IMG/VR virus record: IMGVR_UViG_3300033182_000371
Location: 1-64,000 of that record
Reading direction: 5' to 3' (one strand)
From: a virus
Length of the DNA stretch: 64,000 bases
Both the position numbers and the translations under genes were made by a program. Below, piece by piece: positions 1 to 64,000 of the stretch. How positions within the stretch are numbered: position 1 is the stretch's first letter; each line of letters starts with the position of its first letter. Below the pieces are notes generated by a model. It did not search any database. It worked only from the letters and a program-made list of their open reading frames with translations, and was not told the DNA's origin.

Positions 1-855
1 CCAGATACCGACCACTGGCCAAGCAGCAAGGAAGAAGTGAAGAGAACGAGAATTGTTAAACGAAGCATACTGGAAGATCAGACGACCGAAGTATCCATGA
101 GCAGCAACGATGTTATAGGTCTCTTCTTCTTGACCGAACTTATAACCATAGTTCTGGGACTCAGACTCAGTGGTTTCACGAACCAGCGAGGAAGTAACCA
201 GAGAACCGTGCATTGCACTGAACAGAGAACCACCGAAGACACCAGCAACGCCGAGCATGTGGAAGGGGTGCATCAGAATGTTGTGTTCTGCTTGGAAGAC
301 AAGCATGTAGTTGAAAGTACCACTGATACCCAAAGGCATCGCATCAGAGAAAGAACCTTGACCGAAAGGATAGACGAGGAAGACAGCAGATGCAGCAGCA
401 ACAGGTGCAGAGTATGCAACGCAGATCCAAGGACGCATACCAAGACGGTAAGAAAGTTCCCACTCACGACCCATGTAGGCATAGATACCGATGAGGAAGT
501 GGAAGACAACGAGTTGGAAAGGACCACCGTTGTAGAGCCACTCATCGAGAGAGGCAGCTTCCCAGATGGGGTAAAAGTGCAGTCCAATAGCATTGGACGA
601 GGGAATAACAGCACCAGAAATGATGTTGTTACCATACATCAGAGAACCAGCAACGGGTTCACGGATGCCGTCGATGTCCACAGGGGGAGCACCGATAAAA
701 GCAACGATGAAACAAGTAGCAGCAGCAAGGAGGGTGGGGATCATCAGGACCCCGAACCAACCAACATACAGACGATTGTCAGTGCTGGTGACCCAGTTGC
801 AGAATTGTTCCCAAGTATTCGATTGTTGTTTTTGTGAAAGAGTTGAAGCAGACAT
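1..855 (-). CDS. psbA: Photosystem II D1 protein, 3' part outside window
   Basis: D1 is the reaction-centre core subunit of photosystem II; cyanophages carry psbA to keep photosynthesis running during infection. I read an open minus-strand frame from the ATG at 855-853 (product starts [18 protein letters not shown]) to the window edge, 285 codons out of about 360. It contains typical D1 segments such as [17 protein letters not shown] near residue 60. The C-terminal quarter, with the manganese-cluster ligands and the processing site, lies outside. The open plus-strand frame across it is a shadow. A 7-bp hairpin sits about 55-75 bases upstream. Recognition is essentially certain; only completeness is unknown. 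Confidence 0.98.
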
Positions 856-907
856 TGTTATGTACAAGTAAGTAGATCCATCAGGGAAATGGTGGAGGTA
901 CTTATTT

Positions 908-928
908 CCTTACCACCCTCAGGTAAGG
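908..928 (-). other. Hairpin in psbA leader
   Basis: A perfect 7-bp inverted repeat with a 7-base loop (CCTTACC at 908-914 paired with GGTAAGG at 922-928) lies in the 185-base non-coding gap upstream of psbA. It has no T-tract after it on the minus strand, so it does not look like an intrinsic terminator. It could stabilise or regulate the psbA mRNA leader. The same gap holds a weaker hairpin just after the halogenase stop (about 1023-1042) and a late-promoter-like GATAAATA (minus strand) at 1011-1018. Confidence 0.4.
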
Positions 929-1040
929 ATATGAGAGACGGATTTGTAACCCAGCCTAGTCTCGGTCAAGCGGCGGGGGTTCGACAGTTTACATTTCGTA
1001 ACCGTTGATGTATTTATCATAACAGAACTTAACAATTCTG

Positions 1041-2141
1041 TCAAGAATGGGTTCCGTCAATCCAGTTACGGAAAGTGGTAGTGTACCAATGACCATAAGT
1101 GGGAGTATCGTCATTGATAAGTTCAAGTCTTGATTTAGACTTTGCATCAGTAATGAAATCGAAGAACCGCTGATCATAAGAATGAGAGCGACTCATCTCC
1201 TCCGCTGCTGACCAGAACATTGTAGCATGCCGAGACCCGTTAGCGTAATGCCAAAGGATGAAATTCTGTACCTCTTCCACATCTGTCACAAGCTCTTGCA
1301 GAATGGACCGCTTAGATCTTCCATCAAAGATCCACTGACAAACCAACGAGGTCCAGCGATAATAAGTCTCAACAGAACTTGCTTCCAATGGTTCAATGAA
1401 TAGTAGTCTATTTCCATTCAGGATAACCTTATCATTCTGGATAGGTTTCCTAGCGAGATAATTTTTGAAATGTAAAGTATCTGTCGGGGTAACACCAAAG
1501 ATCCTTTGAATGTTTACCTCTGCTTCTTCATTAGAAGTGTACTTATCGTTGTACAGATATCCATAAGAAGTAAATCCTTTATTAGGAATACCAAAGCACC
1601 ATCCATCAGGAGTGGCAATACAGCGTGTCCAATGCTGATCAGGGTCTCTGTAACTATCCTGACCTAAGACGACACTGTTGAGAGGATTCTTCAGGATGTT
1701 GTAGTAAGAAAAGTCTTTGGGAGTTCCTCTACAGTCGAAGACATAATCACAATCCAATTCATTACAATCTTCGACATGTTGTTCTATGAACTTACATACT
1801 TTCTTTTTGATCATACACTCTCTCAGTTTATCTGGAGAGTAGTGTACCGCCATGTAGTCCATAGGAAATGGATGGAAGAACTTATCCTTCTTAGTTCCCC
1901 ACCCTTCATATAAGATGCCAGATTTAAATGTAGCGTCAATCTCATTATTGTACCAATCAACACCAAGAATCTCATGGATGAGACCCACAAAGTTTACAAG
2001 AGATCCCTGTCCTACTTTCTCAATAGGAATCTTAGGATCATAGTAGACTTCAATCTCTACATTCTGCCCGTATGTTTCTTTAAGCAAAAATAGGGTAACG
2101 ACTAATCCGCCGTTACCCCCACCAACAACACCGATCTTCAT
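1041..2141 (-). CDS. Tryptophan-halogenase-like flavoprotein
   Basis: This 366-residue protein resembles flavin-dependent tryptophan halogenases, which chlorinate or brominate indoles using FADH2, oxygen and halide. The N-terminal dinucleotide motif GGGNGG (7-12), a lysine in ATFKSGILYEGW (Lys73) that I align with the family's catalytic lysine, and FIEPLEASS (248-256) support the family. It departs from classical enzymes: the GWxWxIP motif reads GWCFGIP (180-186), the GEGT-type motif reads VGQGS, and it is shorter than the usual 500 or more residues. The start overlaps the upstream 54-residue gene as ATGA. Family assignment is good; halogenase activity is uncertain. Confidence 0.8.
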   Translation of the reverse strand: MKIGVVGGGNGGLVVTLFLLKETYGQNVEIEVYYDPKIPIEKVGQGSLVNFVGLIHEILGVDWYNNEIDATFKSGILYEGWGTKKDKFFHPFPMDYMAVHYSPDKLRECMIKKKVCKFIEQHVEDCNELDCDYVFDCRGTPKDFSYYNILKNPLNSVVLGQDSYRDPDQHWTRCIATPDGWCFGIPNKGFTSYGYLYNDKYTSNEEAEVNIQRIFGVTPTDTLHFKNYLARKPIQNDKVILNGNRLLFIEPLEASSVETYYRWTSLVCQWIFDGRSKRSILQELVTDVEEVQNFILWHYANGSRHATMFWSAAEEMSRSHSYDQRFFDFITDAKSKSRLELINDDTPTYGHWYTTTFRNWIDGTHS

Positions 2142-2302
2142 TGAGAATACTCATTCAACATATCTAAGAATCTATTGAGCATGTCATGAGCACCATCATG
2201 CCAGTCTCCAGACTTATCATGCTGCGTACCATCATACAATTCATTCTTTATCTTATAAACTCTTGCGAGCACATCGGGTTTGTTCATTCTTCCTCTAGGC
2301 AT
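2138..2302 (-). CDS. Small conserved-looking protein, 54 aa
   Basis: A 54-residue frame starts at ATG 2302 (MPRGRMNKPDVLARVYKI) and ends in TGA overlapping the halogenase ATG by four bases (ATGA), a coupling pattern seen throughout this genome. The product is hydrophilic, mostly helical in appearance, with a WHDGAHDMLNRFLDML stretch near the C-terminus. It begins two bases before the stop of the upstream membrane protein. I do not recognise a function. The tight junctions on both sides are the main evidence that it is real. Confidence 0.7.
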   Translation of the reverse strand: MPRGRMNKPDVLARVYKIKNELYDGTQHDKSGDWHDGAHDMLNRFLDMLNEYSQ

Positions 2303-2304
2303 GA

Positions 2305-2532
2305 TTATGGGAGCGGAATAGCAGGACCAGTTACCTTAGGCATTTCTGGCAGTGCCTCATCAATCTTTCCAGGTAATGCTTCTGTTACTGCTGCAGTGGC
2401 GGACTTGATAATTTCTTCTTTGGAACTCTCAATGAAAGCGTCTTTATTAAGAAGAAGATATCCACCACCTGCAATCAAAGCAACAGAAGTCAATCCAGAA
2501 AGCAGAGCAATAACATTAATTAGTTTTTGCAT
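2305..2532 (-). CDS. Small membrane protein, 75 aa
   Basis: The start is taken at ATG 2532 (MQKLINVIALLSGL), because the frame upstream of it lacks a better initiator. Residues about 4-29 form one hydrophobic segment with a GGGY end, followed by a charged and Ala/Glu-rich region and a proline-rich tail (PEMPKVTGPAIPLP). It is probably anchored in the inner membrane with the tail in the cytoplasm or periplasm. It lies between peroxiredoxin and the halogenase-like gene in the photosynthesis/redox operon. No family recognised. Confidence 0.65.
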   Translation of the reverse strand: MQKLINVIALLSGLTSVALIAGGGYLLLNKDAFIESSKEEIIKSATAAVTEALPGKIDEALPEMPKVTGPAIPLP

Positions 2533-2574
2533 CGTGCTATTAAAAAGGGACACCCTATATAGGTGTCCCAAATA

Positions 2575-3123
2575 TCATTCCTCTTCTTCGTCTTGGATTC
2601 CAAGATGTTCTTTGATACGCTTGTAGACATTCAAAGGAGTTGATTCTTCGTAAGGATCTCCCACAAGGTTGTGGCACATACCTTCTTCATCAAGCATCAG
2701 TTCGATCTCACCATCAACAACATATGCTGCATAACGCCAAGAACGATTGCCAAATCCAACATTAGTCTTCTTGACAAGCATACCAATGCCATCAGCAAGT
2801 TCAGCGTTCCCATCGGGAATCATCTCAACTTTCGTAATATCAAGAGACTTTGCCCATGCTTCCATTACATAATCGTCATTGACACTAGTGCAATAGATGG
2901 CATCAATCCCAAGATCTTTGACAAACTTGTCATAAAGATCTTCGTAGGCAGGAAGCATTTCATTCGTACAAGTAGGAGTGAATGCTCCAGGAAGACCGAA
3001 CAGAATTACTTTCTTTCCAGCAAAGTAATCTGCAGTATCAACGATTTGATACTTCTCCATTTCACCATTCTCATCAGGGACAGGAGATCCCTGAAGGTGG
3101 AATCTTGCATGGGGAATTCTCAT
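2575..3123 (-). CDS. Peroxiredoxin (AhpC/TSA, Prx5-like)
   Basis: Peroxiredoxins reduce hydrogen peroxide and organic peroxides through a peroxidatic cysteine. The signature is FGLPGAFTPTCTNEMLP, with the P-x3-T-x2-C arrangement and Cys near residue 51 of the 182-residue product (start MRIPHARFHLQG at 3123). The GAFTPTC form is typical of the one- or two-Cys Prx5 group. The C-terminus is acidic (DEEEE). It sits in an operon with two hli genes, ferredoxin and psbA, which fits protection against photo-oxidative stress during infection. An upstream in-frame extension overlaps the hli gene and is rejected as the start. Confidence 0.9.
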   Translation of the reverse strand: MRIPHARFHLQGSPVPDENGEMEKYQIVDTADYFAGKKVILFGLPGAFTPTCTNEMLPAYEDLYDKFVKDLGIDAIYCTSVNDDYVMEAWAKSLDITKVEMIPDGNAELADGIGMLVKKTNVGFGNRSWRYAAYVVDGEIELMLDEEGMCHNLVGDPYEESTPLNVYKRIKEHLGIQDEEEE

Positions 3124-3124
3124 A

Positions 3125-3244
3125 TCACCAAATGCCAGGAATGAGTTGACCAGTGGTGATGTAAGCACCAACGCCAGCAACAAAACCAATCATTGCCAGA
3201 CGAGCATTGAGGATCTCTGCCTCAGGAGTAAAAAGTTTTTTCAT
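3125..3244 (-). CDS. hli: High-light-inducible protein, 39 aa
   Basis: A 39-residue single-helix Hli/ELIP protein starts at ATG 3244 (MKKLFTPEAEILNARLAMIG). The chlorophyll-binding helix carries the expected AExLNxRLAMIGF pattern and ends TTGQLIPGIW. Hlips bind chlorophyll and carotenoids in thylakoids and dissipate excess light. Its TGA overlaps the peroxiredoxin start region (TGATATG). It is one of two hli genes in this operon; the other (4126-4329) is longer at its N-terminus. Confidence 0.93.
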   Translation of the reverse strand: MKKLFTPEAEILNARLAMIGFVAGVGAYITTGQLIPGIW

Positions 3245-3249
3245 GGTAG

Positions 3250-3378
3250 TTATCCGTAAAATTTGCGAATAAGATGGGGAGTGCCGAAGACTTCTTTAAA
3301 AGAAAGTGTCTTTAATTTTTCTTTTTGTTCTGGGGATAGAGAACCCCAGCGAAGACGAGCAAGAATATTCTTAAACAT
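3250..3378 (-). CDS. Small basic protein, 42 aa
   Basis: The frame starts at ATG 3378, inside the last codons of the upstream 81-residue gene, and ends at TAA 3250, six bases before the hli start. The product (MFKNILARLRWGSLSPEQKE...) is basic and soluble-looking. The continuous chain of overlaps from ferredoxin through this gene to hli supports it. I do not recognise the family; a role with the photosystem-associated neighbours is only inferred from position. Confidence 0.65.
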   Translation of the reverse strand: MFKNILARLRWGSLSPEQKEKLKTLSFKEVFGTPHLIRKFYG

Positions 3379-3616
3379 TATATGGGTGTTTCTGTTTCAA
3401 ATTAGGATCAGGAATACTGTCTACTTTTTCTCTGACGGGTTTAATGACAAGGAACTTATCATTCTTAAGAGTACCAGCAATCTGAACTTGAAGTTGATCT
3501 TCATGTGACCATGCACCAGCATCAACTAACTTTTCTAAAGCGATTGCTAGTTGTCCAAGCATGTCCGCAGTAACATTATTGACTGGGACAGAAGCAGATT
3601 GAGAAAATGACTTCAT
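3371..3616 (-). CDS. Conserved-looking hypothetical protein, 81 aa
   Basis: This 81-residue protein ([20 protein letters not shown]...) starts at 3616, sharing one base with the TAA of the 39-residue membrane protein upstream (TAATG), and its stop overlaps the next ATG. Residues about 15-35 look helical (ADMLGQLAIALEKLVDAG), followed by a basic segment and a proline-containing tail. No cysteines, transmembrane segment or known motif. Its place between ferredoxin and hli suggests a photosynthesis-linked accessory role, but that is inference from position. Confidence 0.7.
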   Translation of the reverse strand: MKSFSQSASVPVNNVTADMLGQLAIALEKLVDAGAWSHEDQLQVQIAGTLKNDKFLVIKPVREKVDSIPDPNLKQKHPYNV

Positions 3617-3735
3617 TAGTTAGGAAAGTAAATCATTGAGAGTGTAAAGATAACAAAGATCATAACTGTGAAAATCATTAAACCTACGCCTGCCCAGGGA
3701 ACCCAGTCGGGCATAGGTTCATTATTGTGTTTCAC
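3616..3735 (-). CDS. Tiny membrane protein, 39 aa, GTG start
   Basis: A GTG at 3735-3733 overlaps the ferredoxin stop as GTGA, and the frame runs 39 codons to a TAA that shares a base with the next ATG. After a short hydrophilic N-terminus ([14 protein letters not shown]) the rest is one hydrophobic helix ([20 protein letters not shown]). It resembles the small single-helix subunits of photosynthetic complexes in size and layout, but I cannot match a named one. An internal ATG at the MPDWV methionine is an alternative start. Confidence 0.6.
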
Positions 3736-4025
3736 AAATTCTCTTCTTGTTCAGTCAGGATCACACAATCGCTGGTGGGATATGCGACACAGGTAAGCAC
3801 CCAACCTTCAGCGATTTGGTCATCGTCAAGGAAAGATTGCTCTTCGTTGTCTACGGTGCCAGAGATGAGTTTCCCTGCACAAGCCGAGCAAGCACCTGCT
3901 TTACACGACGAAGGGAGATCAACGCCTGCTTCTTCTGCTGCTTCAAGAATGTACTGATCATCGGGACATTCAATTTTGGTCTCGGTCCCATCAGGAGATT
4001 GGAGAGTGACGCTGTAGATAGTCAT
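3732..4025 (-). CDS. petF: Plant-type [2Fe-2S] ferredoxin
   Basis: This soluble electron carrier accepts electrons from photosystem I and passes them to reductases; phage ferredoxins may feed ribonucleotide reduction or bilin synthesis. The 97-residue product (start [13 protein letters not shown] at 4025) has the cluster motif CKAGACSAC near residue 41 and the fourth cysteine in WVLTCVAYP. The acidic C-terminus is typical. It is coupled upstream to a 28-residue membrane peptide (TAATG) and downstream to a 39-residue one (GTGA). In this operon it is the only soluble electron carrier, possibly for the flavoprotein at 1041-2141. Confidence 0.94.
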
Positions 4026-4111
4026 TAATAGGTTTCGCAAAGTTTTTCTACGGACGCTGCCAACAAAACAAAGAAGGCAACGCTAGTCATTGTAAACAAA
4101 ATTGAAGTCAT
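4025..4111 (-). CDS. Tiny membrane peptide, 28 aa
   Basis: A 28-codon frame ([20 protein letters not shown]...) begins at ATG 4111 and its TAA overlaps the ferredoxin ATG by one base. It is almost entirely one hydrophobic helix with a short charged tail (VEKLCETY). It follows the longer hli gene by 14 bases. In size and topology it resembles the single-helix small subunits of the cytochrome b6f complex or photosystems, but sequence identity cannot be claimed by eye. The start/stop coupling makes chance occurrence unlikely. Confidence 0.6.
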
Positions 4112-4125
4112 TGTCAAACCCTCTG

Positions 4126-4329
4126 TCAGAAAATGCCAAAAAAGAGTTTGCCAGTTGCGGCATAAGAAATGGCACCAAAGATGATACCCATCATTGCCCA
4201 GCGACCGTTGTACATCTCAGTCATTTCCATGGGGGTACGCAGTCCCTTACGGTGATACTCTTGGTACACCATCTCGGGCTCCTTTGCCCACATGTTTTGT
4301 TGTCCAAGTTCGTTAGTAGTTACGGTCAT
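4126..4329 (-). CDS. hli: High-light-inducible protein, 67 aa
   Basis: The C-terminal helix carries the Hli/CAB signature (EMYNGRWAMMGIIFGAISY, about residues 38-56), preceded by a hydrophilic N-terminus that mentions no signal peptide. It should bind chlorophyll in the thylakoid membrane and protect photosystem II together with phage D1. It is the first gene of the operon running to psbA. A perfect sigma70-type promoter (TTGACA, 17 bp, TATAAT) lies 26-54 bases upstream. Confidence 0.93.
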   Translation of the reverse strand: MTVTTNELGQQNMWAKEPEMVYQEYHRKGLRTPMEMTEMYNGRWAMMGIIFGAISYAATGKLFFGIF

Positions 4330-4354
4330 GATCTTTGTTAAGAAGTGTTACACA

Positions 4355-4383
4355 ATTATATAGGAAAAAGAAAGGGGTGTCAA
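4355..4383 (-). promoter_or_regulatory. Consensus sigma70 promoter of the photosynthesis operon
   Basis: On the minus strand TTGACA (4383-4378) is followed by exactly 17 bp and TATAAT (4360-4355), a perfect match to the bacterial housekeeping consensus. It drives hli and the genes down to psbA. The -35 box lies in the loop of the terminator hairpin at 4373-4391, so the two elements are physically fused. Confidence 0.85.
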
Positions 4384-4391
4384 GCACCCCT
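4373..4391 (-). terminator. Intrinsic terminator
   Basis: On the minus strand a 7-bp stem (AGGGGTG / CACCCCT, 5-base loop) is followed by TTCTTTTTCC. It ends transcription of the 62-residue gene at 4420-4608. The loop and the start of the descending arm spell TTGACA, the -35 box of the next promoter. Confidence 0.75.
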
Positions 4392-4419
4392 CTGTTATTG
4401 TATCCTGACAGACTAAGTA

Positions 4420-4608
4420 TTAATACTCAGTCTTATAGTCTGGATTTTTTCTCAGAAAATTTTTTACATAACCGTGTACATCCATCTCAATTTGGTGATG
4501 GGCATGAAGATGAATCAATTCAATAACAGAAAGACTTCCAATCAACACCAACAAGAGGTGACATATAGGGCTGCTGATACAGCAAGTCAGATTCTTTTTT
4601 ATGTTCAT
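4420..4608 (-). CDS. Small membrane protein, 62 aa
   Basis: The product (MNIKKNLTCCISSPICHLL...) has a short basic start, three cysteines, one hydrophobic segment (about residues 15-34) and a C-terminal region rich in histidines (HLHAHHQIEMDVH). The ATG at 4608 follows directly on the T-tract of the hairpin at 4609-4631, and no Shine-Dalgarno sequence is visible, so translation may be leaderless or start elsewhere. It is flanked by its own promoter-like element and terminator, so it seems to be a single-gene unit. No family recognised. Confidence 0.55.
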   Translation of the reverse strand: MNIKKNLTCCISSPICHLLLVLIGSLSVIELIHLHAHHQIEMDVHGYVKNFLRKNPDYKTEY

Positions 4609-4631
4609 AAAAAAAGGGGACCGAAGTCCCC
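4609..4631 (-). terminator. UUCG-loop terminator after the barrel protein gene
   Basis: On the minus strand GGGGAC-TTCG-GTCCCC is followed by seven Ts. This is a textbook intrinsic terminator with the very stable UUCG tetraloop. It follows the stop of the gene at 4654-5034. A TATAAT preceded by TG (TGTTATAAT, 4643-4635) lies just upstream, so it may also form the 5' hairpin of the next transcript. Confidence 0.85.
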
Positions 4632-4634
4632 CAC

Positions 4635-4640
4635 ATTATA
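4635..4640 (-). promoter_or_regulatory. Extended -10 promoter-like element
   Basis: TATAAT on the minus strand is preceded by TG one base before it, an extended -10. No convincing -35 is visible. It is located between the stop of the barrel protein and the terminator hairpin; predicted initiation would place the hairpin at the extreme 5' end of the message for the 62-residue protein. Confidence 0.4.
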
Positions 4641-4653
4641 ACACGGTTAGAGA

Positions 4654-5034
4654 TCAGAAGGAGTACTTCAGACCGATCTTACCGCCGACATTCAGGTCGG
4701 AAGTAGAGAACTTGGTGTCAGCAGTCAGAGCAGACAGTTCACCATAGACACCAACGGAGCTGGACAGAGCAGCACCCAGACCAACCTTACCACTGTAACG
4801 GGTCTCGGTTCCTACAGCATCGGTAGAAACGAATGCGGGACCACCTTGGATGTACCAGGAAGCATCACCGTCACCGATGGCACCTTCGTAACCCAGATGA
4901 GCTTCGGTGGTAGCACCAGTGTAGTCGTTGCCAGTCCAACCAGCATTAGCTTCTACATTCACATAGGGACCTGCCATAGCAGCGCCAGCGAACAGGGGAG
5001 CAGCAGCAGCAGCTGCGAGAACAGATTTAAACAT
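4654..5034 (-). CDS. Secreted beta-barrel outer-membrane-like protein
   Basis: The 126-residue product has a clear Sec signal peptide (MFKSVLAAAAAAPLFAGAAMA, cleavage after AMA near residue 21). The mature part has alternating polar/hydrophobic strands, glycines and a terminal phenylalanine (IGLKYSF), the hallmark of outer-membrane beta-barrels. Six to eight strands would fit in about 105 residues. It may be inserted in the host outer membrane, perhaps to alter permeability or block superinfection; that role is inferred. It is transcribed as its own unit with a structured leader and a strong terminator. Confidence 0.75.
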   Translation of the reverse strand: MFKSVLAAAAAAPLFAGAAMAGPYVNVEANAGWTGNDYTGATTEAHLGYEGAIGDGDASWYIQGGPAFVSTDAVGTETRYSGKVGLGAALSSSVGVYGELSALTADTKFSTSDLNVGGKIGLKYSF

Positions 5035-5049
5035 TTGTGTTTCCTCGAA

Positions 5050-5117
5050 AAATTTACTTGCGGAGTGATTACCCGCAGATGGAGGATCGGGTTGTCCCGA
5101 TCGCTTTAAAAATTATA
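5050..5117 (-). promoter_or_regulatory. Promoter and structured leader of the barrel protein gene
   Basis: On the minus strand TGCTATAAT (TATAAT at 5117-5112) is an extended -10 promoter. The downstream leader of about 75 bases contains two hairpins: GATCGGG/CCCGATC at 5085-5102 and TGCGG/CCGCA at roughly 5058-5077. A GAGGA ribosome-binding site precedes the ATG. The leader may control mRNA stability or translation. Confidence 0.5.
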
Positions 5118-5158
5118 GCACAGAACGGAGCGCGAGTAGTTGAGGCGGTCATTCCATG

Positions 5159-5178
5159 AACTGTCACATGTGACAGTT
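5159..5178. repeat. Perfect 20-bp palindrome
   Basis: AACTGTCACATGTGACAGTT reads the same on both strands. It lies 17 bases downstream of the stop of the glycan operon, between a late-promoter-like TATAAATA and the next gene. With no spacer and no T-tract it is a poor terminator, and dyads of this form are typical of dimeric DNA-binding proteins. Confidence 0.6.
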
Positions 5179-5182
5179 GTAA

Positions 5183-5190
5183 TATTTATA
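5183..5190 (-). promoter_or_regulatory. T4-type late promoter-like TATAAATA
   Basis: An exact TATAAATA on the minus strand matches the T4 late -10 consensus recognised by gp55, which this phage encodes at 57930-58403. It lies 150 bases upstream of the barrel protein gene, and transcription would start at or inside the 20-bp palindrome. Confidence 0.5.
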
Positions 5191-5194
5191 CATA

Positions 5195-5986
5195 TTACTT
5201 CCCTTCAAAACCAGGGGGTAACCGACCAAGGTAAGGATTGAGATCAAAGAATTGATTCCAATCTTCAACCATGTTAGCATCGTTACGCCAAAAGTTCCAA
5301 AGAGCATCATGACAATTACGATGGAATACATCGATATGCATGTCATGAATATCTGAACCTAGAGCAATCTTATACATTAAGATTGGCATTGCATAGGTCA
5401 GACCGCTGTTGTAGAGAAGATCATCAGCAACAGCGCGTGGTTTAATTCTACCATCTAGTTTGTACTTCCCATTCTTAGTATAAAGATCGAGAAGTTTATG
5501 AGCATACCTGCGATTAATGACATAGGCAGCAGTTGAAAAGTCATTCACGAAGCGATAGTGCATCTGCATGACAGGCATCGCAGGATTGATGATTGCGATC
5601 TGGAGAACATCCCATGCTGCAGGAGCATGACGAAAGAAATCTTTCCAGGTAAAGGGCCAATGCTTGACCACTTCTAGATCACAATCATCTTCCATCATAA
5701 TAGCATATTCATCAGTGGAAGTTTCCAACCAATGACGAATTGCTTTAAGGTGAGAGGTTACACAACCAATCTCACCCGATGACATATTGTCTGGATACTT
5801 GCCAGCAATAATGTCACTTAGGTCGTCATCACGACCATCATAGGCAGAGATTCTTGTATGCTTTTCAATTTCCCAATATGAAAATTGATCTTCCATAAAC
5901 TGACGACGATCTTCTTTATCGTTCAAGTTCAACCAATAGATGTGAGGAAGGTCTTTTAGTTTGCTCGCTGATTTATTTTTGTCCAT
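5195..5986 (-). CDS. Glycosyltransferase family 25-like
   Basis: GT25 enzymes include LPS core galactosyltransferases such as LgtB and Lic2A. The 263-residue product starts MDKNKSASK at ATG 5986. It has the family features: an N-terminal YWLNLNDKEDRR strand (about 17-28), EIGCVTSHLKAIRHWL near residue 75, and an acidic MMEDDCDLE near residue 95 for metal/nucleotide-sugar binding. It is the last gene of the glycan operon and overlaps the end of the upstream GT4 gene by 14 bases. It probably adds a hexose to a surface glycan; the acceptor is unknown. Confidence 0.85.
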   Translation of the reverse strand: MDKNKSASKLKDLPHIYWLNLNDKEDRRQFMEDQFSYWEIEKHTRISAYDGRDDDLSDIIAGKYPDNMSSGEIGCVTSHLKAIRHWLETSTDEYAIMMEDDCDLEVVKHWPFTWKDFFRHAPAAWDVLQIAIINPAMPVMQMHYRFVNDFSTAAYVINRRYAHKLLDLYTKNGKYKLDGRIKPRAVADDLLYNSGLTYAMPILMYKIALGSDIHDMHIDVFHRNCHDALWNFWRNDANMVEDWNQFFDLNPYLGRLPPGFEGK

Positions 5987-6926
5987 GCTTTGCAATCACT
6001 TCATTCACATTGGGCAGGTAGTGGTTCTGTAGGACATTGGTCCAGTCGAACTCTTTAGCATACTCCAGGATCTCTTCCCGATGGGAAACTGAATACTCCC
6101 TGTTTTTGATTATAGCATACTCAACATATTCAACATCGTCAATCTTAGACTCTGGAATGACTGTAATAAATTCACGATCAAGATCCAGGTTTGCAATTGC
6201 AAACTCACTGACTACCACACCAAGACCAGCAGCAAATGCTTCCATGATGACCAGAGAGTGTGCTTCACCATCAGACAGAAGCACAAGGTTACCATAGTCT
6301 GTTAGATAATCATGAAGATACTCCTTCTTCCATTCACCGAGATAGTTTTTGTTAGCGTTGAATCGCTTATCGACAATGTTACCAGCAAAGAACAAACTGT
6401 CGATGGACTGAAACTTATGCTGACGCTTACGGTAGTCTACCTTTGCGAGGTAGATACTACGGTCAGGAAACTCTGGTTCATCTGTAGTACGGAAGAGATC
6501 CAGGTTAACACCATTAGGAACGATCTTCAATTTCTCTTCGGGGATATCTCCAAAGAACTGATATGCTTTTTTGATACCCTCAGACAGGCAAAAAACATTC
6601 GGTTTAGTCTGTTGGAAGTGACCGAAGATCTGCCCATACCCATTCATCTTGTCTGGGCGCTCGATGTAGGCAAAGTGGGTGGTACACGCACAAGGATATT
6701 GAATATAAGGATAGAGGACAACCCAGTCATCGTAATGAATGTGGACAAAATCAGGGCGATACGCATTGATTCTTTTGATGATCTCTCTTGGATCTCCGAC
6801 ATTGATGATGTCAACTTCATGACCAAGTTTCTCCAGTGTGAGTTTATAATCCCAGATCAAACTCTCTACTGCCCCCCAACCAACTGGGGGGATTAGAGTG
6901 TTTGGACCGACGATAGAGAATCTCAT
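5973..6926 (-). CDS. GT4-type glycosyltransferase, copy 1
   Basis: This 317-residue GT-B fold transferase begins MRFSIVGPNTLIPPVGWGAVE, the N-terminal loop typical of family 4 retaining glycosyltransferases. The C-terminal half has a family-4 donor-site region, with GEAHSLVIMEAFAAGLGVVVSE near residues 228-250, where the conserved glutamates of the EX7E motif fall. It is clearly paralogous to the neighbouring gene at 6923-7885 (same GWGAVE and IPESKI motifs). The ATG overlaps that gene's stop by four bases. Sugar and acceptor are unknown. Confidence 0.88.
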   Translation of the reverse strand: MRFSIVGPNTLIPPVGWGAVESLIWDYKLTLEKLGHEVDIINVGDPREIIKRINAYRPDFVHIHYDDWVVLYPYIQYPCACTTHFAYIERPDKMNGYGQIFGHFQQTKPNVFCLSEGIKKAYQFFGDIPEEKLKIVPNGVNLDLFRTTDEPEFPDRSIYLAKVDYRKRQHKFQSIDSLFFAGNIVDKRFNANKNYLGEWKKEYLHDYLTDYGNLVLLSDGEAHSLVIMEAFAAGLGVVVSEFAIANLDLDREFITVIPESKIDDVEYVEYAIIKNREYSVSHREEILEYAKEFDWTNVLQNHYLPNVNEVIAKHGQK

Positions 6927-7885
6927 AGTAACGATTGCAACTTCGGAATGTATTCATAAGCAAGAATGTTTTCAAGACCGAATTCGTTAATGCCGTATTC
7001 TCTGATCTCTTTCCTGTATTGCTTAGAAACTTTTTTATTGTTCTCGATTACTTCAAGAACATGTTCAAGGTTATTTATTTTGCTCTCGGGAATGACATCA
7101 ATCCAAGGTTTAGATGTGTCAAGCTCTGGAGTGATTGCTTCTGAGCAAACAATGCCCAGACCACAGATCAATCCTTCCTTAATCACAAGAGGTGTGGTGT
7201 TCTCAACCTCACTCAACAATGCCATGTTGGAATAGCATGTGATGTATTCGTTGAGTTTCTCTCTGATAACCTCTCCCTTATAGTTCTTATTGTTCTTACT
7301 AAACTTACCACCAAACTCCATGCGACCCATGAAGTCAACAGTATCAATATCTTCAAGGAGATACTGACGCTTACGGTCTACAATCTGAGAGAAGCATAGA
7401 GTCCTATCAAAACTAGCAAACTCATCGAACTTATATGGATAAGGACGAACACCAAGTTTACTCATCCAGACACGATTAGGATTAGCACCAAGACCAATCC
7501 AAGTGTCCATATCTTTTTGAGAGGAGCAGAAGATGTGATGCTTTCTATTAGCAGCGATCTTCTGAGCAGTAGGTCCATAGTTATCCCTACCCCACATGTG
7601 TGGAGTATTAACATATGGATAGTGACTGGAGACGATCAGAGCTCCGCATAGAGGAGCCAAGTCATCAATGATGTCATGGAAAACATCATAATGAAGGTGA
7701 ACAATGTCATACTTTCCGTAAGCAACTTCAAATTTGATTAGTTCTCTATCAGGTGTGTTGATAATTTCAACACGATGACCGAGTTCTCTAAGGATCACAG
7801 TGTAATCCCAGATCAACATCTCTACAGCACCCCACCCTTCTGGTGGAATCTGCATGATGCCAGGACCAATCAGGGCAATTTTCAT
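6923..7885 (-). CDS. GT4-type glycosyltransferase, copy 2
   Basis: A 320-residue GT-B transferase starting MKIALIGPGIMQIPPEGWGAVE. It shares the N-terminal loop, the KRQ region and the terminal IPESKINN block with the next gene, which points to tandem duplication followed by divergence. In its donor site the corresponding segment is ENTTPLVIKEGLICGLGIVCSE, still keeping the two glutamates seven residues apart. ATGA overlaps join it to both neighbours. It probably transfers a different sugar from its paralogue. Confidence 0.87.
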   Translation of the reverse strand: MKIALIGPGIMQIPPEGWGAVEMLIWDYTVILRELGHRVEIINTPDRELIKFEVAYGKYDIVHLHYDVFHDIIDDLAPLCGALIVSSHYPYVNTPHMWGRDNYGPTAQKIAANRKHHIFCSSQKDMDTWIGLGANPNRVWMSKLGVRPYPYKFDEFASFDRTLCFSQIVDRKRQYLLEDIDTVDFMGRMEFGGKFSKNNKNYKGEVIREKLNEYITCYSNMALLSEVENTTPLVIKEGLICGLGIVCSEAITPELDTSKPWIDVIPESKINNLEHVLEVIENNKKVSKQYRKEIREYGINEFGLENILAYEYIPKLQSLL

Positions 7886-8721
7886 CTATAGTCCTCCCAG
7901 TACATAGTTTTTTTAATTTCGTTAATAAAACCAGGGCTATGTTGTGCAAGTGATGCCACATTCTCACATGCACTGTGGAAAGCGAATACCTTTTCGTATT
8001 CATCTTCCTGGGGATTCTTACCATACCACACACCCTCAACAAGTTTAAGGTCCTGTTGATCTGCTGCAGCACAGTGATTAAATGCACCGTTGGTAAATTT
8101 GTATCCACCAACTTCATTCATAGCAAGACAGAGAACGAGTTCATCCGTCACGCCATTGTGCAATCCACGGTCACCAAAGATATCATTAAAGATCTCCATG
8201 TACCGTTCGAAGAGTTTATCATGCTTACCCTTCTGGAATAGGAATGCTCCAGAAGCAGCATAGTCATAAGTGCCAAGATCTTGAGGGAGATACTTAGTAA
8301 GTCCAGTACGATCCACTTCGACATTACGAAGGTAGTCTGCAAGAGTAGGCACCCACCAGTGACGAGCGATGAGGAAATCATCCTCTGCTTCTTCAATCAA
8401 CTGATCAACACGATCATTAACAACGACACAATCAGTATCAAGATAGATGCAGTAGTCAGTCTCTACATGCTTGAATACATTGTAACGCTCTGCCCAGATG
8501 TGAGGTTGGAACCAGTTACGATCATCCTCATTACGAATGGCATCGGCATTTGCTTTGACGATCTTAACCTTTGGATCATCAATATCGAGACGATCATCCA
8601 TATCAAGGATAACAATCTCGTGATCCTGTTCAATCCTTTCAAGAGACTCACAAGCTCTCATGAGATTGGTGTAATACTTATCATCACCACCAACAATAAA
8701 ACCAAAACTAAGTTTTGTCAT
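7882..8721 (-). CDS. GT-A fold glycosyltransferase
   Basis: The 279-residue product begins with a Rossmann-like strand (LSFGFIVGGDDKYY) and has CIYLDTDCVVV near residue 95, with a DTD motif that would bind Mn2+ and the nucleotide-sugar diphosphate. SGAFLFQKGKHD (about 157-168) resembles the acceptor loop of GT8-like and related GT-A enzymes, and the GVTDELVLC segment provides a further acidic residue. The exact CAZy family is not clear by eye. ATGA overlaps couple it to both neighbours. Confidence 0.78.
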   Translation of the reverse strand: MTKLSFGFIVGGDDKYYTNLMRACESLERIEQDHEIVILDMDDRLDIDDPKVKIVKANADAIRNEDDRNWFQPHIWAERYNVFKHVETDYCIYLDTDCVVVNDRVDQLIEEAEDDFLIARHWWVPTLADYLRNVEVDRTGLTKYLPQDLGTYDYAASGAFLFQKGKHDKLFERYMEIFNDIFGDRGLHNGVTDELVLCLAMNEVGGYKFTNGAFNHCAAADQQDLKLVEGVWYGKNPQEDEYEKVFAFHSACENVASLAQHSPGFINEIKKTMYWEDYR

Positions 8722-9647
8722 AGCAGTCTAAGGAGTCCATTAATACGATTGACATAGGTATGATGCTCTTTGGTATATTGCATCTGCCTGAGAATCAAGT
8801 CCTTGTCATCTCTATGACGCAAACCTGCTTCAAATAATTCTTCAATATTCTCTCTACAAATGACTTCGGGTCCAGCAAACTCTGCAAGTTTAGGAGAGTT
8901 TGTTAAACCAAGGTTACCATAACTCATCGTCTTAAATACACGACAAGTTTTAGTTCCCCATCTCTTATGAGTATCATTTCTAAGATCTGGAGAGAGGAAA
9001 GACTTTTGCATTAGTTGACGCATTACTTCGCCGTCTAGTGGATTAGTCCAAGGATTAGACCATCCAGTCTTCACTCCCATTTTAGCACACAAAGTTCCAA
9101 ACTCTTGAATCAAATGTGCGTTCTTAAATCTACCTTCACGAGAAATGCTTCCAATGAAATACCAGATATTCTCCCGTTGAATATTCACCCAGTCTTCATC
9201 AAACTCTTCAGGAAGAAGATCTGTTGCCCAAGCAAGGTATGCAATCTCATACCCTTTCTCTCTTGAAGAGATACGATCAACACATACTCCAGTATCTAGT
9301 TCTTCGAAGTCAAACAAGTTATGATGGAACTCATAGTTATCGTTCTCCATACTATCTTGGTGATAGCGAACATCAATCAGTTTCTTACAATTACCAAGAT
9401 ACTTTTCTGGTTTTACACATACATGTACATAGTATACGCAACTTGCCAGCACGGGAATATTCTTATCAGCATATCCCTCAGTAAAGAACACAGAGTCTTC
9501 ATAATCAAAGTCAGCATGACTGGGATACTCCTCATCATGGAACCAGTGAACTTGATGTCCTGCCCGCTCTAATGCTTTCTTGAATCCCTCATGCACATAG
9601 GAATATGTGTCAGTGTGTAGAGGGTATCCCCAAAGAATACATTTCAT
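8718..9647 (-). CDS. CgeB-like glycosyltransferase (Glyco_trans_1_2 type)
   Basis: The 309-residue protein starts MKCILWGYPLHTDTYSYVHEG at ATG 9647, overlapping the stop of the upstream FkbM gene as TGATG. The C-terminal half has THKRWGTKTCRVFKTMSYGN followed by LGLTNSPKLAEF, resembling the donor-binding half of CgeB/YkvP-like GT-B transferases (SxRxFExMAxG). The N-terminal half is less conserved. It likely transfers a hexose to the same surface glycan as its neighbours. A TTG three bases earlier is in frame but less likely. Confidence 0.75.
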   Translation of the reverse strand: MKCILWGYPLHTDTYSYVHEGFKKALERAGHQVHWFHDEEYPSHADFDYEDSVFFTEGYADKNIPVLASCVYYVHVCVKPEKYLGNCKKLIDVRYHQDSMENDNYEFHHNLFDFEELDTGVCVDRISSREKGYEIAYLAWATDLLPEEFDEDWVNIQRENIWYFIGSISREGRFKNAHLIQEFGTLCAKMGVKTGWSNPWTNPLDGEVMRQLMQKSFLSPDLRNDTHKRWGTKTCRVFKTMSYGNLGLTNSPKLAEFAGPEVICRENIEELFEAGLRHRDDKDLILRQMQYTKEHHTYVNRINGLLRLL

Positions 9648-10348
9648 CAAACTCTCCCCAACATATAATCTTCTGCCTTCTTAGTTTCACCAGTCACGCA
9701 CTTCATAGCATCGATAGTGTGAGAAGGAACAAGATCAGGATGAGCCCACCAATCTTCAAAAGGATGCTCTTCATCGACAGAGATGTTATCGGCAATCAAC
9801 ACATAACCGAACGACTCAAGATACTCGCGGGAAGCATCACGGACTTCAGGACCATCGTTATAACAGTCATGCTCAAAGGTAATGGTAGCAAACTTAAATT
9901 TATTAAGGTCGATCTTTTTCAATGCTTCAAAAGTAACTGTAGAAGGTTCACAATCTACCTGAAGATAATCAAAGGTAGGACCAAGACCAACCTCTTCAAA
10001 GAGAGCATCAAAGTCGGCAGTCGTAGCATCACCTACGGCAACCTTTGCACGACGATGTTTGTTGTACAGTTCTGCCTCATGCTCTTTAATTTCAAACCCA
10101 ATACCATCCCACTCGAAGCGGGACTCAAGCAGAGCAGTATTGTTAGAGATCACAGGATGACCAGATCCAATCTCAACAAAAGTTCCTTTGGGTTTACCAT
10201 CGTTCATGCACAGAACAAACATGTCCTGATAGCATTGTGAAAAGTTCTGGTGACTTACCAGTTCATATCCAGAAAATTTGTAACGGAGTTCACCTGCTTT
10301 CTCAGCAGTGTAAAAGGTTGGCATTTGCCAGGCATTAGGGTCGCTCAT
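9647..10348 (-). CDS. FkbM-family methyltransferase
   Basis: FkbM enzymes are SAM-dependent O-methyltransferases, often acting on sugars. The 233-residue product has motif I as GTFVEIGSGHPVISNN (about 55-70), followed by GIGFEIKEHEAELY with the acidic residue that binds the SAM ribose, and a DYLQVDCEPST segment near residue 130, typical of FkbM (LKIDVEG). SQCYQDMFVL before motif I (the family's SQxGEDxxL) fits too. In this operon it probably methylates a sugar hydroxyl on the phage-directed glycan. Confidence 0.87.
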   Translation of the reverse strand: MSDPNAWQMPTFYTAEKAGELRYKFSGYELVSHQNFSQCYQDMFVLCMNDGKPKGTFVEIGSGHPVISNNTALLESRFEWDGIGFEIKEHEAELYNKHRRAKVAVGDATTADFDALFEEVGLGPTFDYLQVDCEPSTVTFEALKKIDLNKFKFATITFEHDCYNDGPEVRDASREYLESFGYVLIADNISVDEEHPFEDWWAHPDLVPSHTIDAMKCVTGETKKAEDYMLGRV

Positions 10349-11040
10349 ACTTGGTAAGATGAATTATCTTTGGCTAGGTGGATAATTTTTTGTTGATAGG
10401 GATAGTTAGGAAAGCATTCTGGAAATGCATAATCAGGAGGCAGTGCATTGACATTCTCTTGATTGTCAATAAAGAATTTATTAAGGTGACTTTCATCATG
10501 CCATATGGCAATTATATCATTCTTATAGTCTTTGTCAACTCTATCTTTTAAGAGTTTCATCATTGGAATAACAGACTTGATCTTCCCTCCCCATAGACAT
10601 CCCTGATAATAAGATACAGGATCTCCAGTCACACATGCTTCAGATTCAAGACGCCGCTCAAAGGTCCCAGTTCCAGTATTGTAATGGCATGGGTGATGGA
10701 CAGCGATGAAATCTTTCTGATCATCAAAGAACTCTTCAGGAGTGATTACCTGATTAACTCTCATGTCAGCATCAAGGAATACTAACCAGTCATGCTGTTC
10801 CAATTCTTCTTGCGCTAACAAGATAGTGTGGAACCTTTCCAAAGTGATAGCAGGCCATCCCTTGTGAGGAATTTGCATGACCGTTATATTGGAGGGAAGA
10901 TCTCCATCCAATTCACCATCAGTGAATACGAAATATTGTTTGTCTAGACCAGGAAAAAGTTTTTCTTCACAGGTCTCGTAGTAATTGGGAAAGAAGTCAA
11001 GATACTTGTTAGTACCAATAAAGATAACAGCAACACTCAT
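10345..11040 (-). CDS. GT6-family glycosyltransferase (ABO/alpha-Gal type)
   Basis: GT6 retaining enzymes transfer Gal or GalNAc alpha-1,3 to galactose, in the ABO case to Gal that already bears alpha-1,2-fucose. The 231-residue protein (start MSVAVIFIGTNKY at 11040) has the family landmarks in order: FLDADMR with a DxD (90-92), SYYQGCLWGG (143-152), and WHDESHLNKFF (180-190), the strongest GT6 signature. It keeps DxD like vertebrate enzymes rather than the NxN of many bacterial ones. Its ATG overlaps the stop of the alpha-1,2-fucosyltransferase gene. Confidence 0.9.
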   Translation of the reverse strand: MSVAVIFIGTNKYLDFFPNYYETCEEKLFPGLDKQYFVFTDGELDGDLPSNITVMQIPHKGWPAITLERFHTILLAQEELEQHDWLVFLDADMRVNQVITPEEFFDDQKDFIAVHHPCHYNTGTGTFERRLESEACVTGDPVSYYQGCLWGGKIKSVIPMMKLLKDRVDKDYKNDIIAIWHDESHLNKFFIDNQENVNALPPDYAFPECFPNYPYQQKIIHLAKDNSSYQV

Positions 11041-11846
11041 ACAACTTCCCAACCTTCACAATACAAATCTTTAGTATTATTAGTTTGATCCAAAGGAGGA
11101 CCAAACCACTTAGATGGTGCAATTACTCTCTTGTTCTCATTAGTAGAAAGCCATGCTCCCCACCAACTGAATGAACTATTGGCAATAATAAAATCACTGC
11201 AGAGAGACATCAAACAAAGATCAAGATATTGATCCCTGTTCTCGGAAACTAAGAACCTGTCATTATCAAACAGATCCTCTTGAAGGCACCACTCTGGATC
11301 ATCAGAAAAAATAATCACCTCACGATCAGAGTCGAACCGTGCCAACGCTTCCCTATAGTAATTTATATCACAAATAGGATGGTGAGAATACTGAGCGTAG
11401 TCAGTGCGACGAACATGCAATGCGATAGGGTTAGTTACCTCCTTACGCATTTTTTTACATGGTTCTAGATACTCGTCCTTGAATGTAAAGTCTGCAAGAA
11501 TATCTTTTCTGATATGCTTGAAGTATTTTTCTGATTGGAAAAAACCAAATAAACTTACAAAGTCAGGGCAGTTGTTGAAAAGATTCTCATCAAATTCAAA
11601 ACTTTCTTCCCTAACAATAGGACGGTCCTGATCGATATACTGAACTTGAAGTGCATTAAGGTCATGCAATTCAAAAGGAACGAACAGTTGATGCTCGTTC
11701 CATTCATCTGCTTTATTCTTATAGTTTGATGGGGGGACACAGTAATTAAATCCCCTATTAGCAGCGATACCTTTGACAGCGGCATACTGAAACATTTGAT
11801 TGGCAAGACGCTCTTTCATCTTGCCGACATAATTAATACCAATCAT
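11037..11846 (-). CDS. GT11 alpha-1,2-fucosyltransferase
   Basis: The 269-residue protein transfers L-fucose from GDP-fucose in alpha-1,2 linkage. Diagnostic motifs are RLANQMFQYAAVKGIA (13-28), ALHVRRTDYAQ near residue 145, and FIIANSSFSWWGAWLS near residue 222, the three GT11 blocks. It lies between the GDP-L-fucose synthase and the GT6 gene with ATGA overlaps on both sides, so donor synthesis, fucosylation and the next transfer are encoded in direct succession. Confidence 0.93.
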   Translation of the reverse strand: MIGINYVGKMKERLANQMFQYAAVKGIAANRGFNYCVPPSNYKNKADEWNEHQLFVPFELHDLNALQVQYIDQDRPIVREESFEFDENLFNNCPDFVSLFGFFQSEKYFKHIRKDILADFTFKDEYLEPCKKMRKEVTNPIALHVRRTDYAQYSHHPICDINYYREALARFDSDREVIIFSDDPEWCLQEDLFDNDRFLVSENRDQYLDLCLMSLCSDFIIANSSFSWWGAWLSTNENKRVIAPSKWFGPPLDQTNNTKDLYCEGWEVV

Positions 11847-12796
11847 CTTGTCTGTAAGTCAGTGTTTGCAATATACCATTCATAGGTCTTACGAAGACCG
11901 TCCATTAATTTATACTTCGGTTTCCAACCTTTATCCAGAAGTTTGGAGTAGTCCAAAGGACGCTTAGGTGTACCATCTGGTTTAGAAGTATCCCACTTAA
12001 TCTCACCAGGATAACCAGTAATGCTAGCGATCATCTCTGCCAGTTCTTTGATAGAAACATCTTCACCCGATCCAACATTCAATAACTCTGCAGACTCATA
12101 GTTCTCCATAGCGAAGATACATGCATCAGCAAGGTCATCACAGTGGAGGAACTCACGGCGAGGAGTGCCTGTACCCCAACAGGTAACAGGATCATCACCT
12201 TGCTGCCAGTTGTTGAACTTCTGGAGCATAGCGGGGATCACATGCCCGTTCATGGGGTGGAAGTTATCGTTAGGACCATACAGGTTAGCAGGCATCAGAG
12301 AGACGCCTTTGAACCCATACTGCTTGTAGTAAGACTTCAGCATGTAGATGCCATGGATCTTAGCGAGAGCATACGCATCGTTGGTAGACTCTAGTTCTCC
12401 AGACATCAGACACTCTTCCTTCACAGGAGTCGGTGCAAACTTAGGGTAGATGCATACGCTTCCAAGGAAGAGAAACTTCTGCACACCATACTCATAGGCG
12501 TAATGAATGAGGTTGGTTTGGATCTGAGTATTCTGGTAGATAAACTCCGCCGAGTAGGTATCATTGGCGTGGATGCCACCAACACGAGCAGCAGCATCGA
12601 ACACATAGTCAATACCTTGAGACCTAAAGAACTTTTTAACTGCAACCTGATCCATGAGATCAAGTTCCTGCCGAGTTCTAGTGATGATGTTCTCGTAACC
12701 TTCTTGCTGAAGACGGCGAACAATGGCAGATCCAACTAAACCACGATGACCAGCGACAAAAATTCTTGCGTGTTTCTGCATTGTTCTCAGTTTCAT
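11843..12796 (-). CDS. fcl: GDP-L-fucose synthase
   Basis: This epimerase/reductase converts GDP-4-keto-6-deoxy-D-mannose to GDP-L-fucose with NADPH. The 317-residue SDR protein has the cofactor loop VAGHRGLVGSAIV (about 14-26), catalytic FLGSVCIYPK (Ser, Cys), YALAK with the YxxxK pair, and MPTNLYGP-like MPANLYGPNDNFHP. The Ser-Ser-Cys of E. coli Fcl reads Ser-Val-Cys here, keeping the catalytic Ser and Cys. MKLRT at 12796 gives the coupled ATGA start; MQKHARIF at 12781 is an alternative. Confidence 0.95.
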   Translation of the reverse strand: MKLRTMQKHARIFVAGHRGLVGSAIVRRLQQEGYENIITRTRQELDLMDQVAVKKFFRSQGIDYVFDAAARVGGIHANDTYSAEFIYQNTQIQTNLIHYAYEYGVQKFLFLGSVCIYPKFAPTPVKEECLMSGELESTNDAYALAKIHGIYMLKSYYKQYGFKGVSLMPANLYGPNDNFHPMNGHVIPAMLQKFNNWQQGDDPVTCWGTGTPRREFLHCDDLADACIFAMENYESAELLNVGSGEDVSIKELAEMIASITGYPGEIKWDTSKPDGTPKRPLDYSKLLDKGWKPKYKLMDGLRKTYEWYIANTDLQTR

Positions 12797-14043
12797 TGAA
12801 TAATTACAACTTCAGGTTCAGGTAGAGGGAACAGGAAACGCTTTCCTTTGAACTTAGGGTTCTTCAGGAAGAAGTCCCTGAAGTGCCAAGGAAGTACGAT
12901 GTGAAGATCAAACTCACGCATCATGACATCCTCTTCATCAACGATAGGAATCCATGTGCCAGGAGTAAATGATCCTTCCTTATCGGGATTGACATCACCA
13001 ACCATCTGAACATCCTCAGGACCAATTTCCCAGGTCTGAAGAGTCACATTACCTTTGGTGCTGGCACCGAGAGCACAGATCTTTGCTCCATTGTTCTTGT
13101 AGAACTCAATAATCTTCCAGAACTGTTCCTTACATCCATTGATACGATCACTGAACTCTTCCCATGGTTGAACAGTATCGAGACCCATATCAATCTCTTG
13201 AGCAAGAACCCCAGTCAGTTTGACCGTACACTCTTTACGCTCACTATTAGTTGTGGGAGTAACAACAACAGAAATACTACCACCATTAACATCATTAAAC
13301 TCAAAGTCAACGATCTTGAATCCAGACTTATCCATGATGTATTTGAGTTGCCTCATACCATAGTAAGACAGATGCTCATGGCACACTGTATCAAACGAAT
13401 TGACACGCAGCATCGTAGGCATGTAGCTCTGCTCAAGCACCCAAATACCCTGAGGATCAAGACACTCATGTACCTGACGAGCAAACTCACAGGGATCTTC
13501 CAGGTCATAGAACATCGAGAACGATGTAATAATCTTTGCTTTCTGCTTACCAAAACGATCACGGAAAGCATCGGCAGAGAAGAAGTCTGCAATGAAATTC
13601 ACATGATCAGGAATGTATTCTTTGAACTTCTTAGAAGTAGGATCAATGCTCATGAGTTGCAGGTCATGAGGGAAGCATCCAAGGAAGGTTCCATCATTAC
13701 CAGCAATATCAACAACGATATCACCAGACTCAAGGTCGGTGTCTGCCATGATCTTGAGTGCCTTCTCTTTGAGGTGGCGAACCATGCTACCGTTCAGACC
13801 AGAACGATACCCATACTCATCACCGTACATAGTAGGCAGATCAAAGGTATGCTCAAGTTGAACATGACCACATCCACCTTTCTTTTCGTCACACTTGACG
13901 AGAGTCAGAGGACCTTTATACATGTCCTCATCAATTTCTTTGGGAAAAATGCCAGAGAGATATTGATCACCAAGATCCAAGACTGTAATCAGGTGTTCAT
14001 TACCACATACTCTACACTTTTCAATTTTGTAAAACTTACTCAT
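12793..14043 (-). CDS. NDP-sugar C-methyltransferase-like protein
   Basis: The 416-residue protein has the three-part layout of TylC3/CalS-type sugar methyltransferases: an N-terminal zinc domain (CRVCGN at 10-15, and C at about 51 and 58), a central SAM-binding domain ([12 protein letters not shown] near residue 110), and a C-terminal domain with [15 protein letters not shown] near residue 315. HEHLSYYG near residue 224 is the usual catalytic block. These enzymes add a methyl carbon to keto-deoxy sugars, so here it could act on the 4-keto product of GMD. It is coupled to gmd and fcl by ATGA overlaps. Confidence 0.88.
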
Positions 14044-15032
14044 TGTCCGTTAATGCACATGTCTTCTACGAGTTCTTGGAAACTAATTTCTGGTTCCCAT
14101 CCTAGCACAGTTTTTGCCTTTGTGGCATCCCCAAGTAGTTGCTCTACTTCAGTCGGGCGGTAATATTTAGGGTTAACGCGAATGATCTCTTTATTCATAT
14201 TCTTACAGAATCCAACCTCGTCTAATCCCTCACCACGCCACTCAATATTGAATCCAAAGTAAGACGCTGCCTCATTGACAAATTGTCTGACACTACGCAT
14301 TTCACCAGTAGCAAGCACAAAATCATCAGGAGTCTCGTGCTGGGTAATCATCCACATGCCACGAACATAGTCCTTAGCATGACCCCAGTCACGCTGAGCA
14401 TCCAGGTTTCCCAACTCTAAGACATCTTGGAATCCACTTGAGATGTTTGCGAGTCCTCTCGTGATCTTACGGGTAACGAAGGTTTCACCTCTCCGTGGGG
14501 ACTCATGATTGAAAAGTATACCGTTGCTAGCATGGATACCATACGCTTCACGATAGTTCCTAACGATCCAATACGCATACATTTTTGCTACACCATATGG
14601 TGAGCGAGGATAGAATGGTGTTGTTTCTTTTTGTGGAACTTCTTGCACCAATCCATACAGTTCGCTAGTAGATGCTTGATAGAACTTGCAAGGGTGATCC
14701 AACAAACGAATTGCCTCCAGGAGACGCAAGGTTCCTAGAGCATCTACTTCTCCTGTGTACTCAGGCATATCAAAGGACACCTTAACATGACTCATTGCTG
14801 CCAGGTTATATACCTCAGTTGGTTTGATCTTTTGAATCAAACTGATGAGATTACCAGCATCAGTCATGTCTCCATAATGTTTATGGATTCTATTATAGAT
14901 GTGATCAATACGATGTGTATTAATAAGAGAAGAACGGCGTACAATGCCATGAACTTCATATCCTTTTTCAAGGAGAAATTCGGCAAGGTACGAACCGTCC
15001 TGTCCTGTTATTCCTGTAATTAATGCTCTCAT
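14040..15032 (-). CDS. gmd: GDP-mannose 4,6-dehydratase
   Basis: GMD makes GDP-4-keto-6-deoxymannose, the first committed step to GDP-L-fucose and related sugars. The 330-residue SDR protein has [16 protein letters not shown] (5-20), [13 protein letters not shown], the catalytic [13 protein letters not shown] with the YxxxK pair and [17 protein letters not shown], all standard for Gmd. Its ATG follows the stop of a small upstream gene directly (TAAATG). It is the first enzyme gene of the glycan operon. Confidence 0.96.
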
Positions 15033-15215
15033 TTAAACGATTTTAATATGATCTTCAGCCATCAAATCTGCTGAAGACTTGTCTGCAATACTACGAAGAC
15101 CCAGGTAATGACGCCACAATTCTGACAGCGTATTGGTCTCTTCGTCGTTATTTAGTGCAGCGATCAAAGCATCTTTGACTGCATCAGCAGCGTTTTGATA
15201 GTCAGTGTAAGTCAT
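15033..15215 (-). CDS. Small hypothetical protein, 60 aa
   Basis: The frame from ATG 15215 (MTYTDYQNAADAVKDAL...) to TAA immediately before gmd encodes an acidic, largely helical protein with no transmembrane segment or cysteines. It starts three bases after the stop of the preceding gene. It may be co-transcribed with gmd. I do not recognise a family, and nothing in the sequence links it to sugar metabolism. Confidence 0.65.
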   Translation of the reverse strand: MTYTDYQNAADAVKDALIAALNNDEETNTLSELWRHYLGLRSIADKSSADLMAEDHIKIV

Positions 15216-15217
15216 AA

Positions 15218-15454
15218 TCAATCGTATTTGCGATAGGCACCCACTTCTGGGTCAGGATCTAACCATTTGGTGTACTCTTTGTCTTCGATAGCAAGATGAA
15301 GTTGCATCTCGTTGTCGCAAAGATACATGTCATTGTAACGCTTTGTCCATTCGTGCCACTTCTGAATACGGCAATCAGGTTTACCGTTGATTTCTAGAGT
15401 GCCACAGGTTACATAGCGGTAAGGATACCGCTCAAGAATCACATTCGGTTTCAT
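15218..15454 (-). CDS. Hypothetical protein, 78 aa
   Basis: The start MKPNVILERYPYRYV at ATG 15454 overlaps the upstream gene's end by 23 bases in another frame. The product is rich in aromatic residues and charges (IQKWHEWTKRYNDMYLCDNE, then WLDPDPEVGAYRKYD), with three cysteines in all, and looks like a small soluble domain. No known motif is visible. It is in a run of seven small genes between the tRNA region and the glycan operon. Confidence 0.65.
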   Translation of the reverse strand: MKPNVILERYPYRYVTCGTLEINGKPDCRIQKWHEWTKRYNDMYLCDNEMQLHLAIEDKEYTKWLDPDPEVGAYRKYD

Positions 15455-15668
15455 TGATGACACCTTCTTCAAGAAGATCAGCATAGAGACAGTCTAGCAG
15501 AATCTCATAATCATCGCAAGGGTCATTCATGAACTGAACGCCTTTCTCTTCGTAGTATTTGGTCACTTTACGAAAGACCTTTGGATATTGGTGGTCAAGA
15601 GCAACTTGACCCTCGACAGTGCCACGAAGAATGTTGATGTGCTTTTTGAATTTAGTGGTGACAGACAT
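15432..15668 (-). CDS. Hypothetical protein, 78 aa
   Basis: The product starts MSVTTKFKKHINILRGTVEG at ATG 15668. It has a basic N-terminal helix followed by an acidic C-terminal half (CDDYEILLDCLYADLLEEGVI). No transmembrane segment. It overlaps the previous gene by 17 bases and the next by 23. An upstream in-frame extension exists but overlaps the membrane protein more than is usual here. Function unknown. Confidence 0.65.
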   Translation of the reverse strand: MSVTTKFKKHINILRGTVEGQVALDHQYPKVFRKVTKYYEEKGVQFMNDPCDDYEILLDCLYADLLEEGVINETECDS

Positions 15669-15885
15669 CGTTTTGATTGTGTACCTTGTTATTATACTGC
15701 ACCTGATCTGTTTTGGGAAGTTCAGGTGGACGGTCGTTCCAGTGTCTGATGGCATTGGCAACGATCGCAACATTAGTTATGAGATAAGATACAAAAATAA
15801 GGGTGCGGATAACCGCAACCTTATCAGATTCTTTATCACACCCTGTTGCTTTTTCTCCTAGAGCTTTACACCAGAGTCTCCACAT
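15652..15885 (-). CDS. Small membrane protein, 77 aa
   Basis: The product (MWRLWCKALGEKATGC...) has one hydrophobic segment at about residues 23-44 (VAVIRTLIFVSYLITNVAIV) and a hydrophilic, asparagine- and histidine-rich C-terminus. It is probably a single-pass inner-membrane protein. It begins 20 bases before the end of the previous gene and ends 17 bases inside the next. Function unknown; a lysis or envelope role is possible but not shown. Confidence 0.6.
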   Translation of the reverse strand: MWRLWCKALGEKATGCDKESDKVAVIRTLIFVSYLITNVAIVANAIRHWNDRPPELPKTDQVQYNNKVHNQNDVCHH

Positions 15886-16108
15886 TGTTTTGCTTAGAAC
15901 ATGCCAACGAGTTACGAGGAACCTTGGACTTGAATTCGTCTTTAAGATTATACTGTAGTTCGTAGTTCTCAGTCAAGACATAATAACCAGTAAGATCCTT
16001 ACCGTTATCAATCCACCCGTAAGAGATAACCCGTTCATTTACATCACGAAGATCAATCTTTTTATCGGTGTTGAGGTAGTGATTAAAACGCTGGTGAAGA
16101 TTGATCAT
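15866..16108 (-). CDS. Hypothetical protein, 80 aa
   Basis: The 80-residue product (MINLHQRFNHYLNTDKKIDL...) looks soluble and beta-rich in its centre (RVISYGWIDNGKDLTGYYVL). It overlaps the start of the next gene by 20 bases and shares four bases (ATGA) with the zinc-finger-like gene upstream. No family recognised. The overlapping arrangement and even amino-acid composition support a real gene. Confidence 0.65.
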   Translation of the reverse strand: MINLHQRFNHYLNTDKKIDLRDVNERVISYGWIDNGKDLTGYYVLTENYELQYNLKDEFKSKVPRNSLACSKQNNVETLV

Positions 16109-16353
16109 CGTGTTTCGAAATTGAGTTTACGAACTTTGCGTTTGCGTCTGTTCTCTTGGTATTCTAAGTCACCCTTTGACAGAACGCTAGTAGTCTTTAG
16201 ATTGTTTTCTGAATTGATCAGAACAACTTTGTTGAGATCGACTGCAGTGACCTTATCGTCAACCACTGTCGTCATGTTCTCGCACCCGCAGCACTGAGTC
16301 TTGCTGGAGCTGATCAATTCTGTGTTGCAAACTTTGCATCTGACTGACAACAT
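16105..16353 (-). CDS. Zinc-ribbon-like small protein, 82 aa
   Basis: The N-terminus has two cysteine pairs, CKVC (6-9) and CCGC (21-24), spaced as in a small zinc ribbon. The rest contains a hydrophobic VDLNKVVLINS strand and a very basic C-terminus (YQENRRKRKVRKLNFETR) that could contact nucleic acid. It starts inside the preceding coiled-coil gene and overlaps it by 95 bases, the largest overlap in the region. Nucleic-acid binding is an inference from composition. Confidence 0.68.
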   Translation of the reverse strand: MLSVRCKVCNTELISSSKTQCCGCENMTTVVDDKVTAVDLNKVVLINSENNLKTTSVLSKGDLEYQENRRKRKVRKLNFETR

Positions 16354-16453
16354 GGTGTAACATTCCTTTAATTTGATCTAGTTCTTCGTGAATATCTTGA
16401 TGATGAAACCTAAGAGGTTTTTGAATTAACTCTTTCATTTTTTTCTTTTTCAT
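16259..16453 (-). CDS. Small basic coiled-coil protein, 64 aa
   Basis: The ATG at 16453 overlaps the upstream oxygenase stop as ATGA, which argues for real translation. The product starts MKKKKMKELIQKP and contains heptad-like hydrophobic spacing (LDQIKGMLHHVVSQMQSLQ, about 27-45), suggesting a short coiled coil. It overlaps the zinc-ribbon gene for 95 bases in another frame, so one of the two could be spurious. Function unknown. Confidence 0.5.
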   Translation of the reverse strand: MKKKKMKELIQKPLRFHHQDIHEELDQIKGMLHHVVSQMQSLQHRIDQLQQDSVLRVREHDDSG

Positions 16454-17097
16454 AGGAAAATTACTTCAGTAAATCGAGTAGTGTCTTTGAAGAAGTTATC
16501 GACTATAGTCTGACCATGAAACCACTGTCCAGGAAAAACAACTCCACAATTAAATCGATCCAGTATGCACAGTTCTTCTTCGAACTGTTTTGAATTCTTC
16601 CAAGGTTTAGTATGCTCAGTGTCAGTTTTCCCAATAAAGAAATTTGCCTTTGTGCTTTGTGCTTTGTATAAAGATGTTCCCGCTTTTAAATGATGAGTTT
16701 TATTCAAGAATGTAATGAAGTTTACTTTACCATCAGTATGAGGGTGCCAATGATTACCTAGTCCAGGAAAATCATCTATCAATCTGAATTGATTGAAGAC
16801 ATTAAATGTTCCCTCTTCCTTCAATTCATATAAAGTATATAGTTTACTAATAAGAAATTTTCTATTAAGATCCCATCTATTATCCAGGAATAGTTGACCG
16901 TCCATAAAGTCAACACCATTCAAATTGTTACCATGTTTATTGGAAACAATTGCATTTACAGATGTAAGATACTCATAAACTCTATCTGGATGTTTGTAGA
17001 TGTTGTCTATGAATACTATCTTCGAATCTCTCCAAGGAATAATATCAATATTCCACAACGAATTATATTCGAAGTCAGATGGTCTAAAAAATTTCAT
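16450..17097 (-). CDS. 2OG-Fe(II) oxygenase-like protein
   Basis: The 215-residue protein has the facial-triad pattern of 2-oxoglutarate/Fe(II) dioxygenases: NHWHPHTDGK with His120-x-Asp122, then GQWFHGQ (His194) and an Arg at about 208 for 2OG. It resembles the DUF6445-type branch. The ATG at 17097 is also the predicted discriminator base of tRNA-Val, so tRNA 3' maturation would remove the start codon. No Shine-Dalgarno sequence is visible. The substrate is unknown. Confidence 0.72.
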   Translation of the reverse strand: MKFFRPSDFEYNSLWNIDIIPWRDSKIVFIDNIYKHPDRVYEYLTSVNAIVSNKHGNNLNGVDFMDGQLFLDNRWDLNRKFLISKLYTLYELKEEGTFNVFNQFRLIDDFPGLGNHWHPHTDGKVNFITFLNKTHHLKAGTSLYKAQSTKANFFIGKTDTEHTKPWKNSKQFEEELCILDRFNCGVVFPGQWFHGQTIVDNFFKDTTRFTEVIFL

Positions 17098-17168
17098 GGG
17101 AAATACTGGATTCGAACCAGTGACTTATTGCTTGTAAGGCAACCACTCTACCGCTGAGTTAATCTCCC
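17097..17168 (-). tRNA. tRNA-Val (anticodon UAC)
   Basis: The minus strand folds as a tRNA: acceptor GGGAGAT with ATTTCCC (one G-U), D-arm with AGCGGTAGAGT, anticodon loop CTTACAA giving UAC, and T-loop GTTCGAATC. No CCA is encoded. The 5' end directly follows the CCA of tRNA-Arg with no spacer, and the discriminator base is the A of the next gene's ATG. Confidence 0.9.
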
Positions 17169-17245
17169 TGGCGACTCAAGTAGGATTCGAACCTACGACC
17201 GACTGCTTAGAAGGCAGTTGCTCTATCCAGCTGAGCTATTGAGTC
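17169..17245 (-). tRNA. tRNA-Arg (anticodon UCU)
   Basis: The minus strand gives acceptor GACTCAA/TTGAGTC, D-arm GCTCAGCTGGATAGAGC, anticodon stem ACTGC/GCAGT with loop CTTCTAA (UCU, reading AGA), and T-loop GTTCGAATCC. The 3' CCA is encoded (17171-17169). Its first 23 bases are also the last codons and stop of the oxygenase gene at 17223-17843. Confidence 0.92.
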
Positions 17246-17843
17246 CTGAGAACATGAAAGTATAATTAACTCTCCGATGATCAGATCCTTTCTTCATAGA
17301 AACCTTGTTGGTTTCATGGAAGTATTTAGAGTTGAATATGAGAAGACGATTACACGCATATGGAATAATCGTTTTCTCACTTCTAGTGTACTCTAGATAT
17401 TTTCTGATCAACTTGACATCGGTATTATACTCGCGCCAGGTCCATGTCGGAGGAGGTTTGATGTCATAAAGAATCAAACCATTTTTCTCTGGATCATTAA
17501 CAGAAGAGTTTGGTGTGACCCAGAGATTCACATTATAGCATGCTGGATCAGCATGAGGGGTAACGCCGTTGGCGTTGTTGTCGTAAACGAATGCCCAACC
17601 TCTGTCAAAGTGACCGAGGAATGGGAACCTCGTTTCCAACCCTGTAATTATAGCAGATAGAAGGGGGTGACGCAAGTGGTCTGGAGAAAAGTTGAGTGAG
17701 TAATAGTCCTCGTAGATGTCGTCTGGATCATCTGCATTGAGAGCATACTCACGCAAGTCATCAATAACATCTGGTAGAAATAAATTATCTACCACATGAT
17801 ATCTTTCCTCTTCAATTATCTTCTTTACGGTACTTGAACGCAT
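17223..17843 (-). CDS. 2OG-Fe(II) oxygenase-like protein, end overlaps tRNA-Arg
   Basis: The 206-residue product has TPHADPACYN (His97-x-Asp99), NSKYFHETN (His176) and an Arg near 191 (HRRVNYTFMF), the metal and 2OG ligands of the oxygenase fold. Its last eight codons and the TAG (FSGLNSSAG end) lie within the 5' half of tRNA-Arg, so RNase P cleavage would take the stop codon off this message. It overlaps the upstream oxygenase by 32 bases. Substrate unknown; peptide hydroxylation is one possibility. Confidence 0.75.
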   Translation of the reverse strand: MRSSTVKKIIEEERYHVVDNLFLPDVIDDLREYALNADDPDDIYEDYYSLNFSPDHLRHPLLSAIITGLETRFPFLGHFDRGWAFVYDNNANGVTPHADPACYNVNLWVTPNSSVNDPEKNGLILYDIKPPPTWTWREYNTDVKLIRKYLEYTRSEKTIIPYACNRLLIFNSKYFHETNKVSMKKGSDHRRVNYTFMFSGLNSSAG

Positions 17844-18342
17844 AGGTAAAACGATGTTCAGAGTTTAGGGGAGTTGCCCTGTGCAAAATTCTAGATGTAA
17901 ACTTCACTAGTGTATTAGGTATTGGTGGAATGGCAATTATTTTTTCATCCAGATAAAATTCCGTAGTACCTCCATCGTTTAACCCATTATAATTGGAGTT
18001 CGCATAGAAGATGAATGTTAATTGATCTTCATCATCTTCACAGTCTTGATGGAAGTTAGCAACCTCATTAGGGGCAAAACAATTAATGTATGCTCTATAA
18101 AGTCTATATCCACCTATGTCTGCAAACTTTTGGCAGATTAAATTGTGGAAGATGTCTACAATTTCTTGATGTTCTTCATCTTCTGGACATAACTCAGAAA
18201 CCATTCCTGTTGGTTTATGACTTGAGTCATCCCTTTCGCCATAAGTGAAGGCAGCATTTTGAGCAAACTCAGAGACAAACCTAAAATCTTCATTAGATAA
18301 AGATTTTTCTACTGCTAGGATGCTTGGTCTTTCTTGTGTCAT
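17812..18342 (-). CDS. 2OG-Fe(II) oxygenase (prolyl-hydroxylase-like)
   Basis: The 176-residue protein has the double-stranded beta-helix signature: NFHQDCEDD (His98-x-Asp100), GGTTEFYLDE, PNTLVKFTSRILHRATP (His154) and HRFTYAFKY (Arg164 for 2OG). The pattern is close to phage prolyl 4-hydroxylase-like enzymes. The ATG lies eight bases after the 3' end of tRNA-Gly and shows no Shine-Dalgarno sequence. It is one of four such genes in the tRNA region. Confidence 0.85.
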   Translation of the reverse strand: MTQERPSILAVEKSLSNEDFRFVSEFAQNAAFTYGERDDSSHKPTGMVSELCPEDEEHQEIVDIFHNLICQKFADIGGYRLYRAYINCFAPNEVANFHQDCEDDEDQLTFIFYANSNYNGLNDGGTTEFYLDEKIIAIPPIPNTLVKFTSRILHRATPLNSEHRFTYAFKYRKEDN

Positions 18343-18350
18343 TTTAAATA

Positions 18351-18422
18351 AGCGGGGTATCGGAATCGAACCGACGACATCTAACTTGGAAGGATAGCGT
18401 TCTACCGCTGAACTAACCCCGC
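18351..18422 (-). tRNA. tRNA-Gly (anticodon UCC)
   Basis: Minus-strand folding gives acceptor GCGGGGT/ACCCCGC, D-arm with CAGCGGTAGAACG, anticodon loop CTTCCAA (UCC) and T-loop GTTCGATTCC. No encoded CCA. An extended -10 promoter (TGTTATAAT) ends ten bases upstream, so it can be transcribed separately. Confidence 0.93.
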
Positions 18423-18431
18423 GATAGATAC

Positions 18432-18437
18432 ATTATA
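18432..18437 (-). promoter_or_regulatory. Extended -10 promoter for tRNA-Gly
   Basis: TGTTATAATGTAT on the minus strand contains TATAAT at 18437-18432 and an upstream TG. Predicted initiation is within a few bases of the tRNA 5' end. The element overlaps the stop codon of the oxygenase at 18433-18999. The same GYTATAATGTAT core occurs at 51930 and 58427. Confidence 0.6.
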
Positions 18438-18999
18438 ACACATCTTCTAACTTTTTGACGCGCCAGACCACAGTATATCTATACACATAGGGATGGCGTG
18501 GTCCTAGACCTCTGTGAGGAATCTCAGACGGAAAAATAAGAACTCTGCCAGGAACATACTCATGCTCCTCAATGACATTATCGTTGTCATCTACGATTTG
18601 AAACTGTCCACCCCACTCTTTAGTATCCCATTTAGTATTAACCATGTACATGATAGTATGATCTCCAGGATCTCCATCAACATGGGATGTGCCATCACAA
18701 AAAGAATGCTGCAGATTGAAATCGATTCTATTAAGAAACAGTCTCTCTTCAATGCTATTCTCAATATGATCTAGCATATCAAAGAAGCACTCAGTTTTAG
18801 GAACCCAGTTAACTATTTTATTAATCGATTGTCTCTCAAAGAGATTCTCTCCAAATAGTTTATGAGTTCCATGCTGCCCTGCAGGATAACCTGTTCCGTT
18901 TGCCTCATTAATAGCAGTTACAGGAAGATGAAGCATAGTCTTTTCGACTCGCATCATATAATCATAATCAAAAAGATTATCAAAAATTTGAGCAATCAT
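18433..18999 (-). CDS. 2OG-Fe(II) oxygenase
   Basis: The start is ATG 18999 (MIAQIFDNLFDYD), overlapping the upstream TGA by one base; a TTG just before it is less likely. The 188-residue product has SHVDGDPGDHT (His106-x-Asp108), EWGGQFQIVD, the VPGRVLIFPSEIPHRG block (His162) and an Arg at about 174. These are the standard metal, 2OG and GG-strand features of phage 2OG-Fe(II) oxygenases. Substrate unknown. Confidence 0.88.
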   Translation of the reverse strand: MIAQIFDNLFDYDYMMRVEKTMLHLPVTAINEANGTGYPAGQHGTHKLFGENLFERQSINKIVNWVPKTECFFDMLDHIENSIEERLFLNRIDFNLQHSFCDGTSHVDGDPGDHTIMYMVNTKWDTKEWGGQFQIVDDNDNVIEEHEYVPGRVLIFPSEIPHRGLGPRHPYVYRYTVVWRVKKLEDVL

Positions 19000-19313
19000 C
19001 AATCACGCTGTCTCCAGTCATCAGGTTTATCTCTTTGAAACCAATCAACAATTTCATCTGCTGACTGGAATCCCGTTCTGTGGTTGGATGGGTCGGGGTC
19101 ACCTAAACCCATCCTATTCATAAAATCATCCATGCTCCCTTCTTGAATATCACCAGAAGCTTGGCGTCGTGCTTTGTTTAACCAGTCTCTTGCCGTTGTA
19201 TATGACTTGGCAAGTTTCTCTGCCCAGATCATATCTTCAAGATTCACCTCTTCGTTGTTCGATATCTTTTTGCAGATATCTTCAAGACGAAGACGATACT
19301 GTGTTGACAGCAT
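18999..19313 (-). CDS. Conserved-looking hypothetical protein, 104 aa
   Basis: The start is ATG 19313 (MLSTQYRLRLEDICKKIS); five extra codons upstream are possible. The N-terminal 60 residues look helical and charged (NLEDMIWAEKLAKSYTTARD), and the C-terminus contains DPDPSN and a tryptophan-rich tail. No transmembrane segment or known catalytic motif. It overlaps the next oxygenase by one base and starts about 30 bases after tRNA-Ser. Function unknown. Confidence 0.75.
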   Translation of the reverse strand: MLSTQYRLRLEDICKKISNNEEVNLEDMIWAEKLAKSYTTARDWLNKARRQASGDIQEGSMDDFMNRMGLGDPDPSNHRTGFQSADEIVDWFQRDKPDDWRQRD

Positions 19314-19345
19314 ACCACATATGTCCAATCTTTCTAGTATTTAGA

Positions 19346-19432
19346 CGGAGAGTTAGGGATTTGAACCCTAGATGAAGTTACCCCCATACAGCATTTCCAG
19401 TGCTGCTCCTTAAACCACTCGGACAACTCTCC
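19346..19432 (-). tRNA. tRNA-Ser (anticodon GGA)
   Basis: The minus strand gives a class II tRNA: acceptor GGAGAG/CTCTCC, D-arm with CCGAGTGGTTTAAGG, anticodon stem AGCA/TGCT with loop CTGGAAA (GGA, reading UCC/UCU), a long variable arm and T-loop GTTCAAATC. The length of 87 bases fits serine tRNAs. No encoded CCA. Confidence 0.93.
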
Positions 19433-19436
19433 AAGG

Positions 19437-19463
19437 TGGGTCGGATATGATGATCCCGACCCA
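19437..19463. repeat. Inverted repeat between tRNA-Thr and tRNA-Ser
   Basis: An 8-bp perfect stem (TGGGTCGG at 19437-19444, CCGACCCA at 19456-19463) with an 11-base loop fills most of the spacer. A second short hairpin (TGATAG/CTATCA, 19466-19484) is next to it. No T-tract, so rather a processing or spacing structure than a terminator. Confidence 0.5.
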
Positions 19464-19485
19464 TATGATAGACAACGCCTATCAA

Positions 19486-19557
19486 AGCCCCCGACAAGAT
19501 TTGAACTTGCGACATCGGCTTTACAAAAGCCGCGCTCTACCACTGAGCTACAAGGGC
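19486..19557 (-). tRNA. tRNA-Thr (anticodon UGU)
   Basis: On the minus strand acceptor GCCCTTG pairs with CGGGGGC (two G-U), D-arm is GCTCAGTGGTAGAGC, the anticodon stem CGGCT/AGCCG encloses loop TTTGTAA (UGU, reading ACA), and the T-loop is GTTCAAATC. No encoded CCA. It is the first of the five tRNAs in transcription order. Confidence 0.9.
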
Positions 19558-19566
19558 GTGTGATAT

Positions 19567-20208
19567 TTATTTCACCACAGCGATGACAGGTTTGTAAAGC
19601 CAACCTGTCTTGCAGTAATTGCAGTGCTCAGGAACTTCAACCTCATAAGGTTTGAAACTCATGTCAAACTTTGTTTCAAGTTCCATATTACTTAACATAA
19701 CATAGAACCGATCAACATGTCCCTGCATTGGAGCACCTTGGGTAGAACAATAGAAAGAGAACTTTGCTTTCTCGTTCGAATGTTCACTGATACATGTTAC
19801 CATAAAATGAATGATATCGCAACCAGCGTATTGAAGAATCTCTGGTGTCATCCACTTCTCTTCAATGTAAGGATCATAAAAGAAGCAATCGTACTTTCCA
19901 AGATGATCCCTACAAGGCCATCCTTGATTGAGCACTGTAATGTTTTTATAATCCTTTGCCCATTCCAATGCTCTCGCATATGCAACAGGGTCTGGTTCTA
20001 GAACAGTATATGATTTGATGTCATGTTTCTGAAACTGGGTCGCAGAGTATCCCATACCAAAACCAACCTCTAGGATATCTCCGTAAGGTTCTAAGGCATC
20101 GACACATTCTTCCATATACTTCTTCTCCCATTCCATCATATATTGATGGTCTTCGGAAGTTCCGTAAAGAATATCTTCGTCGTTTATGTCTTTTGTGTAT
20201 TTTGCCAT
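19567..20208 (-). CDS. SAM-dependent methyltransferase
   Basis: The 213-residue product has motif I ILEVGFGMGYSATQF (about 45-59), an acidic post-I strand (SYTVLEPDPVAYA) and a motif-IV-like KYDCFFYDPYIEE near residue 105. The arrangement resembles small-molecule or arginine/guanidino methyltransferases. Near the C-terminus CNYCKTGW has a CxxC pair. It begins 25 bases inside the GIY-YIG gene and lies directly upstream of tRNA-Thr. Substrate unknown; RNA modification is a guess from position only. Confidence 0.8.
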   Translation of the reverse strand: MAKYTKDINDEDILYGTSEDHQYMMEWEKKYMEECVDALEPYGDILEVGFGMGYSATQFQKHDIKSYTVLEPDPVAYARALEWAKDYKNITVLNQGWPCRDHLGKYDCFFYDPYIEEKWMTPEILQYAGCDIIHFMVTCISEHSNEKAKFSFYCSTQGAPMQGHVDRFYVMLSNMELETKFDMSFKPYEVEVPEHCNYCKTGWLYKPVIAVVK

Positions 20209-20630
20209 GGGAAATAATCTTTTTTCATATACCTCCCAAGAATATTACTATTGTAATACTTTGGAGTTCCATCTTCTAAGGATTCAGTCAAAACATTATG
20301 AAGGAATAATTGCTTAGTCTCTTCGAAATTAACAAATCCTTTCGTCTTATGTAGGCTTAAAATTTCTCTCTTGAAATTAGAGTTCCCAAGCTCCTTTCTT
20401 TCTGCGCTAAGTTCATCAGAACTGCCATAGTATTTCTTCCAGTCACTTTCACTTCTAACTCTCCTAGTTTTGCCTCTAGGCTTTCGTAGCGACCAGAAGT
20501 ACTTTCTGCCAATGTAAATCCGACCAGAAATGAGATTAGTGATACGGTAGACAAACCCGTAGTAATCACCAATATCCTCACTACTGAACGGAGTACCTTC
20601 GTAAGTCCATGGGTTTTCATAATCAACCAT
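20184..20630 (-). CDS. GIY-YIG endonuclease-like protein
   Basis: The 148-residue protein has the GIY-YIG signature near its N-terminus: YGFVYRITNLISGRIYIGRK (24-43), where YGFVY replaces GIY and YIG is intact with the catalytic Arg following after the next helix. A basic linker (RKPRGKTRRVRSESDWKKYYG) and KREILSLHKT follow; a conserved Glu lies in FVNFEETKQLFL. T4-like phages carry such Seg-type homing nucleases near tRNA and variable regions. A terminator-fused promoter lies 50-80 bases upstream. Confidence 0.82.
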   Translation of the reverse strand: MVDYENPWTYEGTPFSSEDIGDYYGFVYRITNLISGRIYIGRKYFWSLRKPRGKTRRVRSESDWKKYYGSSDELSAERKELGNSNFKREILSLHKTKGFVNFEETKQLFLHNVLTESLEDGTPKYYNSNILGRYMKKDYFPWQNTQKT

Positions 20631-20681
20631 GCTCTAAAGTCTTTAAGATTATTTAGAGCTCATCCGAAAACCGACAAACCA

Positions 20682-20710
20682 ATTCTACTCATAAAAAAGG
20701 AGGGTGTCAA
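20682..20710 (-). promoter_or_regulatory. Sigma70-type promoter for the GIY-YIG unit
   Basis: Minus-strand TTGACA (20710-20705), a 17-bp spacer and TAGAAT (20687-20682). The -35 box is in the loop and descending arm of the terminator at 20690-20717. It would drive the nuclease, the methyltransferase and the tRNA region. Confidence 0.7.
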
Positions 20711-20717
20711 GCCCTCC
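20690..20717 (-). terminator. Intrinsic terminator
   Basis: On the minus strand GGAGGG-CTTGACA-CCCTCC is followed by TTTTTTAT. It ends the transcript of the 577-residue gene, whose stop is nine bases upstream. The 7-base loop contains TTGACA. Confidence 0.82.
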
Positions 20718-20725
20718 CAGTATTA

Positions 20726-22459
20726 TCAGACTCCTTTATATCCTGGTGCCTTAATTTCTTTTGGTTTCCCATCAGGACCAGTTACATACTTGACCCCAGA
20801 CTTACCAGTCTTCGGAGACTCCCAAGGATTCAAGGTTCCCTTAACTGGAGGGAATGCCTCGCCCAGGACCTCCTCTACGATGCTTTCGATCTGTTCAGCG
20901 GTCAGTTGCTCCATGATCGCCTCAGCGTGCTCTACGCTGTCCATGAGACCATTCTCATCAAGATATGTTAGAATGACATCATAGAGATTAAAATCATCCT
21001 TCATCCAACGGGGAACAGTATCGTCCTTCTGGGCTGCCATTTCCTTGCGAGCCTTCTCATTGTTCTCCTGACGCTTCTTCATATTTGTTTCCAAATACGA
21101 ATCATCCTTCTTGTCTTTCTTGTATTGAGGATGATCGTCTACACTATGTCCACGCTTTTTCTCAAGACGCTTCTTACGCTCTTCAGTGCCCTTCTCGGCA
21201 TCAACATCACGGACACCTTCCTTAACACAGTTAGGAACTTGACGACCGTCCTTAGTCTTAGTACCCTTTGCCTTGTAACCATCCCAGCACTTGCTAGCAC
21301 CGACATTCTTCCGTGCCTGCTTCAAGGATTCGATGACAGATTTAGTTTCTTCAACCATCTCACCCTCAACTTCATGAGAATTCATCAGAGGATTCTTAGT
21401 ATTGTAAGTCATCTTAGACTTAGGAGGATTGGCACTCATCAGGGGGTTAGGTGTCATGCCAGATCTTCTGCCATAGTTAGCACCAAACTTTGCCTTGAAC
21501 TTAGTTTGTCCAAGAGTCTCTGCCTGTCTAGTAGCAGCAGATGCTGCTTTAAAGTCTCCTGCAGCACTAGCTGACTTTGCCTTTGCCTGCAGTGCCTTGT
21601 AGTCAGCGTTGGGATCGGGTTTGGGTGCAGGTTTGGGTGTAGAGGGTTGAGAAGAGTATGCAGACCCCGTAGAGGTCGATCCAGTTCTTGCTACCTGTGC
21701 GTTCTGCTTTGCTACTTCCTGTTTGGCAACATTAGCAGCGGCAGAACGCACACCAGTTTGTGCGGGTGGTGGAGTGGATGCTGCTTTTGTTTCTGCTTTC
21801 TGTTGAGCAAGTTTCTGTTGCTTCTGTGCAGCAGTGATAGCAGTAGAGGTAGTGCTACCACCTTCACCATACTTATTGGTTCCAAAGAATTTCTCAGCAT
21901 CAGCAGCTGGGACCTGTGGTCTAGGAGGAACATACGGTTGAGCAACTCTTGGTCTTGGACCAACACCTTGTTCTGGACCTGGCGATTTTTTGTTCCTGTT
22001 GCGCCAGTTATTCATAGTGCCTCTAATAAGATCTAGAGGGAAAAATCCTGTTGCTTGCTGTTCAAAAACAATCGCTCTTGCCTGCTTTTTCTCAGCAGTC
22101 TCAAGATTCTCATGGATGCGAGGATTGACTGCCTTCATGGCAGAAATAAACTCAGGTCCAACAACATCCATCGGGAGTGCTTCGATGATGTTATCCAGAA
22201 GTCTGGCACTCTCATATCCTTCGCCAATCAGAACCTCAGCAATGGCGCGATACTGCTCAGCATAGACAGGGTTCATTGCATGCAGTCTCTTCAGGTAGAA
22301 GGACTCGCATGTGCATTTATCTACTTTCTTCTTATCTACTTTCTTTCCTTGAGGATTGTCGTCTTTTCTGTTCCAATCTTTTACTTCTTCCTCAGATTTC
22401 TTGCCTTCGGCAATCTGAGCATAGGATTCAGAAAGTTTATCTAAGTGAGAGCGATTCAT
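20726..22459 (-). CDS. Large low-complexity protein, probably virion-associated
   Basis: This 577-residue protein has a charged N-terminus (MNRSHLDKLSESYAQ), a helical segment (about 55-110), a long Pro/Ala/Gln/Thr-rich middle (PPRPQVPAADAEK, AQKQQKLAQQKAETKAAS), and a block QARKNVGASKCWDGYKAKGT with VPNCVKE near residue 385. That block recurs in the protein at 29485-30624. An exact late promoter TATAAATA lies 27 bases upstream, which suggests a structural role. The middle resembles a flexible linker. Specific function unknown. Confidence 0.8.
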   Translation of the reverse strand: MNRSHLDKLSESYAQIAEGKKSEEEVKDWNRKDDNPQGKKVDKKKVDKCTCESFYLKRLHAMNPVYAEQYRAIAEVLIGEGYESARLLDNIIEALPMDVVGPEFISAMKAVNPRIHENLETAEKKQARAIVFEQQATGFFPLDLIRGTMNNWRNRNKKSPGPEQGVGPRPRVAQPYVPPRPQVPAADAEKFFGTNKYGEGGSTTSTAITAAQKQQKLAQQKAETKAASTPPPAQTGVRSAAANVAKQEVAKQNAQVARTGSTSTGSAYSSQPSTPKPAPKPDPNADYKALQAKAKSASAAGDFKAASAATRQAETLGQTKFKAKFGANYGRRSGMTPNPLMSANPPKSKMTYNTKNPLMNSHEVEGEMVEETKSVIESLKQARKNVGASKCWDGYKAKGTKTKDGRQVPNCVKEGVRDVDAEKGTEERKKRLEKKRGHSVDDHPQYKKDKKDDSYLETNMKKRQENNEKARKEMAAQKDDTVPRWMKDDFNLYDVILTYLDENGLMDSVEHAEAIMEQLTAEQIESIVEEVLGEAFPPVKGTLNPWESPKTGKSGVKYVTGPDGKPKEIKAPGYKGV

Positions 22460-22485
22460 CTTTGGTACTCAGACTCCAATAAAGA

Positions 22486-22493
22486 TATTTATA
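22486..22493 (-). promoter_or_regulatory. T4-type late promoter TATAAATA
   Basis: An exact late -10 sequence on the minus strand, 27 bases upstream of the 577-residue gene and directly after the terminator at 22501-22540. Expected to depend on gp55. Confidence 0.75.
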
Positions 22494-22500
22494 TCTACAC

Positions 22501-22540
22501 AAAAAGAAGACTTCCCTGATATTTGCCAGGGAAGTCTTCT
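22501..22540 (-). terminator. Strong intrinsic terminator
   Basis: A perfect 14-bp inverted repeat, AGAAGACTTCCCTG (22505-22518) and its complement (22527-22540), has an 8-base loop and a short T-run after it on the minus strand. It ends transcription of the 27-residue gene upstream. Confidence 0.8.
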
Positions 22541-22576
22541 GCGCCGACGATATTCAATTTTATTTATCAGGAAGTA

Positions 22577-22660
22577 TTAGGGGAGAACGGCGGCGATCGT
22601 TCCCCCAAAGAAAAGAGTCATTACTGTTCCTAATGTTAAGGTGGCGGTTGTGAAATTCAT
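22577..22660 (-). CDS. Tiny membrane peptide, 27 aa
   Basis: ATG 22660 is preceded by a strong ribosome-binding site (GGAGGG, four bases spacing), and 27 codons follow to TAA. The product (MNFTTATLTLGTVMTLFFGG...) is nearly all hydrophobic, one membrane span. A -10-like TATAAT lies upstream at 22685-22680 and a strong terminator follows, so this is an independent one-gene unit. Its size recalls single-helix photosystem or b6f subunits, but I cannot name it. Confidence 0.65.
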   Translation of the reverse strand: MNFTTATLTLGTVMTLFFGGTIAAVLP

Positions 22661-22679
22661 CGTCCCTCCATAGGTCTAT

Positions 22680-22711
22680 ATTATATAGCAATTATGTATC
22701 ATAATGATACA
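22680..22711 (-). promoter_or_regulatory. Promoter with adjacent 17-bp dyad
   Basis: TATAAT (22685-22680, minus strand) precedes the 27-residue gene. Immediately upstream, TGTATCAT-A-ATGATACA (22695-22711) is a perfect dyad at the place of the spacer and -35, where a repressor or activator dimer could bind. No good -35 box is visible. Confidence 0.5.
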
Positions 22712-22756
22712 AAAGTCTGTCACAACCGCTACTAAATCCGAAGCAATTGTTAAAGA

Positions 22757-22930
22757 TTACAGATAATCCTTACGCTTGTACTTGTTCTTCAACGCTTGTA
22801 GCATCCATGCTTGAGCAAGACTCTTTGGACCATGCATGATTACATTAGATTCCTTCTCACCGATTGTGGGATCAGCAAGAGCAAGTTTTTTCCATTCTGG
22901 CAGTTCAGAGTTTTCCACCGACTTTACCAT
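22757..22930 (-). CDS. Small hypothetical protein, 57 aa
   Basis: The frame starts at ATG 22930 (MVKSVENSELPEWKK) and ends at TAA 22757. It overlaps the previous gene by 26 bases. The product is soluble, with a helical C-terminal half (KSLAQAWMLQALKNKYKRKDYL region) that ends very basic. Codon use and composition look natural. No family recognised. The 96-base gap after it, up to the 27-residue gene, holds only the dyad and promoter. Confidence 0.6.
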   Translation of the reverse strand: MVKSVENSELPEWKKLALADPTIGEKESNVIMHGPKSLAQAWMLQALKNKYKRKDYL

Positions 22931-23123
22931 CATTCATTACCCTACTAGACGCTTCATCCCACCCCTCCTGTCTACCTTTGAGATAAAAACGAGTCATTCT
23001 AATACACAGTTTTTCAGACAAAGCAGTTACTAATTCTTCACCATCTTTTGATGCACTGTGCCACATTTTATATTTTGTTTCGTAGACACGAAATGCATCA
23101 TCATGCCATTCATATTCACTCAT
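22905..23123 (-). CDS. Hypothetical protein, 72 aa
   Basis: The start MSEYEWHDDAFRVYETK at ATG 23123 overlaps the end of the upstream gene by eight bases (ATGAGTGA). The protein is soluble and mostly helical, with basic residues around RMTRFYLKGRQEGWDEASS. No known motif. It is the second small gene after nrdB in the operon. A longer in-frame version would overlap the upstream gene heavily and is rejected. Confidence 0.7.
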   Translation of the reverse strand: MSEYEWHDDAFRVYETKYKMWHSASKDGEELVTALSEKLCIRMTRFYLKGRQEGWDEASSRVMNDGKVGGKL

Positions 23124-23331
23124 AATTTTTTTTGTTAAATCCAAAGGGTTGGTTCTCAAGTTCTTTTTGAACCCTAAGTTTCTGTGCAAGCTTGCAGACA
23201 GTTTCCATTACTTTGAGTGTGTCCTCAATGGTTGATTCCACTGGCATTTGATTACGGACAATATCAAACAATGGAAAGAATTGTTCTGCTGCTTCAGTAA
23301 CTTCTTCAGTCGTTAATGGTTTTGTATTCAC
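23116..23331 (-). CDS. Hypothetical protein, 71 aa, GTG start
   Basis: A GTG at 23331 overlaps the nrdB stop as GTGA. The product (MNTKPLTTEEVTEAAEQFFP...) is acidic at the N-terminus and basic at the C-terminus, and looks all-helical. It has two hydrophobic faces but no transmembrane segment. Coupling to nrdB suggests expression with ribonucleotide reductase. Function unknown. Confidence 0.7.
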   Translation of the reverse strand: MNTKPLTTEEVTEAAEQFFPLFDIVRNQMPVESTIEDTLKVMETVCKLAQKLRVQKELENQPFGFNKKNYE

Positions 23332-24458
23332 AATTGGAATCCTGCAAAGGTATCTTTTTCGACATCCTGTTTGATGCCACCGACAATATAGGACTCGACT
23401 TCGGTCTCTTGGGGAGCAACCTGAAGACCTTTGGACGAGATCCAGTGTTGTGTCCAGGGGAGGGGGTTATTTTTGGCAGAGATATCATAAAGAGGTTTCA
23501 GCCCAATGGCTTTCATACGACGATTAGCAATCCATTCGACATACTGGCACAGAAGTTTTTCATTCAGACCAATCATGGATCCATCTTTGAACAAATATTC
23601 TGCCCACTGCTTCTCCTGATTTACAGCATGCTGGAAGGTTTGAATCAACCAGGATTCCTCTTCCTTAGCAATCCTTTGCATGTCTGGGTCATCACCTTCA
23701 CGCCATTTGTTGATGATGTTTTGAGTAATGACAAGGTGCTGATTTTCGTCTCTTGCGATGAGAGAGATAATTTTAGCGGATCCTTCCATAAGCTTGAGTT
23801 CACCAAACGCAAACGAGCAAGCGAACGAGACATAAAACCTGATGCCTTCGAGAATGTTGACATTAGCTACAGCACGAAAAAGTTTTCTCTTAAGTTCATA
23901 GCGATTTTCTTTAAAGGTTCCAGCACCTTCTTGTGCATACTTCCAGTCATCACTGACACCATACTGCTGAGCAGCATTAATGAAGTCGTCATATGCCTGA
24001 GTGATAGCAGCAGCTCTCTCCAGAATCCTCTCGTCGTCGATGATGGTATCAAATACTTCAGAGGGATCACTGTATACATTTTTGATGATGTATGTGTATG
24101 AGCGACTATGGATCATCTCCATGAATTGCCATACATTCATACATGCCTCCAGTTCAGGGAGGGAACAGTATGGCGAGAATGCCATACCAGGACCACGACC
24201 CTGAATAGAGTCTAGCATAACCTGATACTTTAGGTTGCTAGTGAAAATATGTTTTTGTTCTGGACGAAGTGTCTGATAATCAGCACGATCTTTTTGAAGA
24301 GAGACTTCCTCGGGTCTCCAGAAGTAACCCAATTGTTGTTGAGTCAGTTTGTCAAAGATTGGATACTTATAGGAATCGTATCTCTGAATGCTAAGGGGAG
24401 AACCAAAAAACATTGGTTGCTTTTTGGGGTCTGATGCGGTTGTATTGAAGACAGTCAT
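23328..24458 (-). CDS. nrdB: Ribonucleotide reductase class Ia small subunit
   Basis: NrdB holds the di-iron/tyrosyl radical cofactor that starts reduction of ribonucleotides for phage DNA synthesis. The 376-residue product (start MTVFNTTASDPKKQP at 24458) has metal ligands in FWRPEEVSL, FMEMIHSRSYTYI (Glu, His and the radical Tyr in SRSY) and IARDENQHLVITQ. It lies 31 bases after nrdA in the same operon. The C-terminal tail (QDVEKDTFAGFQL) ends like NrdA-docking tails. Function is secure. Confidence 0.96.
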   Translation of the reverse strand: MTVFNTTASDPKKQPMFFGSPLSIQRYDSYKYPIFDKLTQQQLGYFWRPEEVSLQKDRADYQTLRPEQKHIFTSNLKYQVMLDSIQGRGPGMAFSPYCSLPELEACMNVWQFMEMIHSRSYTYIIKNVYSDPSEVFDTIIDDERILERAAAITQAYDDFINAAQQYGVSDDWKYAQEGAGTFKENRYELKRKLFRAVANVNILEGIRFYVSFACSFAFGELKLMEGSAKIISLIARDENQHLVITQNIINKWREGDDPDMQRIAKEEESWLIQTFQHAVNQEKQWAEYLFKDGSMIGLNEKLLCQYVEWIANRRMKAIGLKPLYDISAKNNPLPWTQHWISSKGLQVAPQETEVESYIVGGIKQDVEKDTFAGFQL

Positions 24459-24489
24459 TCCTTGAATAACTGGGTCTTGTTCTTTGATC

Positions 24490-26784
24490 CTAAATTGCAC
24501 AGGCGTCACACTCCTCTTGCTTGCTTAAATTTTCGAGTAAGTTTTCTAGTACTGATTCAGTTTTAGTCTCTTCTAATTCATCCGTTTTATTGTCGTAGGT
24601 GTTCTGATAGTAGGATGTTTTCCACCCGTACTTATATGTAGTCAGAAGATCATTTGCCATGACAGAAACGGGTACTTCATTGTCGCTGTAGTTCTCTGGG
24701 TTGTAACTCCAGTTACCAGAGATAGCCTGGTCGAAGAACTTTTGCATTACGGCGACGATCTTGATATAGCCTTCATTAGACGCCATATCCCAGAGAAGGG
24801 TGTAGTGAGACTTGAGACTATTATACTGCGGAACGATCTGCTTGAGCGGACCCTTCTTCGATTTCTTAGTGGACAAGAATCCACGAGGAGGTTCGATTCC
24901 GTTGGTTGCATTTGACACAACGGAACTGCTCTCCGATGGCATCTGTGCGGACAGTGTTGAGTTCCGTAATCCGTATGCAACGATAGACTCTCTAAGACCT
25001 TCCCAATCATAGTTTAACTTATGCGGTACAATTCCGTCAACATCCTTCTTGTATGTATCAATCGGAAGAATACCTGAAGAATATTTGGTACGGTTGAAGT
25101 AACCACAAGGACCAATCTCTTTTGCAAGTTGATTGGATGCCTTCAGCAGATAGTACTGGAACGCCTCTGTAAGGTCGTGTACGAGTTGATGTGCTTCTTG
25201 ATCATCATAACCCACCTTATGCTTAGCAAGATAGTGTGCAAGACCAATATAACCCACACCCAGGGAACGACGATTCTTGGTGCCTACCTCTGCTGCTTTG
25301 ACAGGATATCCTTGGAAGTCGATGAGAGCATCCAGACCACGCACAGAGAGGTCACAGAGTTCCTCTAACTCATCAAGGTTACGAAGTTTGCCTACATTGA
25401 TTGCAGACAGAATACAGAGAGCAATTTCACCCTCTCCATCAATATGCTGAAGTGGTTTAGTCGGTAAAGTAATCTCTTGACAGAGATTGCTCATCTCTAC
25501 CTTATCCAAGAAGGAAGAGTGGGAATTGCAGTGGTCGATATTCATGATATACAAACGACCAGTCTCTGCCCTCTCCTTGAGAATGCTCAGGAAAAGTTCT
25601 TGTGCTGAAACAGACTGTCTTGGAACAGACTTATCTGATTCATAACCCACATAAAGCTCGTCAAATCTATCAGTACCAAAAGCATCATACAGACCAGGAA
25701 CATCGTGCGGACTGAAGAGTGAGATGTCTTGGTTCTTGATGAAACGCTCATAGAAGAGTTTGGTGATTTGGATGCTATAGTCTAAGCGACGAACACGATT
25801 ATCCTCAGTTCCCTTATTATTTTTTAGGACAATGATGTCTTGGATTTCTTTGTGCCAGATTGGGAAGTGGACAGTTGCTGATCCACCTCTGATGCCATTT
25901 TGAGTGCAGCATCTGACAGTTGCTTCAAACTTTTTGAGGAAAGGGATAACACCTGTGTGTTGAACTTCTCCGCCTCTGATCTTACTGTTGATGCCACGGA
26001 TCCTACCCGCGTTGATGCCGATACCCGCCCTTTGTGCAACATATCTGCCGATAGCCATATCAGAACTAAAGATGCTATCGAGGGAGTCATCAACATCAAC
26101 AAGAACACAGCTAGCAAATTGTCGAAGTGGAGTTCTAACCCCTCCCATGATAGGTGTGGGAATGTTGATTTTGTGCTTTGAGATTGCGTCGTAGTACCTC
26201 TTGACATAATCGAGACGGGTTTCCTTAGGATACTCAGCAAAGATCGTAGCAGCGATCATCAAGTACATGAACTGGGGAGTCTCATAGACATCTCCAGTGC
26301 TACGATCCTGAACGAGATATTTATCTGCTACCTGGCGAAGACCAGCATAGGTGAACAGGAAGTCACGCTCATGGTCAAGATATCCATTCAGTTTTTCCCA
26401 CTCTTCTGCAGAATATTTTACCGCAATTTCTGCATCATAAACTCCTCTTTTTATGGATTGCTCCACATGCTGCTGCAAGGTGGGGCACTCATGCATACGA
26501 CCCCACAGTTGTTTCCTGAGGGCAAACAGGAGCAGTCTGGCAGCAACGAATTGATAGTTCGGATTCTCAAGGTCAATCAGATCGCTAGCACTACGAATCA
26601 GGATCTCCTGAATTTCAGCAGTGGTAACACCATCATAAAACTGAATACCAGAATTAATTTCAATCTGAGAAGCAGAGACGCCAGCAAGATCTTTACATGC
26701 TTCGTCTACCATCTTATGCATCTTATTGAGATCAAGTGATTCAAGTTCACCAGATCTTTTACGAACTTTAGTCCCGTTGGTCAT
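24490..26784 (-). CDS. nrdA: Ribonucleotide reductase class Ia large subunit
   Basis: NrdA is the catalytic subunit converting NDPs to dNDPs. The 764-residue protein (start MTNGTKVRKRSGELE at 26784) has a short ATP-cone, the redox cysteines in FASCVLVDVDD and ALCILSAINVG, the radical cysteine and glutamate in MSNLCQEITLP, and the C-terminal shuttle pair in EECDACAI. The start overlaps the stop of primase gp61 as ATGA, so it is expressed with the replication genes. Confidence 0.97.
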   Translation of the reverse strand: MTNGTKVRKRSGELESLDLNKMHKMVDEACKDLAGVSASQIEINSGIQFYDGVTTAEIQEILIRSASDLIDLENPNYQFVAARLLLFALRKQLWGRMHECPTLQQHVEQSIKRGVYDAEIAVKYSAEEWEKLNGYLDHERDFLFTYAGLRQVADKYLVQDRSTGDVYETPQFMYLMIAATIFAEYPKETRLDYVKRYYDAISKHKINIPTPIMGGVRTPLRQFASCVLVDVDDSLDSIFSSDMAIGRYVAQRAGIGINAGRIRGINSKIRGGEVQHTGVIPFLKKFEATVRCCTQNGIRGGSATVHFPIWHKEIQDIIVLKNNKGTEDNRVRRLDYSIQITKLFYERFIKNQDISLFSPHDVPGLYDAFGTDRFDELYVGYESDKSVPRQSVSAQELFLSILKERAETGRLYIMNIDHCNSHSSFLDKVEMSNLCQEITLPTKPLQHIDGEGEIALCILSAINVGKLRNLDELEELCDLSVRGLDALIDFQGYPVKAAEVGTKNRRSLGVGYIGLAHYLAKHKVGYDDQEAHQLVHDLTEAFQYYLLKASNQLAKEIGPCGYFNRTKYSSGILPIDTYKKDVDGIVPHKLNYDWEGLRESIVAYGLRNSTLSAQMPSESSSVVSNATNGIEPPRGFLSTKKSKKGPLKQIVPQYNSLKSHYTLLWDMASNEGYIKIVAVMQKFFDQAISGNWSYNPENYSDNEVPVSVMANDLLTTYKYGWKTSYYQNTYDNKTDELEETKTESVLENLLENLSKQEECDACAI

Positions 26785-27749
26785 ACCTTTTTCCACTCTG
26801 TAAACTTAACTTTTGCTTCTAATCCTGAGTATGTATTTGATTTTAACATGCCGTTAACATCATGTCCAGCAAGGACCATATCATTGATGTCTTTTTCTAC
26901 AATTCCACTTGGCCAGATGACGACTCTTTCGCCTCTTGATATGCAGTTGTCAATGCGATCGACAATCTCTCTATTGCGGGGCTCATTATCATAAACATAA
27001 ATGAGATCATTTCCCTCAAGACAACGAAGATCACCGTCAGCGCCACACAAAGCCACGCTATTGTCGATAAAAGTGCTGTCCAGGGGTCCTTCGACCACAT
27101 AGACAGGTAGTCCTGAATCGATTGTGTCGTATCCATAAATTTTTGGTGCATGATCATCAAGCATCACGGTAATATATTTAACACGGTTAGGACCTATAGC
27201 CCTTCCCTGAAAACCAATTAGGTTTTGATTATAAAACAAAGGAATGATTATCCTAGATTCTTCGTGAGAAGTGCTCGTGAATACCTCTTGAAAAGTATTG
27301 GCAAATGACTTGAACTTCTCAGCAAAGTAAAACTTGGACGGGTCAATCTTCCGTCCTTCCAGATACTTTTTTGCGGTTTCTACCTCACTGCACAGAGGAA
27401 GATCCAACTTTGCAATGAACTTAGGTTTTTCAAAAACAAACTCTGGTTCTTCAATAACAAAGTTCTTACCAGTATGTCCCTCTTTAAACTTCTCGATAGA
27501 ATACTTTTTATGCAGAGTAGTATCTAACTTCTTCAAGAAGTTGTTAAGGGACATCGAAGCACCACAATTGTGGCACTTGAAGTTTGTATTATTTTTGACT
27601 GTATAGATGTACCCACGCGCTTTGTTCTTGTAACGCTGGGAGTCTCCACAGATAGGGCAACGAAAATTATAAAGATCTGCCTTTACTCTTTTAAACTTCT
27701 GGAGTCTAGCAGAGACAAGACCGATATACTTGGAATCAATTAAGTCCAT
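26781..27749 (-). CDS. 61: DNA primase (T4 gp61-like)
   Basis: Gp61 makes RNA primers for lagging-strand synthesis together with helicase gp41. The 322-residue product has an N-terminal zinc finger (CPIC at 31-34, CHNC at 59-62) and a TOPRIM core with VVEGPLDSTF and IYVYDNEPRN carrying the acidic metal ligands. Length is near T4 gp61 (342). It is coupled to nrdA downstream and overlaps the coiled-coil membrane protein upstream by 14 bases. Confidence 0.93.
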   Translation of the reverse strand: MDLIDSKYIGLVSARLQKFKRVKADLYNFRCPICGDSQRYKNKARGYIYTVKNNTNFKCHNCGASMSLNNFLKKLDTTLHKKYSIEKFKEGHTGKNFVIEEPEFVFEKPKFIAKLDLPLCSEVETAKKYLEGRKIDPSKFYFAEKFKSFANTFQEVFTSTSHEESRIIIPLFYNQNLIGFQGRAIGPNRVKYITVMLDDHAPKIYGYDTIDSGLPVYVVEGPLDSTFIDNSVALCGADGDLRCLEGNDLIYVYDNEPRNREIVDRIDNCISRGERVVIWPSGIVEKDINDMVLAGHDVNGMLKSNTYSGLEAKVKFTEWKKV

Positions 27750-28161
27750 TCACCAGACTAGTGCCTGGGACTATTGTACTCGTTATCGGTGCAGGTGTCA
27801 ATAATCTGATGATAGGAGGAGCCACTTGTAGCACCGTCACAACTGTAGCGATGACAGCCATAGCACCAACAACAAACCTCCCATTCCTATCAACTTTCTT
27901 CTCAAGTTCACCTATCTTTTCATCGATGTTCTTGAACATACGATCATCATACTTCTGATGATCCTTAATCATTTGGATGATTGCTTGATTCGCCTTGTCG
28001 CCTTCATCGAGTCTATTCTCGTGGCGCTCTAGAATAATGGCAGTTTTATTCGTATTATCTTGAATAGAAGATACTGCACGCTCTAACTTGTCCAGCATTT
28101 CCTTGGACAAGTCTTCGTAGATGCTTAACTTTGACTCAAGAACCCCTAGTTTTCCTAACAT
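27736..28161 (-). CDS. Coiled-coil membrane-anchored protein, 141 aa
   Basis: The first 90 residues have long heptad repeats (LSKEMLDKLERAVSSIQ, IDEKIGELEKKVDRN), predicting a coiled coil. A hydrophobic segment at about 94-117 (FVVGAMAVIATVVTVLQVA) anchors it in the membrane, with a short tail of threonines and prolines. The layout resembles XhlA-type haemolysin/holin accessory proteins, but no direct homology can be claimed. It overlaps primase by 14 bases. Confidence 0.72.
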   Translation of the reverse strand: MLGKLGVLESKLSIYEDLSKEMLDKLERAVSSIQDNTNKTAIILERHENRLDEGDKANQAIIQMIKDHQKYDDRMFKNIDEKIGELEKKVDRNGRFVVGAMAVIATVVTVLQVAPPIIRLLTPAPITSTIVPGTSLVNGLN

Positions 28162-28324
28162 GGTCTAACCAGCGTTTGCGTGAACCTTTACCAAGGTAAA
28201 TGTTTCTTCCAGCAACGGGTCCTTTGGGGTCAGATGTATCAGAAAAACCGCCAGATGCTCCTGGAGCATTGGCGACCATCATCTCTTTCAAGATGTCATA
28301 CACTTTTTGTAAGCGTCGATCCAT
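28136..28324 (-). CDS. Small hypothetical protein, 62 aa
   Basis: ATG 28324 (MDRRLQKVYDILKEMMVANA) overlaps the TGA of the upstream gene by one base (TGATG). The protein has an N-terminal helix, a glycine/serine-rich stretch (PGASGGFSDTSDPKGPVAG) and a basic C-terminus (GKGSRKRWLDHVRKTRGS). It could be a small virion or DNA-binding protein; composition is the only clue. Confidence 0.7.
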   Translation of the reverse strand: MDRRLQKVYDILKEMMVANAPGASGGFSDTSDPKGPVAGRNIYLGKGSRKRWLDHVRKTRGS

Positions 28325-28695
28325 CAGACTGCTCGTAACTGTTCTAAACAATACTCGTCATCGATAATATTATTTAGTTCCGTGCGTGGATAATCAGGAA
28401 CTCTGCCAAGATATGTCAAGAAACTTTTAGTACAAGACCAAAGATCTCTGTCTAATTTAAAAAACAACAAAGGAACTCCAGCGTCCCCAAACACATTAAA
28501 AAGGACTATGAAGTGATTAAGAATCAAGTGGGTCCTTAACTCCCCACTGTTCTTATACCTCTTCAGTAGCCTTTTAATATACTTAATTCTTTTTAGATCA
28601 TCATAAAAATCCTCTTCGGTCACCGCTTGAGGATTCTCATAGTTCTTAATGGCAAATAAGAGATAATTGCTATCGTTCAATTCATGAAATTTCAT
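28324..28695 (-). CDS. Conserved-looking hypothetical protein, 123 aa
   Basis: The 123-residue product (MKFHELNDSNYLLFAIKNYE...) is mostly helical, with a basic middle (RIKYIKRLLKRYKNSGELR) and a hydrophobic core segment (THLILNHFIVLFNVFGDAG). It has no transmembrane span long enough and no catalytic motif that I recognise. It sits between primase-linked genes and structural genes with a ten-base gap to the next gene upstream. Function unknown. Confidence 0.75.
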   Translation of the reverse strand: MKFHELNDSNYLLFAIKNYENPQAVTEEDFYDDLKRIKYIKRLLKRYKNSGELRTHLILNHFIVLFNVFGDAGVPLLFFKLDRDLWSCTKSFLTYLGRVPDYPRTELNNIIDDEYCLEQLRAV

Positions 28696-28705
28696 TCACT
28701 TATTA

Positions 28706-29206
28706 TCACTCGTCAGTAGGATAAGCGATTCCATAATCGCCAGTTTGAATACCAGACATGGCAACAAGAACTTCGCTCTTGACTCTCAGGTTGCCGTGCA
28801 TATCCATGTATGTCATAACACCGACATATCCATGGTGAGCAACAGCATAAGAACCAGAGGTGTCCGTGGAAATACCATAAACCAGAGAGTCTGCTTCGCT
28901 TCTCTCTTCCTGGTAAACGCTATCCTTGACGGTGTACATCGGCAGTTCGCTGATGTAATAAGAGGTAGCGGCGATGCTGGATGCGCTCAGACCCGCATCA
29001 GAATCGATGGTCAGAACTCTATCGCTGGTAATGCCAGTGATAACAGCATCGCCATAGTATGTACCTACGCCGCCACGAGATCCTACTCGGATGACTTGAC
29101 CGACGCTGTAGTCGGTAAAGGTGGTGCCAGTACCAGTTACAGTCAGATTAGCAACGGTAACTGTACCCGCAGTTTCAATGTTGTCGTTAATGCCCCAAAG
29201 AGCCAT
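28706..29206 (-). CDS. Putative virion structural protein, 166 aa
   Basis: The protein (MALWGINDNIETAGTVTVAN...) is beta-rich, with many Thr, Val, Gly and Ser and few charges, as in phage head or tail decoration proteins. GTGTTFTDYSVGQVIRVGSR (about 25-44) looks like a beta-hairpin module. A perfect late promoter TATAAATA is 34 bases upstream, supporting a late, structural role. The precise location in the virion is unknown. Confidence 0.8.
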   Translation of the reverse strand: MALWGINDNIETAGTVTVANLTVTGTGTTFTDYSVGQVIRVGSRGGVGTYYGDAVITGITSDRVLTIDSDAGLSASSIAATSYYISELPMYTVKDSVYQEERSEADSLVYGISTDTSGSYAVAHHGYVGVMTYMDMHGNLRVKSEVLVAMSGIQTGDYGIAYPTDE

Positions 29207-29239
29207 GTCCTTACGCCCAAACTACAGTTTTCGTACAAT

Positions 29240-29247
29240 TATTTATA
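29240..29247 (-). promoter_or_regulatory. T4-type late promoter TATAAATA
   Basis: Exact minus-strand match to the T4 late -10 consensus, 34 bases upstream of the structural gene at 28706-29206 and a few bases after the stop of the 67-residue gene's region (it lies just downstream of that gene's stop at 29250). Confidence 0.75.
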
Positions 29248-29249
29248 AG

Positions 29250-29453
29250 TCAAGCATCCTCGCGGTTTCTGATTGCAGCAGAAACTGCTTCCAGAAGCTT
29301 GTCATCCATATCGGTTTTGGTCAGTTTAACTGCCTTACCGAGAATGACCAGACAGATTTCGATAAGTTTTTCGCCAAGTTCCTCGTTCTCGGGAATCTTA
29401 GCAACAGCATCGGAGATAATTTTCGATGCTAAGGGAAGTAAAAATCCTAACAT
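29250..29453 (-). CDS. Small hypothetical protein, 67 aa
   Basis: The product (MLGFLLPLASKIISDAVAKI...) begins with a hydrophobic, possibly amphipathic helix and continues with alternating acidic and hydrophobic residues (ELGEKLIEICLVILGKAVKL). It might associate with membranes peripherally; a holin-like role is possible but the single hydrophobic stretch is short. It lies between two late-promoter units. No family recognised. Confidence 0.65.
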   Translation of the reverse strand: MLGFLLPLASKIISDAVAKIPENEELGEKLIEICLVILGKAVKLTKTDMDDKLLEAVSAAIRNREDA

Positions 29454-29484
29454 GATTTGAAAGGCAACGCCTTTCTATATAGGC

Positions 29485-30624
29485 TCAATCTCTCGCAGAG
29501 TCGTATTTAGATCTTGCCTGAGATTCCTTCTTTTCTTTAGAAGTCAGTCCATACTTAGAAATACGCTTGTTAGTCTTCTTGATTCTCTCTTGACTCAGTT
29601 CACCTTCGGTCTGTTTACGACCTCTTTCACTTTTCTCTTCACGAGAACCAGGGTGCTCCTTACGGAACTTGCTGGTGATACCTTCATACTTTCCCTCTTT
29701 CTCGTATCCAGCAACCTTCTTGCCCTTCTCTTCGATATCTGGTCTGCGAGTTCCCTCTGCAATGGCAGCGATCTCTTCTTTTACAGATTTCTTCTCAGGA
29801 AGTTTAGTATGCTTAGTGGAGGCAAAATCCTTCACATCCTTCTTGTTCATGCTGGCAGCAACTTTGGCAACCTCAGGCGACGCTGCTCTCTCACCTTTCT
29901 GAGCAGCTCTGACCATACCCATGAAACGCTGCTGCTTTCTAGAGACTGCCTTTTCATTGACCTGTTCAACTTCTTCGGACACTCCTCTTGCCCTATTCAT
30001 CGCATCATTAAATTTCTTATTTCTATCAGAGACCATTCCCTTGACTTTCTTGATGGCTTCCTGACCAATCTTAGTGCCAGCGATAGCAGTTCCTGCCATC
30101 AAACCAAGTTTAATAGCAGTAGCTGCTGCTTCATCAACTTGCTCTTCTTCCTTTACACAGTTAGGAACTTCTTTGCCACCCTTCTTCTTAGTTCCCTTAG
30201 CAACATATCCATCCCAACACTTACCCGCACCGACATTCTTCCGTGCCTGCTTCAACCCTTCTTGAATATCAGGATTGATTTTGATTACATTCTTTACGGG
30301 TTTCTCTTCAATAGTTAACTCTTTTTCGTCAGAGTTCGTCGCCTTCTCGGCGGGATAAAGCTTTTTTTCGGTTAAGTCTCCAACCTTTTGACGCAGAGTC
30401 GCTTCTACTTCTTCCTTCTTAACACGCTTTGCTTTATCAGCAGCAATAGCAGCACCAACTGCCTTACGACGATTTCTCAGATAAGAATCGGACTTATCAG
30501 AGTCACCATCATTATCAATATCAGCGTCTTCCTTACCAACAGGATCCAACTTTTCGGTAATAAAAACATTTGCCATGCTGTTAAGCATGATCTGCTCGGC
30601 GCTATCTTCAATAAAGTTTTTCAT
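29485..30624 (-). CDS. Lysine-rich putative structural protein with CWDGY block
   Basis: The 379-residue product is highly charged (KEDADIDNDGDSDKSDSYL, KKKGGKEVPNCVKEEE) and has long Lys/Glu-rich stretches. It carries the block QARKNVGAGKCWDGYVAKGT followed by VPNCVKE (about 130-160), nearly identical to one in the 577-residue protein at 20726-22459. A glycine/alanine hydrophobic segment (IKLGLMAGTAIAGTKIG) follows. An exact late promoter lies 33 bases upstream. Probably virion-associated; the molecular role is unknown. Confidence 0.78.
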   Translation of the reverse strand: MKNFIEDSAEQIMLNSMANVFITEKLDPVGKEDADIDNDGDSDKSDSYLRNRRKAVGAAIAADKAKRVKKEEVEATLRQKVGDLTEKKLYPAEKATNSDEKELTIEEKPVKNVIKINPDIQEGLKQARKNVGAGKCWDGYVAKGTKKKGGKEVPNCVKEEEQVDEAAATAIKLGLMAGTAIAGTKIGQEAIKKVKGMVSDRNKKFNDAMNRARGVSEEVEQVNEKAVSRKQQRFMGMVRAAQKGERAASPEVAKVAASMNKKDVKDFASTKHTKLPEKKSVKEEIAAIAEGTRRPDIEEKGKKVAGYEKEGKYEGITSKFRKEHPGSREEKSERGRKQTEGELSQERIKKTNKRISKYGLTSKEKKESQARSKYDSARD

Positions 30625-30648
30625 CGAACCTAAAAGCTCTGCTGTCTG

Positions 30649-31848
30649 CTATCTTTTATTTATAAACGACTTGACTTTTTCAAGTGGAGTAAGGGATTGT
30701 ACATACTCTCGGTAGGAATCTGTACCTATTTCTCTCTTCGAAGCAGGAACTCCAGAAGGAATGCGAGAGACATACTCAGTCAAGTCTCTAATCCAAGACT
30801 TGAACATAATACCCTCATTTGTAACTGCAATTACATGGTTAGCACCACGGCGAATGATTCTACCAACTAATCCAGTGTTAAGAGATTCTACAAGAGAACC
30901 CATTCCAAAGATATTACCATAAAGATAATTCTCTCTGAGTGTTTTTGAATCATACTTAGGAGCAATTTGCCACAGTTCAATACCCTCGGTAGTCGCTGCA
31001 GTTGCCATAGATCTTTGAACTGTATTGAACAGTTCTCTAGCAACTACACCCTTTGCTGCTTTTGGCAATCCTTTCCTGAAAGATTCATAATCTCCATCTG
31101 CTGCTAGTGCTCGTAATTTCGAAGCAGACATGCCCTCGACCCCTTCAGCATCGGGGTCCCGTTCTCCAGCAGAGATGACATTAATCGCATCAAAATTATA
31201 GAGTTGTCCGTTGTATTTGTTTGCGAGGTTCTCAAACTCCTTTTGTCTGTCAGCACCAACCACGATGTTGATGCCACTATATCCTTCGACATCGGCTTGT
31301 TTTAACGCATCAAAAATAGTACGAATTGCGGGATCATATACAATTGCATTTGCATGATCAGGGAACATCTTCTTCATGAAGAGAACCTTGGTCTCAGAAT
31401 CAAGAGGATTCTTTTGAGGATCTACAGAATGAGAAGGATAAACAATATACTCCTCACCATCAGCAGTCTTTTTAATTGTATCTAAAAGTTTTTCGTGACC
31501 AGATGTGGGAGGATTGAATCTACCAAATCCAATGGTAAGAGTCCCTCTAGTTTTTTCTACTTCTTCAACTTCTCCTTCTTCAGGTTGCATTCCACCTTTT
31601 CCAGGAGCAGGTGGTGGTGGTTGGTCAGGAAGTGTTCCTCTGGCAGCAGGTCCAGGTCTTGTGGGATCACTCTCTTGTGCGGGTTTTCTGCCACTGGTGA
31701 ATACCAATTCACCTTCGACTGTTCTTCCTACAATTCTACCCTGAGGATCTAACCACGATCCATGACCGTCACCCTTCAAACCAAGCTTCTTCGCTTGCTT
31801 TGCAGCGTTAGTCTGTGCCTCGTTCAAAAACTGGAAGAAACTCTTCAT
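30649..31848 (-). CDS. Nucleotidylyltransferase-fold protein with low-complexity N-terminus
   Basis: The 399-residue protein has LGLKGDGHGSWLDPQGRIVG at 22-41 (a glycine-rich block), a Pro/Glu linker, then a nucleotidyltransferase domain: LTIGFGRFNPPTSGHEKLLD (about 104-123) is the T/HxGH adenylyltransferase motif and GMSASKLRALA (about 240) is the second phosphate-binding motif. It resembles NMN or cytidylyl transferases. The C-terminal 130 residues are unassigned. A late promoter lies about 41 bases upstream, so an enzyme domain may be packaged in a virion protein. Confidence 0.78.
   Translation of the reverse strand: MKSFFQFLNEAQTNAAKQAKKLGLKGDGHGSWLDPQGRIVGRTVEGELVFTSGRKPAQESDPTRPGPAARGTLPDQPPPPAPGKGGMQPEEGEVEEVEKTRGTLTIGFGRFNPPTSGHEKLLDTIKKTADGEEYIVYPSHSVDPQKNPLDSETKVLFMKKMFPDHANAIVYDPAIRTIFDALKQADVEGYSGINIVVGADRQKEFENLANKYNGQLYNFDAINVISAGERDPDAEGVEGMSASKLRALAADGDYESFRKGLPKAAKGVVARELFNTVQRSMATAATTEGIELWQIAPKYDSKTLRENYLYGNIFGMGSLVESLNTGLVGRIIRRGANHVIAVTNEGIMFKSWIRDLTEYVSRIPSGVPASKREIGTDSYREYVQSLTPLEKVKSFINKR
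30657..30664 (-). promoter_or_regulatory. T4-type late promoter TATAAATA
   Basis: Exact late -10 on the minus strand, 33 bases upstream of the gene at 29485-30624. It lies inside the last codons of the gene at 30649-31848. Confidence 0.72.
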
Positions 31849-31850
31849 GA

Positions 31851-32459
31851 TTATTTTGCAAATACCCGCCGTGTATTCTCCGCAACTCTATTTATATTAA
31901 AGGATACAGTCATACGAAGATGTTTACTATCATTCTTCTTAACAAAGTGCTTCAAGTGGGATGGAAAGATTAGTATGTCTCCCTCTTCTACAGGGATATC
32001 GGTATGTTCCAAGATGTGAGGATTCAATCTTTCATCCATAATGTTTCCATCAAACATGAAAGAAAATATATTATCTAGAGGATTGCAAAATGTTGTTCCT
32101 TCATGCTCAAGAGGATCAAACATCACATAATGGATAGCAGAATAAAATCCAGGAAGATGAGTGTGAGGTTCTTGGTAATGAGAACGCTCATAGGTATTCA
32201 ACCAAATCTCATAGATGTGAGGTTTTTCTAAAAGTCCAATATCCTTTCTCCACTGTTGCAAAACACCAGTATAATTATCACTAATCTCTTGAGGGAATGC
32301 ACCTTCAAATTCTGTCCTGACATTACAAAACCAACCAGAAGGAGTTCCATTGATAGAAAAATCCTTATAGGAGTTATACCTATCCAGCATGTGCTGTTTT
32401 ATTTCTGTGGGGTCAAGGTGATATTTGTATATTCTTTGAGGAAACAAATCAATGTACAT
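31851..32459 (-). CDS. 2OG-Fe(II) oxygenase-like protein
   Basis: The start MYIDLFPQRIYKYH is ATG 32459. The 202-residue protein has YQEPHTHLPGFYSAIHYV with His99-x-His101, EGTTFCNP, EEGDILIFPSHLKHFVKK (His171) and RMTVSFNI (Arg182). The HxH variant replaces the usual HxD and matches the branch of 2OG oxygenases common in cyanophages. It separates the nucleotidyltransferase-fold protein from a large structural-type protein. Substrate unknown. Confidence 0.82.
   Translation of the reverse strand: MYIDLFPQRIYKYHLDPTEIKQHMLDRYNSYKDFSINGTPSGWFCNVRTEFEGAFPQEISDNYTGVLQQWRKDIGLLEKPHIYEIWLNTYERSHYQEPHTHLPGFYSAIHYVMFDPLEHEGTTFCNPLDNIFSFMFDGNIMDERLNPHILEHTDIPVEEGDILIFPSHLKHFVKKNDSKHLRMTVSFNINRVAENTRRVFAK
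31889..31896 (-). promoter_or_regulatory. T4-type late promoter TATAAATA
   Basis: Exact late -10 on the minus strand, 41 bases upstream of the gene at 30649-31848, inside the C-terminal codons of the oxygenase gene. Confidence 0.68.
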
Positions 32460-32460
32460 A

Positions 32461-33795
32461 TTAACCAAAAATAATGTCTCTAGCGTTACCAAATTGTCCT
32501 TTGAGAAGAGATTTAAACTCTGGTGTTAAGAATGCTTGGAACTGTGGTTGGGATTTAAAGTCACCCTTATATCTTAACTCAAGATCCAGCAATTCTAACT
32601 TACCAGACTTCACTTTGAAATACAACTTAGCAGCGTTTGATGCCTGAGTTTTTGCTTTATCAATATCAATAACTTTAGGTTGCTTTCTAAGATAAGCAAG
32701 TGCCAATCCAACACTATCAATACCAATACACTGACCTGTACCTAGATTAATATTCATGCCAGTTGACTTAGATATAGTAACCTGTCCTACACCAGTTGTC
32801 AAGATAAACTCAAAGTCATTTTGAGTATACTCACTCATCGTATCAAGAAGACTTTTCTTTAAGATGAGGTTAATAAGAGTGTCAGCAAACAATTGCTCAT
32901 TCTGTTTAATGATACCAAGAAATTGACTGTACAAAGCGTTGGGTTGATTGCCAACCTTACCAAGTTTTGCATTGACAAAATCCCTCATCGCATTCGCATC
33001 AGTCTTAGAAATTTCTGATGTATTCAGGAGTGCAGGATCAGAGACCATGCTAATACTTTTAAGATTGATCAAGGGAACTGTTGTTGGTTTCCCATTCTTC
33101 ATAATACCAATTTTGGTATTCCAAAGTTTTTCTGCAGGAGCATTTCTAGGATCAGTACCATCTGGAAGTTGTGCAATACCAACTAACGGCCCATTGGTCA
33201 ATGCTTCTTTTATAACTCCAGCAAAGAAATTTTGTCTTGCTGTTTGAAGCTGTGTCTTAATCCTAGCGAACTGTGGTCCATTGAGAACCGTATCAAATGC
33301 TTTGTTGATAAGAGTGGGATCCGCCGCTGTCCCCTTCGGTTTCTTTTTTAGCGACACTCCCACATAATTTCTACCATACTGTAAAATCAAATCGGATGAG
33401 TTGTAGTCCGCCATTCCAAATGCAGCGAACTTAAATTGCTGAACCGCAGCTGGCCATTGCGTACCAGTTAGATATACCGCATTAGGAACACTGTTGGCAG
33501 AAATTCCCTTCATAGTAGAACTAGCAGCAAGATATTGTCTAACTGCTTTAACTGCAGAAATTCCTACTACTAAGTCAGAATAAAACTTATCTGTTTTAGC
33601 ACTCGTTGATAGTGTGATTGCTTTCTCAAAATCCTGCTTTACTTTACCAGCCCCAACAACTCCAGCACTCATGTACCTTTGATACATGATGTTGTAGAAG
33701 TTTTGCAGACTGGTCTCATTAGCAACCGCCGCATCCATTTCTTGATTAGTGCATAAAGCACAACCAGCAAAAAAACCTTCTGACGGTTCAGCCAT
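32461..33795 (-). CDS. Large protein of unknown function, 444 aa
   Basis: The product starts MAEPSEGFFAGCALCTNQEM directly after the T-run of a terminator hairpin. SDLILQYGRNYVGVSLKKK (about 134-152) has the D...(S)xK spacing of the PD-(D/E)XK nuclease fold, and YLTGTQWPAAVQQF precedes it, but no clear upstream Glu can be assigned. The remainder is helical and Asn/Gln-rich with a C-terminal LELRYKGDFKSQPQFQAF block. It could be a virion protein or a nuclease. I cannot decide. Confidence 0.72.
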   Translation of the reverse strand: MAEPSEGFFAGCALCTNQEMDAAVANETSLQNFYNIMYQRYMSAGVVGAGKVKQDFEKAITLSTSAKTDKFYSDLVVGISAVKAVRQYLAASSTMKGISANSVPNAVYLTGTQWPAAVQQFKFAAFGMADYNSSDLILQYGRNYVGVSLKKKPKGTAADPTLINKAFDTVLNGPQFARIKTQLQTARQNFFAGVIKEALTNGPLVGIAQLPDGTDPRNAPAEKLWNTKIGIMKNGKPTTVPLINLKSISMVSDPALLNTSEISKTDANAMRDFVNAKLGKVGNQPNALYSQFLGIIKQNEQLFADTLINLILKKSLLDTMSEYTQNDFEFILTTGVGQVTISKSTGMNINLGTGQCIGIDSVGLALAYLRKQPKVIDIDKAKTQASNAAKLYFKVKSGKLELLDLELRYKGDFKSQPQFQAFLTPEFKSLLKGQFGNARDIIFG

Positions 33796-33796
33796 G

Positions 33797-33822
33797 AAAA
33801 AAGAGGGAGTTCTATTCCCTCT
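33797..33822 (-). terminator. Intrinsic terminator abutting an ATG
   Basis: Minus-strand AGAGGGA-ATAGAAC-TCCCTCT followed by TTTTT, with the ATG of the 444-residue gene immediately after. It ends the mazG-side transcript and overlaps the stop codon of the 64-residue gene. The downstream gene must use read-through or another start site. Confidence 0.72.
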
Positions 33823-34006
33823 TATTTAGATAGTCCTTTTCATTCTGATAAGGATGTTTTTCTCCAGTCCAAAGTTGATATCCTTCAACAAGATCTGGAA
33901 TTAACCACTGGTCCACCCGATAGCAATACTGCCAGTTAACAGGTTGAATACAATTCATCACGACAACTTGAAAGAATGCTGTCAGGTGGATCCAAAGAGA
34001 AAGCAT
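33812..34006 (-). CDS. Small hydrophobic-start protein, 64 aa
   Basis: ATG 34006 overlaps the mazG stop as TGATG and gives MLSLWIHLTAFFQVVVMNCI, a hydrophobic N-terminus that could be a signal anchor. The rest is soluble with two or three cysteines and tryptophans (VNWQYCYRVDQWLIPD). An internal ATG (MNCIQPV, 33958) would remove the hydrophobic part. The stop lies inside the terminator hairpin. Function unknown. Confidence 0.68.
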   Translation of the reverse strand: MLSLWIHLTAFFQVVVMNCIQPVNWQYCYRVDQWLIPDLVEGYQLWTGEKHPYQNEKDYLNKRE

Positions 34007-34659
34007 CAACGATCCCCTGCTTTACGATTTTCGGAATAGTAAGCATCAAAGGTTCCTTCGGGATAACGAGCAGCGAGTTTGCTGATGTTACGATCCAGAA
34101 CTGCCTCAAGAGAAATGTCCAGTGCCATACATGCCTGAGCAACATACCACATAACATCACCAAGTTCAATCTTTAGGTGATCAATGTTGTCCGAATTCCA
34201 GGGTTTGCCTTGGAAGGTGATCTTCTTAACGATCTCCATGAACTCACCACCCTCAGCAGCAATGCCAACAGCAGCAGTCAGGAGACGCTGGATGTCGCAA
34301 CCTTGTGCTTGCAGGGCAGCAACACGAGCAATGAACTGGGCATTGTCCTTAGAAGGAGCACTAGTGACCTGATCAACGAACTCAATATAATTACCATACT
34401 TTTTGGGTTGTTCGTTAGTAACTACCACTTGCATGTTTTGTACTGCTTCTTGCTGTTGTTTGGCAGGAGTTGGTTGTGCTGCAGGGACACCTTGAGGTCC
34501 AGTAGGATTGTTGGGATTGTCTTGCCACTGCTCAGTACCAGGATCTCCAGGCTCCATCTCCCAAAATTCCTTTGCACGAGGACGACGGGGAGCAACAGGT
34601 TGTTGAGGACGCTGAGGTTCGGGAAGATTATCAGCGATTGCAGAGGAATAAGTAGGCAT
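34006..34659 (-). CDS. mazG: MazG-type nucleotide pyrophosphohydrolase
   Basis: Cyanophage MazG hydrolyses NTPs or (p)ppGpp-related nucleotides, possibly to keep the host metabolically active. The C-terminal 130 residues have the all-alpha MazG motif: AAEGGEFMEIVKK and, after a loop, LKIELGDVMWYVAQA with ExxD. The first 75 residues are an unusual Pro/Gln-rich extension (EPQRPQQPVAPRRPRAKEF) not normally present. It is coupled to the 64-residue gene downstream and lies after a 2OG-type gene. Confidence 0.9.
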   Translation of the reverse strand: MPTYSSAIADNLPEPQRPQQPVAPRRPRAKEFWEMEPGDPGTEQWQDNPNNPTGPQGVPAAQPTPAKQQQEAVQNMQVVVTNEQPKKYGNYIEFVDQVTSAPSKDNAQFIARVAALQAQGCDIQRLLTAAVGIAAEGGEFMEIVKKITFQGKPWNSDNIDHLKIELGDVMWYVAQACMALDISLEAVLDRNISKLAARYPEGTFDAYYSENRKAGDR

Positions 34660-34664
34660 AATAA

Positions 34665-35534
34665 TTATTCAAAGTGAGTTTGCTTGGGGTGATAGTTGAA
34701 CAAAGTATCAAGTCTGAAATGCTCCCAGCTATAGGAGACAGTATCTATGTATCTCTCCTCAAAATCCAAATCTTCTGGAGATATAAAGTAGAAGATGGAG
34801 AGCATTAGTCTTTGTCTATCACTGAACCAATTAGGTTCAATGTAGGCATTGTGCAGATTCGTGGTCGGATACAACACTAGACTATTATACTCCATGGTGG
34901 CGGAAGTTTCAAATTTAAAATCCTCATAGTCTTTTATTTGAAACCAAGATCCAACATCTAGTTCTTCGTGTCTACGATAAAAATTTTCTAGAGTGTTCTT
35001 ATCGTTACGATTAAAATCTAATGAGTTTGTTTTTCCCTTCCAAGACCAAAATCCCGTAGAAACTGGATCATTACTTTTAGTGAAATTGATGTTAGCAACA
35101 AGACATGGAATTGGATCAAAAGAATCAAAGACAGGAACATCAATATGTGGATAGCAACAGAGACTACTAGTAGCATCTAGTGTCATATCTGCACTAGTAC
35201 ATTGACAGTACAAATCAAAGATGTCCATTTTAGAAACGCCAAACAAAGGTTTGACTCTTTCTTCTATCTGATTTGAAATTTGATCTTGAATAATTTCTGG
35301 AAAGTTATGTGTAAGACCAGGACGAATGATTTGAGTGTTTTTGATTTCTCTGGTTTCCCAGTAATCAAGATTCTCAAAAAACTCAGATACTAAGTCTGGG
35401 TTTTTGTAGACATCATTTGCCACAAGAACAGGAACTTTGCCATCCAACAGCAGGTATTCAAACTCTAAGTTGTTAACCTCAGAGATTTGATTCCAAATTT
35501 TATTTGCTGATCTAATCAAACTTAAATCCCTCAA
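34665..35534 (-). CDS. 2OG-Fe(II) oxygenase-like protein (DUF6445-like)
   Basis: The 289-residue product has CCYPHIDVPVF (His130-x-Asp132), LVLYPTTNLHNAYIE (His228) and RQRLMLSIFYF with Arg242, a complete set of oxygenase ligands. It is larger than the other oxygenases here and resembles the one at 16450-17097 in the NSLV/YPTT region. No ATG is available near the start; TTG at 35534 or TTG at 35519 overlap the end of gp41. Substrate unknown. Confidence 0.72.
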   Translation of the reverse strand: MRDLSLIRSANKIWNQISEVNNLEFEYLLLDGKVPVLVANDVYKNPDLVSEFFENLDYWETREIKNTQIIRPGLTHNFPEIIQDQISNQIEERVKPLFGVSKMDIFDLYCQCTSADMTLDATSSLCCYPHIDVPVFDSFDPIPCLVANINFTKSNDPVSTGFWSWKGKTNSLDFNRNDKNTLENFYRRHEELDVGSWFQIKDYEDFKFETSATMEYNSLVLYPTTNLHNAYIEPNWFSDRQRLMLSIFYFISPEDLDFEERYIDTVSYSWEHFRLDTLFNYHPKQTHFE

Positions 35535-36888
35535 ACTTGTTAGTCTTCACAAATGCTTCTGCATTCTCTTCGTTTCCACTATCATGAAGACTTCCGCCTT
35601 CAGACTGTTCACAATCATACAGTCTCATCTTTGCCCTGTCAATACCCACAACAAATCTCTTGTTTACTGTTGGATCGTTGTACCTGTTCTTCAACTGCTT
35701 CACCATAATTTGCCCGAGTCCTTCAAGATCTTCAGATGAAATAAGGGCAAACATAAGATCAGCAGTAGCAGGGAGCCCAAAGGACTCGCTAGTGTCAGTG
35801 ATGTCAACATCACTGCTACTATAACCAGAACGAGTGGTCTGGGTGGCAGATACGATAGGGACCTCTGCTTCGACAGCAAGTCCTCTAAGTTCTTCAGCAA
35901 TAGCCTTGATATAGCTATATGAATTGACACCAATCGCCCCGCGATAGCGTGAGGAAGCGCATATATTAAGGTAATCGATGAAAATAATATCAGGACGAAA
36001 AGATTTCTTGAGTGCCAGATCGTTGAGAAGAGATTTGAAATGTCCTGCATGGGCAGATGCAGTTGGGTATTCTTTAATTATAAGAGTACCTTGAGTCTTT
36101 GCAGCAACTTTTGCTACTTTTGTCTCGAACATCTGACGAGGAAGTTCCACTAGATCTCTGATGTTAACATCAAGCAGATTAGCATCAATTCTTTCTGCAA
36201 TTTTCTCTTCAGCCATTTCAAGCGTGATGTATAAGACATTCTTGCCCTGTAATAGCACCGAGCTTGCGACATGACACATAAACAAAGACTTACCAACGCC
36301 TGTGCCAGCCAGAGCAATGTTAAGTGTTTTATTAGGGAGACCGCCTTTCGTAATCTTGTTAAAGTACTCAAGGTCGAACGGGATCTTTGATTCCCGTTTG
36401 TGATAAGATTCGTAGCGTTGCTCATAGTCTTCAAGATAATCATGTCCAATGTGATTATCAAACGAGACTGCAAGTGCATCCGACAGAATGCTAGGGATTG
36501 CATCTCTAGTTTTCTTGGAATCTTTGCCGTCTGCAATTTGAATTGATTCCATTAGTGCCAAATAAATGGCACGATCACGACACCACTTTTCAGTGGCGTC
36601 AAGTAACCATTGAGTGTGAGTCTCTGCCTCACGAAGAATTTCAACCAGTTTAAGAGCGTCTTTGAACTCTTGCTCAGAAAGATCTCCCCTATTCTGAATT
36701 TCAATACTAAGGATCTCAGGAGTAAGAATCTTGTCATATTCCTGAGCAAAAGAAGTAATCTCCTCAAAGACAATTTTTTCAACACGCTCCTGAAAATATT
36801 CAGGGTCAATAAAGGGAAGGACTTTCCTTAGAAACTCTTCATCGTGAACAAGATTTCTAAGGATAGTGAGTTCAATACGATCATTCAT
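35512..36888 (-). CDS. 41: Replicative DNA helicase (T4 gp41-like)
   Basis: The DnaB-family hexameric helicase unwinds DNA ahead of the lagging-strand machinery. The 458-residue protein has Walker A GTGVGKS (195-201), LYITLEMAEEKIAERID, Walker B DIIFIDYLNIC and SATQTTRSGYSSSD typical of DnaB motif H3/H4. Length matches T4 gp41 (475). Its ATG shares one base with the uvsX stop. It acts with primase gp61 encoded nearby. Confidence 0.96.
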   Translation of the reverse strand: MNDRIELTILRNLVHDEEFLRKVLPFIDPEYFQERVEKIVFEEITSFAQEYDKILTPEILSIEIQNRGDLSEQEFKDALKLVEILREAETHTQWLLDATEKWCRDRAIYLALMESIQIADGKDSKKTRDAIPSILSDALAVSFDNHIGHDYLEDYEQRYESYHKRESKIPFDLEYFNKITKGGLPNKTLNIALAGTGVGKSLFMCHVASSVLLQGKNVLYITLEMAEEKIAERIDANLLDVNIRDLVELPRQMFETKVAKVAAKTQGTLIIKEYPTASAHAGHFKSLLNDLALKKSFRPDIIFIDYLNICASSRYRGAIGVNSYSYIKAIAEELRGLAVEAEVPIVSATQTTRSGYSSSDVDITDTSESFGLPATADLMFALISSEDLEGLGQIMVKQLKNRYNDPTVNKRFVVGIDRAKMRLYDCEQSEGGSLHDSGNEENAEAFVKTNKFEGFKFD

Positions 36889-37892
36889 TAGGCACCATAA
36901 CTAAATTCAGATTTAGCAATCTCATCGAGTTGCTGCATTACTTCGTAAGTAAAATATTTTTCTGGCTCTTTATAGATTTGTTTGGCATAGACTTTTTTGC
37001 CATCAATCTCGTACCGTCCTGCGACATTCTTCCAAAGTCCACCGATCTCACCGAGTTCAAGAAGACCATAATAACGATCAAGACCACGCTCATCGTAGTA
37101 AAGACGAACTTCCACATCTTTGTTTTCCTTACTCAAACGAGACTTAGCAGTCTTTGCCTTGATAATGTTTCCGACGATTTCTGTTCCATCCTTCTCTTTC
37201 TTTTTGCTGAGATAGATGATTGTAGAAGCAGCATACTTGAGTCCACTACCTCCACCCATTTCTTTTGTAGGCACATAAGCTCCGATGACATCATAGGTAT
37301 GGTTGGTAACAATCATGGGAATGTTTGCTTGACCCAACTTAAGAGTAAGCATACGGAACGCACCTTTGACAAGTTGAGATTTGGTCATATCCCGAACTTG
37401 TTTATCATTGAGAGCGTCTGTGATTTCCTTCTCGGTGGATAGCATCCCAAGAGAGTCTAGCACAAACATACAAGGTTTACGCTCATCTACAGGTTTTTTT
37501 AAGTAAATGTCTACTGCCTTGAGTGCTTTACCACGAAACTCTTCAATAGTTACAACATTGACAACGACTAACCTAGATGTGTCAACACCTCTAGATTCGA
37601 GTAAGGACTTGGTGATAGCAGCTTCAGTATCAAAATAGAGACAATAAGCATTGGGGTCAGAATCAAGAAAATTCTTAACCACAGCGAGAGAAAAGAAAGT
37701 CTTTCCAGTACTAGACTCTCCAGCAATAGCAGTAATCTTATTGCTAGATACACCGCCAAATACACTACCTGAGACAAGTGAATTAAAAATGTACGAACCT
37801 GTGTCAACATATGATTCACTTTCCTCAATTTCACTAGCGAGTTTGGTGTAATCATCACCAATCTCTTTCACAATGTCTTTAAGAAAATCCAT
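36888..37892 (-). CDS. uvsX: UvsX recombinase (RecA-like)
   Basis: UvsX forms filaments on ssDNA and drives strand invasion in recombination-dependent replication. The 334-residue product has Walker A GESSTGKT (58-65), LYFDTEAAITKSLLESRG, FVLDSLGMLSTEKEI and a typical VTNHTYDVIGAYVPTKEMGG segment. UvsY, UvsW and gp46/47, which cooperate with it, are all in the window. It is coupled to gp41 and follows a 64-residue gene by zero bases after its ATG region. Confidence 0.97.
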   Translation of the reverse strand: MDFLKDIVKEIGDDYTKLASEIEESESYVDTGSYIFNSLVSGSVFGGVSSNKITAIAGESSTGKTFFSLAVVKNFLDSDPNAYCLYFDTEAAITKSLLESRGVDTSRLVVVNVVTIEEFRGKALKAVDIYLKKPVDERKPCMFVLDSLGMLSTEKEITDALNDKQVRDMTKSQLVKGAFRMLTLKLGQANIPMIVTNHTYDVIGAYVPTKEMGGGSGLKYAASTIIYLSKKKEKDGTEIVGNIIKAKTAKSRLSKENKDVEVRLYYDERGLDRYYGLLELGEIGGLWKNVAGRYEIDGKKVYAKQIYKEPEKYFTYEVMQQLDEIAKSEFSYGA

Positions 37893-38087
37893 TCAATTCC
37901 AACGCAAAGTCTTCAGGTATTCTAGCACATTCTCACGAACATCCATAAGTTCATGGTAGCACTTTTGATTGTGGGCGCACTGACGCAATTTGCTATCTGG
38001 TTTAAGAACAGACTCAATAAAAAGATCTAGACCCCTATTCCATTTGTCCTGTTTAGATTCTCCATCGGAGTAAACATATTCGTTCAT
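37893..38087 (-). CDS. Small hypothetical protein, 64 aa
   Basis: ATG 38087 (MNEYVYSDGESKQDKWNRG) overlaps the gp43 stop as ATGA, and the stop at 37893 is directly next to the uvsX ATG. The protein is soluble and helical, with two cysteines and histidines in RQCAHNQKCYHELM that could bind a metal. Function unknown, but its position between DNA polymerase and recombinase suggests a replication-linked role. Confidence 0.75.
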   Translation of the reverse strand: MNEYVYSDGESKQDKWNRGLDLFIESVLKPDSKLRQCAHNQKCYHELMDVRENVLEYLKTLRWN

Positions 38088-40579
38088 GAGAAAAACATTT
38101 CTAGGTTTGCAGTTTTCTCTACAGACCATCCAATAGCATCTAGGATAATCTTAAGAGGTTCTAAGAATGCCTTGTCAAATTGCAAGTCATAATCAACATA
38201 CTTGGAGATATTAAGTTCTCTTGGAAAATCCTGAATGAACGAAATAACATTCTCGTGAATGATATTTGGTTTCTTCAAATAGCAGAACTTAATCTTCTCT
38301 CCATTTTGGATCAGCGAATACTTGTTGGTAAGTTTTTCTTTCTTGATGTAGTGATTGAACAGAAGTGCGCCCCGAACATGTATGGGAGTACCTTTGATAT
38401 AAATGTCAGAAGTAGATTTGTACTTCGTAACTTCACTCACAGATCTTGGAAAGGAAATTTCCTCAGGAGCAAGTTTTTTGAACTTGCTACGGCACTGATC
38501 TATGTAGTCAATCATATCATCTTCTGACCCAGACATCATGATTTTAAAAGATTCCTTAAGCATTTGACGGCAGGGTGCAGGGGTAGAGGATTTCACTGCC
38601 TCAATACCCATAACTTTAAGTTTTGGTTCTGAATATGCAACTCCTTCACTGTTGTGAACATTCAAGATGTAGCGTTTCTTTGCGGTCCAAATACCACGGT
38701 CAGCAATATTCTCCCGCTTCATGCTCATCTTCTGTTCATATGCCGAAACATAATCCGCAAGTTCCTGATAACTGGATTCGATGAATGGTTCCAGCTTTTC
38801 TTGGCAGATCTTGTCAAGTATCCCCACAATTGCTGTTTTGTCGCCAGACTTAGCACTAAAAAATTTAGTAACAAGAGGTCCAAGATTAAGATAGATTGAG
38901 TCGGTATCGCTAGCGATGACATAATCCTCGCTCTCCGTCTGCAAAAGTTTATTTAGATATTCGTTCATTTTGTTCTCGATCCAGCGAATCGAGACCTGAC
39001 CAGACAGAGTGATTGCTTCTGCGTTTGCTAGTTTGAAATACCTGAAGTATTGATTACCAATAGCACCATAAGCAGAGTTAAGAGAAATCTTTTTCGCCAT
39101 TTGAATGTTGTTACATCTGGCGATCTCCTTTTTAAGTGCATCAGTAGGCGTCTTCTCATACTCCTGCTTGGCTTTGAGCATCCGCTTTTTAAAAATGACC
39201 CGCTCACCATACATTTTCTCCATCAACTCTGGGAGAAATCCCTTCTTGTTCTTATGGTACATGGCACCGTTAGCACAAACAGCATAATCCTTGTACATCT
39301 CAAAGTTGATTTCTTCCTTCAGGATCCTTTCAACAGATGCAGTGGGATGCCGTTCGTCGATGAGGGTTTCAGGGGAGATGTTGTACTGCATAATAAGATG
39401 AGGATACAGGGAATTGAGATCAAAACTAACCACCCAATCATATACCCCAGGATTCGGTTCCTTAACATACGCCCCCGCATACTTTTCATCCTTATCAGTC
39501 TGTTCTTTAGGAGGAATGACAATTCCTTTCTTCTTCAGGTAGTTATAGATGATGGTATCCCACATCCGAACCTGATAGAAGACATCATTATAGTTAACTT
39601 TGGCATCATATGCCATAGTCAGGGCGAGCTCGATCAACTTCATCTTGTCCTCAAGACGGTCTACGAGCTCCACATCGATGATGTTATATTCAACAAACTT
39701 CTGCCAACCGTTAGTATAGAACTCTTGGAAGGTATCGAACTCAGAGTGATCGAGTTTTTTCTGACCGAGTTCTACATTAGCAATGTGGTCAAGACGATAT
39801 GATTCCTGGTTTGTATAAGTAAATTTCTTATACAAATCAAGGTAATCTAGTTGCGTGATGCCACCAATGTCATAGAAAATCTGCTTGCGACCCTTGATGA
39901 ATACTTCTTTCTGGGACACTAATCCCCAAGGAGACAGTCTCTTGGCAAGTTTCTCGCCAAGAACACGGTCAATACGCTTGGTAATAAACGGGATATCGAA
40001 CAGTTGGATGTTCCAACCAGTCACGACATCTGGAGTATTTGCCATCCACCAGTTGATGAAATCATTCAGCAGATCACGCTCATTGTTAAACTGAATGTAG
40101 CGAACATTGTCCTGTTTGATCTTGAATGGACCTTGACCCCAGGTAGTGATCTCCTTTGTGTTGTAATCTTGGATGGTAATGAGCAGGATTTCCTGGTCAG
40201 CAGACTCAACATCGGGGAATCCGTTCTCAGAACGAGTCTCAATATCGACCGTTACAAGACGAATCTTACTGATATCAAAGTCAATTTGTTCTTGAGGATA
40301 CTTATCAGAGATATACTGATAGATAAACCTCTCATTGCCATAGATCTTAAAGTTTTCTACCTCACTATACTTCTTTAAAAACTCCCGACAGTCTGAGACA
40401 AACCCAGGTTTAATGGGTTCGACATAATCACCATCGAGAGTTTTGTAGAAGGTCTCTTTCTTTGCAGGAACAAAAAGAGTGGGTTGATATTTTTCACGAA
40501 ACTGAATGTACTCACCATTTTCATAACCACGAACGAGGAATTGGTCCCCGATCATTTGTACATTAGTATAGAATTTCAT
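38084..40579 (-). CDS. 43: DNA polymerase, family B (T4 gp43-like)
   Basis: The replicative polymerase of the phage, 831 residues, a little shorter than T4 gp43 (898). The exonuclease domain has VTVDIETRSENGFPDVE near residue 110 and DVVTGWNIQLFDIPFI. The polymerase domain has VSFDLNSLYPHLIMQYN (motif A), KKISLNSAYGAIGN (motif B) and VIASDTDSIYLNLG (motif C). No intein or split is seen. Its ATG shares a base with the stop of the upstream 96-residue gene. Confidence 0.98.
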   Translation of the reverse strand: MKFYTNVQMIGDQFLVRGYENGEYIQFREKYQPTLFVPAKKETFYKTLDGDYVEPIKPGFVSDCREFLKKYSEVENFKIYGNERFIYQYISDKYPQEQIDFDISKIRLVTVDIETRSENGFPDVESADQEILLITIQDYNTKEITTWGQGPFKIKQDNVRYIQFNNERDLLNDFINWWMANTPDVVTGWNIQLFDIPFITKRIDRVLGEKLAKRLSPWGLVSQKEVFIKGRKQIFYDIGGITQLDYLDLYKKFTYTNQESYRLDHIANVELGQKKLDHSEFDTFQEFYTNGWQKFVEYNIIDVELVDRLEDKMKLIELALTMAYDAKVNYNDVFYQVRMWDTIIYNYLKKKGIVIPPKEQTDKDEKYAGAYVKEPNPGVYDWVVSFDLNSLYPHLIMQYNISPETLIDERHPTASVERILKEEINFEMYKDYAVCANGAMYHKNKKGFLPELMEKMYGERVIFKKRMLKAKQEYEKTPTDALKKEIARCNNIQMAKKISLNSAYGAIGNQYFRYFKLANAEAITLSGQVSIRWIENKMNEYLNKLLQTESEDYVIASDTDSIYLNLGPLVTKFFSAKSGDKTAIVGILDKICQEKLEPFIESSYQELADYVSAYEQKMSMKRENIADRGIWTAKKRYILNVHNSEGVAYSEPKLKVMGIEAVKSSTPAPCRQMLKESFKIMMSGSEDDMIDYIDQCRSKFKKLAPEEISFPRSVSEVTKYKSTSDIYIKGTPIHVRGALLFNHYIKKEKLTNKYSLIQNGEKIKFCYLKKPNIIHENVISFIQDFPRELNISKYVDYDLQFDKAFLEPLKIILDAIGWSVEKTANLEMFFS

Positions 40580-40869
40580 TAACCAAGAAGTTCGTTGTAT
40601 GCCTGAAGGATGAAAGATTCTGGATCAACCAGAGTTAGAATCGTATCACTTTGGATTCTGCACTTTTTCTGAGAACTCAACTTCATTATAGTCCATGGTT
40701 TCAGACGATCTTTATATGGACCATCATAGTCCTCATCTTGAGGAATGAACTCATAAGGATTCGTAAGTTCGCAATCTGGTTCGCCAATATCAGCACCATA
40801 AACCTCTTCGACACCAGCGATGAGGCATTTATAGTCTTCTTTGAGGACGATAATTTTAGTTGAGGGCAT
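40579..40869 (-). CDS. Hypothetical protein, 96 aa
   Basis: ATG 40869 (MPSTKIIVLKEDYKCLIAGV) overlaps the end of the upstream Sm-like gene by 14 bases. The product is acidic with beta-strand character at both ends (KIIVLKEDYKCLIAG; CRIQSDTILTLVDPESFI) and a proline/acidic loop between. It has no recognised motif. Close coupling to gp43 suggests co-expression with replication proteins. Confidence 0.75.
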   Translation of the reverse strand: MPSTKIIVLKEDYKCLIAGVEEVYGADIGEPDCELTNPYEFIPQDEDYDGPYKDRLKPWTIMKLSSQKKCRIQSDTILTLVDPESFILQAYNELLG

Positions 40870-41167
40870 CAATCAACTCCTTGTACATGTTTTTAAGATC
40901 CACAACTGGTTCAAATACTGTCTGAACAGTGCTTGGATTTACAATAAACATTGTATCAGATGTAAGCGGTTGCCAAGTAGCAAGAGAAACTTGGGAGGTG
41001 TTGGGAGGTTCTCCGCTCGCATCTTCCATAAGTGTCATCGTTGGTTGCAAAATGACACGATATGGGTTGTTGAAAATGTATTGACGGGTCTTATCCTCAG
41101 GATCAATCATTTCTTTAATATCAGCAATGATTTGATCATCGCCAATCACAGCAACTCTAACCGACAT
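40856..41167 (-). CDS. Sm-like small protein, 103 aa
   Basis: The start MSVRVAVIGDDQIIADIKEM is at ATG 41167. The pattern V(R)VAVI-GDDQIIADI...NPYRVILQPT...PLTSDTMFIVNPSTV...YKELI resembles an Sm/Hfq-type beta-barrel with two strand clusters. The gene at 58518-58952 has a similar layout (VSGEELFAI...DPVCIQTV...WMHVPDDQFFFIDKDKV). RNA binding is an inference from fold resemblance. A promoter with its -35 in a terminator loop lies just upstream. Confidence 0.7.
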   Translation of the reverse strand: MSVRVAVIGDDQIIADIKEMIDPEDKTRQYIFNNPYRVILQPTMTLMEDASGEPPNTSQVSLATWQPLTSDTMFIVNPSTVQTVFEPVVDLKNMYKELIDALN

Positions 41168-41189
41168 AGTACACTTTTTACCTCTTAGT

Positions 41190-41218
41190 AGTATAGCATG
41201 AAAAAGGGGGGTGATCAA
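41190..41218 (-). promoter_or_regulatory. Sigma70-type promoter for the gp43 operon
   Basis: Minus-strand TTGATC (41218-41213), 17 bp, TATACT (41195-41190). It lies 23 bases upstream of the Sm-like gene and would drive it, the 96-residue gene and gp43. The -35 box is in the loop of the hsp20 terminator. Confidence 0.65.
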
Positions 41219-41224
41219 CCCCCC
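41201..41224 (-). terminator. Intrinsic terminator after hsp20
   Basis: Minus-strand GGGGGG-TTGATCA-CCCCCC followed by TTTTTC. The stop of hsp20 is five bases upstream. The loop contains the TTGATC -35 box of the following promoter. Confidence 0.82.
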
Positions 41225-41229
41225 GATAT

Positions 41230-41664
41230 TTAGAACCAGTCCTTACGGTGGTGGTGCTCTGGAATAATTTTTCCCAAAGTCACTGTCAATAGTCCATCCT
41301 CAAATGTCACATCCCTTACCTCCGTCTCATCAGAGAGCGTCCAAACCCTCGTAAAGGATCTCTGCGCCAATCCTTTATGCAAGTAGTCTGTAGCGGTCTC
41401 CTTGTCCTCCTTCTGCCCCTCTACGAAGAGTTTACCAGACTCCGTATAGACAAATACCTCTGCCTTCTTAAATCCTGCTAAGGCGAGCTCCAGCTTACAT
41501 TCTGTGTTGCTGATATTGATGAGGTTATATGGGGGATAATTGGAAGTTGTTTCGTGTAGTTTGAAGATACGATCAAAGTAATCATCCATTCCAATGCTAT
41601 TGCGGGTAATTTTGTCCAGCAAAGCAGGCAAATCCGCAGCATGATACCTTGTAAGGTTAGTCAT
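41230..41664 (-). CDS. hsp20: Small heat-shock protein (Hsp20)
   Basis: The 144-residue protein has an alpha-crystallin domain: YNLINISNTECKLELALAGF as the first strands, and FEDGLLTVTLGK (about 122-133) as the GxLxVxL signature. It is a holdase chaperone that binds unfolding proteins and is common in marine T4-like phages. A good ribosome-binding site (AAGGAG) precedes the ATG, and a -10-like TATAAT is at 41730-41725. It is transcribed as a single gene between two terminators. Confidence 0.93.
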   Translation of the reverse strand: MTNLTRYHAADLPALLDKITRNSIGMDDYFDRIFKLHETTSNYPPYNLINISNTECKLELALAGFKKAEVFVYTESGKLFVEGQKEDKETATDYLHKGLAQRSFTRVWTLSDETEVRDVTFEDGLLTVTLGKIIPEHHHRKDWF

Positions 41665-41724
41665 TTAACTTCTCCTTTTTAAAGCGAGATTGTGTTGTGT
41701 GTACCCTTTCGGCGTACATTACTA

Positions 41725-41730
41725 ATTATA
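41725..41730 (-). promoter_or_regulatory. Promoter-like -10 for hsp20
   Basis: TATAAT on the minus strand (in TTATATAATTAG), about 60 bases upstream of the hsp20 ATG and directly after the terminator at 41743-41767. No -35 with standard spacing is evident. Confidence 0.5.
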
Positions 41731-41742
41731 TAAGTTTGCATT

Positions 41743-41767
41743 AAAAAGGGGGGTCGGTTAACCCCCC
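41743..41767 (-). terminator. Intrinsic terminator after regA
   Basis: Minus-strand GGGGGG-TTAACCGA-CCCCCC followed by TTTTTAA. It ends the regA transcript about 57 bases after the stop codon. A weaker hairpin and a CATAAATA element (41822-41829) lie between stop and terminator. Confidence 0.82.
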
Positions 41768-41824
41768 ATAAAGTAGCGTATATTCCGTATGTATAGAGTC
41801 GCGCACGAAAGAGCGACGAATTAT

Positions 41825-42268
41825 TTATGCGGTTTCTTCTCCTTCTACCTTAGTCTTGCGACCAATGTTATATTTTGTTTCAAGAACCCAGTTGTTCTTA
41901 TCTTTGTAAGAGAGAACTTTAATTTGGTTGAGAGGAGCAATGTCCTGAATCTTCTCAGCATCAACAACAGTAATCAATCCCCAATCAGCAAGCAGTTGAG
42001 AAATTCTGTTACGACGCTGAACATCGTTGACAGTGAGGTTTGCTTTCTTACCATCAAGAGCAAACAACTCTTTGAAATGAACGATGTAGTATCTACCTTG
42101 CTTGTGAAGAATATGGCAAGATTGATAGAGTTTCTTTTCCTTTCTAGATGCTACACCGATTCTGGTTAGTGTTTCTCGCACCTTCAGGAAATCATCAGGT
42201 TCACTCAGAGAAACTTCAATCATCTTCTCGGGCGACCAGTCAACGGTCGGTTCAACAACGACACTCAT
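41825..42268 (-). CDS. regA: RegA translational repressor
   Basis: RegA binds the start regions of many early phage mRNAs and blocks translation. The 147-residue product contains MIEVSLSEPDDFLKVRETLTRIG (16-38, split here: MIEVSLSEPD, DFLKVRETLT) and KEKKLYQSCHILHKQGRYYI, the conserved core of T4 RegA, with an N-terminal and C-terminal extension compared with T4 (122). It occupies the usual place between gp62 and gp43, although with inserted genes on both sides. Confidence 0.95.
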   Translation of the reverse strand: MSVVVEPTVDWSPEKMIEVSLSEPDDFLKVRETLTRIGVASRKEKKLYQSCHILHKQGRYYIVHFKELFALDGKKANLTVNDVQRRNRISQLLADWGLITVVDAEKIQDIAPLNQIKVLSYKDKNNWVLETKYNIGRKTKVEGEETA

Positions 42269-42292
42269 CTCAATATATCAAAAATGTTTTTA

Positions 42293-43123
42293 TTATTTAG
42301 CAAAACTTTTCTTGACTTCTTCTAGAGATTCTTGAAGTATCTGCTTTGCTTTACCATATCCCATTTTATTCATCCACTTTTTATCCCAGAATTCTTCTAG
42401 TTTACAGCTCTTACCAGTGAAATCTTCATAGATTCCTAAGAAAAGACTGAATAATCCCCATTGACTTGGTGGAAAATATGCTGGAGAGAGACAAACAAAG
42501 ATCGCATCGTATTGATAATCTCCATGATCATATTCTTCAGCAAACATTGTCTCCCACTTACAAGGTGTGCCAATATTTTCGCAGATGAATTGATTGTATG
42601 GTGTGCGAGTATCCTCTACTGCCTTGCCATCATTGTTTCTAATCCAAATCATGTTCTTCAACCTACCCTGAGAGTGAAGATATGATCCCCAACTACCCTC
42701 ATCTACCTTTCCATATGCTTTTGCCATGGCATATTCAGTAAGGTATCCTGCCATATGAAGATGTTCGTTATCAGCATCTTCTGGATTCACATAACATCCA
42801 GCAAGAAAATCATCATGGTGATCAATGTTAACAATCTCAATATCATTCTTGTCATGAAGATATTTAAGGATATAATCATGATCCATTCCAAACCAGACAT
42901 GGGCGTTTGGACTAGAAGAAAGCGCCCTCGTAAATGTTTCAATAAGATAATCTAAGCATTTTTCATCGATTATCTTTTCCCTTGTATTTAAAAAAGGATA
43001 CCTCAGAAAATAATAATACCATTTCGTATATGGATGCCACTCAGAGAACATCTCATTATCTTCATTTGGCCATTCATCTACAGTAGGAAATGAGTAATCT
43101 ATATCAATGCTCAAGACTTTCAT
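42293..43123 (-). CDS. Ureohydrolase-like protein (UPF0489-like)
   Basis: The 276-residue protein has metal-ligand-like clusters in order: LSIDIDYSFPTVDEW (4-18), VWFGMDHDYIL near 76-86, and EIVNIDHHDDFLAGCY near 96-111, the latter close to the DxHxD of arginase/deacetylase folds. The set recalls UPF0489, the group that includes peptide arginases turning arginine into ornithine. Its start overlaps gp62's stop as ATGA. Activity on peptides or free arginine is speculation. Confidence 0.55.
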   Translation of the reverse strand: MKVLSIDIDYSFPTVDEWPNEDNEMFSEWHPYTKWYYYFLRYPFLNTREKIIDEKCLDYLIETFTRALSSSPNAHVWFGMDHDYILKYLHDKNDIEIVNIDHHDDFLAGCYVNPEDADNEHLHMAGYLTEYAMAKAYGKVDEGSWGSYLHSQGRLKNMIWIRNNDGKAVEDTRTPYNQFICENIGTPCKWETMFAEEYDHGDYQYDAIFVCLSPAYFPPSQWGLFSLFLGIYEDFTGKSCKLEEFWDKKWMNKMGYGKAKQILQESLEEVKKSFAK

Positions 43124-43500
43124 TTTTTAATCCCACCAGTGTCCATTTTATTATGGATAAATTTAATTTGCTCTGGAGAAAGAATCTTAAGTGCTTGCTG
43201 CGCCTTTTCGTTACTGTACCCGTAGTATTTTTTCACTACCTCAAGATCAGCAATCTTTTCTTGCTTCAACCAGGGAGAAAACCGTTTTCTTTTCCTGAGA
43301 CTATGTAGCATGAAGTGGTATTGCATATCTTTACTGAGATGCGTATTCTTGTTCATCTCATTAGCAAACAAGATTGCATCAATATGACCAGACATACAAC
43401 GATTTACGATGTAAGCAGGATACTTCTTGCATGCCTCAGGATCTTCACTGAGATCCTGTTTGTTCATGTTGATAGAGTTCAACCAGTCTTTCAGTTCCAT
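43120..43500 (-). CDS. 62: Clamp loader small subunit (T4 gp62-like)
   Basis: Gp62 with four gp44 subunits loads the gp45 clamp. The 126-residue protein (MELKDWLNSINMNKQDLSED...) has KYPAYIVNRCMSGHIDAILF and SLRKRKRFSPWLKQEKIADLE, matching the compact cyanophage/T4 gp62 core. T4 gp62 is longer (187). It is coupled to the carbamoyltransferase upstream by a ten-base overlap, and its partner gp44 lies 4 kb away because of the island between. Confidence 0.9.
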   Translation of the reverse strand: MELKDWLNSINMNKQDLSEDPEACKKYPAYIVNRCMSGHIDAILFANEMNKNTHLSKDMQYHFMLHSLRKRKRFSPWLKQEKIADLEVVKKYYGYSNEKAQQALKILSPEQIKFIHNKMDTGGIKK

Positions 43501-45191
43501 AGCAGGTAGTTGCCAATAACGAGATAATCAATGTCCATTTTCTTGAATGATGCGATAGCATCCTCTGGAGTTTCAACAATTGGTTCGCCACTGAGATTGA
43601 AAGAGGTGTTCATCAAAACAGGAACCTCAAGTTTACGAAGCAACTGGCACAATCTAGGATTCAATTCATCATTCACAGTCTGAATACGACAGGTATTGTC
43701 CCTGTGAGAAATAGCGGGGAGTTTCTTGGTGATAGATGTCTGAGAGTACAACATATATGGAGTAGTCATACCCTCGTCGAAATATTCATCAACATACTCC
43801 TCTAACATTATACCAGCAAACGGACGCCAATACTCCCTTTTCTTAACTCTATCATTCATAATGCTTTTATTCTCTGCTTTCTTAGGACTCATCAGCAGAG
43901 ATCTGGATCCTAATGCTCTAGGACCATGCTCAGAGCGACCTTGGAACCACCCCACAATCTTATCCCGATCCAATTCATGAGCGATAACCTCACACAGTTC
44001 ATCAAAGTCTTCGTAATATTCACAATTAGTTTCTTCAGGAACAAAATCATCATAAGACTTGCCAAGCAAAGCAATGTTTGCTGGCATCTCAATAGTTTGA
44101 TTCATTTTATATGAACCCCATGCAGCTGCTCCAAAGTGAATTCCAGAGTCGTTGGTGTATGGAGGGATGTGTAGGTTTCTAAACAGAGGTTTGAGTAAAG
44201 TATTCGTAGTAATGTTTAAGAAACATCCACCAGCGAAGCAGTGATCTTCCTCAAGATATCCTTCGTCCTGTGCTTTTCTGACGAAATAAACTAATGCTCT
44301 CTCAAACCAATGCTGAACATAGAATGCTTTATCTTCTGGAGAACCCTTTAGATAGTTCCATATGATTTCATAATCATAAAAATGAACTTCTGGCAATCCA
44401 AACTCCCAGCGATCAATATCAAACATTGACTTAGGAAACTCGGAAGAAAAACAAACAGGAGCTTCTTGTCCTAGATCATCACCATAAGCAGAGAGACCCA
44501 TGATCTTACCCTCTTTAGGAGTAACATCAAAGTTCTGAGCAAACTGAATATTTTTGAATACATCCTCAGGAAGATCGGATTCCTGACGCATCAGTTCTCT
44601 ATGCTTTTCATCATAGATGTACTTTGACATATTGCAGTAATACTCTCCGAAAGAGTTCATACCAAGATCTCCAGTCCCTCTGAAGAACCTGAACATCCTT
44701 TTCTTCTTATCAAAATATCCAATGCTATTATTTTCGCCACCGCGAAGCATTCCACTAGCAAAGTCCCACAGTCCACTACCAAGACCATCGATAGTCATAA
44801 AACTACCGCAGTTAAATGGAGCAGTAAAGACCGCAGATGCTGCATGACAAAGGTGGTGGGACAACATCCACACTTCTGCGTTAGGGAAAGACTCCCTGAG
44901 CATTCTCTTGGCAGTATGGTCTACTAGTTGCTCGTTACTTATTTCTGGAAAAGATGGAACATAACAAACAATATCAATATCTTCTGGCGTATACTCACCC
45001 AACACATATTCAATAGATTTGCGTGGGTAATTACCTTCATCCTTAATACGAGTTAGTCTCTCCTCATTGATGGATCTTACATGCTTACCATCGACGAAGA
45101 GAGTTGCTCCAGCATCATGAATGTATGTGTTGGGTTTATTAAAATCATTCGCGTCCCAATCTAGGGCACCATATACACCAATTACTTTCAT
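43491..45191 (-). CDS. NodU/TobZ-family carbamoyltransferase
   Basis: These enzymes make carbamoyl-adenylate from carbamoyl phosphate and ATP, and transfer the carbamoyl group to a hydroxyl. The 566-residue protein has the N-terminal Kae1-like domain (HDAGATLFVDG; SHHLCHAASAVFTAP near 113-127 with metal-binding histidines; MTIDGLGSG) and the C-terminal YrdC-like and carbamoyl domain (EYWRPFAGIML; LMNTSFNLSGEPIVETPEDA). Acceptors in known members are sugars or antibiotics. Here it sits in the replication region beside Dam-type methylase. Confidence 0.93.
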   Translation of the reverse strand: MKVIGVYGALDWDANDFNKPNTYIHDAGATLFVDGKHVRSINEERLTRIKDEGNYPRKSIEYVLGEYTPEDIDIVCYVPSFPEISNEQLVDHTAKRMLRESFPNAEVWMLSHHLCHAASAVFTAPFNCGSFMTIDGLGSGLWDFASGMLRGGENNSIGYFDKKKRMFRFFRGTGDLGMNSFGEYYCNMSKYIYDEKHRELMRQESDLPEDVFKNIQFAQNFDVTPKEGKIMGLSAYGDDLGQEAPVCFSSEFPKSMFDIDRWEFGLPEVHFYDYEIIWNYLKGSPEDKAFYVQHWFERALVYFVRKAQDEGYLEEDHCFAGGCFLNITTNTLLKPLFRNLHIPPYTNDSGIHFGAAAWGSYKMNQTIEMPANIALLGKSYDDFVPEETNCEYYEDFDELCEVIAHELDRDKIVGWFQGRSEHGPRALGSRSLLMSPKKAENKSIMNDRVKKREYWRPFAGIMLEEYVDEYFDEGMTTPYMLYSQTSITKKLPAISHRDNTCRIQTVNDELNPRLCQLLRKLEVPVLMNTSFNLSGEPIVETPEDAIASFKKMDIDYLVIGNYLLWN

Positions 45192-45192
45192 G

Positions 45193-46044
45193 TTAATAGT
45201 TTACTAGAACTAATTCTTTACGCTCTTGCTGTTCCCGCATATACTGTCCAACCGAACGCATCGTGTAGGTGAGATCAAACTCAGATGCTTTCCAGTTAGT
45301 GAACCGATCTTTAACGAGTTGACTAGAGTTGTAACTTACAAGAGTATCTAGTTTACATTCGTCACAGTCTTTTGCAAACTTGTCGTGATCAAATCCTTTG
45401 TGCATCGATCCTTTACGACCATAAAGATTGTCCTTGATGTCATATGGAGGATCAAGATAAACAAAAATATTTTGGTCCACTTTGCCAAAGGTCAGATCTG
45501 GAGAATCGTCCAGCAGATAATCATAAGAGTAGTTTGTGATAGTCCAGTTCTTAATTAGTTCTGAGTAGAGTGGCAGTTTGTCGATTCCCCTGAAGGAGAA
45601 ATTAGAGTCACTTGCTTGCTTGGAAAAGGAGCTGGATTCAGTAAGACCTGAGAAAGAACACTTATTAGCAATATAGAAGGAAATAGCACGGTGGAAATTT
45701 TCAGAGTCCTCCAAAGGTCTAGCAAGATATTCTTTGGCGTCAAGGAATAGCGATCTTGCACTTCCATGATCAATATGACGATGCTTAAGTTGATTCAATT
45801 CATTACGCATCTCTACACCAAACATCTGGAGTTGCTGCCAGAAGTTCACCAGAGGTTCGTAGAGATCATTTACCCATACGGAGGTGTTAGGATACCTCTT
45901 CGTCCATTCCAGGGCGAAGGAACCGCCACCTAGGAACGGTTCCCTGAACTCATCATACTCCTTGTCAGGTATATACGAAAAAAGTTTCTGGACAGCACGG
46001 GACTTACCGCCAGGATAACGAAGAGGAGTTTTCAAAGATTTCAT
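45193..46044 (-). CDS. dam: D12-class DNA adenine N6-methyltransferase
   Basis: The 283-residue protein has motif I TPLRYPGGKSRAVQKL (6-21), FREPFLGGGSFALEW and the catalytic DPPY in FVYLDPPYDIKDN near residue 197. This set defines Dam/D12 methylases, which often modify GATC. It may protect phage DNA or mark strands. Its ATG overlaps the upstream PD-(D/E)XK gene as ATGA. The specificity is not deducible by eye. Confidence 0.92.
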   Translation of the reverse strand: MKSLKTPLRYPGGKSRAVQKLFSYIPDKEYDEFREPFLGGGSFALEWTKRYPNTSVWVNDLYEPLVNFWQQLQMFGVEMRNELNQLKHRHIDHGSARSLFLDAKEYLARPLEDSENFHRAISFYIANKCSFSGLTESSSFSKQASDSNFSFRGIDKLPLYSELIKNWTITNYSYDYLLDDSPDLTFGKVDQNIFVYLDPPYDIKDNLYGRKGSMHKGFDHDKFAKDCDECKLDTLVSYNSSQLVKDRFTNWKASEFDLTYTMRSVGQYMREQQERKELVLVNY

Positions 46045-46682
46045 TCAAAGAAGTCCATTACGGTTTTCTGACTCTGCGGGAAAAAGAAATCAGGGTTTTC
46101 TTGTATAATTTTAACATCATACTTGGCAGAAAGCAATACTGATGCATAGTTAATCTCAGAGACTTTCCTCTGAGTAAATGACCTATCAAATGCAGCACTC
46201 TTTGCCTGCAAAAAATGCCCATTCTCATCCAAGGGAACTTGATCAGAATCGATCTTAAAGATCAGTTCTCTGAGTGGTGTCCACAAAACATGATAGAAAA
46301 CATCAATGTCATTGGGGCCATAAAACTTTCTCCCAGTATTCACATTTGATTTCTTTGAACCAGCAGACTGGAATCTAAAATCAAAAGTTGGACGACGAAT
46401 TTCAAACCCCCTTTTCTTACTTGCAGCAACATCAAGTTTCATCTTGAAGACTACTTTCTTGACTTGTGCTCGTTTAATAGTTCCGTTGTCCTCTACCCAG
46501 AAATCATTTCCTTGATCAATTGCTGGTTCTGCAAAATTGATTTTATTCCTGAGTAAGTAACTAGCGATGATACTCTCTGCACTTTTTCCTGAAAAGATCG
46601 TGTCAGAGTTTTTCCAGTCCATTCCTGTGACAAGTTCTTCCTCCAAAAGAGGAGGCATCAGTTGAGAGATAATTCTAGACAT
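46041..46682 (-). CDS. PD-(D/E)XK nuclease-like protein
   Basis: The start MSRIISQLMPPLLEEE is at ATG 46682, one base after the upstream stop. The 213-residue product has GKSAESIIASYLL with Glu36, GNDFWVE with Asp60 and RAQVKKVVF with Gln73-Val-Lys75, the E...D...(Q/E)xK layout of restriction-type or resolvase nucleases. It is coupled to the adenine methylase. Either a restriction-modification-like pair or a phage nuclease that senses methylation fits; neither is shown. Confidence 0.68.
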   Translation of the reverse strand: MSRIISQLMPPLLEEELVTGMDWKNSDTIFSGKSAESIIASYLLRNKINFAEPAIDQGNDFWVEDNGTIKRAQVKKVVFKMKLDVAASKKRGFEIRRPTFDFRFQSAGSKKSNVNTGRKFYGPNDIDVFYHVLWTPLRELIFKIDSDQVPLDENGHFLQAKSAAFDRSFTQRKVSEINYASVLLSAKYDVKIIQENPDFFFPQSQKTVMDFFE

Positions 46683-46683
46683 C

Positions 46684-46884
46684 TCAATTCCCCTCAATGA
46701 ATTTCTTCATCGCGGTTGCGAGTTCAAAAATTTCTTGTTCTGTTGGGTAGGTCGGATACTCTCCAGCATCCACTCCTTGTTCTGTCAACCTGTCCCAACG
46801 ACTTTCGGCTGCGTGATATCGATTTACTAGACGCGATTCTGCGTTCTGGAAAAGATCCCAGCGCAATTCATATGGGTTAGCCAT
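46684..46884 (-). CDS. Small hypothetical protein, 66 aa
   Basis: The product (MANPYELRWDLFQNAESRLV...) is soluble, with three tryptophans, and looks helical, ending IFELATAMKKFIEGN. It has an ribosome-binding GGAG close to the start and a late promoter TATAAATA 55-62 bases upstream. It ends one base before the nuclease gene. Proteins of this kind are commonly seen in cyanophages, but no function is known to me. Confidence 0.75.
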   Translation of the reverse strand: MANPYELRWDLFQNAESRLVNRYHAAESRWDRLTEQGVDAGEYPTYPTEQEIFELATAMKKFIEGN

Positions 46885-46938
46885 AACACTCTCCTATTCT
46901 GTGTGTGTCTGTTGGTCCACTGTATGTGAACTCGTGGT

Positions 46939-46946
46939 TATTTATA
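46939..46946 (-). promoter_or_regulatory. T4-type late promoter TATAAATA
   Basis: Exact late -10 on the minus strand in the 87-base gap between the HNH gene and the 66-residue gene. It would give late expression of the nuclease, methylase, carbamoyltransferase and gp62 genes. Confidence 0.7.
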
Positions 46947-46971
46947 AGGTTTTATTGATGATCCCTCTTCA

Positions 46972-47451
46972 TCACACACCTTGTTGCTTTTTTACATGAT
47001 GAGAATTTTGCCTTGGTGTTACCCACCTCAAATTATCTACATGATTATTTGTGGGGTCATCATCAATATGATCAACATATGCCGTATCTCGAACCCACTG
47101 ACGCCATTCTTCGGGCACATCATTCCAAGTATCTTTTAAAGATGCAGGAGGATGTTGATCGATGGGTCTCCAAGTTTCCATTACTGCTCTGTGAACAGTA
47201 AGTGAAAATGATTGCGTATGTTTATTTTTTTGATGATATTGATAATCATCAAATAAATTATCTGGGATAGTAAGACTAAGAAATTGAGACTCTAATCTAT
47301 CACTTCTTTTAGAAATAATATTTCTTACCTTCATCAATTTGTTTGTCTTCAAGTTAGCAACTCTACCATCCTCAGAAACATAATAATTTGGAATAACAGT
47401 GCCATTTTTAACCAATGGCTTAAATTCTTGATTGCCAAATATATTAATCAT
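46972..47451 (-). CDS. HNH homing endonuclease with NUMOD4-like domain
   Basis: The 159-residue protein has an N-terminal NUMOD4-like module (YYVSEDGRVANLKTNKLMK, about 23-41) and a C-terminal HNH core: LTVHRAVMETW, VDHIDDDPTNNHVDNLRWVT near 123-142 and the PRQNSHH tail. Free-standing HNH nucleases of this type spread by cutting alleles that lack them. It is inserted directly after gp44 (ATGA overlap), separating it from gp62. Not within an intron as far as I can see. Confidence 0.92.
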   Translation of the reverse strand: MINIFGNQEFKPLVKNGTVIPNYYVSEDGRVANLKTNKLMKVRNIISKRSDRLESQFLSLTIPDNLFDDYQYHQKNKHTQSFSLTVHRAVMETWRPIDQHPPASLKDTWNDVPEEWRQWVRDTAYVDHIDDDPTNNHVDNLRWVTPRQNSHHVKKQQGV

Positions 47452-48392
47452 TTAAAGTTACACTCTACCATAATTTCAGTCAACGCCGCGAGGAGGTTGA
47501 TCTCCTGGTCGGCAACAAATGCGATCTGATACTGATACTTAGCAATAATGAGCACGGCAGCAGCAATAGAAGGGCCTTCAAGGGTGCTGTAAAGAGCATC
47601 GTAAACACGCCGCAGAAGTACACCAGGATCATTATCCAGGTTAGAAACGACCCACTTACGGACAGACTGAAAGTCCTTTTGCTTAAGTTTTTGAATGAGA
47701 TCATTTACTTTTACATCTCCAAAGGAAGCGAGAATAGCAGAGTCAATCTTACCCCCGACCGAGTAACGCTGGCACTCATTGAGCACACGACGCCAATCAG
47801 GGAAGTGCTTATTGACAAGTTCTACCAAGACCTTGTTATCATATTCAACACCTTCTGCAACCAAGATTTCTTGGAGACGCTTGAAGAAGGATGCTGCGAT
47901 TGCAGGTTTTTGGGTTCCGTTGATAGAAAACTCAACGACTGCACAACGGGAGTGAAGGGGTTCAATGATTTTGTTTTTGTAGTTGCAAGTGAAGATGAAT
48001 CTACAGTTGCCATAAAACGCCTCAATATTAGCCCGTAGGAGGAGCTGTACATCGTGGGTGGTGTTGTCAGCCTCGTCGATAATGATGACCTTGTGAGGTG
48101 CATCTGAAGAAAGTGAGACGGTCGAAGCAAAGTTCTTTGCTTGATTCCGTACAGTATCGAGAAATCTCCCTTCATCGGATCCATTGATAATAATGTAGTC
48201 ACAGTTGAGTTGCTCACACAAAGCACGAGCAATGGTGGTCTTGCCACAACCAGCAGGACCCGCAAGAAGCAGGTTAGGAATCTCTCCCTGTGCTAGGAAA
48301 TCATTGAATGTTTTCTTAGTTGATTCGGGAAGGATGCACTCATCAATAGTTTTGGGGCGATACTTTTCGACCCAGAGAAAATCACTACGCAT
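47448..48392 (-). CDS. 44: Clamp loader large subunit (T4 gp44-like)
   Basis: AAA+ ATPase of the clamp loader. The 314-residue product (start MRSDFLWVEKYRPKTIDE at 48392) has the typical N-terminal box, Walker A GPAGCGKT (45-52), Walker B VIIIDEADN, the sensor-1 FIFTCNY and the SRC arginine finger in LHSRCAVVEF. An in-frame upstream extension is not homologous in style and overlaps the next gene; I reject it. Partner gp62 is at 43120-43500 and clamp gp45 at 49078. Confidence 0.96.
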   Translation of the reverse strand: MRSDFLWVEKYRPKTIDECILPESTKKTFNDFLAQGEIPNLLLAGPAGCGKTTIARALCEQLNCDYIIINGSDEGRFLDTVRNQAKNFASTVSLSSDAPHKVIIIDEADNTTHDVQLLLRANIEAFYGNCRFIFTCNYKNKIIEPLHSRCAVVEFSINGTQKPAIAASFFKRLQEILVAEGVEYDNKVLVELVNKHFPDWRRVLNECQRYSVGGKIDSAILASFGDVKVNDLIQKLKQKDFQSVRKWVVSNLDNDPGVLLRRVYDALYSTLEGPSIAAAVLIIAKYQYQIAFVADQEINLLAALTEIMVECNFK

Positions 48393-48579
48393 TATCAAGA
48401 ACCTCAATGTGGGACAAAAACGATGGAGGCATATTCCACCATAATACCTGGGTATCTTCCCAGTTATCAAAGATTATAAAGTCACCATCAGCTTTGACTA
48501 CTTTATAACGATGACGGAGATAAGGATCCTTGGATGTCTCAGTAAAATACCGAGAGTCATTCTTATCAATTAGTTTCAT
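48385..48579 (-). CDS. Small hypothetical protein, 64 aa
   Basis: The product (MKLIDKNDSRYFTETSKDPY...) overlaps gp44 by eight bases and the upstream oxygenase by four. It looks beta-rich with aromatic residues (YKVVKADGDFIIFDNWEDTQ, then VLWWNMPP), as in a small SH3-like or OB-like barrel. No family assigned. Position between clamp and clamp loader suggests early expression. Confidence 0.72.
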   Translation of the reverse strand: MKLIDKNDSRYFTETSKDPYLRHRYKVVKADGDFIIFDNWEDTQVLWWNMPPSFLSHIEVLDNA

Positions 48580-49124
48580 ATCAAATTGAATGAAATAATC
48601 ACACGCTCCTCTTCGCTGTCATGCGGTGGTGCCATGTGCATTAGGTTCGATGGGAAAATTACCATGTCCCCTTCACTACAAGGAAAAGAAGAACACTGGT
48701 GAGTTCCTGTCTCGTCATTGAATGGCGAGAAGAAGAGAGTGCTCGGGTGTTCTGCATTCATTTTAGCATACAAAACACACGAATACCCCATACATCCATG
48801 ATCATGTGGAGTATGATAATCTCTTGCACTATACTTTTGGCACCACATATTTGCAATGCCTTTGAACTTATACTCAGCAATTTTATGAAATTCTGAGAGA
48901 TATGGTTCTACAATTTTAATAACAGCATCTTGATACTCTGGTGTTTTGAACTCAAAGTAGTCAGTGTACTTGATATGCTTTTCTGCATTGTTTGTTTCGG
49001 GGATCATACCTAAGATATGATCCCGTTCTTTTGCCCACTCTTTTACATTGAAGTGAAAGACTGAAACTGTGAATAAGTCAACCTTCGTAAGTTGAGTCGG
49101 GTTCAAGTGCGATGTAGTAGTCAA
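48576..49124 (-). CDS. 2OG-Fe(II) oxygenase-like protein
   Basis: The 182-residue frame has DYHTPHDHGCMGYSCVLY (His107-x-His109), STLFFSPF, SEGDMVIFPSNLMHMAPPH (His163) and an Arg at 174 in ERVIISFNL. It belongs to the HxH branch also seen at 31851-32459 and 50195-50797. There is no ATG near the start; TTG at 49124 or 49106, both overlapping gp45, are candidates. Substrate unknown. Confidence 0.82.
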   Translation of the reverse strand: MTTTSHLNPTQLTKVDLFTVSVFHFNVKEWAKERDHILGMIPETNNAEKHIKYTDYFEFKTPEYQDAVIKIVEPYLSEFHKIAEYKFKGIANMWCQKYSARDYHTPHDHGCMGYSCVLYAKMNAEHPSTLFFSPFNDETGTHQCSSFPCSEGDMVIFPSNLMHMAPPHDSEEERVIISFNLI

Positions 49125-49749
49125 GGTTGTAACTGTGATTGGTGAACTTGGAAAGCAATTTCTTAGAGATTACAACATCATAAGAACCAGGAATCAATTT
49201 AATGTTCTCGATCTTGAAGTTGAATTCAAAGGTCTTGTCAGTTTTACCAACGGTCAGGGCAAACTCATTAGAGTTATCGTTCTTCTTATCACGAACCATC
49301 AGGGTGATGGTTTCGCCGTCACCAACAGCAGCAAGGTCAGGCAACTGGTAGACAGAGGATGCCTTCAGCAGTTTCTGCAGTTGAGCACTTTCAAGTTGGA
49401 AGCAAACATCTTGAGAAGGAAGAGTGATTGCTTTCTCGGGAGGAGTGATAATGACCTCAGGATCAGCAAAGGCAAACTTGACCTTAGTAGTCTTACCCTC
49501 ACGGATGATCATGTAAGAGTCATGCTTGAGGTCGATGTCAGGATCGTTCATCAGACCCACACCGTTCAGGAACTGAGGTAGGTCATAGATACCAAAGTCC
49601 TTTTCAAAGTTCTCGTCGATATCTGCTTCTGCGAGAATGTTCTTCATCACCGAGATAGTGCGAAGTTTAGATCCTTTCTTCACCAGAATAGACTGGTTAA
49701 TAGAAGAAAAGTTTTCGAGAAGGTCAATAGTTTTTTCAGAAAGTTTCAT
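49078..49749 (-). CDS. 45: Sliding clamp (T4 gp45-like)
   Basis: Trimeric processivity clamp for gp43 and coactivator of late transcription together with gp55. The 223-residue product (start MKLSEKTIDLLENFSSIN at 49749) matches T4 gp45 in length (228) and keeps LVKKGSKLRTISVMKNILAE and the NFKIENIKLIPGSYDV strand region. Its start overlaps the upstream DUF3310-like gene by 14 bases. Confidence 0.95.
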   Translation of the reverse strand: MKLSEKTIDLLENFSSINQSILVKKGSKLRTISVMKNILAEADIDENFEKDFGIYDLPQFLNGVGLMNDPDIDLKHDSYMIIREGKTTKVKFAFADPEVIITPPEKAITLPSQDVCFQLESAQLQKLLKASSVYQLPDLAAVGDGETITLMVRDKKNDNSNEFALTVGKTDKTFEFNFKIENIKLIPGSYDVVISKKLLSKFTNHSYNLDYYIALEPDSTYEG

Positions 49750-50182
49750 ATCCACGCTCAGTAGTCTCCTTGTCTAGTCCAGCGAAGTGATAAAGAAGAA
49801 CAGCATAGTGAATGATCTTCTTGATGTCCATTTTAGCAGATCCCTTCTTATCGTAGCGGGATGCATACTTTAAAATATTGCTACGGCAGAAAGCAGCAGC
49901 ATCTCCACAGGAGTCAATCAGATCAAGAGTCTGAGTGCCGCTGCCAGAGTTATAGTGAGCACGATAGGTCTCACTAATATAATCCTTCACTTCTTGAAGG
50001 ATTTTGTCTTCATTGTATTTGTACACAGAGTTGTTAGGGGTTGTAATCTTAAGTTCAACAGCTGTTGCGTAATCAGGACTGTTAGAAGCAGGAGTCCATT
50101 CGTAACCGCCATTGGCAGCAATAAATGCCTGTTCGTCTTCAGGACCGTACATTTCGTCGTATAAAAAAGACCATGCTGTCAT
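49736..50182 (-). CDS. DUF3310-like protein
   Basis: The 148-residue product ends with a DUF3310-like block: LIDSCGDAAAFCRSNILKYA and SRYDKKGSAKMDIKKIIHYA, about residues 88-130, resembling the GNxIKYLxRxxKK...DLxKAxxYL pattern. The family occurs in many phages and has been linked with nucleotide kinases, but its role is unclear. The N-terminal half is unassigned. It is directly upstream of gp45 in the operon. Confidence 0.7.
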   Translation of the reverse strand: MTAWSFLYDEMYGPEDEQAFIAANGGYEWTPASNSPDYATAVELKITTPNNSVYKYNEDKILQEVKDYISETYRAHYNSGSGTQTLDLIDSCGDAAAFCRSNILKYASRYDKKGSAKMDIKKIIHYAVLLYHFAGLDKETTERGYETF

Positions 50183-50194
50183 TGTAGCATCTCC

Positions 50195-50797
50195 TCAATG
50201 AAATTGCAAATCAAAAATATTGAAACTCATTGTAATTCGAGTTACATCACTTGTAAAGGGATACACGCAATGCTTTAGATCTGCAGGGAAGACGAATATC
50301 TGTCCCGTCTTTGGAGTAATTTTGTACGATCCGTTCGACATAAAACTCTTAGGACCATAAACAAATTCCAACATTCCAGGAGAAGGACAATTTGTTTTGT
50401 CTTCCCAGAAGACATGTTCTTTTTCTATTTCTTCTGGAATGTCAATGAATATTACTGCACTGAGAACTCCATCATGAACATGTATTGGATTAAACTCATG
50501 CTTCTTTTGATAGTTAATCCAAGGACCATTTCCAAGATCATATGAAATCGAATCGGGTGGTTCTCTGTCACCATATCTTTTGAAGTTACTATCAACATAT
50601 TCTTTTATATGAGGATAGATGTAATCAACAAAAGTATTTGGTTGCAGTACAGCAGTTCTTTGATTTACTATGTTTCCTGCCAGATCGGATATGTGACTTG
50701 CATCTACAGAATTCTGAGCACCTTCTTTAAGGAAGGAAAGAAACTCCTCAGATATATCTGCGACATATAGTGAAGGACCAAAAGGATTAATCAGCAT
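50195..50797 (-). CDS. 2OG-Fe(II) oxygenase-like protein
   Basis: The 200-residue product has WINYQKKHEFNPIHVHDGVL (His106-x-His108), GQIFVFPADLKHCVYPF (His176) and TRITMSFNIF (Arg187). It is an HxH-type oxygenase related to the two at 31851 and 48576. The ATG overlaps the cobS-like stop as TGATG. A 12-base gap follows to the DUF3310-like gene. Substrate unknown. Confidence 0.83.
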   Translation of the reverse strand: MLINPFGPSLYVADISEEFLSFLKEGAQNSVDASHISDLAGNIVNQRTAVLQPNTFVDYIYPHIKEYVDSNFKRYGDREPPDSISYDLGNGPWINYQKKHEFNPIHVHDGVLSAVIFIDIPEEIEKEHVFWEDKTNCPSPGMLEFVYGPKSFMSNGSYKITPKTGQIFVFPADLKHCVYPFTSDVTRITMSFNIFDLQFH

Positions 50798-51909
50798 CAG
50801 GAAAGGTCTCCCACAGAACTTTCTTGTACTCCTTCCACAGGTTTTGCGAAATCGACATCTGCATCAACTTTATCGTAAAGGTCAAGGAAAGCACTCTTGG
50901 TCTCATCGTCAAAACGATTCAAGCAAACTTCAATTGCTTTTTGCTTGTCATTCCAGATGGAGAATGCACGAACAATGTGAACAAGACGACGAGTAGAGAT
51001 GATTTCATCAACGCCACCATCGTAGAAAGTCTTACGAATGATGTCTGCCCAGTCAGTCAGACGCTTACAGAAATCACGATCTTCCATACCAAGATCCAGA
51101 GAAATACCTTCAAGGATTTTCTGTTCGGTCTTAGGAGTCGGATACTCCTGCTCAAAGGTCACAGGGAAACGCTCTAGGAATGCTTCGTTCAGAACATTAG
51201 TGCCAATGAAACGACCGTCATCAGAACCCTTACCTTTGGTATTGGCAGTAGCAATGACATTGAAACCAGCAGCAGGAGTCACTTGCTTACCGATTTTCTT
51301 CAAGAAGACACCCTTACCTTCCAGAATAGATTGCAGGCACAGGATCTTGTTGGAAGCAAGGTCGATTTCGTCTAGAAGCAGCACAGCTCCGCGTGAAAGA
51401 GCCTCCACGACGGGTCCATTATGCCAGACAGTTTCGCCATTAACAAGACGAAACCCACCAATAAGATCATCCTCGTCAGTCTCAATGGTGATGTTCACAC
51501 GAATGAGCTCCCTATTTAGTTGAGCACATGCCTGCTCTACGCTAAAGGTCTTACCGTTACCAGAGAGACCAGTGATAAAAGCAGGGTAAAAGATACCAGA
51601 CTGAATAATCTTTTTAATATCTGCAAAGTTACCAAACTTGACGAAGGTATCATCTTTTTGAGGTACGAGATTTTGTTGTTCCTGAGCAGGAACAATTGCA
51701 GCAGGTGACTGGTAGGTTTGCTCCATTTGTTCCCGAACGGTAAGGTCCCAAACACCACGCTTAACTTTGAATTGCTCAAGTTTCTTGGTGGCGGTGGGAT
51801 AAGAAATACCTTGGGCAGCACAATACCCACGGACATCAGCAGCAGTGATGTGGTCTCCGAAGGAATCACGGAGAGAGTTGATCAGGTGTTCAGAAGTCAA
51901 GCGAGACAT
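50797..51909 (-). CDS. cobS: MoxR/CobS-type AAA+ ATPase
   Basis: Marine T4-like phages carry this gene, usually named cobS after the ATPase of aerobic cobaltochelatase. The 370-residue product has an N-terminal region (about 1-95) and a AAA+ core: GLSGNGKTFSVEQAC (Walker A, near 115), VLLLDEIDLASN (Walker B), ATANTKGKGSDDGRF and STRRLVHIVRAFSIW. Cobalt insertion is doubtful because no other cobaltochelatase subunit is seen except the VWA-type partner next door. A promoter lies 24-29 bases upstream. Confidence 0.88.
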   Translation of the reverse strand: MSRLTSEHLINSLRDSFGDHITAADVRGYCAAQGISYPTATKKLEQFKVKRGVWDLTVREQMEQTYQSPAAIVPAQEQQNLVPQKDDTFVKFGNFADIKKIIQSGIFYPAFITGLSGNGKTFSVEQACAQLNRELIRVNITIETDEDDLIGGFRLVNGETVWHNGPVVEALSRGAVLLLDEIDLASNKILCLQSILEGKGVFLKKIGKQVTPAAGFNVIATANTKGKGSDDGRFIGTNVLNEAFLERFPVTFEQEYPTPKTEQKILEGISLDLGMEDRDFCKRLTDWADIIRKTFYDGGVDEIISTRRLVHIVRAFSIWNDKQKAIEVCLNRFDDETKSAFLDLYDKVDADVDFAKPVEGVQESSVGDLS

Positions 51910-51932
51910 TAGATTTCCTTTGGTATGTATAC

Positions 51933-51938
51933 ATTATA
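51933..51938 (-). promoter_or_regulatory. Promoter -10 for the cobS-like gene
   Basis: Minus-strand GCTATAATGTATACA contains TATAAT at 51938-51933, 24 bases upstream of the ATG, with AAAGGA as ribosome-binding site. The same 15-base core precedes gp55 (58423-58433). No -35 box of good quality. Confidence 0.62.
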
Positions 51939-51943
51939 GCGTG

Positions 51944-51967
51944 GGGGTGGTGGTTCACCGACCCCCT
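51944..51967 (-). terminator. Intrinsic terminator after the VWA gene
   Basis: GGGGGT(C)GGTG-AAC-CACCACCCCC on the minus strand makes a hairpin of about ten base pairs with one bulge, twelve bases after the stop of the VWA protein. There is no T-run, so termination may be partial. Confidence 0.5.
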
Positions 51968-51979
51968 GTGGACAGTTTG

Positions 51980-54100
51980 TCAGGCGACCAACGCAATGAA
52001 CTCGTTCAACACACGCTTGTTCATTTTCTTATTCGCTAGAGACTTCCTAAAAGCACTCTTAATTTGAGACTTAGATGCATCATCAGATACTTCAAATTCA
52101 GAACTTTGAGAAAGAACTTGATTGCCAAGAACAATGTAAGAATTATATCCATAATCCTTAATGGTGAAGGATTTTTCTTTCTTCCATTGAGTACGAGCTT
52201 TCTCTTGATCCAAGTACTCAGGAATATAAGAGTAGATCATAGAGTTGTAACTACATCCAGGTCCAATGATACGGAACCCAACAAAGTTAACTTCGGAAAA
52301 TGTTGACTTAAGATCATCAAGGAGTGCTTTGGTGAAAAGGTGATAGATCATTGACAGACGAGTAATTTCTCCAGTCTTGTGATTACGCAAGAAAGTTTGA
52401 TCAGTACACCGACGATTACGAATCTGTGCTTCTCCTTCCCAGTTACGCTGAAGCATTACAGTACGAGAAAGTGGAGATGCTTCACCATCAGTCAAAATAA
52501 CACAATTAACCTTTTCAAGACCATGCATTTTCTTGAAACTAGGAATAATTTTATGAAGAGTTAGCAGTGCTTCATTCAAAGGAGTGCCAGAAAGATACAT
52601 CCGAGGAGGACAAACCCCAGAATAATCAGTGAATGAATGTGCAATATTCCAAATGTTCTTCATTTGCTGTTCAGCAACAGCATTACTCACCTTACTAGTG
52701 AGAATATTCATCATAGAAAAAGAATCTCCAATATGAAATTTGTCTTCCTCAAGAGGAAGAGTGGGAAATTCCTTTGCCCTGTAATTCCACTCATTAGTGA
52801 AAGCAAATACATCATATGGAATACCAACCTTCCTACAGAACCAGATCAAGTTATACAGTTGCTTGAGAGTAGAGACAAGAACATCCGCCATAGATCCAGA
52901 CCAGTCAAGCACAAATACCAGACCATGATTCTTGCCGTCAGGAATGACGGTTACTTTTTTGAAGAGGTCTTCATTGTACTTGTAGGTATGAAGTTTGGAA
53001 CAGTCAAGAACACCAGTGCGAGAAGTAGTAGCACGAGCATATGCAGCAGCAGACTTCTTACATTCAAATTCTTTCACAAGATAGTTGACTTCTTTTGCAG
53101 ATTCTTTTTTGAACTTGACATAGTTGTCATGATGAATCCCAGCAAGACGCTCAATAAATTCCAGAGACCGTCCCCTCCACTCATCCCAAACAGATTCAAT
53201 ATACTCATGAATCTCTTTGGTGGGAATAATAATATGCTCCATATCCATGCTAGGAATAGAAACATATGAAATGAAGTTGTCACTAGTATCAGCAAGTTCA
53301 CGCAACTTATCTGCTAGTGAGTCAACAGTTTTAGTTTCATTCTCATTGACAGCAGTGTTGTTTTCTTCTGAAAGGTTACCGTCCTCTTCAGACTCAGATT
53401 CTTCTGACTTGTCCTCTCCTTCACCACTGTCCTCAGAATCGCCAGCAGGAGTCTCCTGCTGCTGAGGCATTGATTGCATACCCTCTCCACCATCAGAACC
53501 CGTTGCAGACGATTGTGGTGGGGTGACAGGTTCGGTTTCAGACGAAGTAAACTCATCAGCATACTCACTAATCATACGAGCAGCATCTAGAGCATCATCA
53601 AAGGACTCTGCATTGGCAACTGCATTAATGATTTGCATTTCCCTGTCGTTCTTAACAGGGACTTTGATGTAATTACCAATCTTGAACCAGAGATTTACGC
53701 GATCAGCGAAAGAGAACTTGTTAAGATCTTCTCCCTCCAGTTCAAAGAAATCTTGATCTTGGAGATTGGAGTACCCACGATAGAAAGTTTTGCTCAGACC
53801 AGCATAACGACGCTTGATCAATTTCTCAATGCGAGCATCCTCAGTGATGTTCACAAAGTTTTGAGGAACATTCTTCCACTTCTCTTCTTTATCCCAAGGA
53901 CGAGGGTCAGTGAACAATGCATGACCAACCTCATGTGCAACGAGGAGATCATACACATCCTCAGAGGAGATCTTCCAAACAGGGAGAGTCAGGACACGAC
54001 GAACGACATCAAACTGAGCGGTCTCTACATTGCGGTGCTCGATGATCAGGTTCTCAGTAGCGAGCAGTTTAGCAAGTTTGCCTTTGACTTCGTGCAGCAT
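51980..54100 (-). CDS. VWA-domain protein with HEVGH metallopeptidase motif (CobT-like)
   Basis: The 706-residue protein has VAHEVGHALFTDPRPW near residue 55, a zinc-peptidase HExxH-like motif, an acidic low-complexity middle (EDSGEGEDKSEESESEEDG) like CobT, and a C-terminal VWA domain with the MIDAS sequence LVFVLDWSGSMADV near 390 and a later CVILTDGEASPLS. The architecture matches CobT-type partners of CobS/MoxR ATPases. Together they may form a chaperone-like machine acting on metal enzymes or virion proteins. Activity is inferred. Confidence 0.85.
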   Translation of the reverse strand: MLHEVKGKLAKLLATENLIIEHRNVETAQFDVVRRVLTLPVWKISSEDVYDLLVAHEVGHALFTDPRPWDKEEKWKNVPQNFVNITEDARIEKLIKRRYAGLSKTFYRGYSNLQDQDFFELEGEDLNKFSFADRVNLWFKIGNYIKVPVKNDREMQIINAVANAESFDDALDAARMISEYADEFTSSETEPVTPPQSSATGSDGGEGMQSMPQQQETPAGDSEDSGEGEDKSEESESEEDGNLSEENNTAVNENETKTVDSLADKLRELADTSDNFISYVSIPSMDMEHIIIPTKEIHEYIESVWDEWRGRSLEFIERLAGIHHDNYVKFKKESAKEVNYLVKEFECKKSAAAYARATTSRTGVLDCSKLHTYKYNEDLFKKVTVIPDGKNHGLVFVLDWSGSMADVLVSTLKQLYNLIWFCRKVGIPYDVFAFTNEWNYRAKEFPTLPLEEDKFHIGDSFSMMNILTSKVSNAVAEQQMKNIWNIAHSFTDYSGVCPPRMYLSGTPLNEALLTLHKIIPSFKKMHGLEKVNCVILTDGEASPLSRTVMLQRNWEGEAQIRNRRCTDQTFLRNHKTGEITRLSMIYHLFTKALLDDLKSTFSEVNFVGFRIIGPGCSYNSMIYSYIPEYLDQEKARTQWKKEKSFTIKDYGYNSYIVLGNQVLSQSSEFEVSDDASKSQIKSAFRKSLANKKMNKRVLNEFIALVA

Positions 54101-54269
54101 GGATCTCCTCCTGTATGCACCTATTATAAAACCCCTGGCGTTTGCCAGAGGTTTGCATGTGACACTTTTTAAAGTGTCTTAGCCTCGCCTTTGCCTGGCG
54201 AAGTGCTTGTGGTTTTAGTTTGCGCTTTTGTTCTTTCTTGGAGTGGTGTTGCCAGTTTGGAGTGTTCAT
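54069..54269 (-). CDS. Possible small very basic protein
   Basis: A frame of 66 codons (MNTPNWQHHSKKEQKRKLKP...) is rich in Lys, Arg and Gln with KARLRHFKKCHMQTSGKRQG, as in RNA- or DNA-binding peptides. Against it: the frame runs through the hairpins at 54132-54178, a TATAAT promoter and 32 bases of the VWA gene, and there is no obvious ribosome-binding site. The first 48 residues look most protein-like. Treat as uncertain. Confidence 0.4.
   Translation of the reverse strand: MNTPNWQHHSKKEQKRKLKPQALRQAKARLRHFKKCHMQTSGKRQGFYNRCIQEEIHAARSQRQTC
54123..54151 (-). promoter_or_regulatory. Hairpin and promoter upstream of the VWA gene
   Basis: On the minus strand CCTCTGGC-AAAC-GCCAGGGG (54151-54132, one mismatch) is followed by TTTTATAAT. 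The T-run is part of a terminator and TATAAT (54128-54123) forms the -10 of the VWA gene promoter. A second hairpin GACACTTT/AAAGTGTC lies at 54161-54178. AGGAGGAG precedes the ATG. Confidence 0.6.
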
Positions 54270-54291
54270 GGCACTATGCGAGAGAATCTTT

Positions 54292-54822
54292 TTATCTTAT
54301 CATACAAGCAACCGTCACTCTCCAAAATGGAGTATCTACTTTGATCGGAAGAGCATCATGCAGTTCATTTGATCTGAACACAACAAAATCTCCAGGTTCA
54401 AAAGTATATATACGATCTTCGATTTGTAGTTCTCCGCCCCAGGAAGGATCCCATTGAGGTGATAAGAATCCAACGATGCTCCAAGTATACTTTCCCTTAG
54501 CATCACCGTCAGTATGGAACAAAGAGATGTTACCCTTTCTCTGTGCATTGAATCCTACTGCACCAAGACCACCAACGGGAAGAACAAATCCATACTCTTC
54601 CTCAATCTGGTCCCTAATCCTACTCATCAGAGATACGAAGTATCCAGCAAGGAAGGGACTGTGGATACCATTAGCATCCATGGCAACTGCCCTTGGATAA
54701 TGAGTGAGAGGATCATCACTGCCAGCATAGGCACCACCGATCTTCCAGATCGATTCTCCCATTAAGTGACCATATAACTGATCGATGTCACCTTTACTTA
54801 AAACATTTTTCGCAATGTACAT
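54292..54822 (-). CDS. 2OG-Fe(II) oxygenase
   Basis: The 176-residue product (MYIAKNVLSKGDIDQLYGHL...) has ISLFHTDGDAKG (His103-x-Asp105), PSWGGELQIEDR, PGDFVVFRSNELHDALP (His155) and WRVTVACMI (Arg168), all the ligands of the fold. It resembles small phage prolyl-hydroxylase-type enzymes. The ATG shares a base with the gp46 stop (TAATG). Substrate unknown. Confidence 0.87.
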   Translation of the reverse strand: MYIAKNVLSKGDIDQLYGHLMGESIWKIGGAYAGSDDPLTHYPRAVAMDANGIHSPFLAGYFVSLMSRIRDQIEEEYGFVLPVGGLGAVGFNAQRKGNISLFHTDGDAKGKYTWSIVGFLSPQWDPSWGGELQIEDRIYTFEPGDFVVFRSNELHDALPIKVDTPFWRVTVACMIR

Positions 54823-56552
54823 TATCCATTAACCAAAGATTTTTCAGACATGTAAGAGAATCCACCCTTCTTGGAGAACTCAATTACATTATTAAATTTA
54901 TCTAGCATATCTCCTTTATGAGATATGACAAAAGTGTTTGCGTCTTGAATGACATACCTGATAATCTTGGTAAACTCATCTGTACCAACAGTATCAAGTG
55001 AACTGTCAAACACTTCATCTAGGATGAGAAGATTTGTGTTTGCCGAGTTTTTGAACCTGGCAACTTCTCTCCAAGCGAAAAGAAGTGCCAGGTCAATTCT
55101 CATCTTCTCCCCCTCAGAAAACGAGGAATAGGTGAACTTGTCGTGAACAGGACTTTGAATGGTCTCGTTAAACTCTTCATCAAGATGGAAGTTAATATAA
55201 AAGTCCATCATCTGAAGATAACGGTTAACTTGCTTATTGATGAGAGGAAGATACTTTTTGATTATCTTTGCTTTTACTCCGCCGTCCTTAAGGAGCGAGT
55301 ACGCGAAATCGTTGTATTTTACTTCCTCGTTCTTTTCAGCAAGTTTCCCGTAGATTATTTGGAGATCATTCTTGAATCCTTCTAACTTCTCATGCTCAGA
55401 ATTTCTGTTTTGTAGCTGACTGGTAAGAATTTGAATTTCTGATTGTAGATCTCCGACCTGTCGCTGATACCCAGCAATCCGAACATTGTTTTGAGAAATG
55501 TCATGCGTTAGACTAGTAACCTCCGAGGACAGTTTAGTGAAAAGACGCTCTCTGTTCTCTTCCTCTTTTATCGACTCCTCCAGTTTTGTGAAACCTTCTT
55601 TGAGTTCCTTTGCCTTATTTTGAGCGTCTTTAATTTTATTTAGACGGAATTCCTCTTCAATCGACTGAGTACAAGTTGGGCATACCGTATTCTCAGTAAA
55701 GAACTGATGTTCTCTGGTAATGGTTGTAACTTTCTGTGAGATTTTGCCTCTAAGATTACCTAATTTGCGAAGTTGTTGTGTGGAATTCTTGACACCCTCC
55801 ATCTCCACAGAAAGAGATTCAATCTGTTTAGAGAGATCCTCATTTTTTTCATTAAGAAGATTACTATCAAGAGTAAGTTTTTCAATCTTAGACTTATCTT
55901 CTTCGATTCTAGTCTTGTGACGATTCTCCAGGTCCTCAATGAACCCTTCTTGCATCTTAATCTTATCCTTGATGTTTTCTTTCTTCAAGGTTAGACTCTT
56001 GATGACTTCCTTAGACTGCCGTATTTCCTCCTTGAGGATGTTATTCATGGCAGAGAAGATACGAATATCCAAAAGGTCTTCGATGACCTCTCTACGGTGC
56101 GCCTGGGCGAGCTGCATGAATGGCACGAAGTTGCTGCTACCCAGAATCACAATCTGAGTAAAAGACTTATAGTTGAGTTTGAGGATTTGTTCTTCTAGAA
56201 TCTTTTGGTTAGAGCGATCATCTGCCTCCTTATTTCTCATCTCGCCGTTCACAAGGATGTCAAACACATTAGGTTTGATACCACGACGAACAAGATAATT
56301 CTTAGGACCAACAGAGAACTCAACTTCTACTAGGCACCCCTTTTCGTTGGTGCTATTTACAAGTTGGGGTTTGTTAATTTTACGATATGGTTTGTTGAAC
56401 AGAGAGAAACACAAAGCATCGAGCATTGTGGACTTACCTGCACCATTAGTTCCAACAATCAGAGTCGTAGAAGATTTATTCAGAGAAATTTCAGTCCACT
56501 GATCGCCAGTAGAAAGAAAATTCTTCCACCTAATTTTTTCAAATGTTATCAT
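54822..56552 (-). CDS. 46: Recombination nuclease subunit gp46 (Rad50/SbcC-like)
   Basis: The SMC-like ATPase works with gp47 to resect DNA ends and degrade host DNA. The 576-residue product has Walker A VGTNGAGKST (33-42), long coiled-coil arms, the zinc hook CPTC (291-294), SSFSEGEKMRIDLALLFAW (signature) and LLILDEVFDSSLD (Walker B/D-loop). Size is near T4 gp46 (560). It follows a small DUF3110-type gene, overlapping it by 14 bases. Confidence 0.97.
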   Translation of the reverse strand: MITFEKIRWKNFLSTGDQWTEISLNKSSTTLIVGTNGAGKSTMLDALCFSLFNKPYRKINKPQLVNSTNEKGCLVEVEFSVGPKNYLVRRGIKPNVFDILVNGEMRNKEADDRSNQKILEEQILKLNYKSFTQIVILGSSNFVPFMQLAQAHRREVIEDLLDIRIFSAMNNILKEEIRQSKEVIKSLTLKKENIKDKIKMQEGFIEDLENRHKTRIEEDKSKIEKLTLDSNLLNEKNEDLSKQIESLSVEMEGVKNSTQQLRKLGNLRGKISQKVTTITREHQFFTENTVCPTCTQSIEEEFRLNKIKDAQNKAKELKEGFTKLEESIKEEENRERLFTKLSSEVTSLTHDISQNNVRIAGYQRQVGDLQSEIQILTSQLQNRNSEHEKLEGFKNDLQIIYGKLAEKNEEVKYNDFAYSLLKDGGVKAKIIKKYLPLINKQVNRYLQMMDFYINFHLDEEFNETIQSPVHDKFTYSSFSEGEKMRIDLALLFAWREVARFKNSANTNLLILDEVFDSSLDTVGTDEFTKIIRYVIQDANTFVISHKGDMLDKFNNVIEFSKKGGFSYMSEKSLVNG

Positions 56553-56808
56553 CTTGAGATGGCGGGATCACAATATCCTCAGGTGTAATAATAGTGTACT
56601 TGTAATTATACAGCTCGCACGCTTTTATTGCAACTTCTTCGTCAACTTCCACAGTCATCATTTCTACACCATGATCTTCTTCTAATTGCATGGCATATCT
56701 TTCAGCATCGTCCTCTTCTTCAAACATAAAGAGAACTTTATCCCCACTCTTATCCTTTACGGCATAAGCACCTTCGTCCTTTTTATCTTTTTCCGAAAGA
56801 AGAAACAT
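56539..56808 (-). CDS. DUF3110-like protein, 89 aa
   Basis: The product (MFLLSEKDKKDEGAYAVKDK...) has GDKVLFMFEEEDDAERYAMQ followed by LEEDHGV, the pattern of DUF3110, a family of small cyanobacterial and cyanophage proteins of unknown function. It is acidic and probably alpha/beta. It lies between gp47 and gp46 with a TAATG junction upstream, so it is made together with the recombination nuclease. Confidence 0.8.
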   Translation of the reverse strand: MFLLSEKDKKDEGAYAVKDKSGDKVLFMFEEEDDAERYAMQLEEDHGVEMMTVEVDEEVAIKACELYNYKYTIITPEDIVIPPSQDDNI

Positions 56809-57860
56809 TACTCAACTTCACACGCTTTTGTGTATAAAGAACCGAACAGAGTTTTGATCTTTGATTTGTCGATCTCAACCTCTGCTTCTTCAATATATCT
56901 ATTCAAGATAGAGATCGTGTTTTCTTCTTCACTGATTTCGGTTTCTTCGCTATGCAACCACCCTTGATTGTAATCAAAGTTCTCGATTACTTTTAGTTCC
57001 TCAACACCAACGGTATAGAGTTTATCGACAAACTTCTCAAATTCTTTGGGTTTGGTTTTCTTACGAACGATTAACTTCACAATCTTTCCAGCATATTCTG
57101 CTGCATTGAACATCTGATGAGGGGTATCTTCGTAATAGATGTTATGGAACATGTGGTTGGGATTATCGACAGGAGTCAGTTCATAAGACTCAGTGTCAAA
57201 GATGTGGAATCCCCTAGGATCGTTTACATCATTCCAATACAGTTCGTAAGGATTACCAAGGTAGAAAATTTGACCGTCGTTACTACGGGTGTGATAATGT
57301 CCACTAAACACACGATCAAACTTTCTCAAATAGTCAACTTCATATCCACGATCTTGTGTGAATCCACGATAAGCAGCAAACCCATTCAGTTCAAGGTGAC
57401 CAACAGCGACCTTTGCCTTACTCTTTTTAATTGACTTCATGGTTTGCTCTTCATTCTCCTTGTTAATCCAAGCGATGAATGCAAACTTTGTACCACCAAT
57501 TACATGTTCAGCATAGTCAGTGATAGGGATGATATTATCATACTCTCGTAAAAGTAAATCAATTGTGTTAACTGAGTTGTTATTTTTGTAATAGGTTGTG
57601 TGATTACCCACAACAGTGTACACAGTGATTCCCATATCACGGAGACGATTGTAGTAATTCTCTTTAGCCCATTTGAGAGACCAGAGATCAATGCTTCTCC
57701 GATTATCGAAAGTATCGCCCATATCGATAACAGTTGTGATACCTTCTCGATTAAGCGTAGGAAAAAAAGTCCCATCGTAAAATTTTGCAAAATAGTCATG
57801 AAAGAGTTTGCTGCCCTTTCTTGCACCAAAATGCTGGTCAGTTATGATCCCGATCTTCAT
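56808..57860 (-). CDS. 47: Recombination nuclease subunit gp47 (Mre11-like)
   Basis: A calcineurin-type metallophosphoesterase, catalytic partner of gp46. The 350-residue product has the five motifs: ITDQHFGARKG (5-15), VIDMGDTFDNRR, VVGNHTTYYKN, AVGHLELNG and FSGHYHTRSN. Length is near T4 gp47 (339). It overlaps a 31-residue gene upstream by 23 bases. Confidence 0.97.
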   Translation of the reverse strand: MKIGIITDQHFGARKGSKLFHDYFAKFYDGTFFPTLNREGITTVIDMGDTFDNRRSIDLWSLKWAKENYYNRLRDMGITVYTVVGNHTTYYKNNNSVNTIDLLLREYDNIIPITDYAEHVIGGTKFAFIAWINKENEEQTMKSIKKSKAKVAVGHLELNGFAAYRGFTQDRGYEVDYLRKFDRVFSGHYHTRSNDGQIFYLGNPYELYWNDVNDPRGFHIFDTESYELTPVDNPNHMFHNIYYEDTPHQMFNAAEYAGKIVKLIVRKKTKPKEFEKFVDKLYTVGVEELKVIENFDYNQGWLHSEETEISEEENTISILNRYIEEAEVEIDKSKIKTLFGSLYTKACEVE

Positions 57861-57933
57861 CCTTTTCTTTTCCTTTTTCTAAATCACGAAGTCTTTTGCG
57901 CCAGTATTCATTTTCCTGTTGCTGTTCGGTCAT
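57838..57933 (-). CDS. Tiny charged protein, 31 aa
   Basis: ATG 57933 overlaps the gp55 stop as ATGA. The 31-codon frame (MTEQQQENEYWRKRLRDLEK...) ends inside the gp47 start. Alternating charges and Leu/Trp spacing suggest one amphipathic helix. Being linked by overlaps on both sides makes it a convincing very small gene. A role in the late-transcription or gp46/47 machinery is possible but only by position. Confidence 0.6.
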   Translation of the reverse strand: MTEQQQENEYWRKRLRDLEKGKEKDEDRDHN

Positions 57934-58403
57934 CGACTTGTCCTGTATTGAATGTTGTCTTTGATCGTATTATAATCACTTGCTTGACCGTTTGCACCAT
58001 CCTCAACAACCATCACTTGATCATAACCAGTTCTCTCAATGATCTTGGTTTTGATTTCTAATTGCTTCTTCTCCTTTTGAATCCTACGAAGGAATGCATA
58101 ATAAATGATTTGGGTGAAATATGCAAACGGATTATTAGATTTTTCAGGATCAAAGTTATGTATATACTGAACGCAGTTCTCAATTCCGTCACCGATCATG
58201 TCCTCTCGGAACATGTAGTTCACGAAGTTCGGTTTGTATGAGAGGTGTGTTGCAATCTTTAAAAAACAATCACCCAAGTAATTACTGATCGGAGGAGGAG
58301 CAGTGCCATTTTCTTTCGCTCTCTTGCACTTGATACGATACTCCACCATTGCATCTAGCAATTCTTTGTTATTTACATAGTGCTCCGATCTTTTCTTGGG
58401 CAT
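57930..58403 (-). CDS. 55: Late-transcription sigma factor gp55
   Basis: Gp55 directs host RNA polymerase to TATAAATA late promoters, helped by gp45 and gp33. The 157-residue product has a region-2-like core: FREDMIGDGIENCVQYIHNFD and NNPFAYFTQIIYYAFLRRIQKE (about 77-125; the aromatic residues of region 2.4 are here). T4 gp55 is 185 residues. The promoter upstream (GTGACA, 17 bp, TATAAT) is of host sigma70 type, as expected for an early gene. Confidence 0.95.
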   Translation of the reverse strand: MPKKRSEHYVNNKELLDAMVEYRIKCKRAKENGTAPPPISNYLGDCFLKIATHLSYKPNFVNYMFREDMIGDGIENCVQYIHNFDPEKSNNPFAYFTQIIYYAFLRRIQKEKKQLEIKTKIIERTGYDQVMVVEDGANGQASDYNTIKDNIQYRTSR

Positions 58404-58426
58404 GTTATGTGTTAATTCCTGTATAC

Positions 58427-58455
58427 ATTATAGCACAGCTTGACAAAGGTGTCAC
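58427..58455 (-). promoter_or_regulatory. Sigma70-type promoter of gp55
   Basis: Minus-strand GTGACA (58455-58450), 17-bp spacer, TATAAT (58432-58427) with an upstream TG (extended). It starts the gp55, 31-residue and gp47 transcript. An imperfect inverted repeat (TTGACAAAG / CTTTGTCGA, 58440-58477) spans the region upstream. Confidence 0.75.
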
Positions 58456-58517
58456 TCATAAGTAGAATAACTTTGTCGAAGTTCAGAGAAACTATAGCTT
58501 AGCTTTAATCTTTAAGG

Positions 58518-58952
58518 TTATACATGAGTGGCAATGCCTGTTTTGGGATCTACTTCAAGTTTAAATAAAGATTCTAGTTTTTCTTTTGCTTTAGTAACAC
58601 TTCCAAGATATCCCATTTTTTCTGAGGGTCTTACTTTTTTTCCACCAACAGATCTTATACCAGTTACTCTTTCCTCTGCTGCATCTAAAAGATACTCGGT
58701 ATAGTAATCAATCATGTCATTGTCATTAGCAACTTCTGTCATTGTAATGACTTTATCCTTATCAATAAAGAAGAACTGATCATCTGGAACATGCATCCAA
58801 GGTTCAACTCTAATATAAGAACCTCTAGGTCCATGAACTGTTTGAATGCAAACTGGGTCTTGTAGAATTAATGTATGTTCTTCAGCTGAAGTAATTGCAA
58901 ATAACTCTTCTCCAGAGACCAACTTAATACTTGCGTAAAACTCTTCGGTCAT
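58518..58952 (-). CDS. Sm-like protein, 144 aa
   Basis: The protein (MTEEFYASIKLVSGEELFAI...) has two strand clusters like Sm/LSm barrels: SIKLVSGEELFAIT, LILQDPVCIQTV, then VEPWMHVPDDQFFFIDKDKV. The gene at 40856-41167 looks related. The C-terminal 60 residues add a helix and a basic motif (SVGGKKVRPSEKMG). It is coupled to uvsW upstream (ATGA). RNA binding is inferred from resemblance only. Confidence 0.7.
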   Translation of the reverse strand: MTEEFYASIKLVSGEELFAITSAEEHTLILQDPVCIQTVHGPRGSYIRVEPWMHVPDDQFFFIDKDKVITMTEVANDNDMIDYYTEYLLDAAEERVTGIRSVGGKKVRPSEKMGYLGSVTKAKEKLESLFKLEVDPKTGIATHV

Positions 58953-60418
58953 TCTTTTTTCCTCAGATTGATGGTTATCATGTCATAATGAAACTTCTCT
59001 TCGTTGTAAATTTTTATGCGTTCGATGAGATGGTTCAATGTGTAATTTCTTTTTGATCTGTAGGTGCAGTCGTCTGCAATATCATATAAAGTTGCACTAA
59101 ACTTGTTTGCACCTTTTCTGAGCACTCTCCCGATTGATTGCAGATTTCTTATCCTTGATTTTGAAGGAGAGGCAAAGATTACATTGTGTAAATTTTTGAT
59201 GTTAATGCCTGTGGAAAATGTTCCGTAAGAGGCAACAATGATTGAATTTTTTTCGTTTTCGATAATGGAACGGGCTAGTTCTCTGTCCTCAACATCGACC
59301 CCTCCATGAATAAAGAAGACCTTTCGATCACTCTCAATATTTTTATTTATTAAATCGAAAAGTACCCTTCCATGATCTTCCACTCTATTAAACAAAACGA
59401 GAGTATTCCCAGGAAGATCTATAGCAAGATTTTTAATGAACTTATTCCTTTGCTCATGCTTAATCAGGTATTCAATTTCCTCTAGATAAGAATCAAATAC
59501 TCTTTCATCATGTTTCAGCAAAAGGATCTTTGCGTTGAGTTTTGCAAGGTATCCCTTGTTCATTAATTCTTCTGTGCGGATCAGTTTGTAAGAAGGTCCA
59601 AACAATCCTTCCAGCACCCATTTGTGGGTTTGGGTTCCATCAAGAGTTCCAGTAAAACCAAAACGATATTTTGCTTGATGTAACTTCGTCATGATCTGTG
59701 TCAAAGACTTTGCTTTGAACAGGTGTGCTTCATCTCCAATGACTACATTGAATCTTTCGAAGTAATTTCTCTCTAACTTATAGATAGATTGCCAAGTAGT
59801 AATAACGACAGGTGATTTTGCCTCTCGTTCACGACCAGCGTAAATCTTGTGACAGTATGACTCAGCGTCCCATCCATAATCCTCAAAGTCCTTATACATC
59901 TGCTCTACCAGAGATGTCGTTGGAACAACTAGGAGGATATTTTGTTTGCGCTCTGTATAGTACCTCACGATTGAGTAAATCATCAAAGATTTGCCAGAGG
60001 CTGTTGGGCTTATCACTAACCTTCTATTGTGTCTTAGAGCACCGTATACTCCCTCTATTTGATAGTCTCTTGGAGGATGATTGCTAATAGACTTCATGTA
60101 GTCTTTTACACCCTCACGAGAAATTAGTTCATTCTCTTCGTAAGGTGTTCCGTAGAACTTACTATCAATGAACTCATATTCATATCCATGCCTCTGACAG
60201 AAAGAGACAAGTTTATCCAAGAGACCAACATACAGTTCTCTGGTGTGAGTAGAAAACAGTCTGATCTTTCCATCCCAATATCTTTTACGATACTGGTTCA
60301 TGTACTTTGCTCCTTCAATATCAAAGGAGAAGTGATCTGCTAGTTCCTGATAGACATGAGGTTCTGATTCAATTTTCAGATAGACCTCATTCTTCTTGGA
60401 TATGACAAGTTTGCTCAT
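58949..60418 (-). CDS. uvsW: UvsW helicase
   Basis: UvsW unwinds R-loops and branched DNA, switching replication from origin-dependent to recombination-dependent mode. The 489-residue SF2 helicase has PRDYQIEGVYGALR, Walker A SPTASGKSLMIYS (about 137-149), Walker B VVIGDEAHLF, GFTGTLDGT and QSIGRVLRKG (motif VI). Size is near T4 UvsW (503). It precedes the Sm-like gene and follows uvsY. Confidence 0.96.
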   Translation of the reverse strand: MSKLVISKKNEVYLKIESEPHVYQELADHFSFDIEGAKYMNQYRKRYWDGKIRLFSTHTRELYVGLLDKLVSFCQRHGYEYEFIDSKFYGTPYEENELISREGVKDYMKSISNHPPRDYQIEGVYGALRHNRRLVISPTASGKSLMIYSIVRYYTERKQNILLVVPTTSLVEQMYKDFEDYGWDAESYCHKIYAGREREAKSPVVITTWQSIYKLERNYFERFNVVIGDEAHLFKAKSLTQIMTKLHQAKYRFGFTGTLDGTQTHKWVLEGLFGPSYKLIRTEELMNKGYLAKLNAKILLLKHDERVFDSYLEEIEYLIKHEQRNKFIKNLAIDLPGNTLVLFNRVEDHGRVLFDLINKNIESDRKVFFIHGGVDVEDRELARSIIENEKNSIIVASYGTFSTGINIKNLHNVIFASPSKSRIRNLQSIGRVLRKGANKFSATLYDIADDCTYRSKRNYTLNHLIERIKIYNEEKFHYDMITINLRKKE

Positions 60419-60420
60419 TA

Positions 60421-60846
60421 TTACCCCGCACGGAAGTTGTGCCAGTCGATGATGTTCTTAATCAAATATCCTCTGGTGCTTACCTGTTTGATGATATCTT
60501 CCAGGTATGTCAGCATGACATCGTAATATTTGATTTTTAAGGTAGCAGTTTGTACCTTCTCGTCTGCTGCCATATACCGTTGAACAGCATCCTTTTCCCT
60601 CACTTTGTAAGGAAAGGGATCGTTTACATAAACTTCTGGATTTGCTTTTCCAGTGTAATAAAGGTGACGCTCTAATTTAATTTTATTCTCTGTTGCTACT
60701 GCTCTCTCCCGCAACAGTTTTATGTTATTGTAGAGGTCAAAATACTTTGCATGCAAAGAAGGGATCTTTGCGGATTCTTCGTGTAAATTGTCTTGATCAA
60801 TCTGTGAGTCTTTCTCCCACATACTTTGTATAGTTTCAAGATTCAT
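60421..60846 (-). CDS. uvsY: UvsY recombination mediator
   Basis: UvsY loads UvsX onto ssDNA coated with gp32. The 141-residue product (MNLETIQSMWEKDSQIDQDN...) matches T4 UvsY (137) in length and has the characteristic SMWEKDSQID start, HLYYTGKANPEVY and YLIKNIIDWHNF at the C-terminus. It is the first of the recombination genes transcribed after the structural gene at 60850. Confidence 0.95.
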   Translation of the reverse strand: MNLETIQSMWEKDSQIDQDNLHEESAKIPSLHAKYFDLYNNIKLLRERAVATENKIKLERHLYYTGKANPEVYVNDPFPYKVREKDAVQRYMAADEKVQTATLKIKYYDVMLTYLEDIIKQVSTRGYLIKNIIDWHNFRAG

Positions 60847-60849
60847 AAA

Positions 60850-61380
60850 TTAAGTTTCCACTTCAATGGTATAGAACAGATACTTGAAAGATACTGTTGC
60901 TGTAAAGTATGTATAATCGCTTTCTGTAGCAGTAAATTCGAGAGAACTTAAAGAAATAGGATATAAATCTCTGAACTTTACACGAGCACTAACATTGAAA
61001 TTGCTATTCAGAATAGCAAGAGTTCCATCACTGAACTGCTCTTTGACATCTTTCTCTCCCTGAGCATTTCTAATCAACTCTTGAAATTCAGAAACACTTT
61101 CTGGATAACCCAATCCATAGATCCAGTTGTGAATCTCTAAGTAGTTTTCCAGGTTTTCATCCACAATAAACTGGAGAGTCAGATCTTCAAACTCGATGTT
61201 GTCTCCAGGGAGATCAATTGCTTTGAGATAGTTTCCTACTTTGACATTTCCCAACTGAATACCAGGAATCTTGGCACTGTTGGAAAAGAAGTCAACCTTA
61301 GGTGTCTTTACGATATTAAATTTGAAACCAACAGGCGACAAGTAATTCTTGTTCGCTATCTGCTTTCCCAGAAAAGACAT
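60850..61380 (-). CDS. Tail/baseplate-type structural protein, 176 aa
   Basis: The product (MSFLGKQIANKNYLSPVGFK...) is beta-rich with FNIVKTPKVDFFSNSAKIPG, LTLQFIVDENLENYLEIHNW and a C-terminal FKYLFYTIEVE. The layout (GFKFNI, IPGI, L-x-F-x-VDE-x-ENY-x-IHNWI) is common in cyanophage tail and baseplate proteins of tail-tube-like fold. The ATG is 20 bases from the terminator of gp23; a CTAAATA element (61392-61398, minus strand) may act as a late promoter. Confidence 0.82.
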   Translation of the reverse strand: MSFLGKQIANKNYLSPVGFKFNIVKTPKVDFFSNSAKIPGIQLGNVKVGNYLKAIDLPGDNIEFEDLTLQFIVDENLENYLEIHNWIYGLGYPESVSEFQELIRNAQGEKDVKEQFSDGTLAILNSNFNVSARVKFRDLYPISLSSLEFTATESDYTYFTATVSFKYLFYTIEVET

Positions 61381-61400
61381 TTTTATTTTTATTTAGACAA

Positions 61401-61425
61401 AAAAAGGGGACCCTTTCGGGTCCCC
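61401..61425 (-). terminator. Intrinsic terminator after gp23
   Basis: Minus-strand GGGGACCC-GAAA-GGGTCCCC, an 8-bp stem with a GAAA tetraloop, followed by seven Ts. It is 31 bases after the capsid gene stop and should give strong termination. Confidence 0.88.
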
Positions 61426-61455
61426 AACACTTCCTTCACACGGAAGTCTATTATA

Positions 61456-62895
61456 TCACATGAGGTTCTTAACAACTGTACGCTGGTAGTAGCGGTTGCT
61501 GTTAGAGGTGATACGACCGAGACCCTGGTTCGAAACATTGCCTTCAGCGAAGGGGTTGGAGACAAGACCGTAGCGGGTCTTGAAGCCAATCTTGGGCTGG
61601 AAGCTGTTCTCACCGACGGCACGAACCATCTGGAGGGGAACATAGGGGCAGTAGAAGAGACCAGCGTCATAGGGGCTGGTGCCCTTGTAACCGACAACAT
61701 AGTACTGGTTAGAAGCACTGTTGGCAGAGAAGGGATCGATGTAGACTCTGTACTTGCCGTTGATGGTTCCAGCGAAGGTGTTACCAGTGTCGTCAACTTG
61801 CAGGTTGGCGTTCAGGGCAGGGGTGTAATCGAGTACACCAGCCATGGTCAGAGCGGAGGCGACATCAGCAGAGGTCATGATGATGTTGCCCTTCCCTCTA
61901 CGAGTTCTCTGGGCGATTCTGTTAGCATCTCTTTCGATGTTAAACAGCAGACCCTTGAACTTCTCAACGCTCCAGCGACCGTTGGAGTCAACATCGAGGT
62001 CGAAGAAACCAGCGTTGGCAACATTGACCTGAGAACCAGCTTCAGCGGTCTTGTAGATGGTTCTGATGACTTCGCGGTTGATCTCAGCAAGGATCTCGCT
62101 AGACAGAATGTTAGCGAGTTCTGCTTCAGCGTTCAGACCGTGGATGGCACGCAGGTCCTGAGCCAGCTCCATGCTGTACTCAGCTTTCAGAGCACGAGAC
62201 TTGGCGGTAACGGTGACCTTCTCGATCGAGAATGCCATCTCGTTGAAGTTGGTGCCGTTGCCGTCACCCAGAGCTTCAGAGTCGCCAGTAGCCATACCCT
62301 GACCAACGCTGTACTGAGCTTGAACAGCATCAGAAGCGGTGCCTTCCAGGATACCAGGGTTGGTGCCACGCTGAGTAGCGGTAGAACCAAAACCAACAGC
62401 CAGACCATCATCGGTGGCAGCGGTGTAGTCGCCTTGGGTGGAGGTGCCACCAGCGACATTGGCGGAGAATGCAGAATCGGGCTCGTCGAAGAATGCCTCG
62501 GTGCCAGACTGGTTGGTGTAGCGGGAGCGCATTGCGAAGATCAGTCCAGTAGGACCGTTCATCGGTTGAACGCCAGCCAGTTCATAAGCAACCAGATTCG
62601 GCATAGAGCGACGAATCAGGGAGATCAGAACGGGGTCGAAACCAGCGGTAGGACCAGCAGCAGTAGAACCACCACCGAAAGCACCAGAAGCGCCAGCGGC
62701 GTTACCAGAGTTGGTGGGAGCTTCGGTCAGCATCGAGGTGCCGCTTTCGAAAGCAGCTTGCTCACGCAGGAAACGCTCTTGGTTTTCCAGGAGAACAGCG
62801 GTAGTAGCACGACGGTGAGAGTCCTTAATAGGATCTACACCCTCGGCATCGAGAAGGGGAGACCACTTCTCAATTAATTGTTGTGCGTTGTACAT
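61456..62895 (-). CDS. 23: Major capsid protein gp23
   Basis: The HK97-fold capsid protein, 479 residues (T4 gp23 is 521). The start MYNAQQLIEKWSPLLDAEG, FDPVLISLIRRSMPNLVAYE near residue 86, YSMELAQDLRAIHGLNAEAE and the C-terminal RITSNSNRYYQRTVVKNL are standard for T4-like gp23. The N-terminal part (about 1-65) should be removed by the prohead protease during maturation. The large open frame on the other strand is a shadow. Confidence 0.98.
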   Translation of the reverse strand: MYNAQQLIEKWSPLLDAEGVDPIKDSHRRATTAVLLENQERFLREQAAFESGTSMLTEAPTNSGNAAGASGAFGGGSTAAGPTAGFDPVLISLIRRSMPNLVAYELAGVQPMNGPTGLIFAMRSRYTNQSGTEAFFDEPDSAFSANVAGGTSTQGDYTAATDDGLAVGFGSTATQRGTNPGILEGTASDAVQAQYSVGQGMATGDSEALGDGNGTNFNEMAFSIEKVTVTAKSRALKAEYSMELAQDLRAIHGLNAEAELANILSSEILAEINREVIRTIYKTAEAGSQVNVANAGFFDLDVDSNGRWSVEKFKGLLFNIERDANRIAQRTRRGKGNIIMTSADVASALTMAGVLDYTPALNANLQVDDTGNTFAGTINGKYRVYIDPFSANSASNQYYVVGYKGTSPYDAGLFYCPYVPLQMVRAVGENSFQPKIGFKTRYGLVSNPFAEGNVSNQGLGRITSNSNRYYQRTVVKNLM

Positions 62896-62929
62896 TGTTT
62901 TGGGAAATTGTGTTAAATTTGGGACTTGT

Positions 62930-63982
62930 TTACTTCATTCCAAGGGCTTTCAAATAAGATGCCATCGAAGAGGTTGCTTCGACGCCAGTCTCTGAGGTTA
63001 CGCCCTCAGACAGTGTTTCCACTTTATTAGAAGACTGCTTTTGCTCGCTGGGGAAATAAGATTCTCTCAGCGTAACCAGCTTCTCACGATAAGATTCTTC
63101 ACCCTCAAACTCAACACCTTCAGACAAAGCGTACAGTTTCTCTCTTTGTGTTACAGCAAGACCTTCGGTTACTTCACGGAAAATTCCATCAGCTGTAGTT
63201 TCACCGAGTCTCTTGTTGAGAGAGATGTTAGCTTCAATCTGTTCGTCAAGTCTGGCTTCCATTTCATCAAGTTTGGAGACCATGCTCTCCAGGACATCAT
63301 ATTTATCGTCAGGGATAGAAACATAATGATCTTCAAAAAGACTCTTCATTCCTTGCAGGAACGATTCGGTCATTTCGGTCTTCAGACCGTGCTCAACTTC
63401 GATCTTGTTCTCGGAGACCCACTCTTCGGAAACATACTCAAGGTATGCATCGACGCGCTCTACGAGTTCTGCCTTAACAGACTCAAGATGCTCGGTCAGT
63501 TGAGATTCGTACTCAGCAGCCATTGCTTCTTGAACTTCCGTTACCTTAGCGGCAACAACAGCCTCGAAGATGGTGCGAGCCTTTTCTTGGAATTCTTCGG
63601 AGAGTTCTTCGCCACCAAACAGAGCAGCAAGATCTTCTTCGATGTCAACAGCGGGAGTCTCTTCGACTTCCTGCTCAGCAACGACTTCCTGAGTCTCTTC
63701 GACTTCAGGCTCGTCGCCTTGCTTCAGAACTTCAGTGCCAATCGACTGCATAGCGTCAGCTTTGCCAGCGCCACGGTTGACAACATCTCTAACGGTTTTG
63801 ACTTTGGGTTCTGCGAGCTTAGCGGACTCGTTATCGGGCTTATAGTTCTCGGGGGTAGGACCACCGAGATCTTGTACAGCCGCAAGACCAGTTCCAGGAT
63901 CAGCCAATGTAGGCATTCCTTCGCCAGCTTTCGCACCCCTTGTTACAGGATTTTCCATTTCTTGTAATTCCTTAGCGGACAT
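62930..63982 (-). CDS. 22: Prohead core scaffolding protein gp22
   Basis: The scaffold protein of the prohead, 350 residues, acidic and mostly helical (ESQLTEHLESVKAELVERVD, SMVSKLDEMEARLDEQIEAN). Many Glu-containing sites could be cleaved by the prohead protease. It sits directly upstream of gp23 as in T4. A segment AEQEVEETPAVDIEEDLAAL is very acidic. The end of gp21 is expected just beyond the window edge but cannot be shown. Confidence 0.93.
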   Translation of the reverse strand: MSAKELQEMENPVTRGAKAGEGMPTLADPGTGLAAVQDLGGPTPENYKPDNESAKLAEPKVKTVRDVVNRGAGKADAMQSIGTEVLKQGDEPEVEETQEVVAEQEVEETPAVDIEEDLAALFGGEELSEEFQEKARTIFEAVVAAKVTEVQEAMAAEYESQLTEHLESVKAELVERVDAYLEYVSEEWVSENKIEVEHGLKTEMTESFLQGMKSLFEDHYVSIPDDKYDVLESMVSKLDEMEARLDEQIEANISLNKRLGETTADGIFREVTEGLAVTQREKLYALSEGVEFEGEESYREKLVTLRESYFPSEQKQSSNKVETLSEGVTSETGVEATSSMASYLKALGMK

Positions 63983-64000
63983 TAGTGAACTCTCCGAATA

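Follow-up and report, generated by a model that had tools for sequence, protein, structure and literature searches.

The DNA directly upstream of the high light inducible gene hli in a T4-like cyanophage carries a terminator-like hairpin whose loop and 3' arm also spell the -35 box of a sigma70-type promoter. We put the probability at roughly 0.83 that it acts as a compact nested terminator and promoter, which would insulate the operon from the gene before it and restart transcription in less than 40 bp. This reading, already proposed in a preliminary description of the sequence, is the best-fitting one and is supported by comparison: the promoter is conserved among relatives, the stem covaries, the hairpin is linked to a T-tract and to the orientation of the upstream gene, and the same geometry is enriched genome-wide.

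The hli element and its sisters

The window, a stretch of 64,000 nucleotides, is part of a 74,029-base IMG/VR virus record (IMGVR_UViG_3300033182_000371), and its genes lie mostly on the minus strand. Since they include a T4-type major head protein, a phage translation repressor and tRNAs, we assign the contig to the T4-like cyanophages. On the minus strand the hli element reads AGGGGTG[CTTGA]CACCCCT-TTCTTTTTCCTA-TATAAT. The terminator-like hairpin with its 7-bp stem (4373-4391) is followed by a T-tract (TTCTTTTTC, 4364-4372) that doubles as part of the promoter spacer. The -35 box TTGACA (4378-4383) is made up of the loop and the first bases of the 3' arm, and the -10 box TATAAT (4355-4360), an exact sequence match, lies 17 bases away. 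All these parts, as well as the perfect sigma70 consensus, had been pointed out in the preliminary description and are confirmed here. With exact TTGACA-17-TATAAT the element falls among sigma70-type promoters as defined by near-consensus hexamers and a spacer within 16-18, and TTGACA-N15-19-TATAAT has two matches in the 74-kb record, of which the hli copy is the sole one with a spacer of 17. It also has the sequence features of an intrinsic terminator, a stable G/C hairpin with a U-tract directly after it, as judged from the predicted RNA fold (-11.3 kcal/mol, z = -3.0; -11.2 and -14.5 kcal/mol for the two sister hairpins described below).

The element is flanked by co-directional genes on the minus strand. 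Upstream, a small gene (4420-4608, PHROG 2587) ends 28 bases before the hairpin. The operon after the element consists, according to Pfam and PHROG, of hli (4126-4329; PHROG 178, E 1.8e-27), a petF-type 2Fe-2S ferredoxin gene (3732-4040; Pfam PF00111, PHROG 844), an unknown gene, a peroxiredoxin gene (2575-3189; Pfam and PHROG matches) and a tryptophan-halogenase-like gene. The earlier label of a photosynthesis operon is loose: genes for photoprotection and electron transfer (hli, ferredoxin) are there, but psbA is not among the window genes. The order hli, ferredoxin is common to many Kyanoviridae, and in some of them peroxiredoxin or a second hli comes next. Nested elements mark the edges of photoprotection and electron-transfer genes in widespread aquatic viruses. 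When host genomes were searched for relatives of the window Hli, with the question in mind of whether the promoter had been acquired with the gene, none was confirmed. By eye, the hli leader (window 4354-4330, minus strand) and those of many relatives contain a conserved TGTAA...TTACA-like inverted repeat around the predicted start.

Two sister elements on the minus strand had been described as recurrences of the design. The second (20682-20717), GGAGGG[CTTGACA]CCCTCC-TTTTTT with a T6 and the -10 TAGAAT at spacer 17, is found 5' of a SegE-like GIY-YIG gene (20184-20630). The third (41190-41224), GGGGGGT[TGATC]ACCCCCC-TTTTT with a T5, the -35 TTGATC and the extended -10 TGCTATACT at spacer 17, lies between an Hsp20 gene (41230-41664) and a PHROG 431 gene. 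The nesting and the 17-bp geometry do recur, in elements 35-37 bp long; however, both sisters have weaker boxes (TAGAAT; TTGATC), and only the hli copy is a perfect consensus promoter. The three copies are mutually just 38-41% alike. Among relatives of segE the nested element is kept in about 8 of 73 distinct regions, as counted by eye, with other stems, and at the PHROG 431 locus hairpin and -10 are conserved while the -35 is weak. The covariation evidence therefore comes mostly from the hli locus. As an aside, Pfam identifies the product of 20184-20630 (minus strand) as a SegE-like GIY-YIG endonuclease and PHROG 447 as an NAD synthetase; the PHROG name looks wrong.

Conservation and covariation at the hli locus

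At least 119 IMG/VR stretches contain the element in its hli form, and among 112 distinct sites taken from the matches listed for two patterns, at least 98 precede hli. The comparison drew on IMG/VR and named phages and retained 68 distinct sequences upstream of hli. Their promoter hardly varies: TTGACN at spacer 17 occurs in 68/68, a figure that reflects how they were selected, namely for that spacer and for a -35 close to consensus. Among 64 distinct hli regions from IMG/VR, a single one lacks such a -35 and four have a spacer of 18. The preliminary description had made its case depend on presence in related phages, which applies to some of them: the hairpin is found in 33 of the 68 regions, whereas the other 35 have the promoter without it.

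Where the hairpin is present, its stem covaries. In the commonest register (21 sequences) 100% of the stem cells are paired, compared to 87% after shuffling, and none of 500 shuffles matches this value. Compensatory changes are seen at three of the six pairs, and the signal is lost when the partner is shifted by 1-3 columns. The resulting stems, GGGGTG/CACCCC, GAGGGG/CCCCTC, GGGGAG/CTCCCC and GGGAGG/CCTCCC, surround an invariant TTGA. Because the two arms of the stem change together and TTGAC does not change, the pattern points to selection for both the terminator and the promoter function.

Moreover, in Fisher tests that ignore shared ancestry, the hairpin goes together with a T5 in the spacer (30/33 regions with hairpin versus 3/35 without, p = 2e-12), with an upstream gene that runs in the same direction (29:3 against 13:20, p = 2e-5, orientation being called by a simple open-frame rule within at most 600 bases of flank) and with a -10 of exactly TATAAT (27/33 versus 7/35, p = 5.5e-7). 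Among named phages, S-RIM32, S-H9-2, S-CAM3, S-PM2 and S-BM3 have a co-directional upstream gene and the hairpin, and S-WAM2, S-H9-1 and S-RSM4 have a divergent upstream gene and no hairpin. DSL-LC03 is a counter-example, since its upstream gene is co-directional, yet the hairpin is missing. Some of the 13 hairpin-less relatives with a co-directional upstream gene may rely on a different terminator or on read-through. A run of at least four G directly before TTGAC persists, by eye, in many hairpin-less hli promoters (e.g., L281, L295 and DSL-LC03); it may be a part of the 5' arm that has another role, or a remnant.

The sixth base of the -35 is an A in only 17/33 regions with hairpin, compared to 33/35 without. 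In the hairpin copies this base drifts from A because the stem dictates it, and the -10 is stronger in these copies, as if to compensate for the lost sixth base. The locus is therefore a concrete case of two opposite transcription signals on the same bases, in which the trade-off can be traced in the sixth -35 base and the strength of the -10.

In the mechanism that we infer for the hli element, including termination itself, the start site, the sigma factor used and the timing, a polymerase that has transcribed the co-directional gene upstream would form the G/C hairpin and the U-tract and halt. The same DNA would provide the -35 in the loop and the first bases of the 3' arm, the spacer in the T-tract, and the -10, from which host RNA polymerase carrying the main sigma factor would initiate the hli-ferredoxin operon at a start predicted near 4348. 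Since the new transcript would begin beyond the hairpin, it would carry no terminator and would not itself be terminated. The terminator would be required only if transcription arrives from upstream, the promoter always. Many cyanobacteria are believed to be without Rho, and in its absence intrinsic terminators would weigh more for insulation. Finally, because auxiliary metabolic gene expression in Prochlorococcus phage P-HM2 is confined to the middle cluster (PMC5082946), the hli promoter may by analogy be a middle promoter.

Nested signals in cyanophages compared with coliphages

A search of cyanophage genomes for the nested geometry had been suggested as a check. Our survey covered 16 genomes or contigs of cyanophages, among them the record that contains the window, together with the coliphages RB49, phi1 and T4, using one terminator definition throughout. 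Counting terminators with at least six T in eight gave 246 in the cyanophages and 100 in the three coliphages. Allowing up to two mismatches, a -35 that starts within the eight bases before the 3' arm (-7 to -4) accompanies 19/246 cyanophage terminators, while all other offsets average about 0.19 promoters each. Under a looser rule a sigma70 promoter is nested in 26/246 terminators across the 16 genomes, at about 15 separate loci, versus 3.7 in shifted controls. The suggestion that the design is selected and not accidental is thus supported by this enrichment, by the hli stem covariation and by the links to T-tract and orientation. In RB49, phi1 and T4, 0/100 terminators have a -35 nested in the hairpin, and in RB49 and phi1 the -35 is mostly found 22-40 bases past the first base of the 3' arm, with the promoter following the terminator. 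Nesting is found in viruses of marine and of freshwater cyanobacteria, whereas the three E. coli phages mostly place the two signals side by side. It would explain how separately expressed gene blocks are fitted into the very short gaps of cyanophage genomes.

Taking all terminators together, a 2x2 comparison showed no significant association between TTGA in the loop and a -10 at any distance downstream (15, 8, 105, 118; p = 0.13). Because many terminators are followed by -10-like sites for unrelated reasons, it is the register-specific test that is informative. An iterated position-weight scan drifted to plain terminators and yielded leads only. When sigma70 promoters and four further promoter types are taken together, a promoter lies within or abuts 78/246 cyanophage terminators, about a third (6.9 expected), compared to 10/100 in the coliphages (3.4 expected). 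That nesting of sigma70, upstream-dyad, extended -10 and T4-late TATAAAT promoters is general to T4-like cyanophages, and that polymerase is moreover handed over directly at some of these sites, is a combined claim we regard as doubtful.

Several further features were seen in the survey. One promoter class has an upstream dyad like GACAGTTnnnnAACTGkCACA and is represented by 167 sites in the 16 cyanophage genomes; the dyad begins 50 +/- 1 bases before the -10 (180 matches at 49-51 versus about 13 per offset). We take this class to be possibly the early element described for Syn9 by Doron et al. 2016. An example in the window (54178-54123, minus strand) reads GACACTTTAAAAAGTGTCACA, hairpin, TTTTATAAT, and is followed by the gene 51980-54100. 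A T-tract running into the T4-type late promoter TATAAAT is seen in 22/246 cyanophage terminators (0.2 expected), for example at S-RIM32 151522 and S-H9-2 89518, and in 6/100 of those in RB49, phi1 and T4. Extended -10 boxes (TGnTATAAT) just 5' of a terminator hairpin occur at window 4643-4606 (minus strand), where the T-tract directly abuts the ATG of gene 4608-4420, and at 13 other sites. A transcript from such a box would begin within the 5' arm and escape the terminator.

Alternative readings and related systems

The overlap could serve termination-coupled reinitiation, placing the released polymerase on the promoter for recycling, or else occlusion or a roadblock. Judging from the geometry, a polymerase halted in the T-tract would cover the region from the -35 to the start site. 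Moreover, after stopping at an intrinsic terminator in vitro, E. coli RNA polymerase mostly remains bound to the DNA and is able to start again from a promoter further downstream, with an efficiency said to depend on the distance between terminator and promoter (PMC6978380, PMC6978322). By this analogy recycling or occlusion at the hli element, as raised in the preliminary description, is plausible, and natural terminator-promoter parts as short as these lend themselves to testing post-termination recycling. However, the reach of recycling has been estimated at up to about 1000 bp (PMC11347151), which makes an overlap unnecessary for it, about half of the hli relatives keep the promoter without the hairpin, and compaction alone can explain the overlap. 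We therefore consider it unlikely that reinitiation or occlusion is what the overlap is for.

The closest known systems are the PeSL (promoter-early stem-loop) cassettes, reportedly described by Arbiol et al. 2010 and Comeau et al. 2014 in T4-type coliphages such as RB49 and phi1. As in these, a terminator stem-loop and a sigma70-type promoter share one small intergenic cassette between co-directional genes. In RB49 and phi1, however, the promoter follows the terminator (+22 to +40), whereas the cyanophage -35 is nested at -7 to -4. The hli element lacks this tandem layout, which is not known as a published defining feature of PeSLs; its occurrence in the scanned RB49 and phi1 genomes fits what is known of the cassettes. 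Could the hli element persist mainly because a shared terminator/promoter sequence permits module swapping, as in a PeSL-like recombination cassette? Its upstream neighbours do vary (glucosyltransferase, pstS, tRNA-Pro, GC355, DUF680-type and divergent genes), while hli and often ferredoxin are constant. Yet window copies that are so little alike offer little homology, and in S-PM2, where PeSLs were weighed, their density was found insufficient for gene gain (PMC4503421). We think it improbable that this is the main reason for its persistence.

We set aside the idea that the inverted repeat acts in DNA, as a protein-binding palindrome or as an extruded hairpin like those of phage N4 promoters, and is not a terminator. 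G/C stems do occur in 38/167 of the upstream-dyad promoters (3.9 expected), of which just 32/167 have a T5. At hli, though, the bases of the stem differ between relatives but still pair, which speaks against a protein site, and the hairpin tracks the T-tract and the orientation of the upstream gene, needs that are specific to a terminator. N4-type promoters are DNA hairpins recognised by the virion RNA polymerase; the hli stem covariation and T-tract link point to RNA instead, so that action in DNA seems very unlikely. We also set aside the possibility that an ordinary terminator and promoter have come to overlap by chance. Gaps between cyanophage genes are short and both kinds of signal occur often, but coincidence is contradicted by the excess over shifted controls, the fixed register, the covariation and the three copies in the window, and can hardly be the explanation.

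Returning to the nested terminator and promoter, other systems resemble it in part. Host-like sigma70 promoters have been reported for the T4-like cyanophages S-PM2 and Syn9 (reviewed in PMC2984593); like the hli promoter they are TTGACA/TATAAT-like, lie 5' of phage genes and are presumably served by the host polymerase in its unmodified form, but the descriptions examined include no overlap of a -35 with a terminator hairpin. Synthetic bifunctional terminator-promoter elements in yeast (PMC10298055) likewise end one gene and start the next with a single fused element, but are engineered, eukaryotic and built on another sequence logic. A narrow literature search, with the original PeSL and Syn9 transcriptome papers outside its scope, brought up no account of a -35 placed within the loop of a terminator, and we therefore call the nested layout a new form of the known terminator/promoter cassettes. 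With intrinsic terminators in general the nested elements share the G/C stem, the short loop and the U-tract, with predicted folds of -11 to -15 kcal/mol. They differ in the loop itself, which is TTGA instead of the TTCG or GAAA common in other cyanophage terminators, because it doubles as the -35 box.
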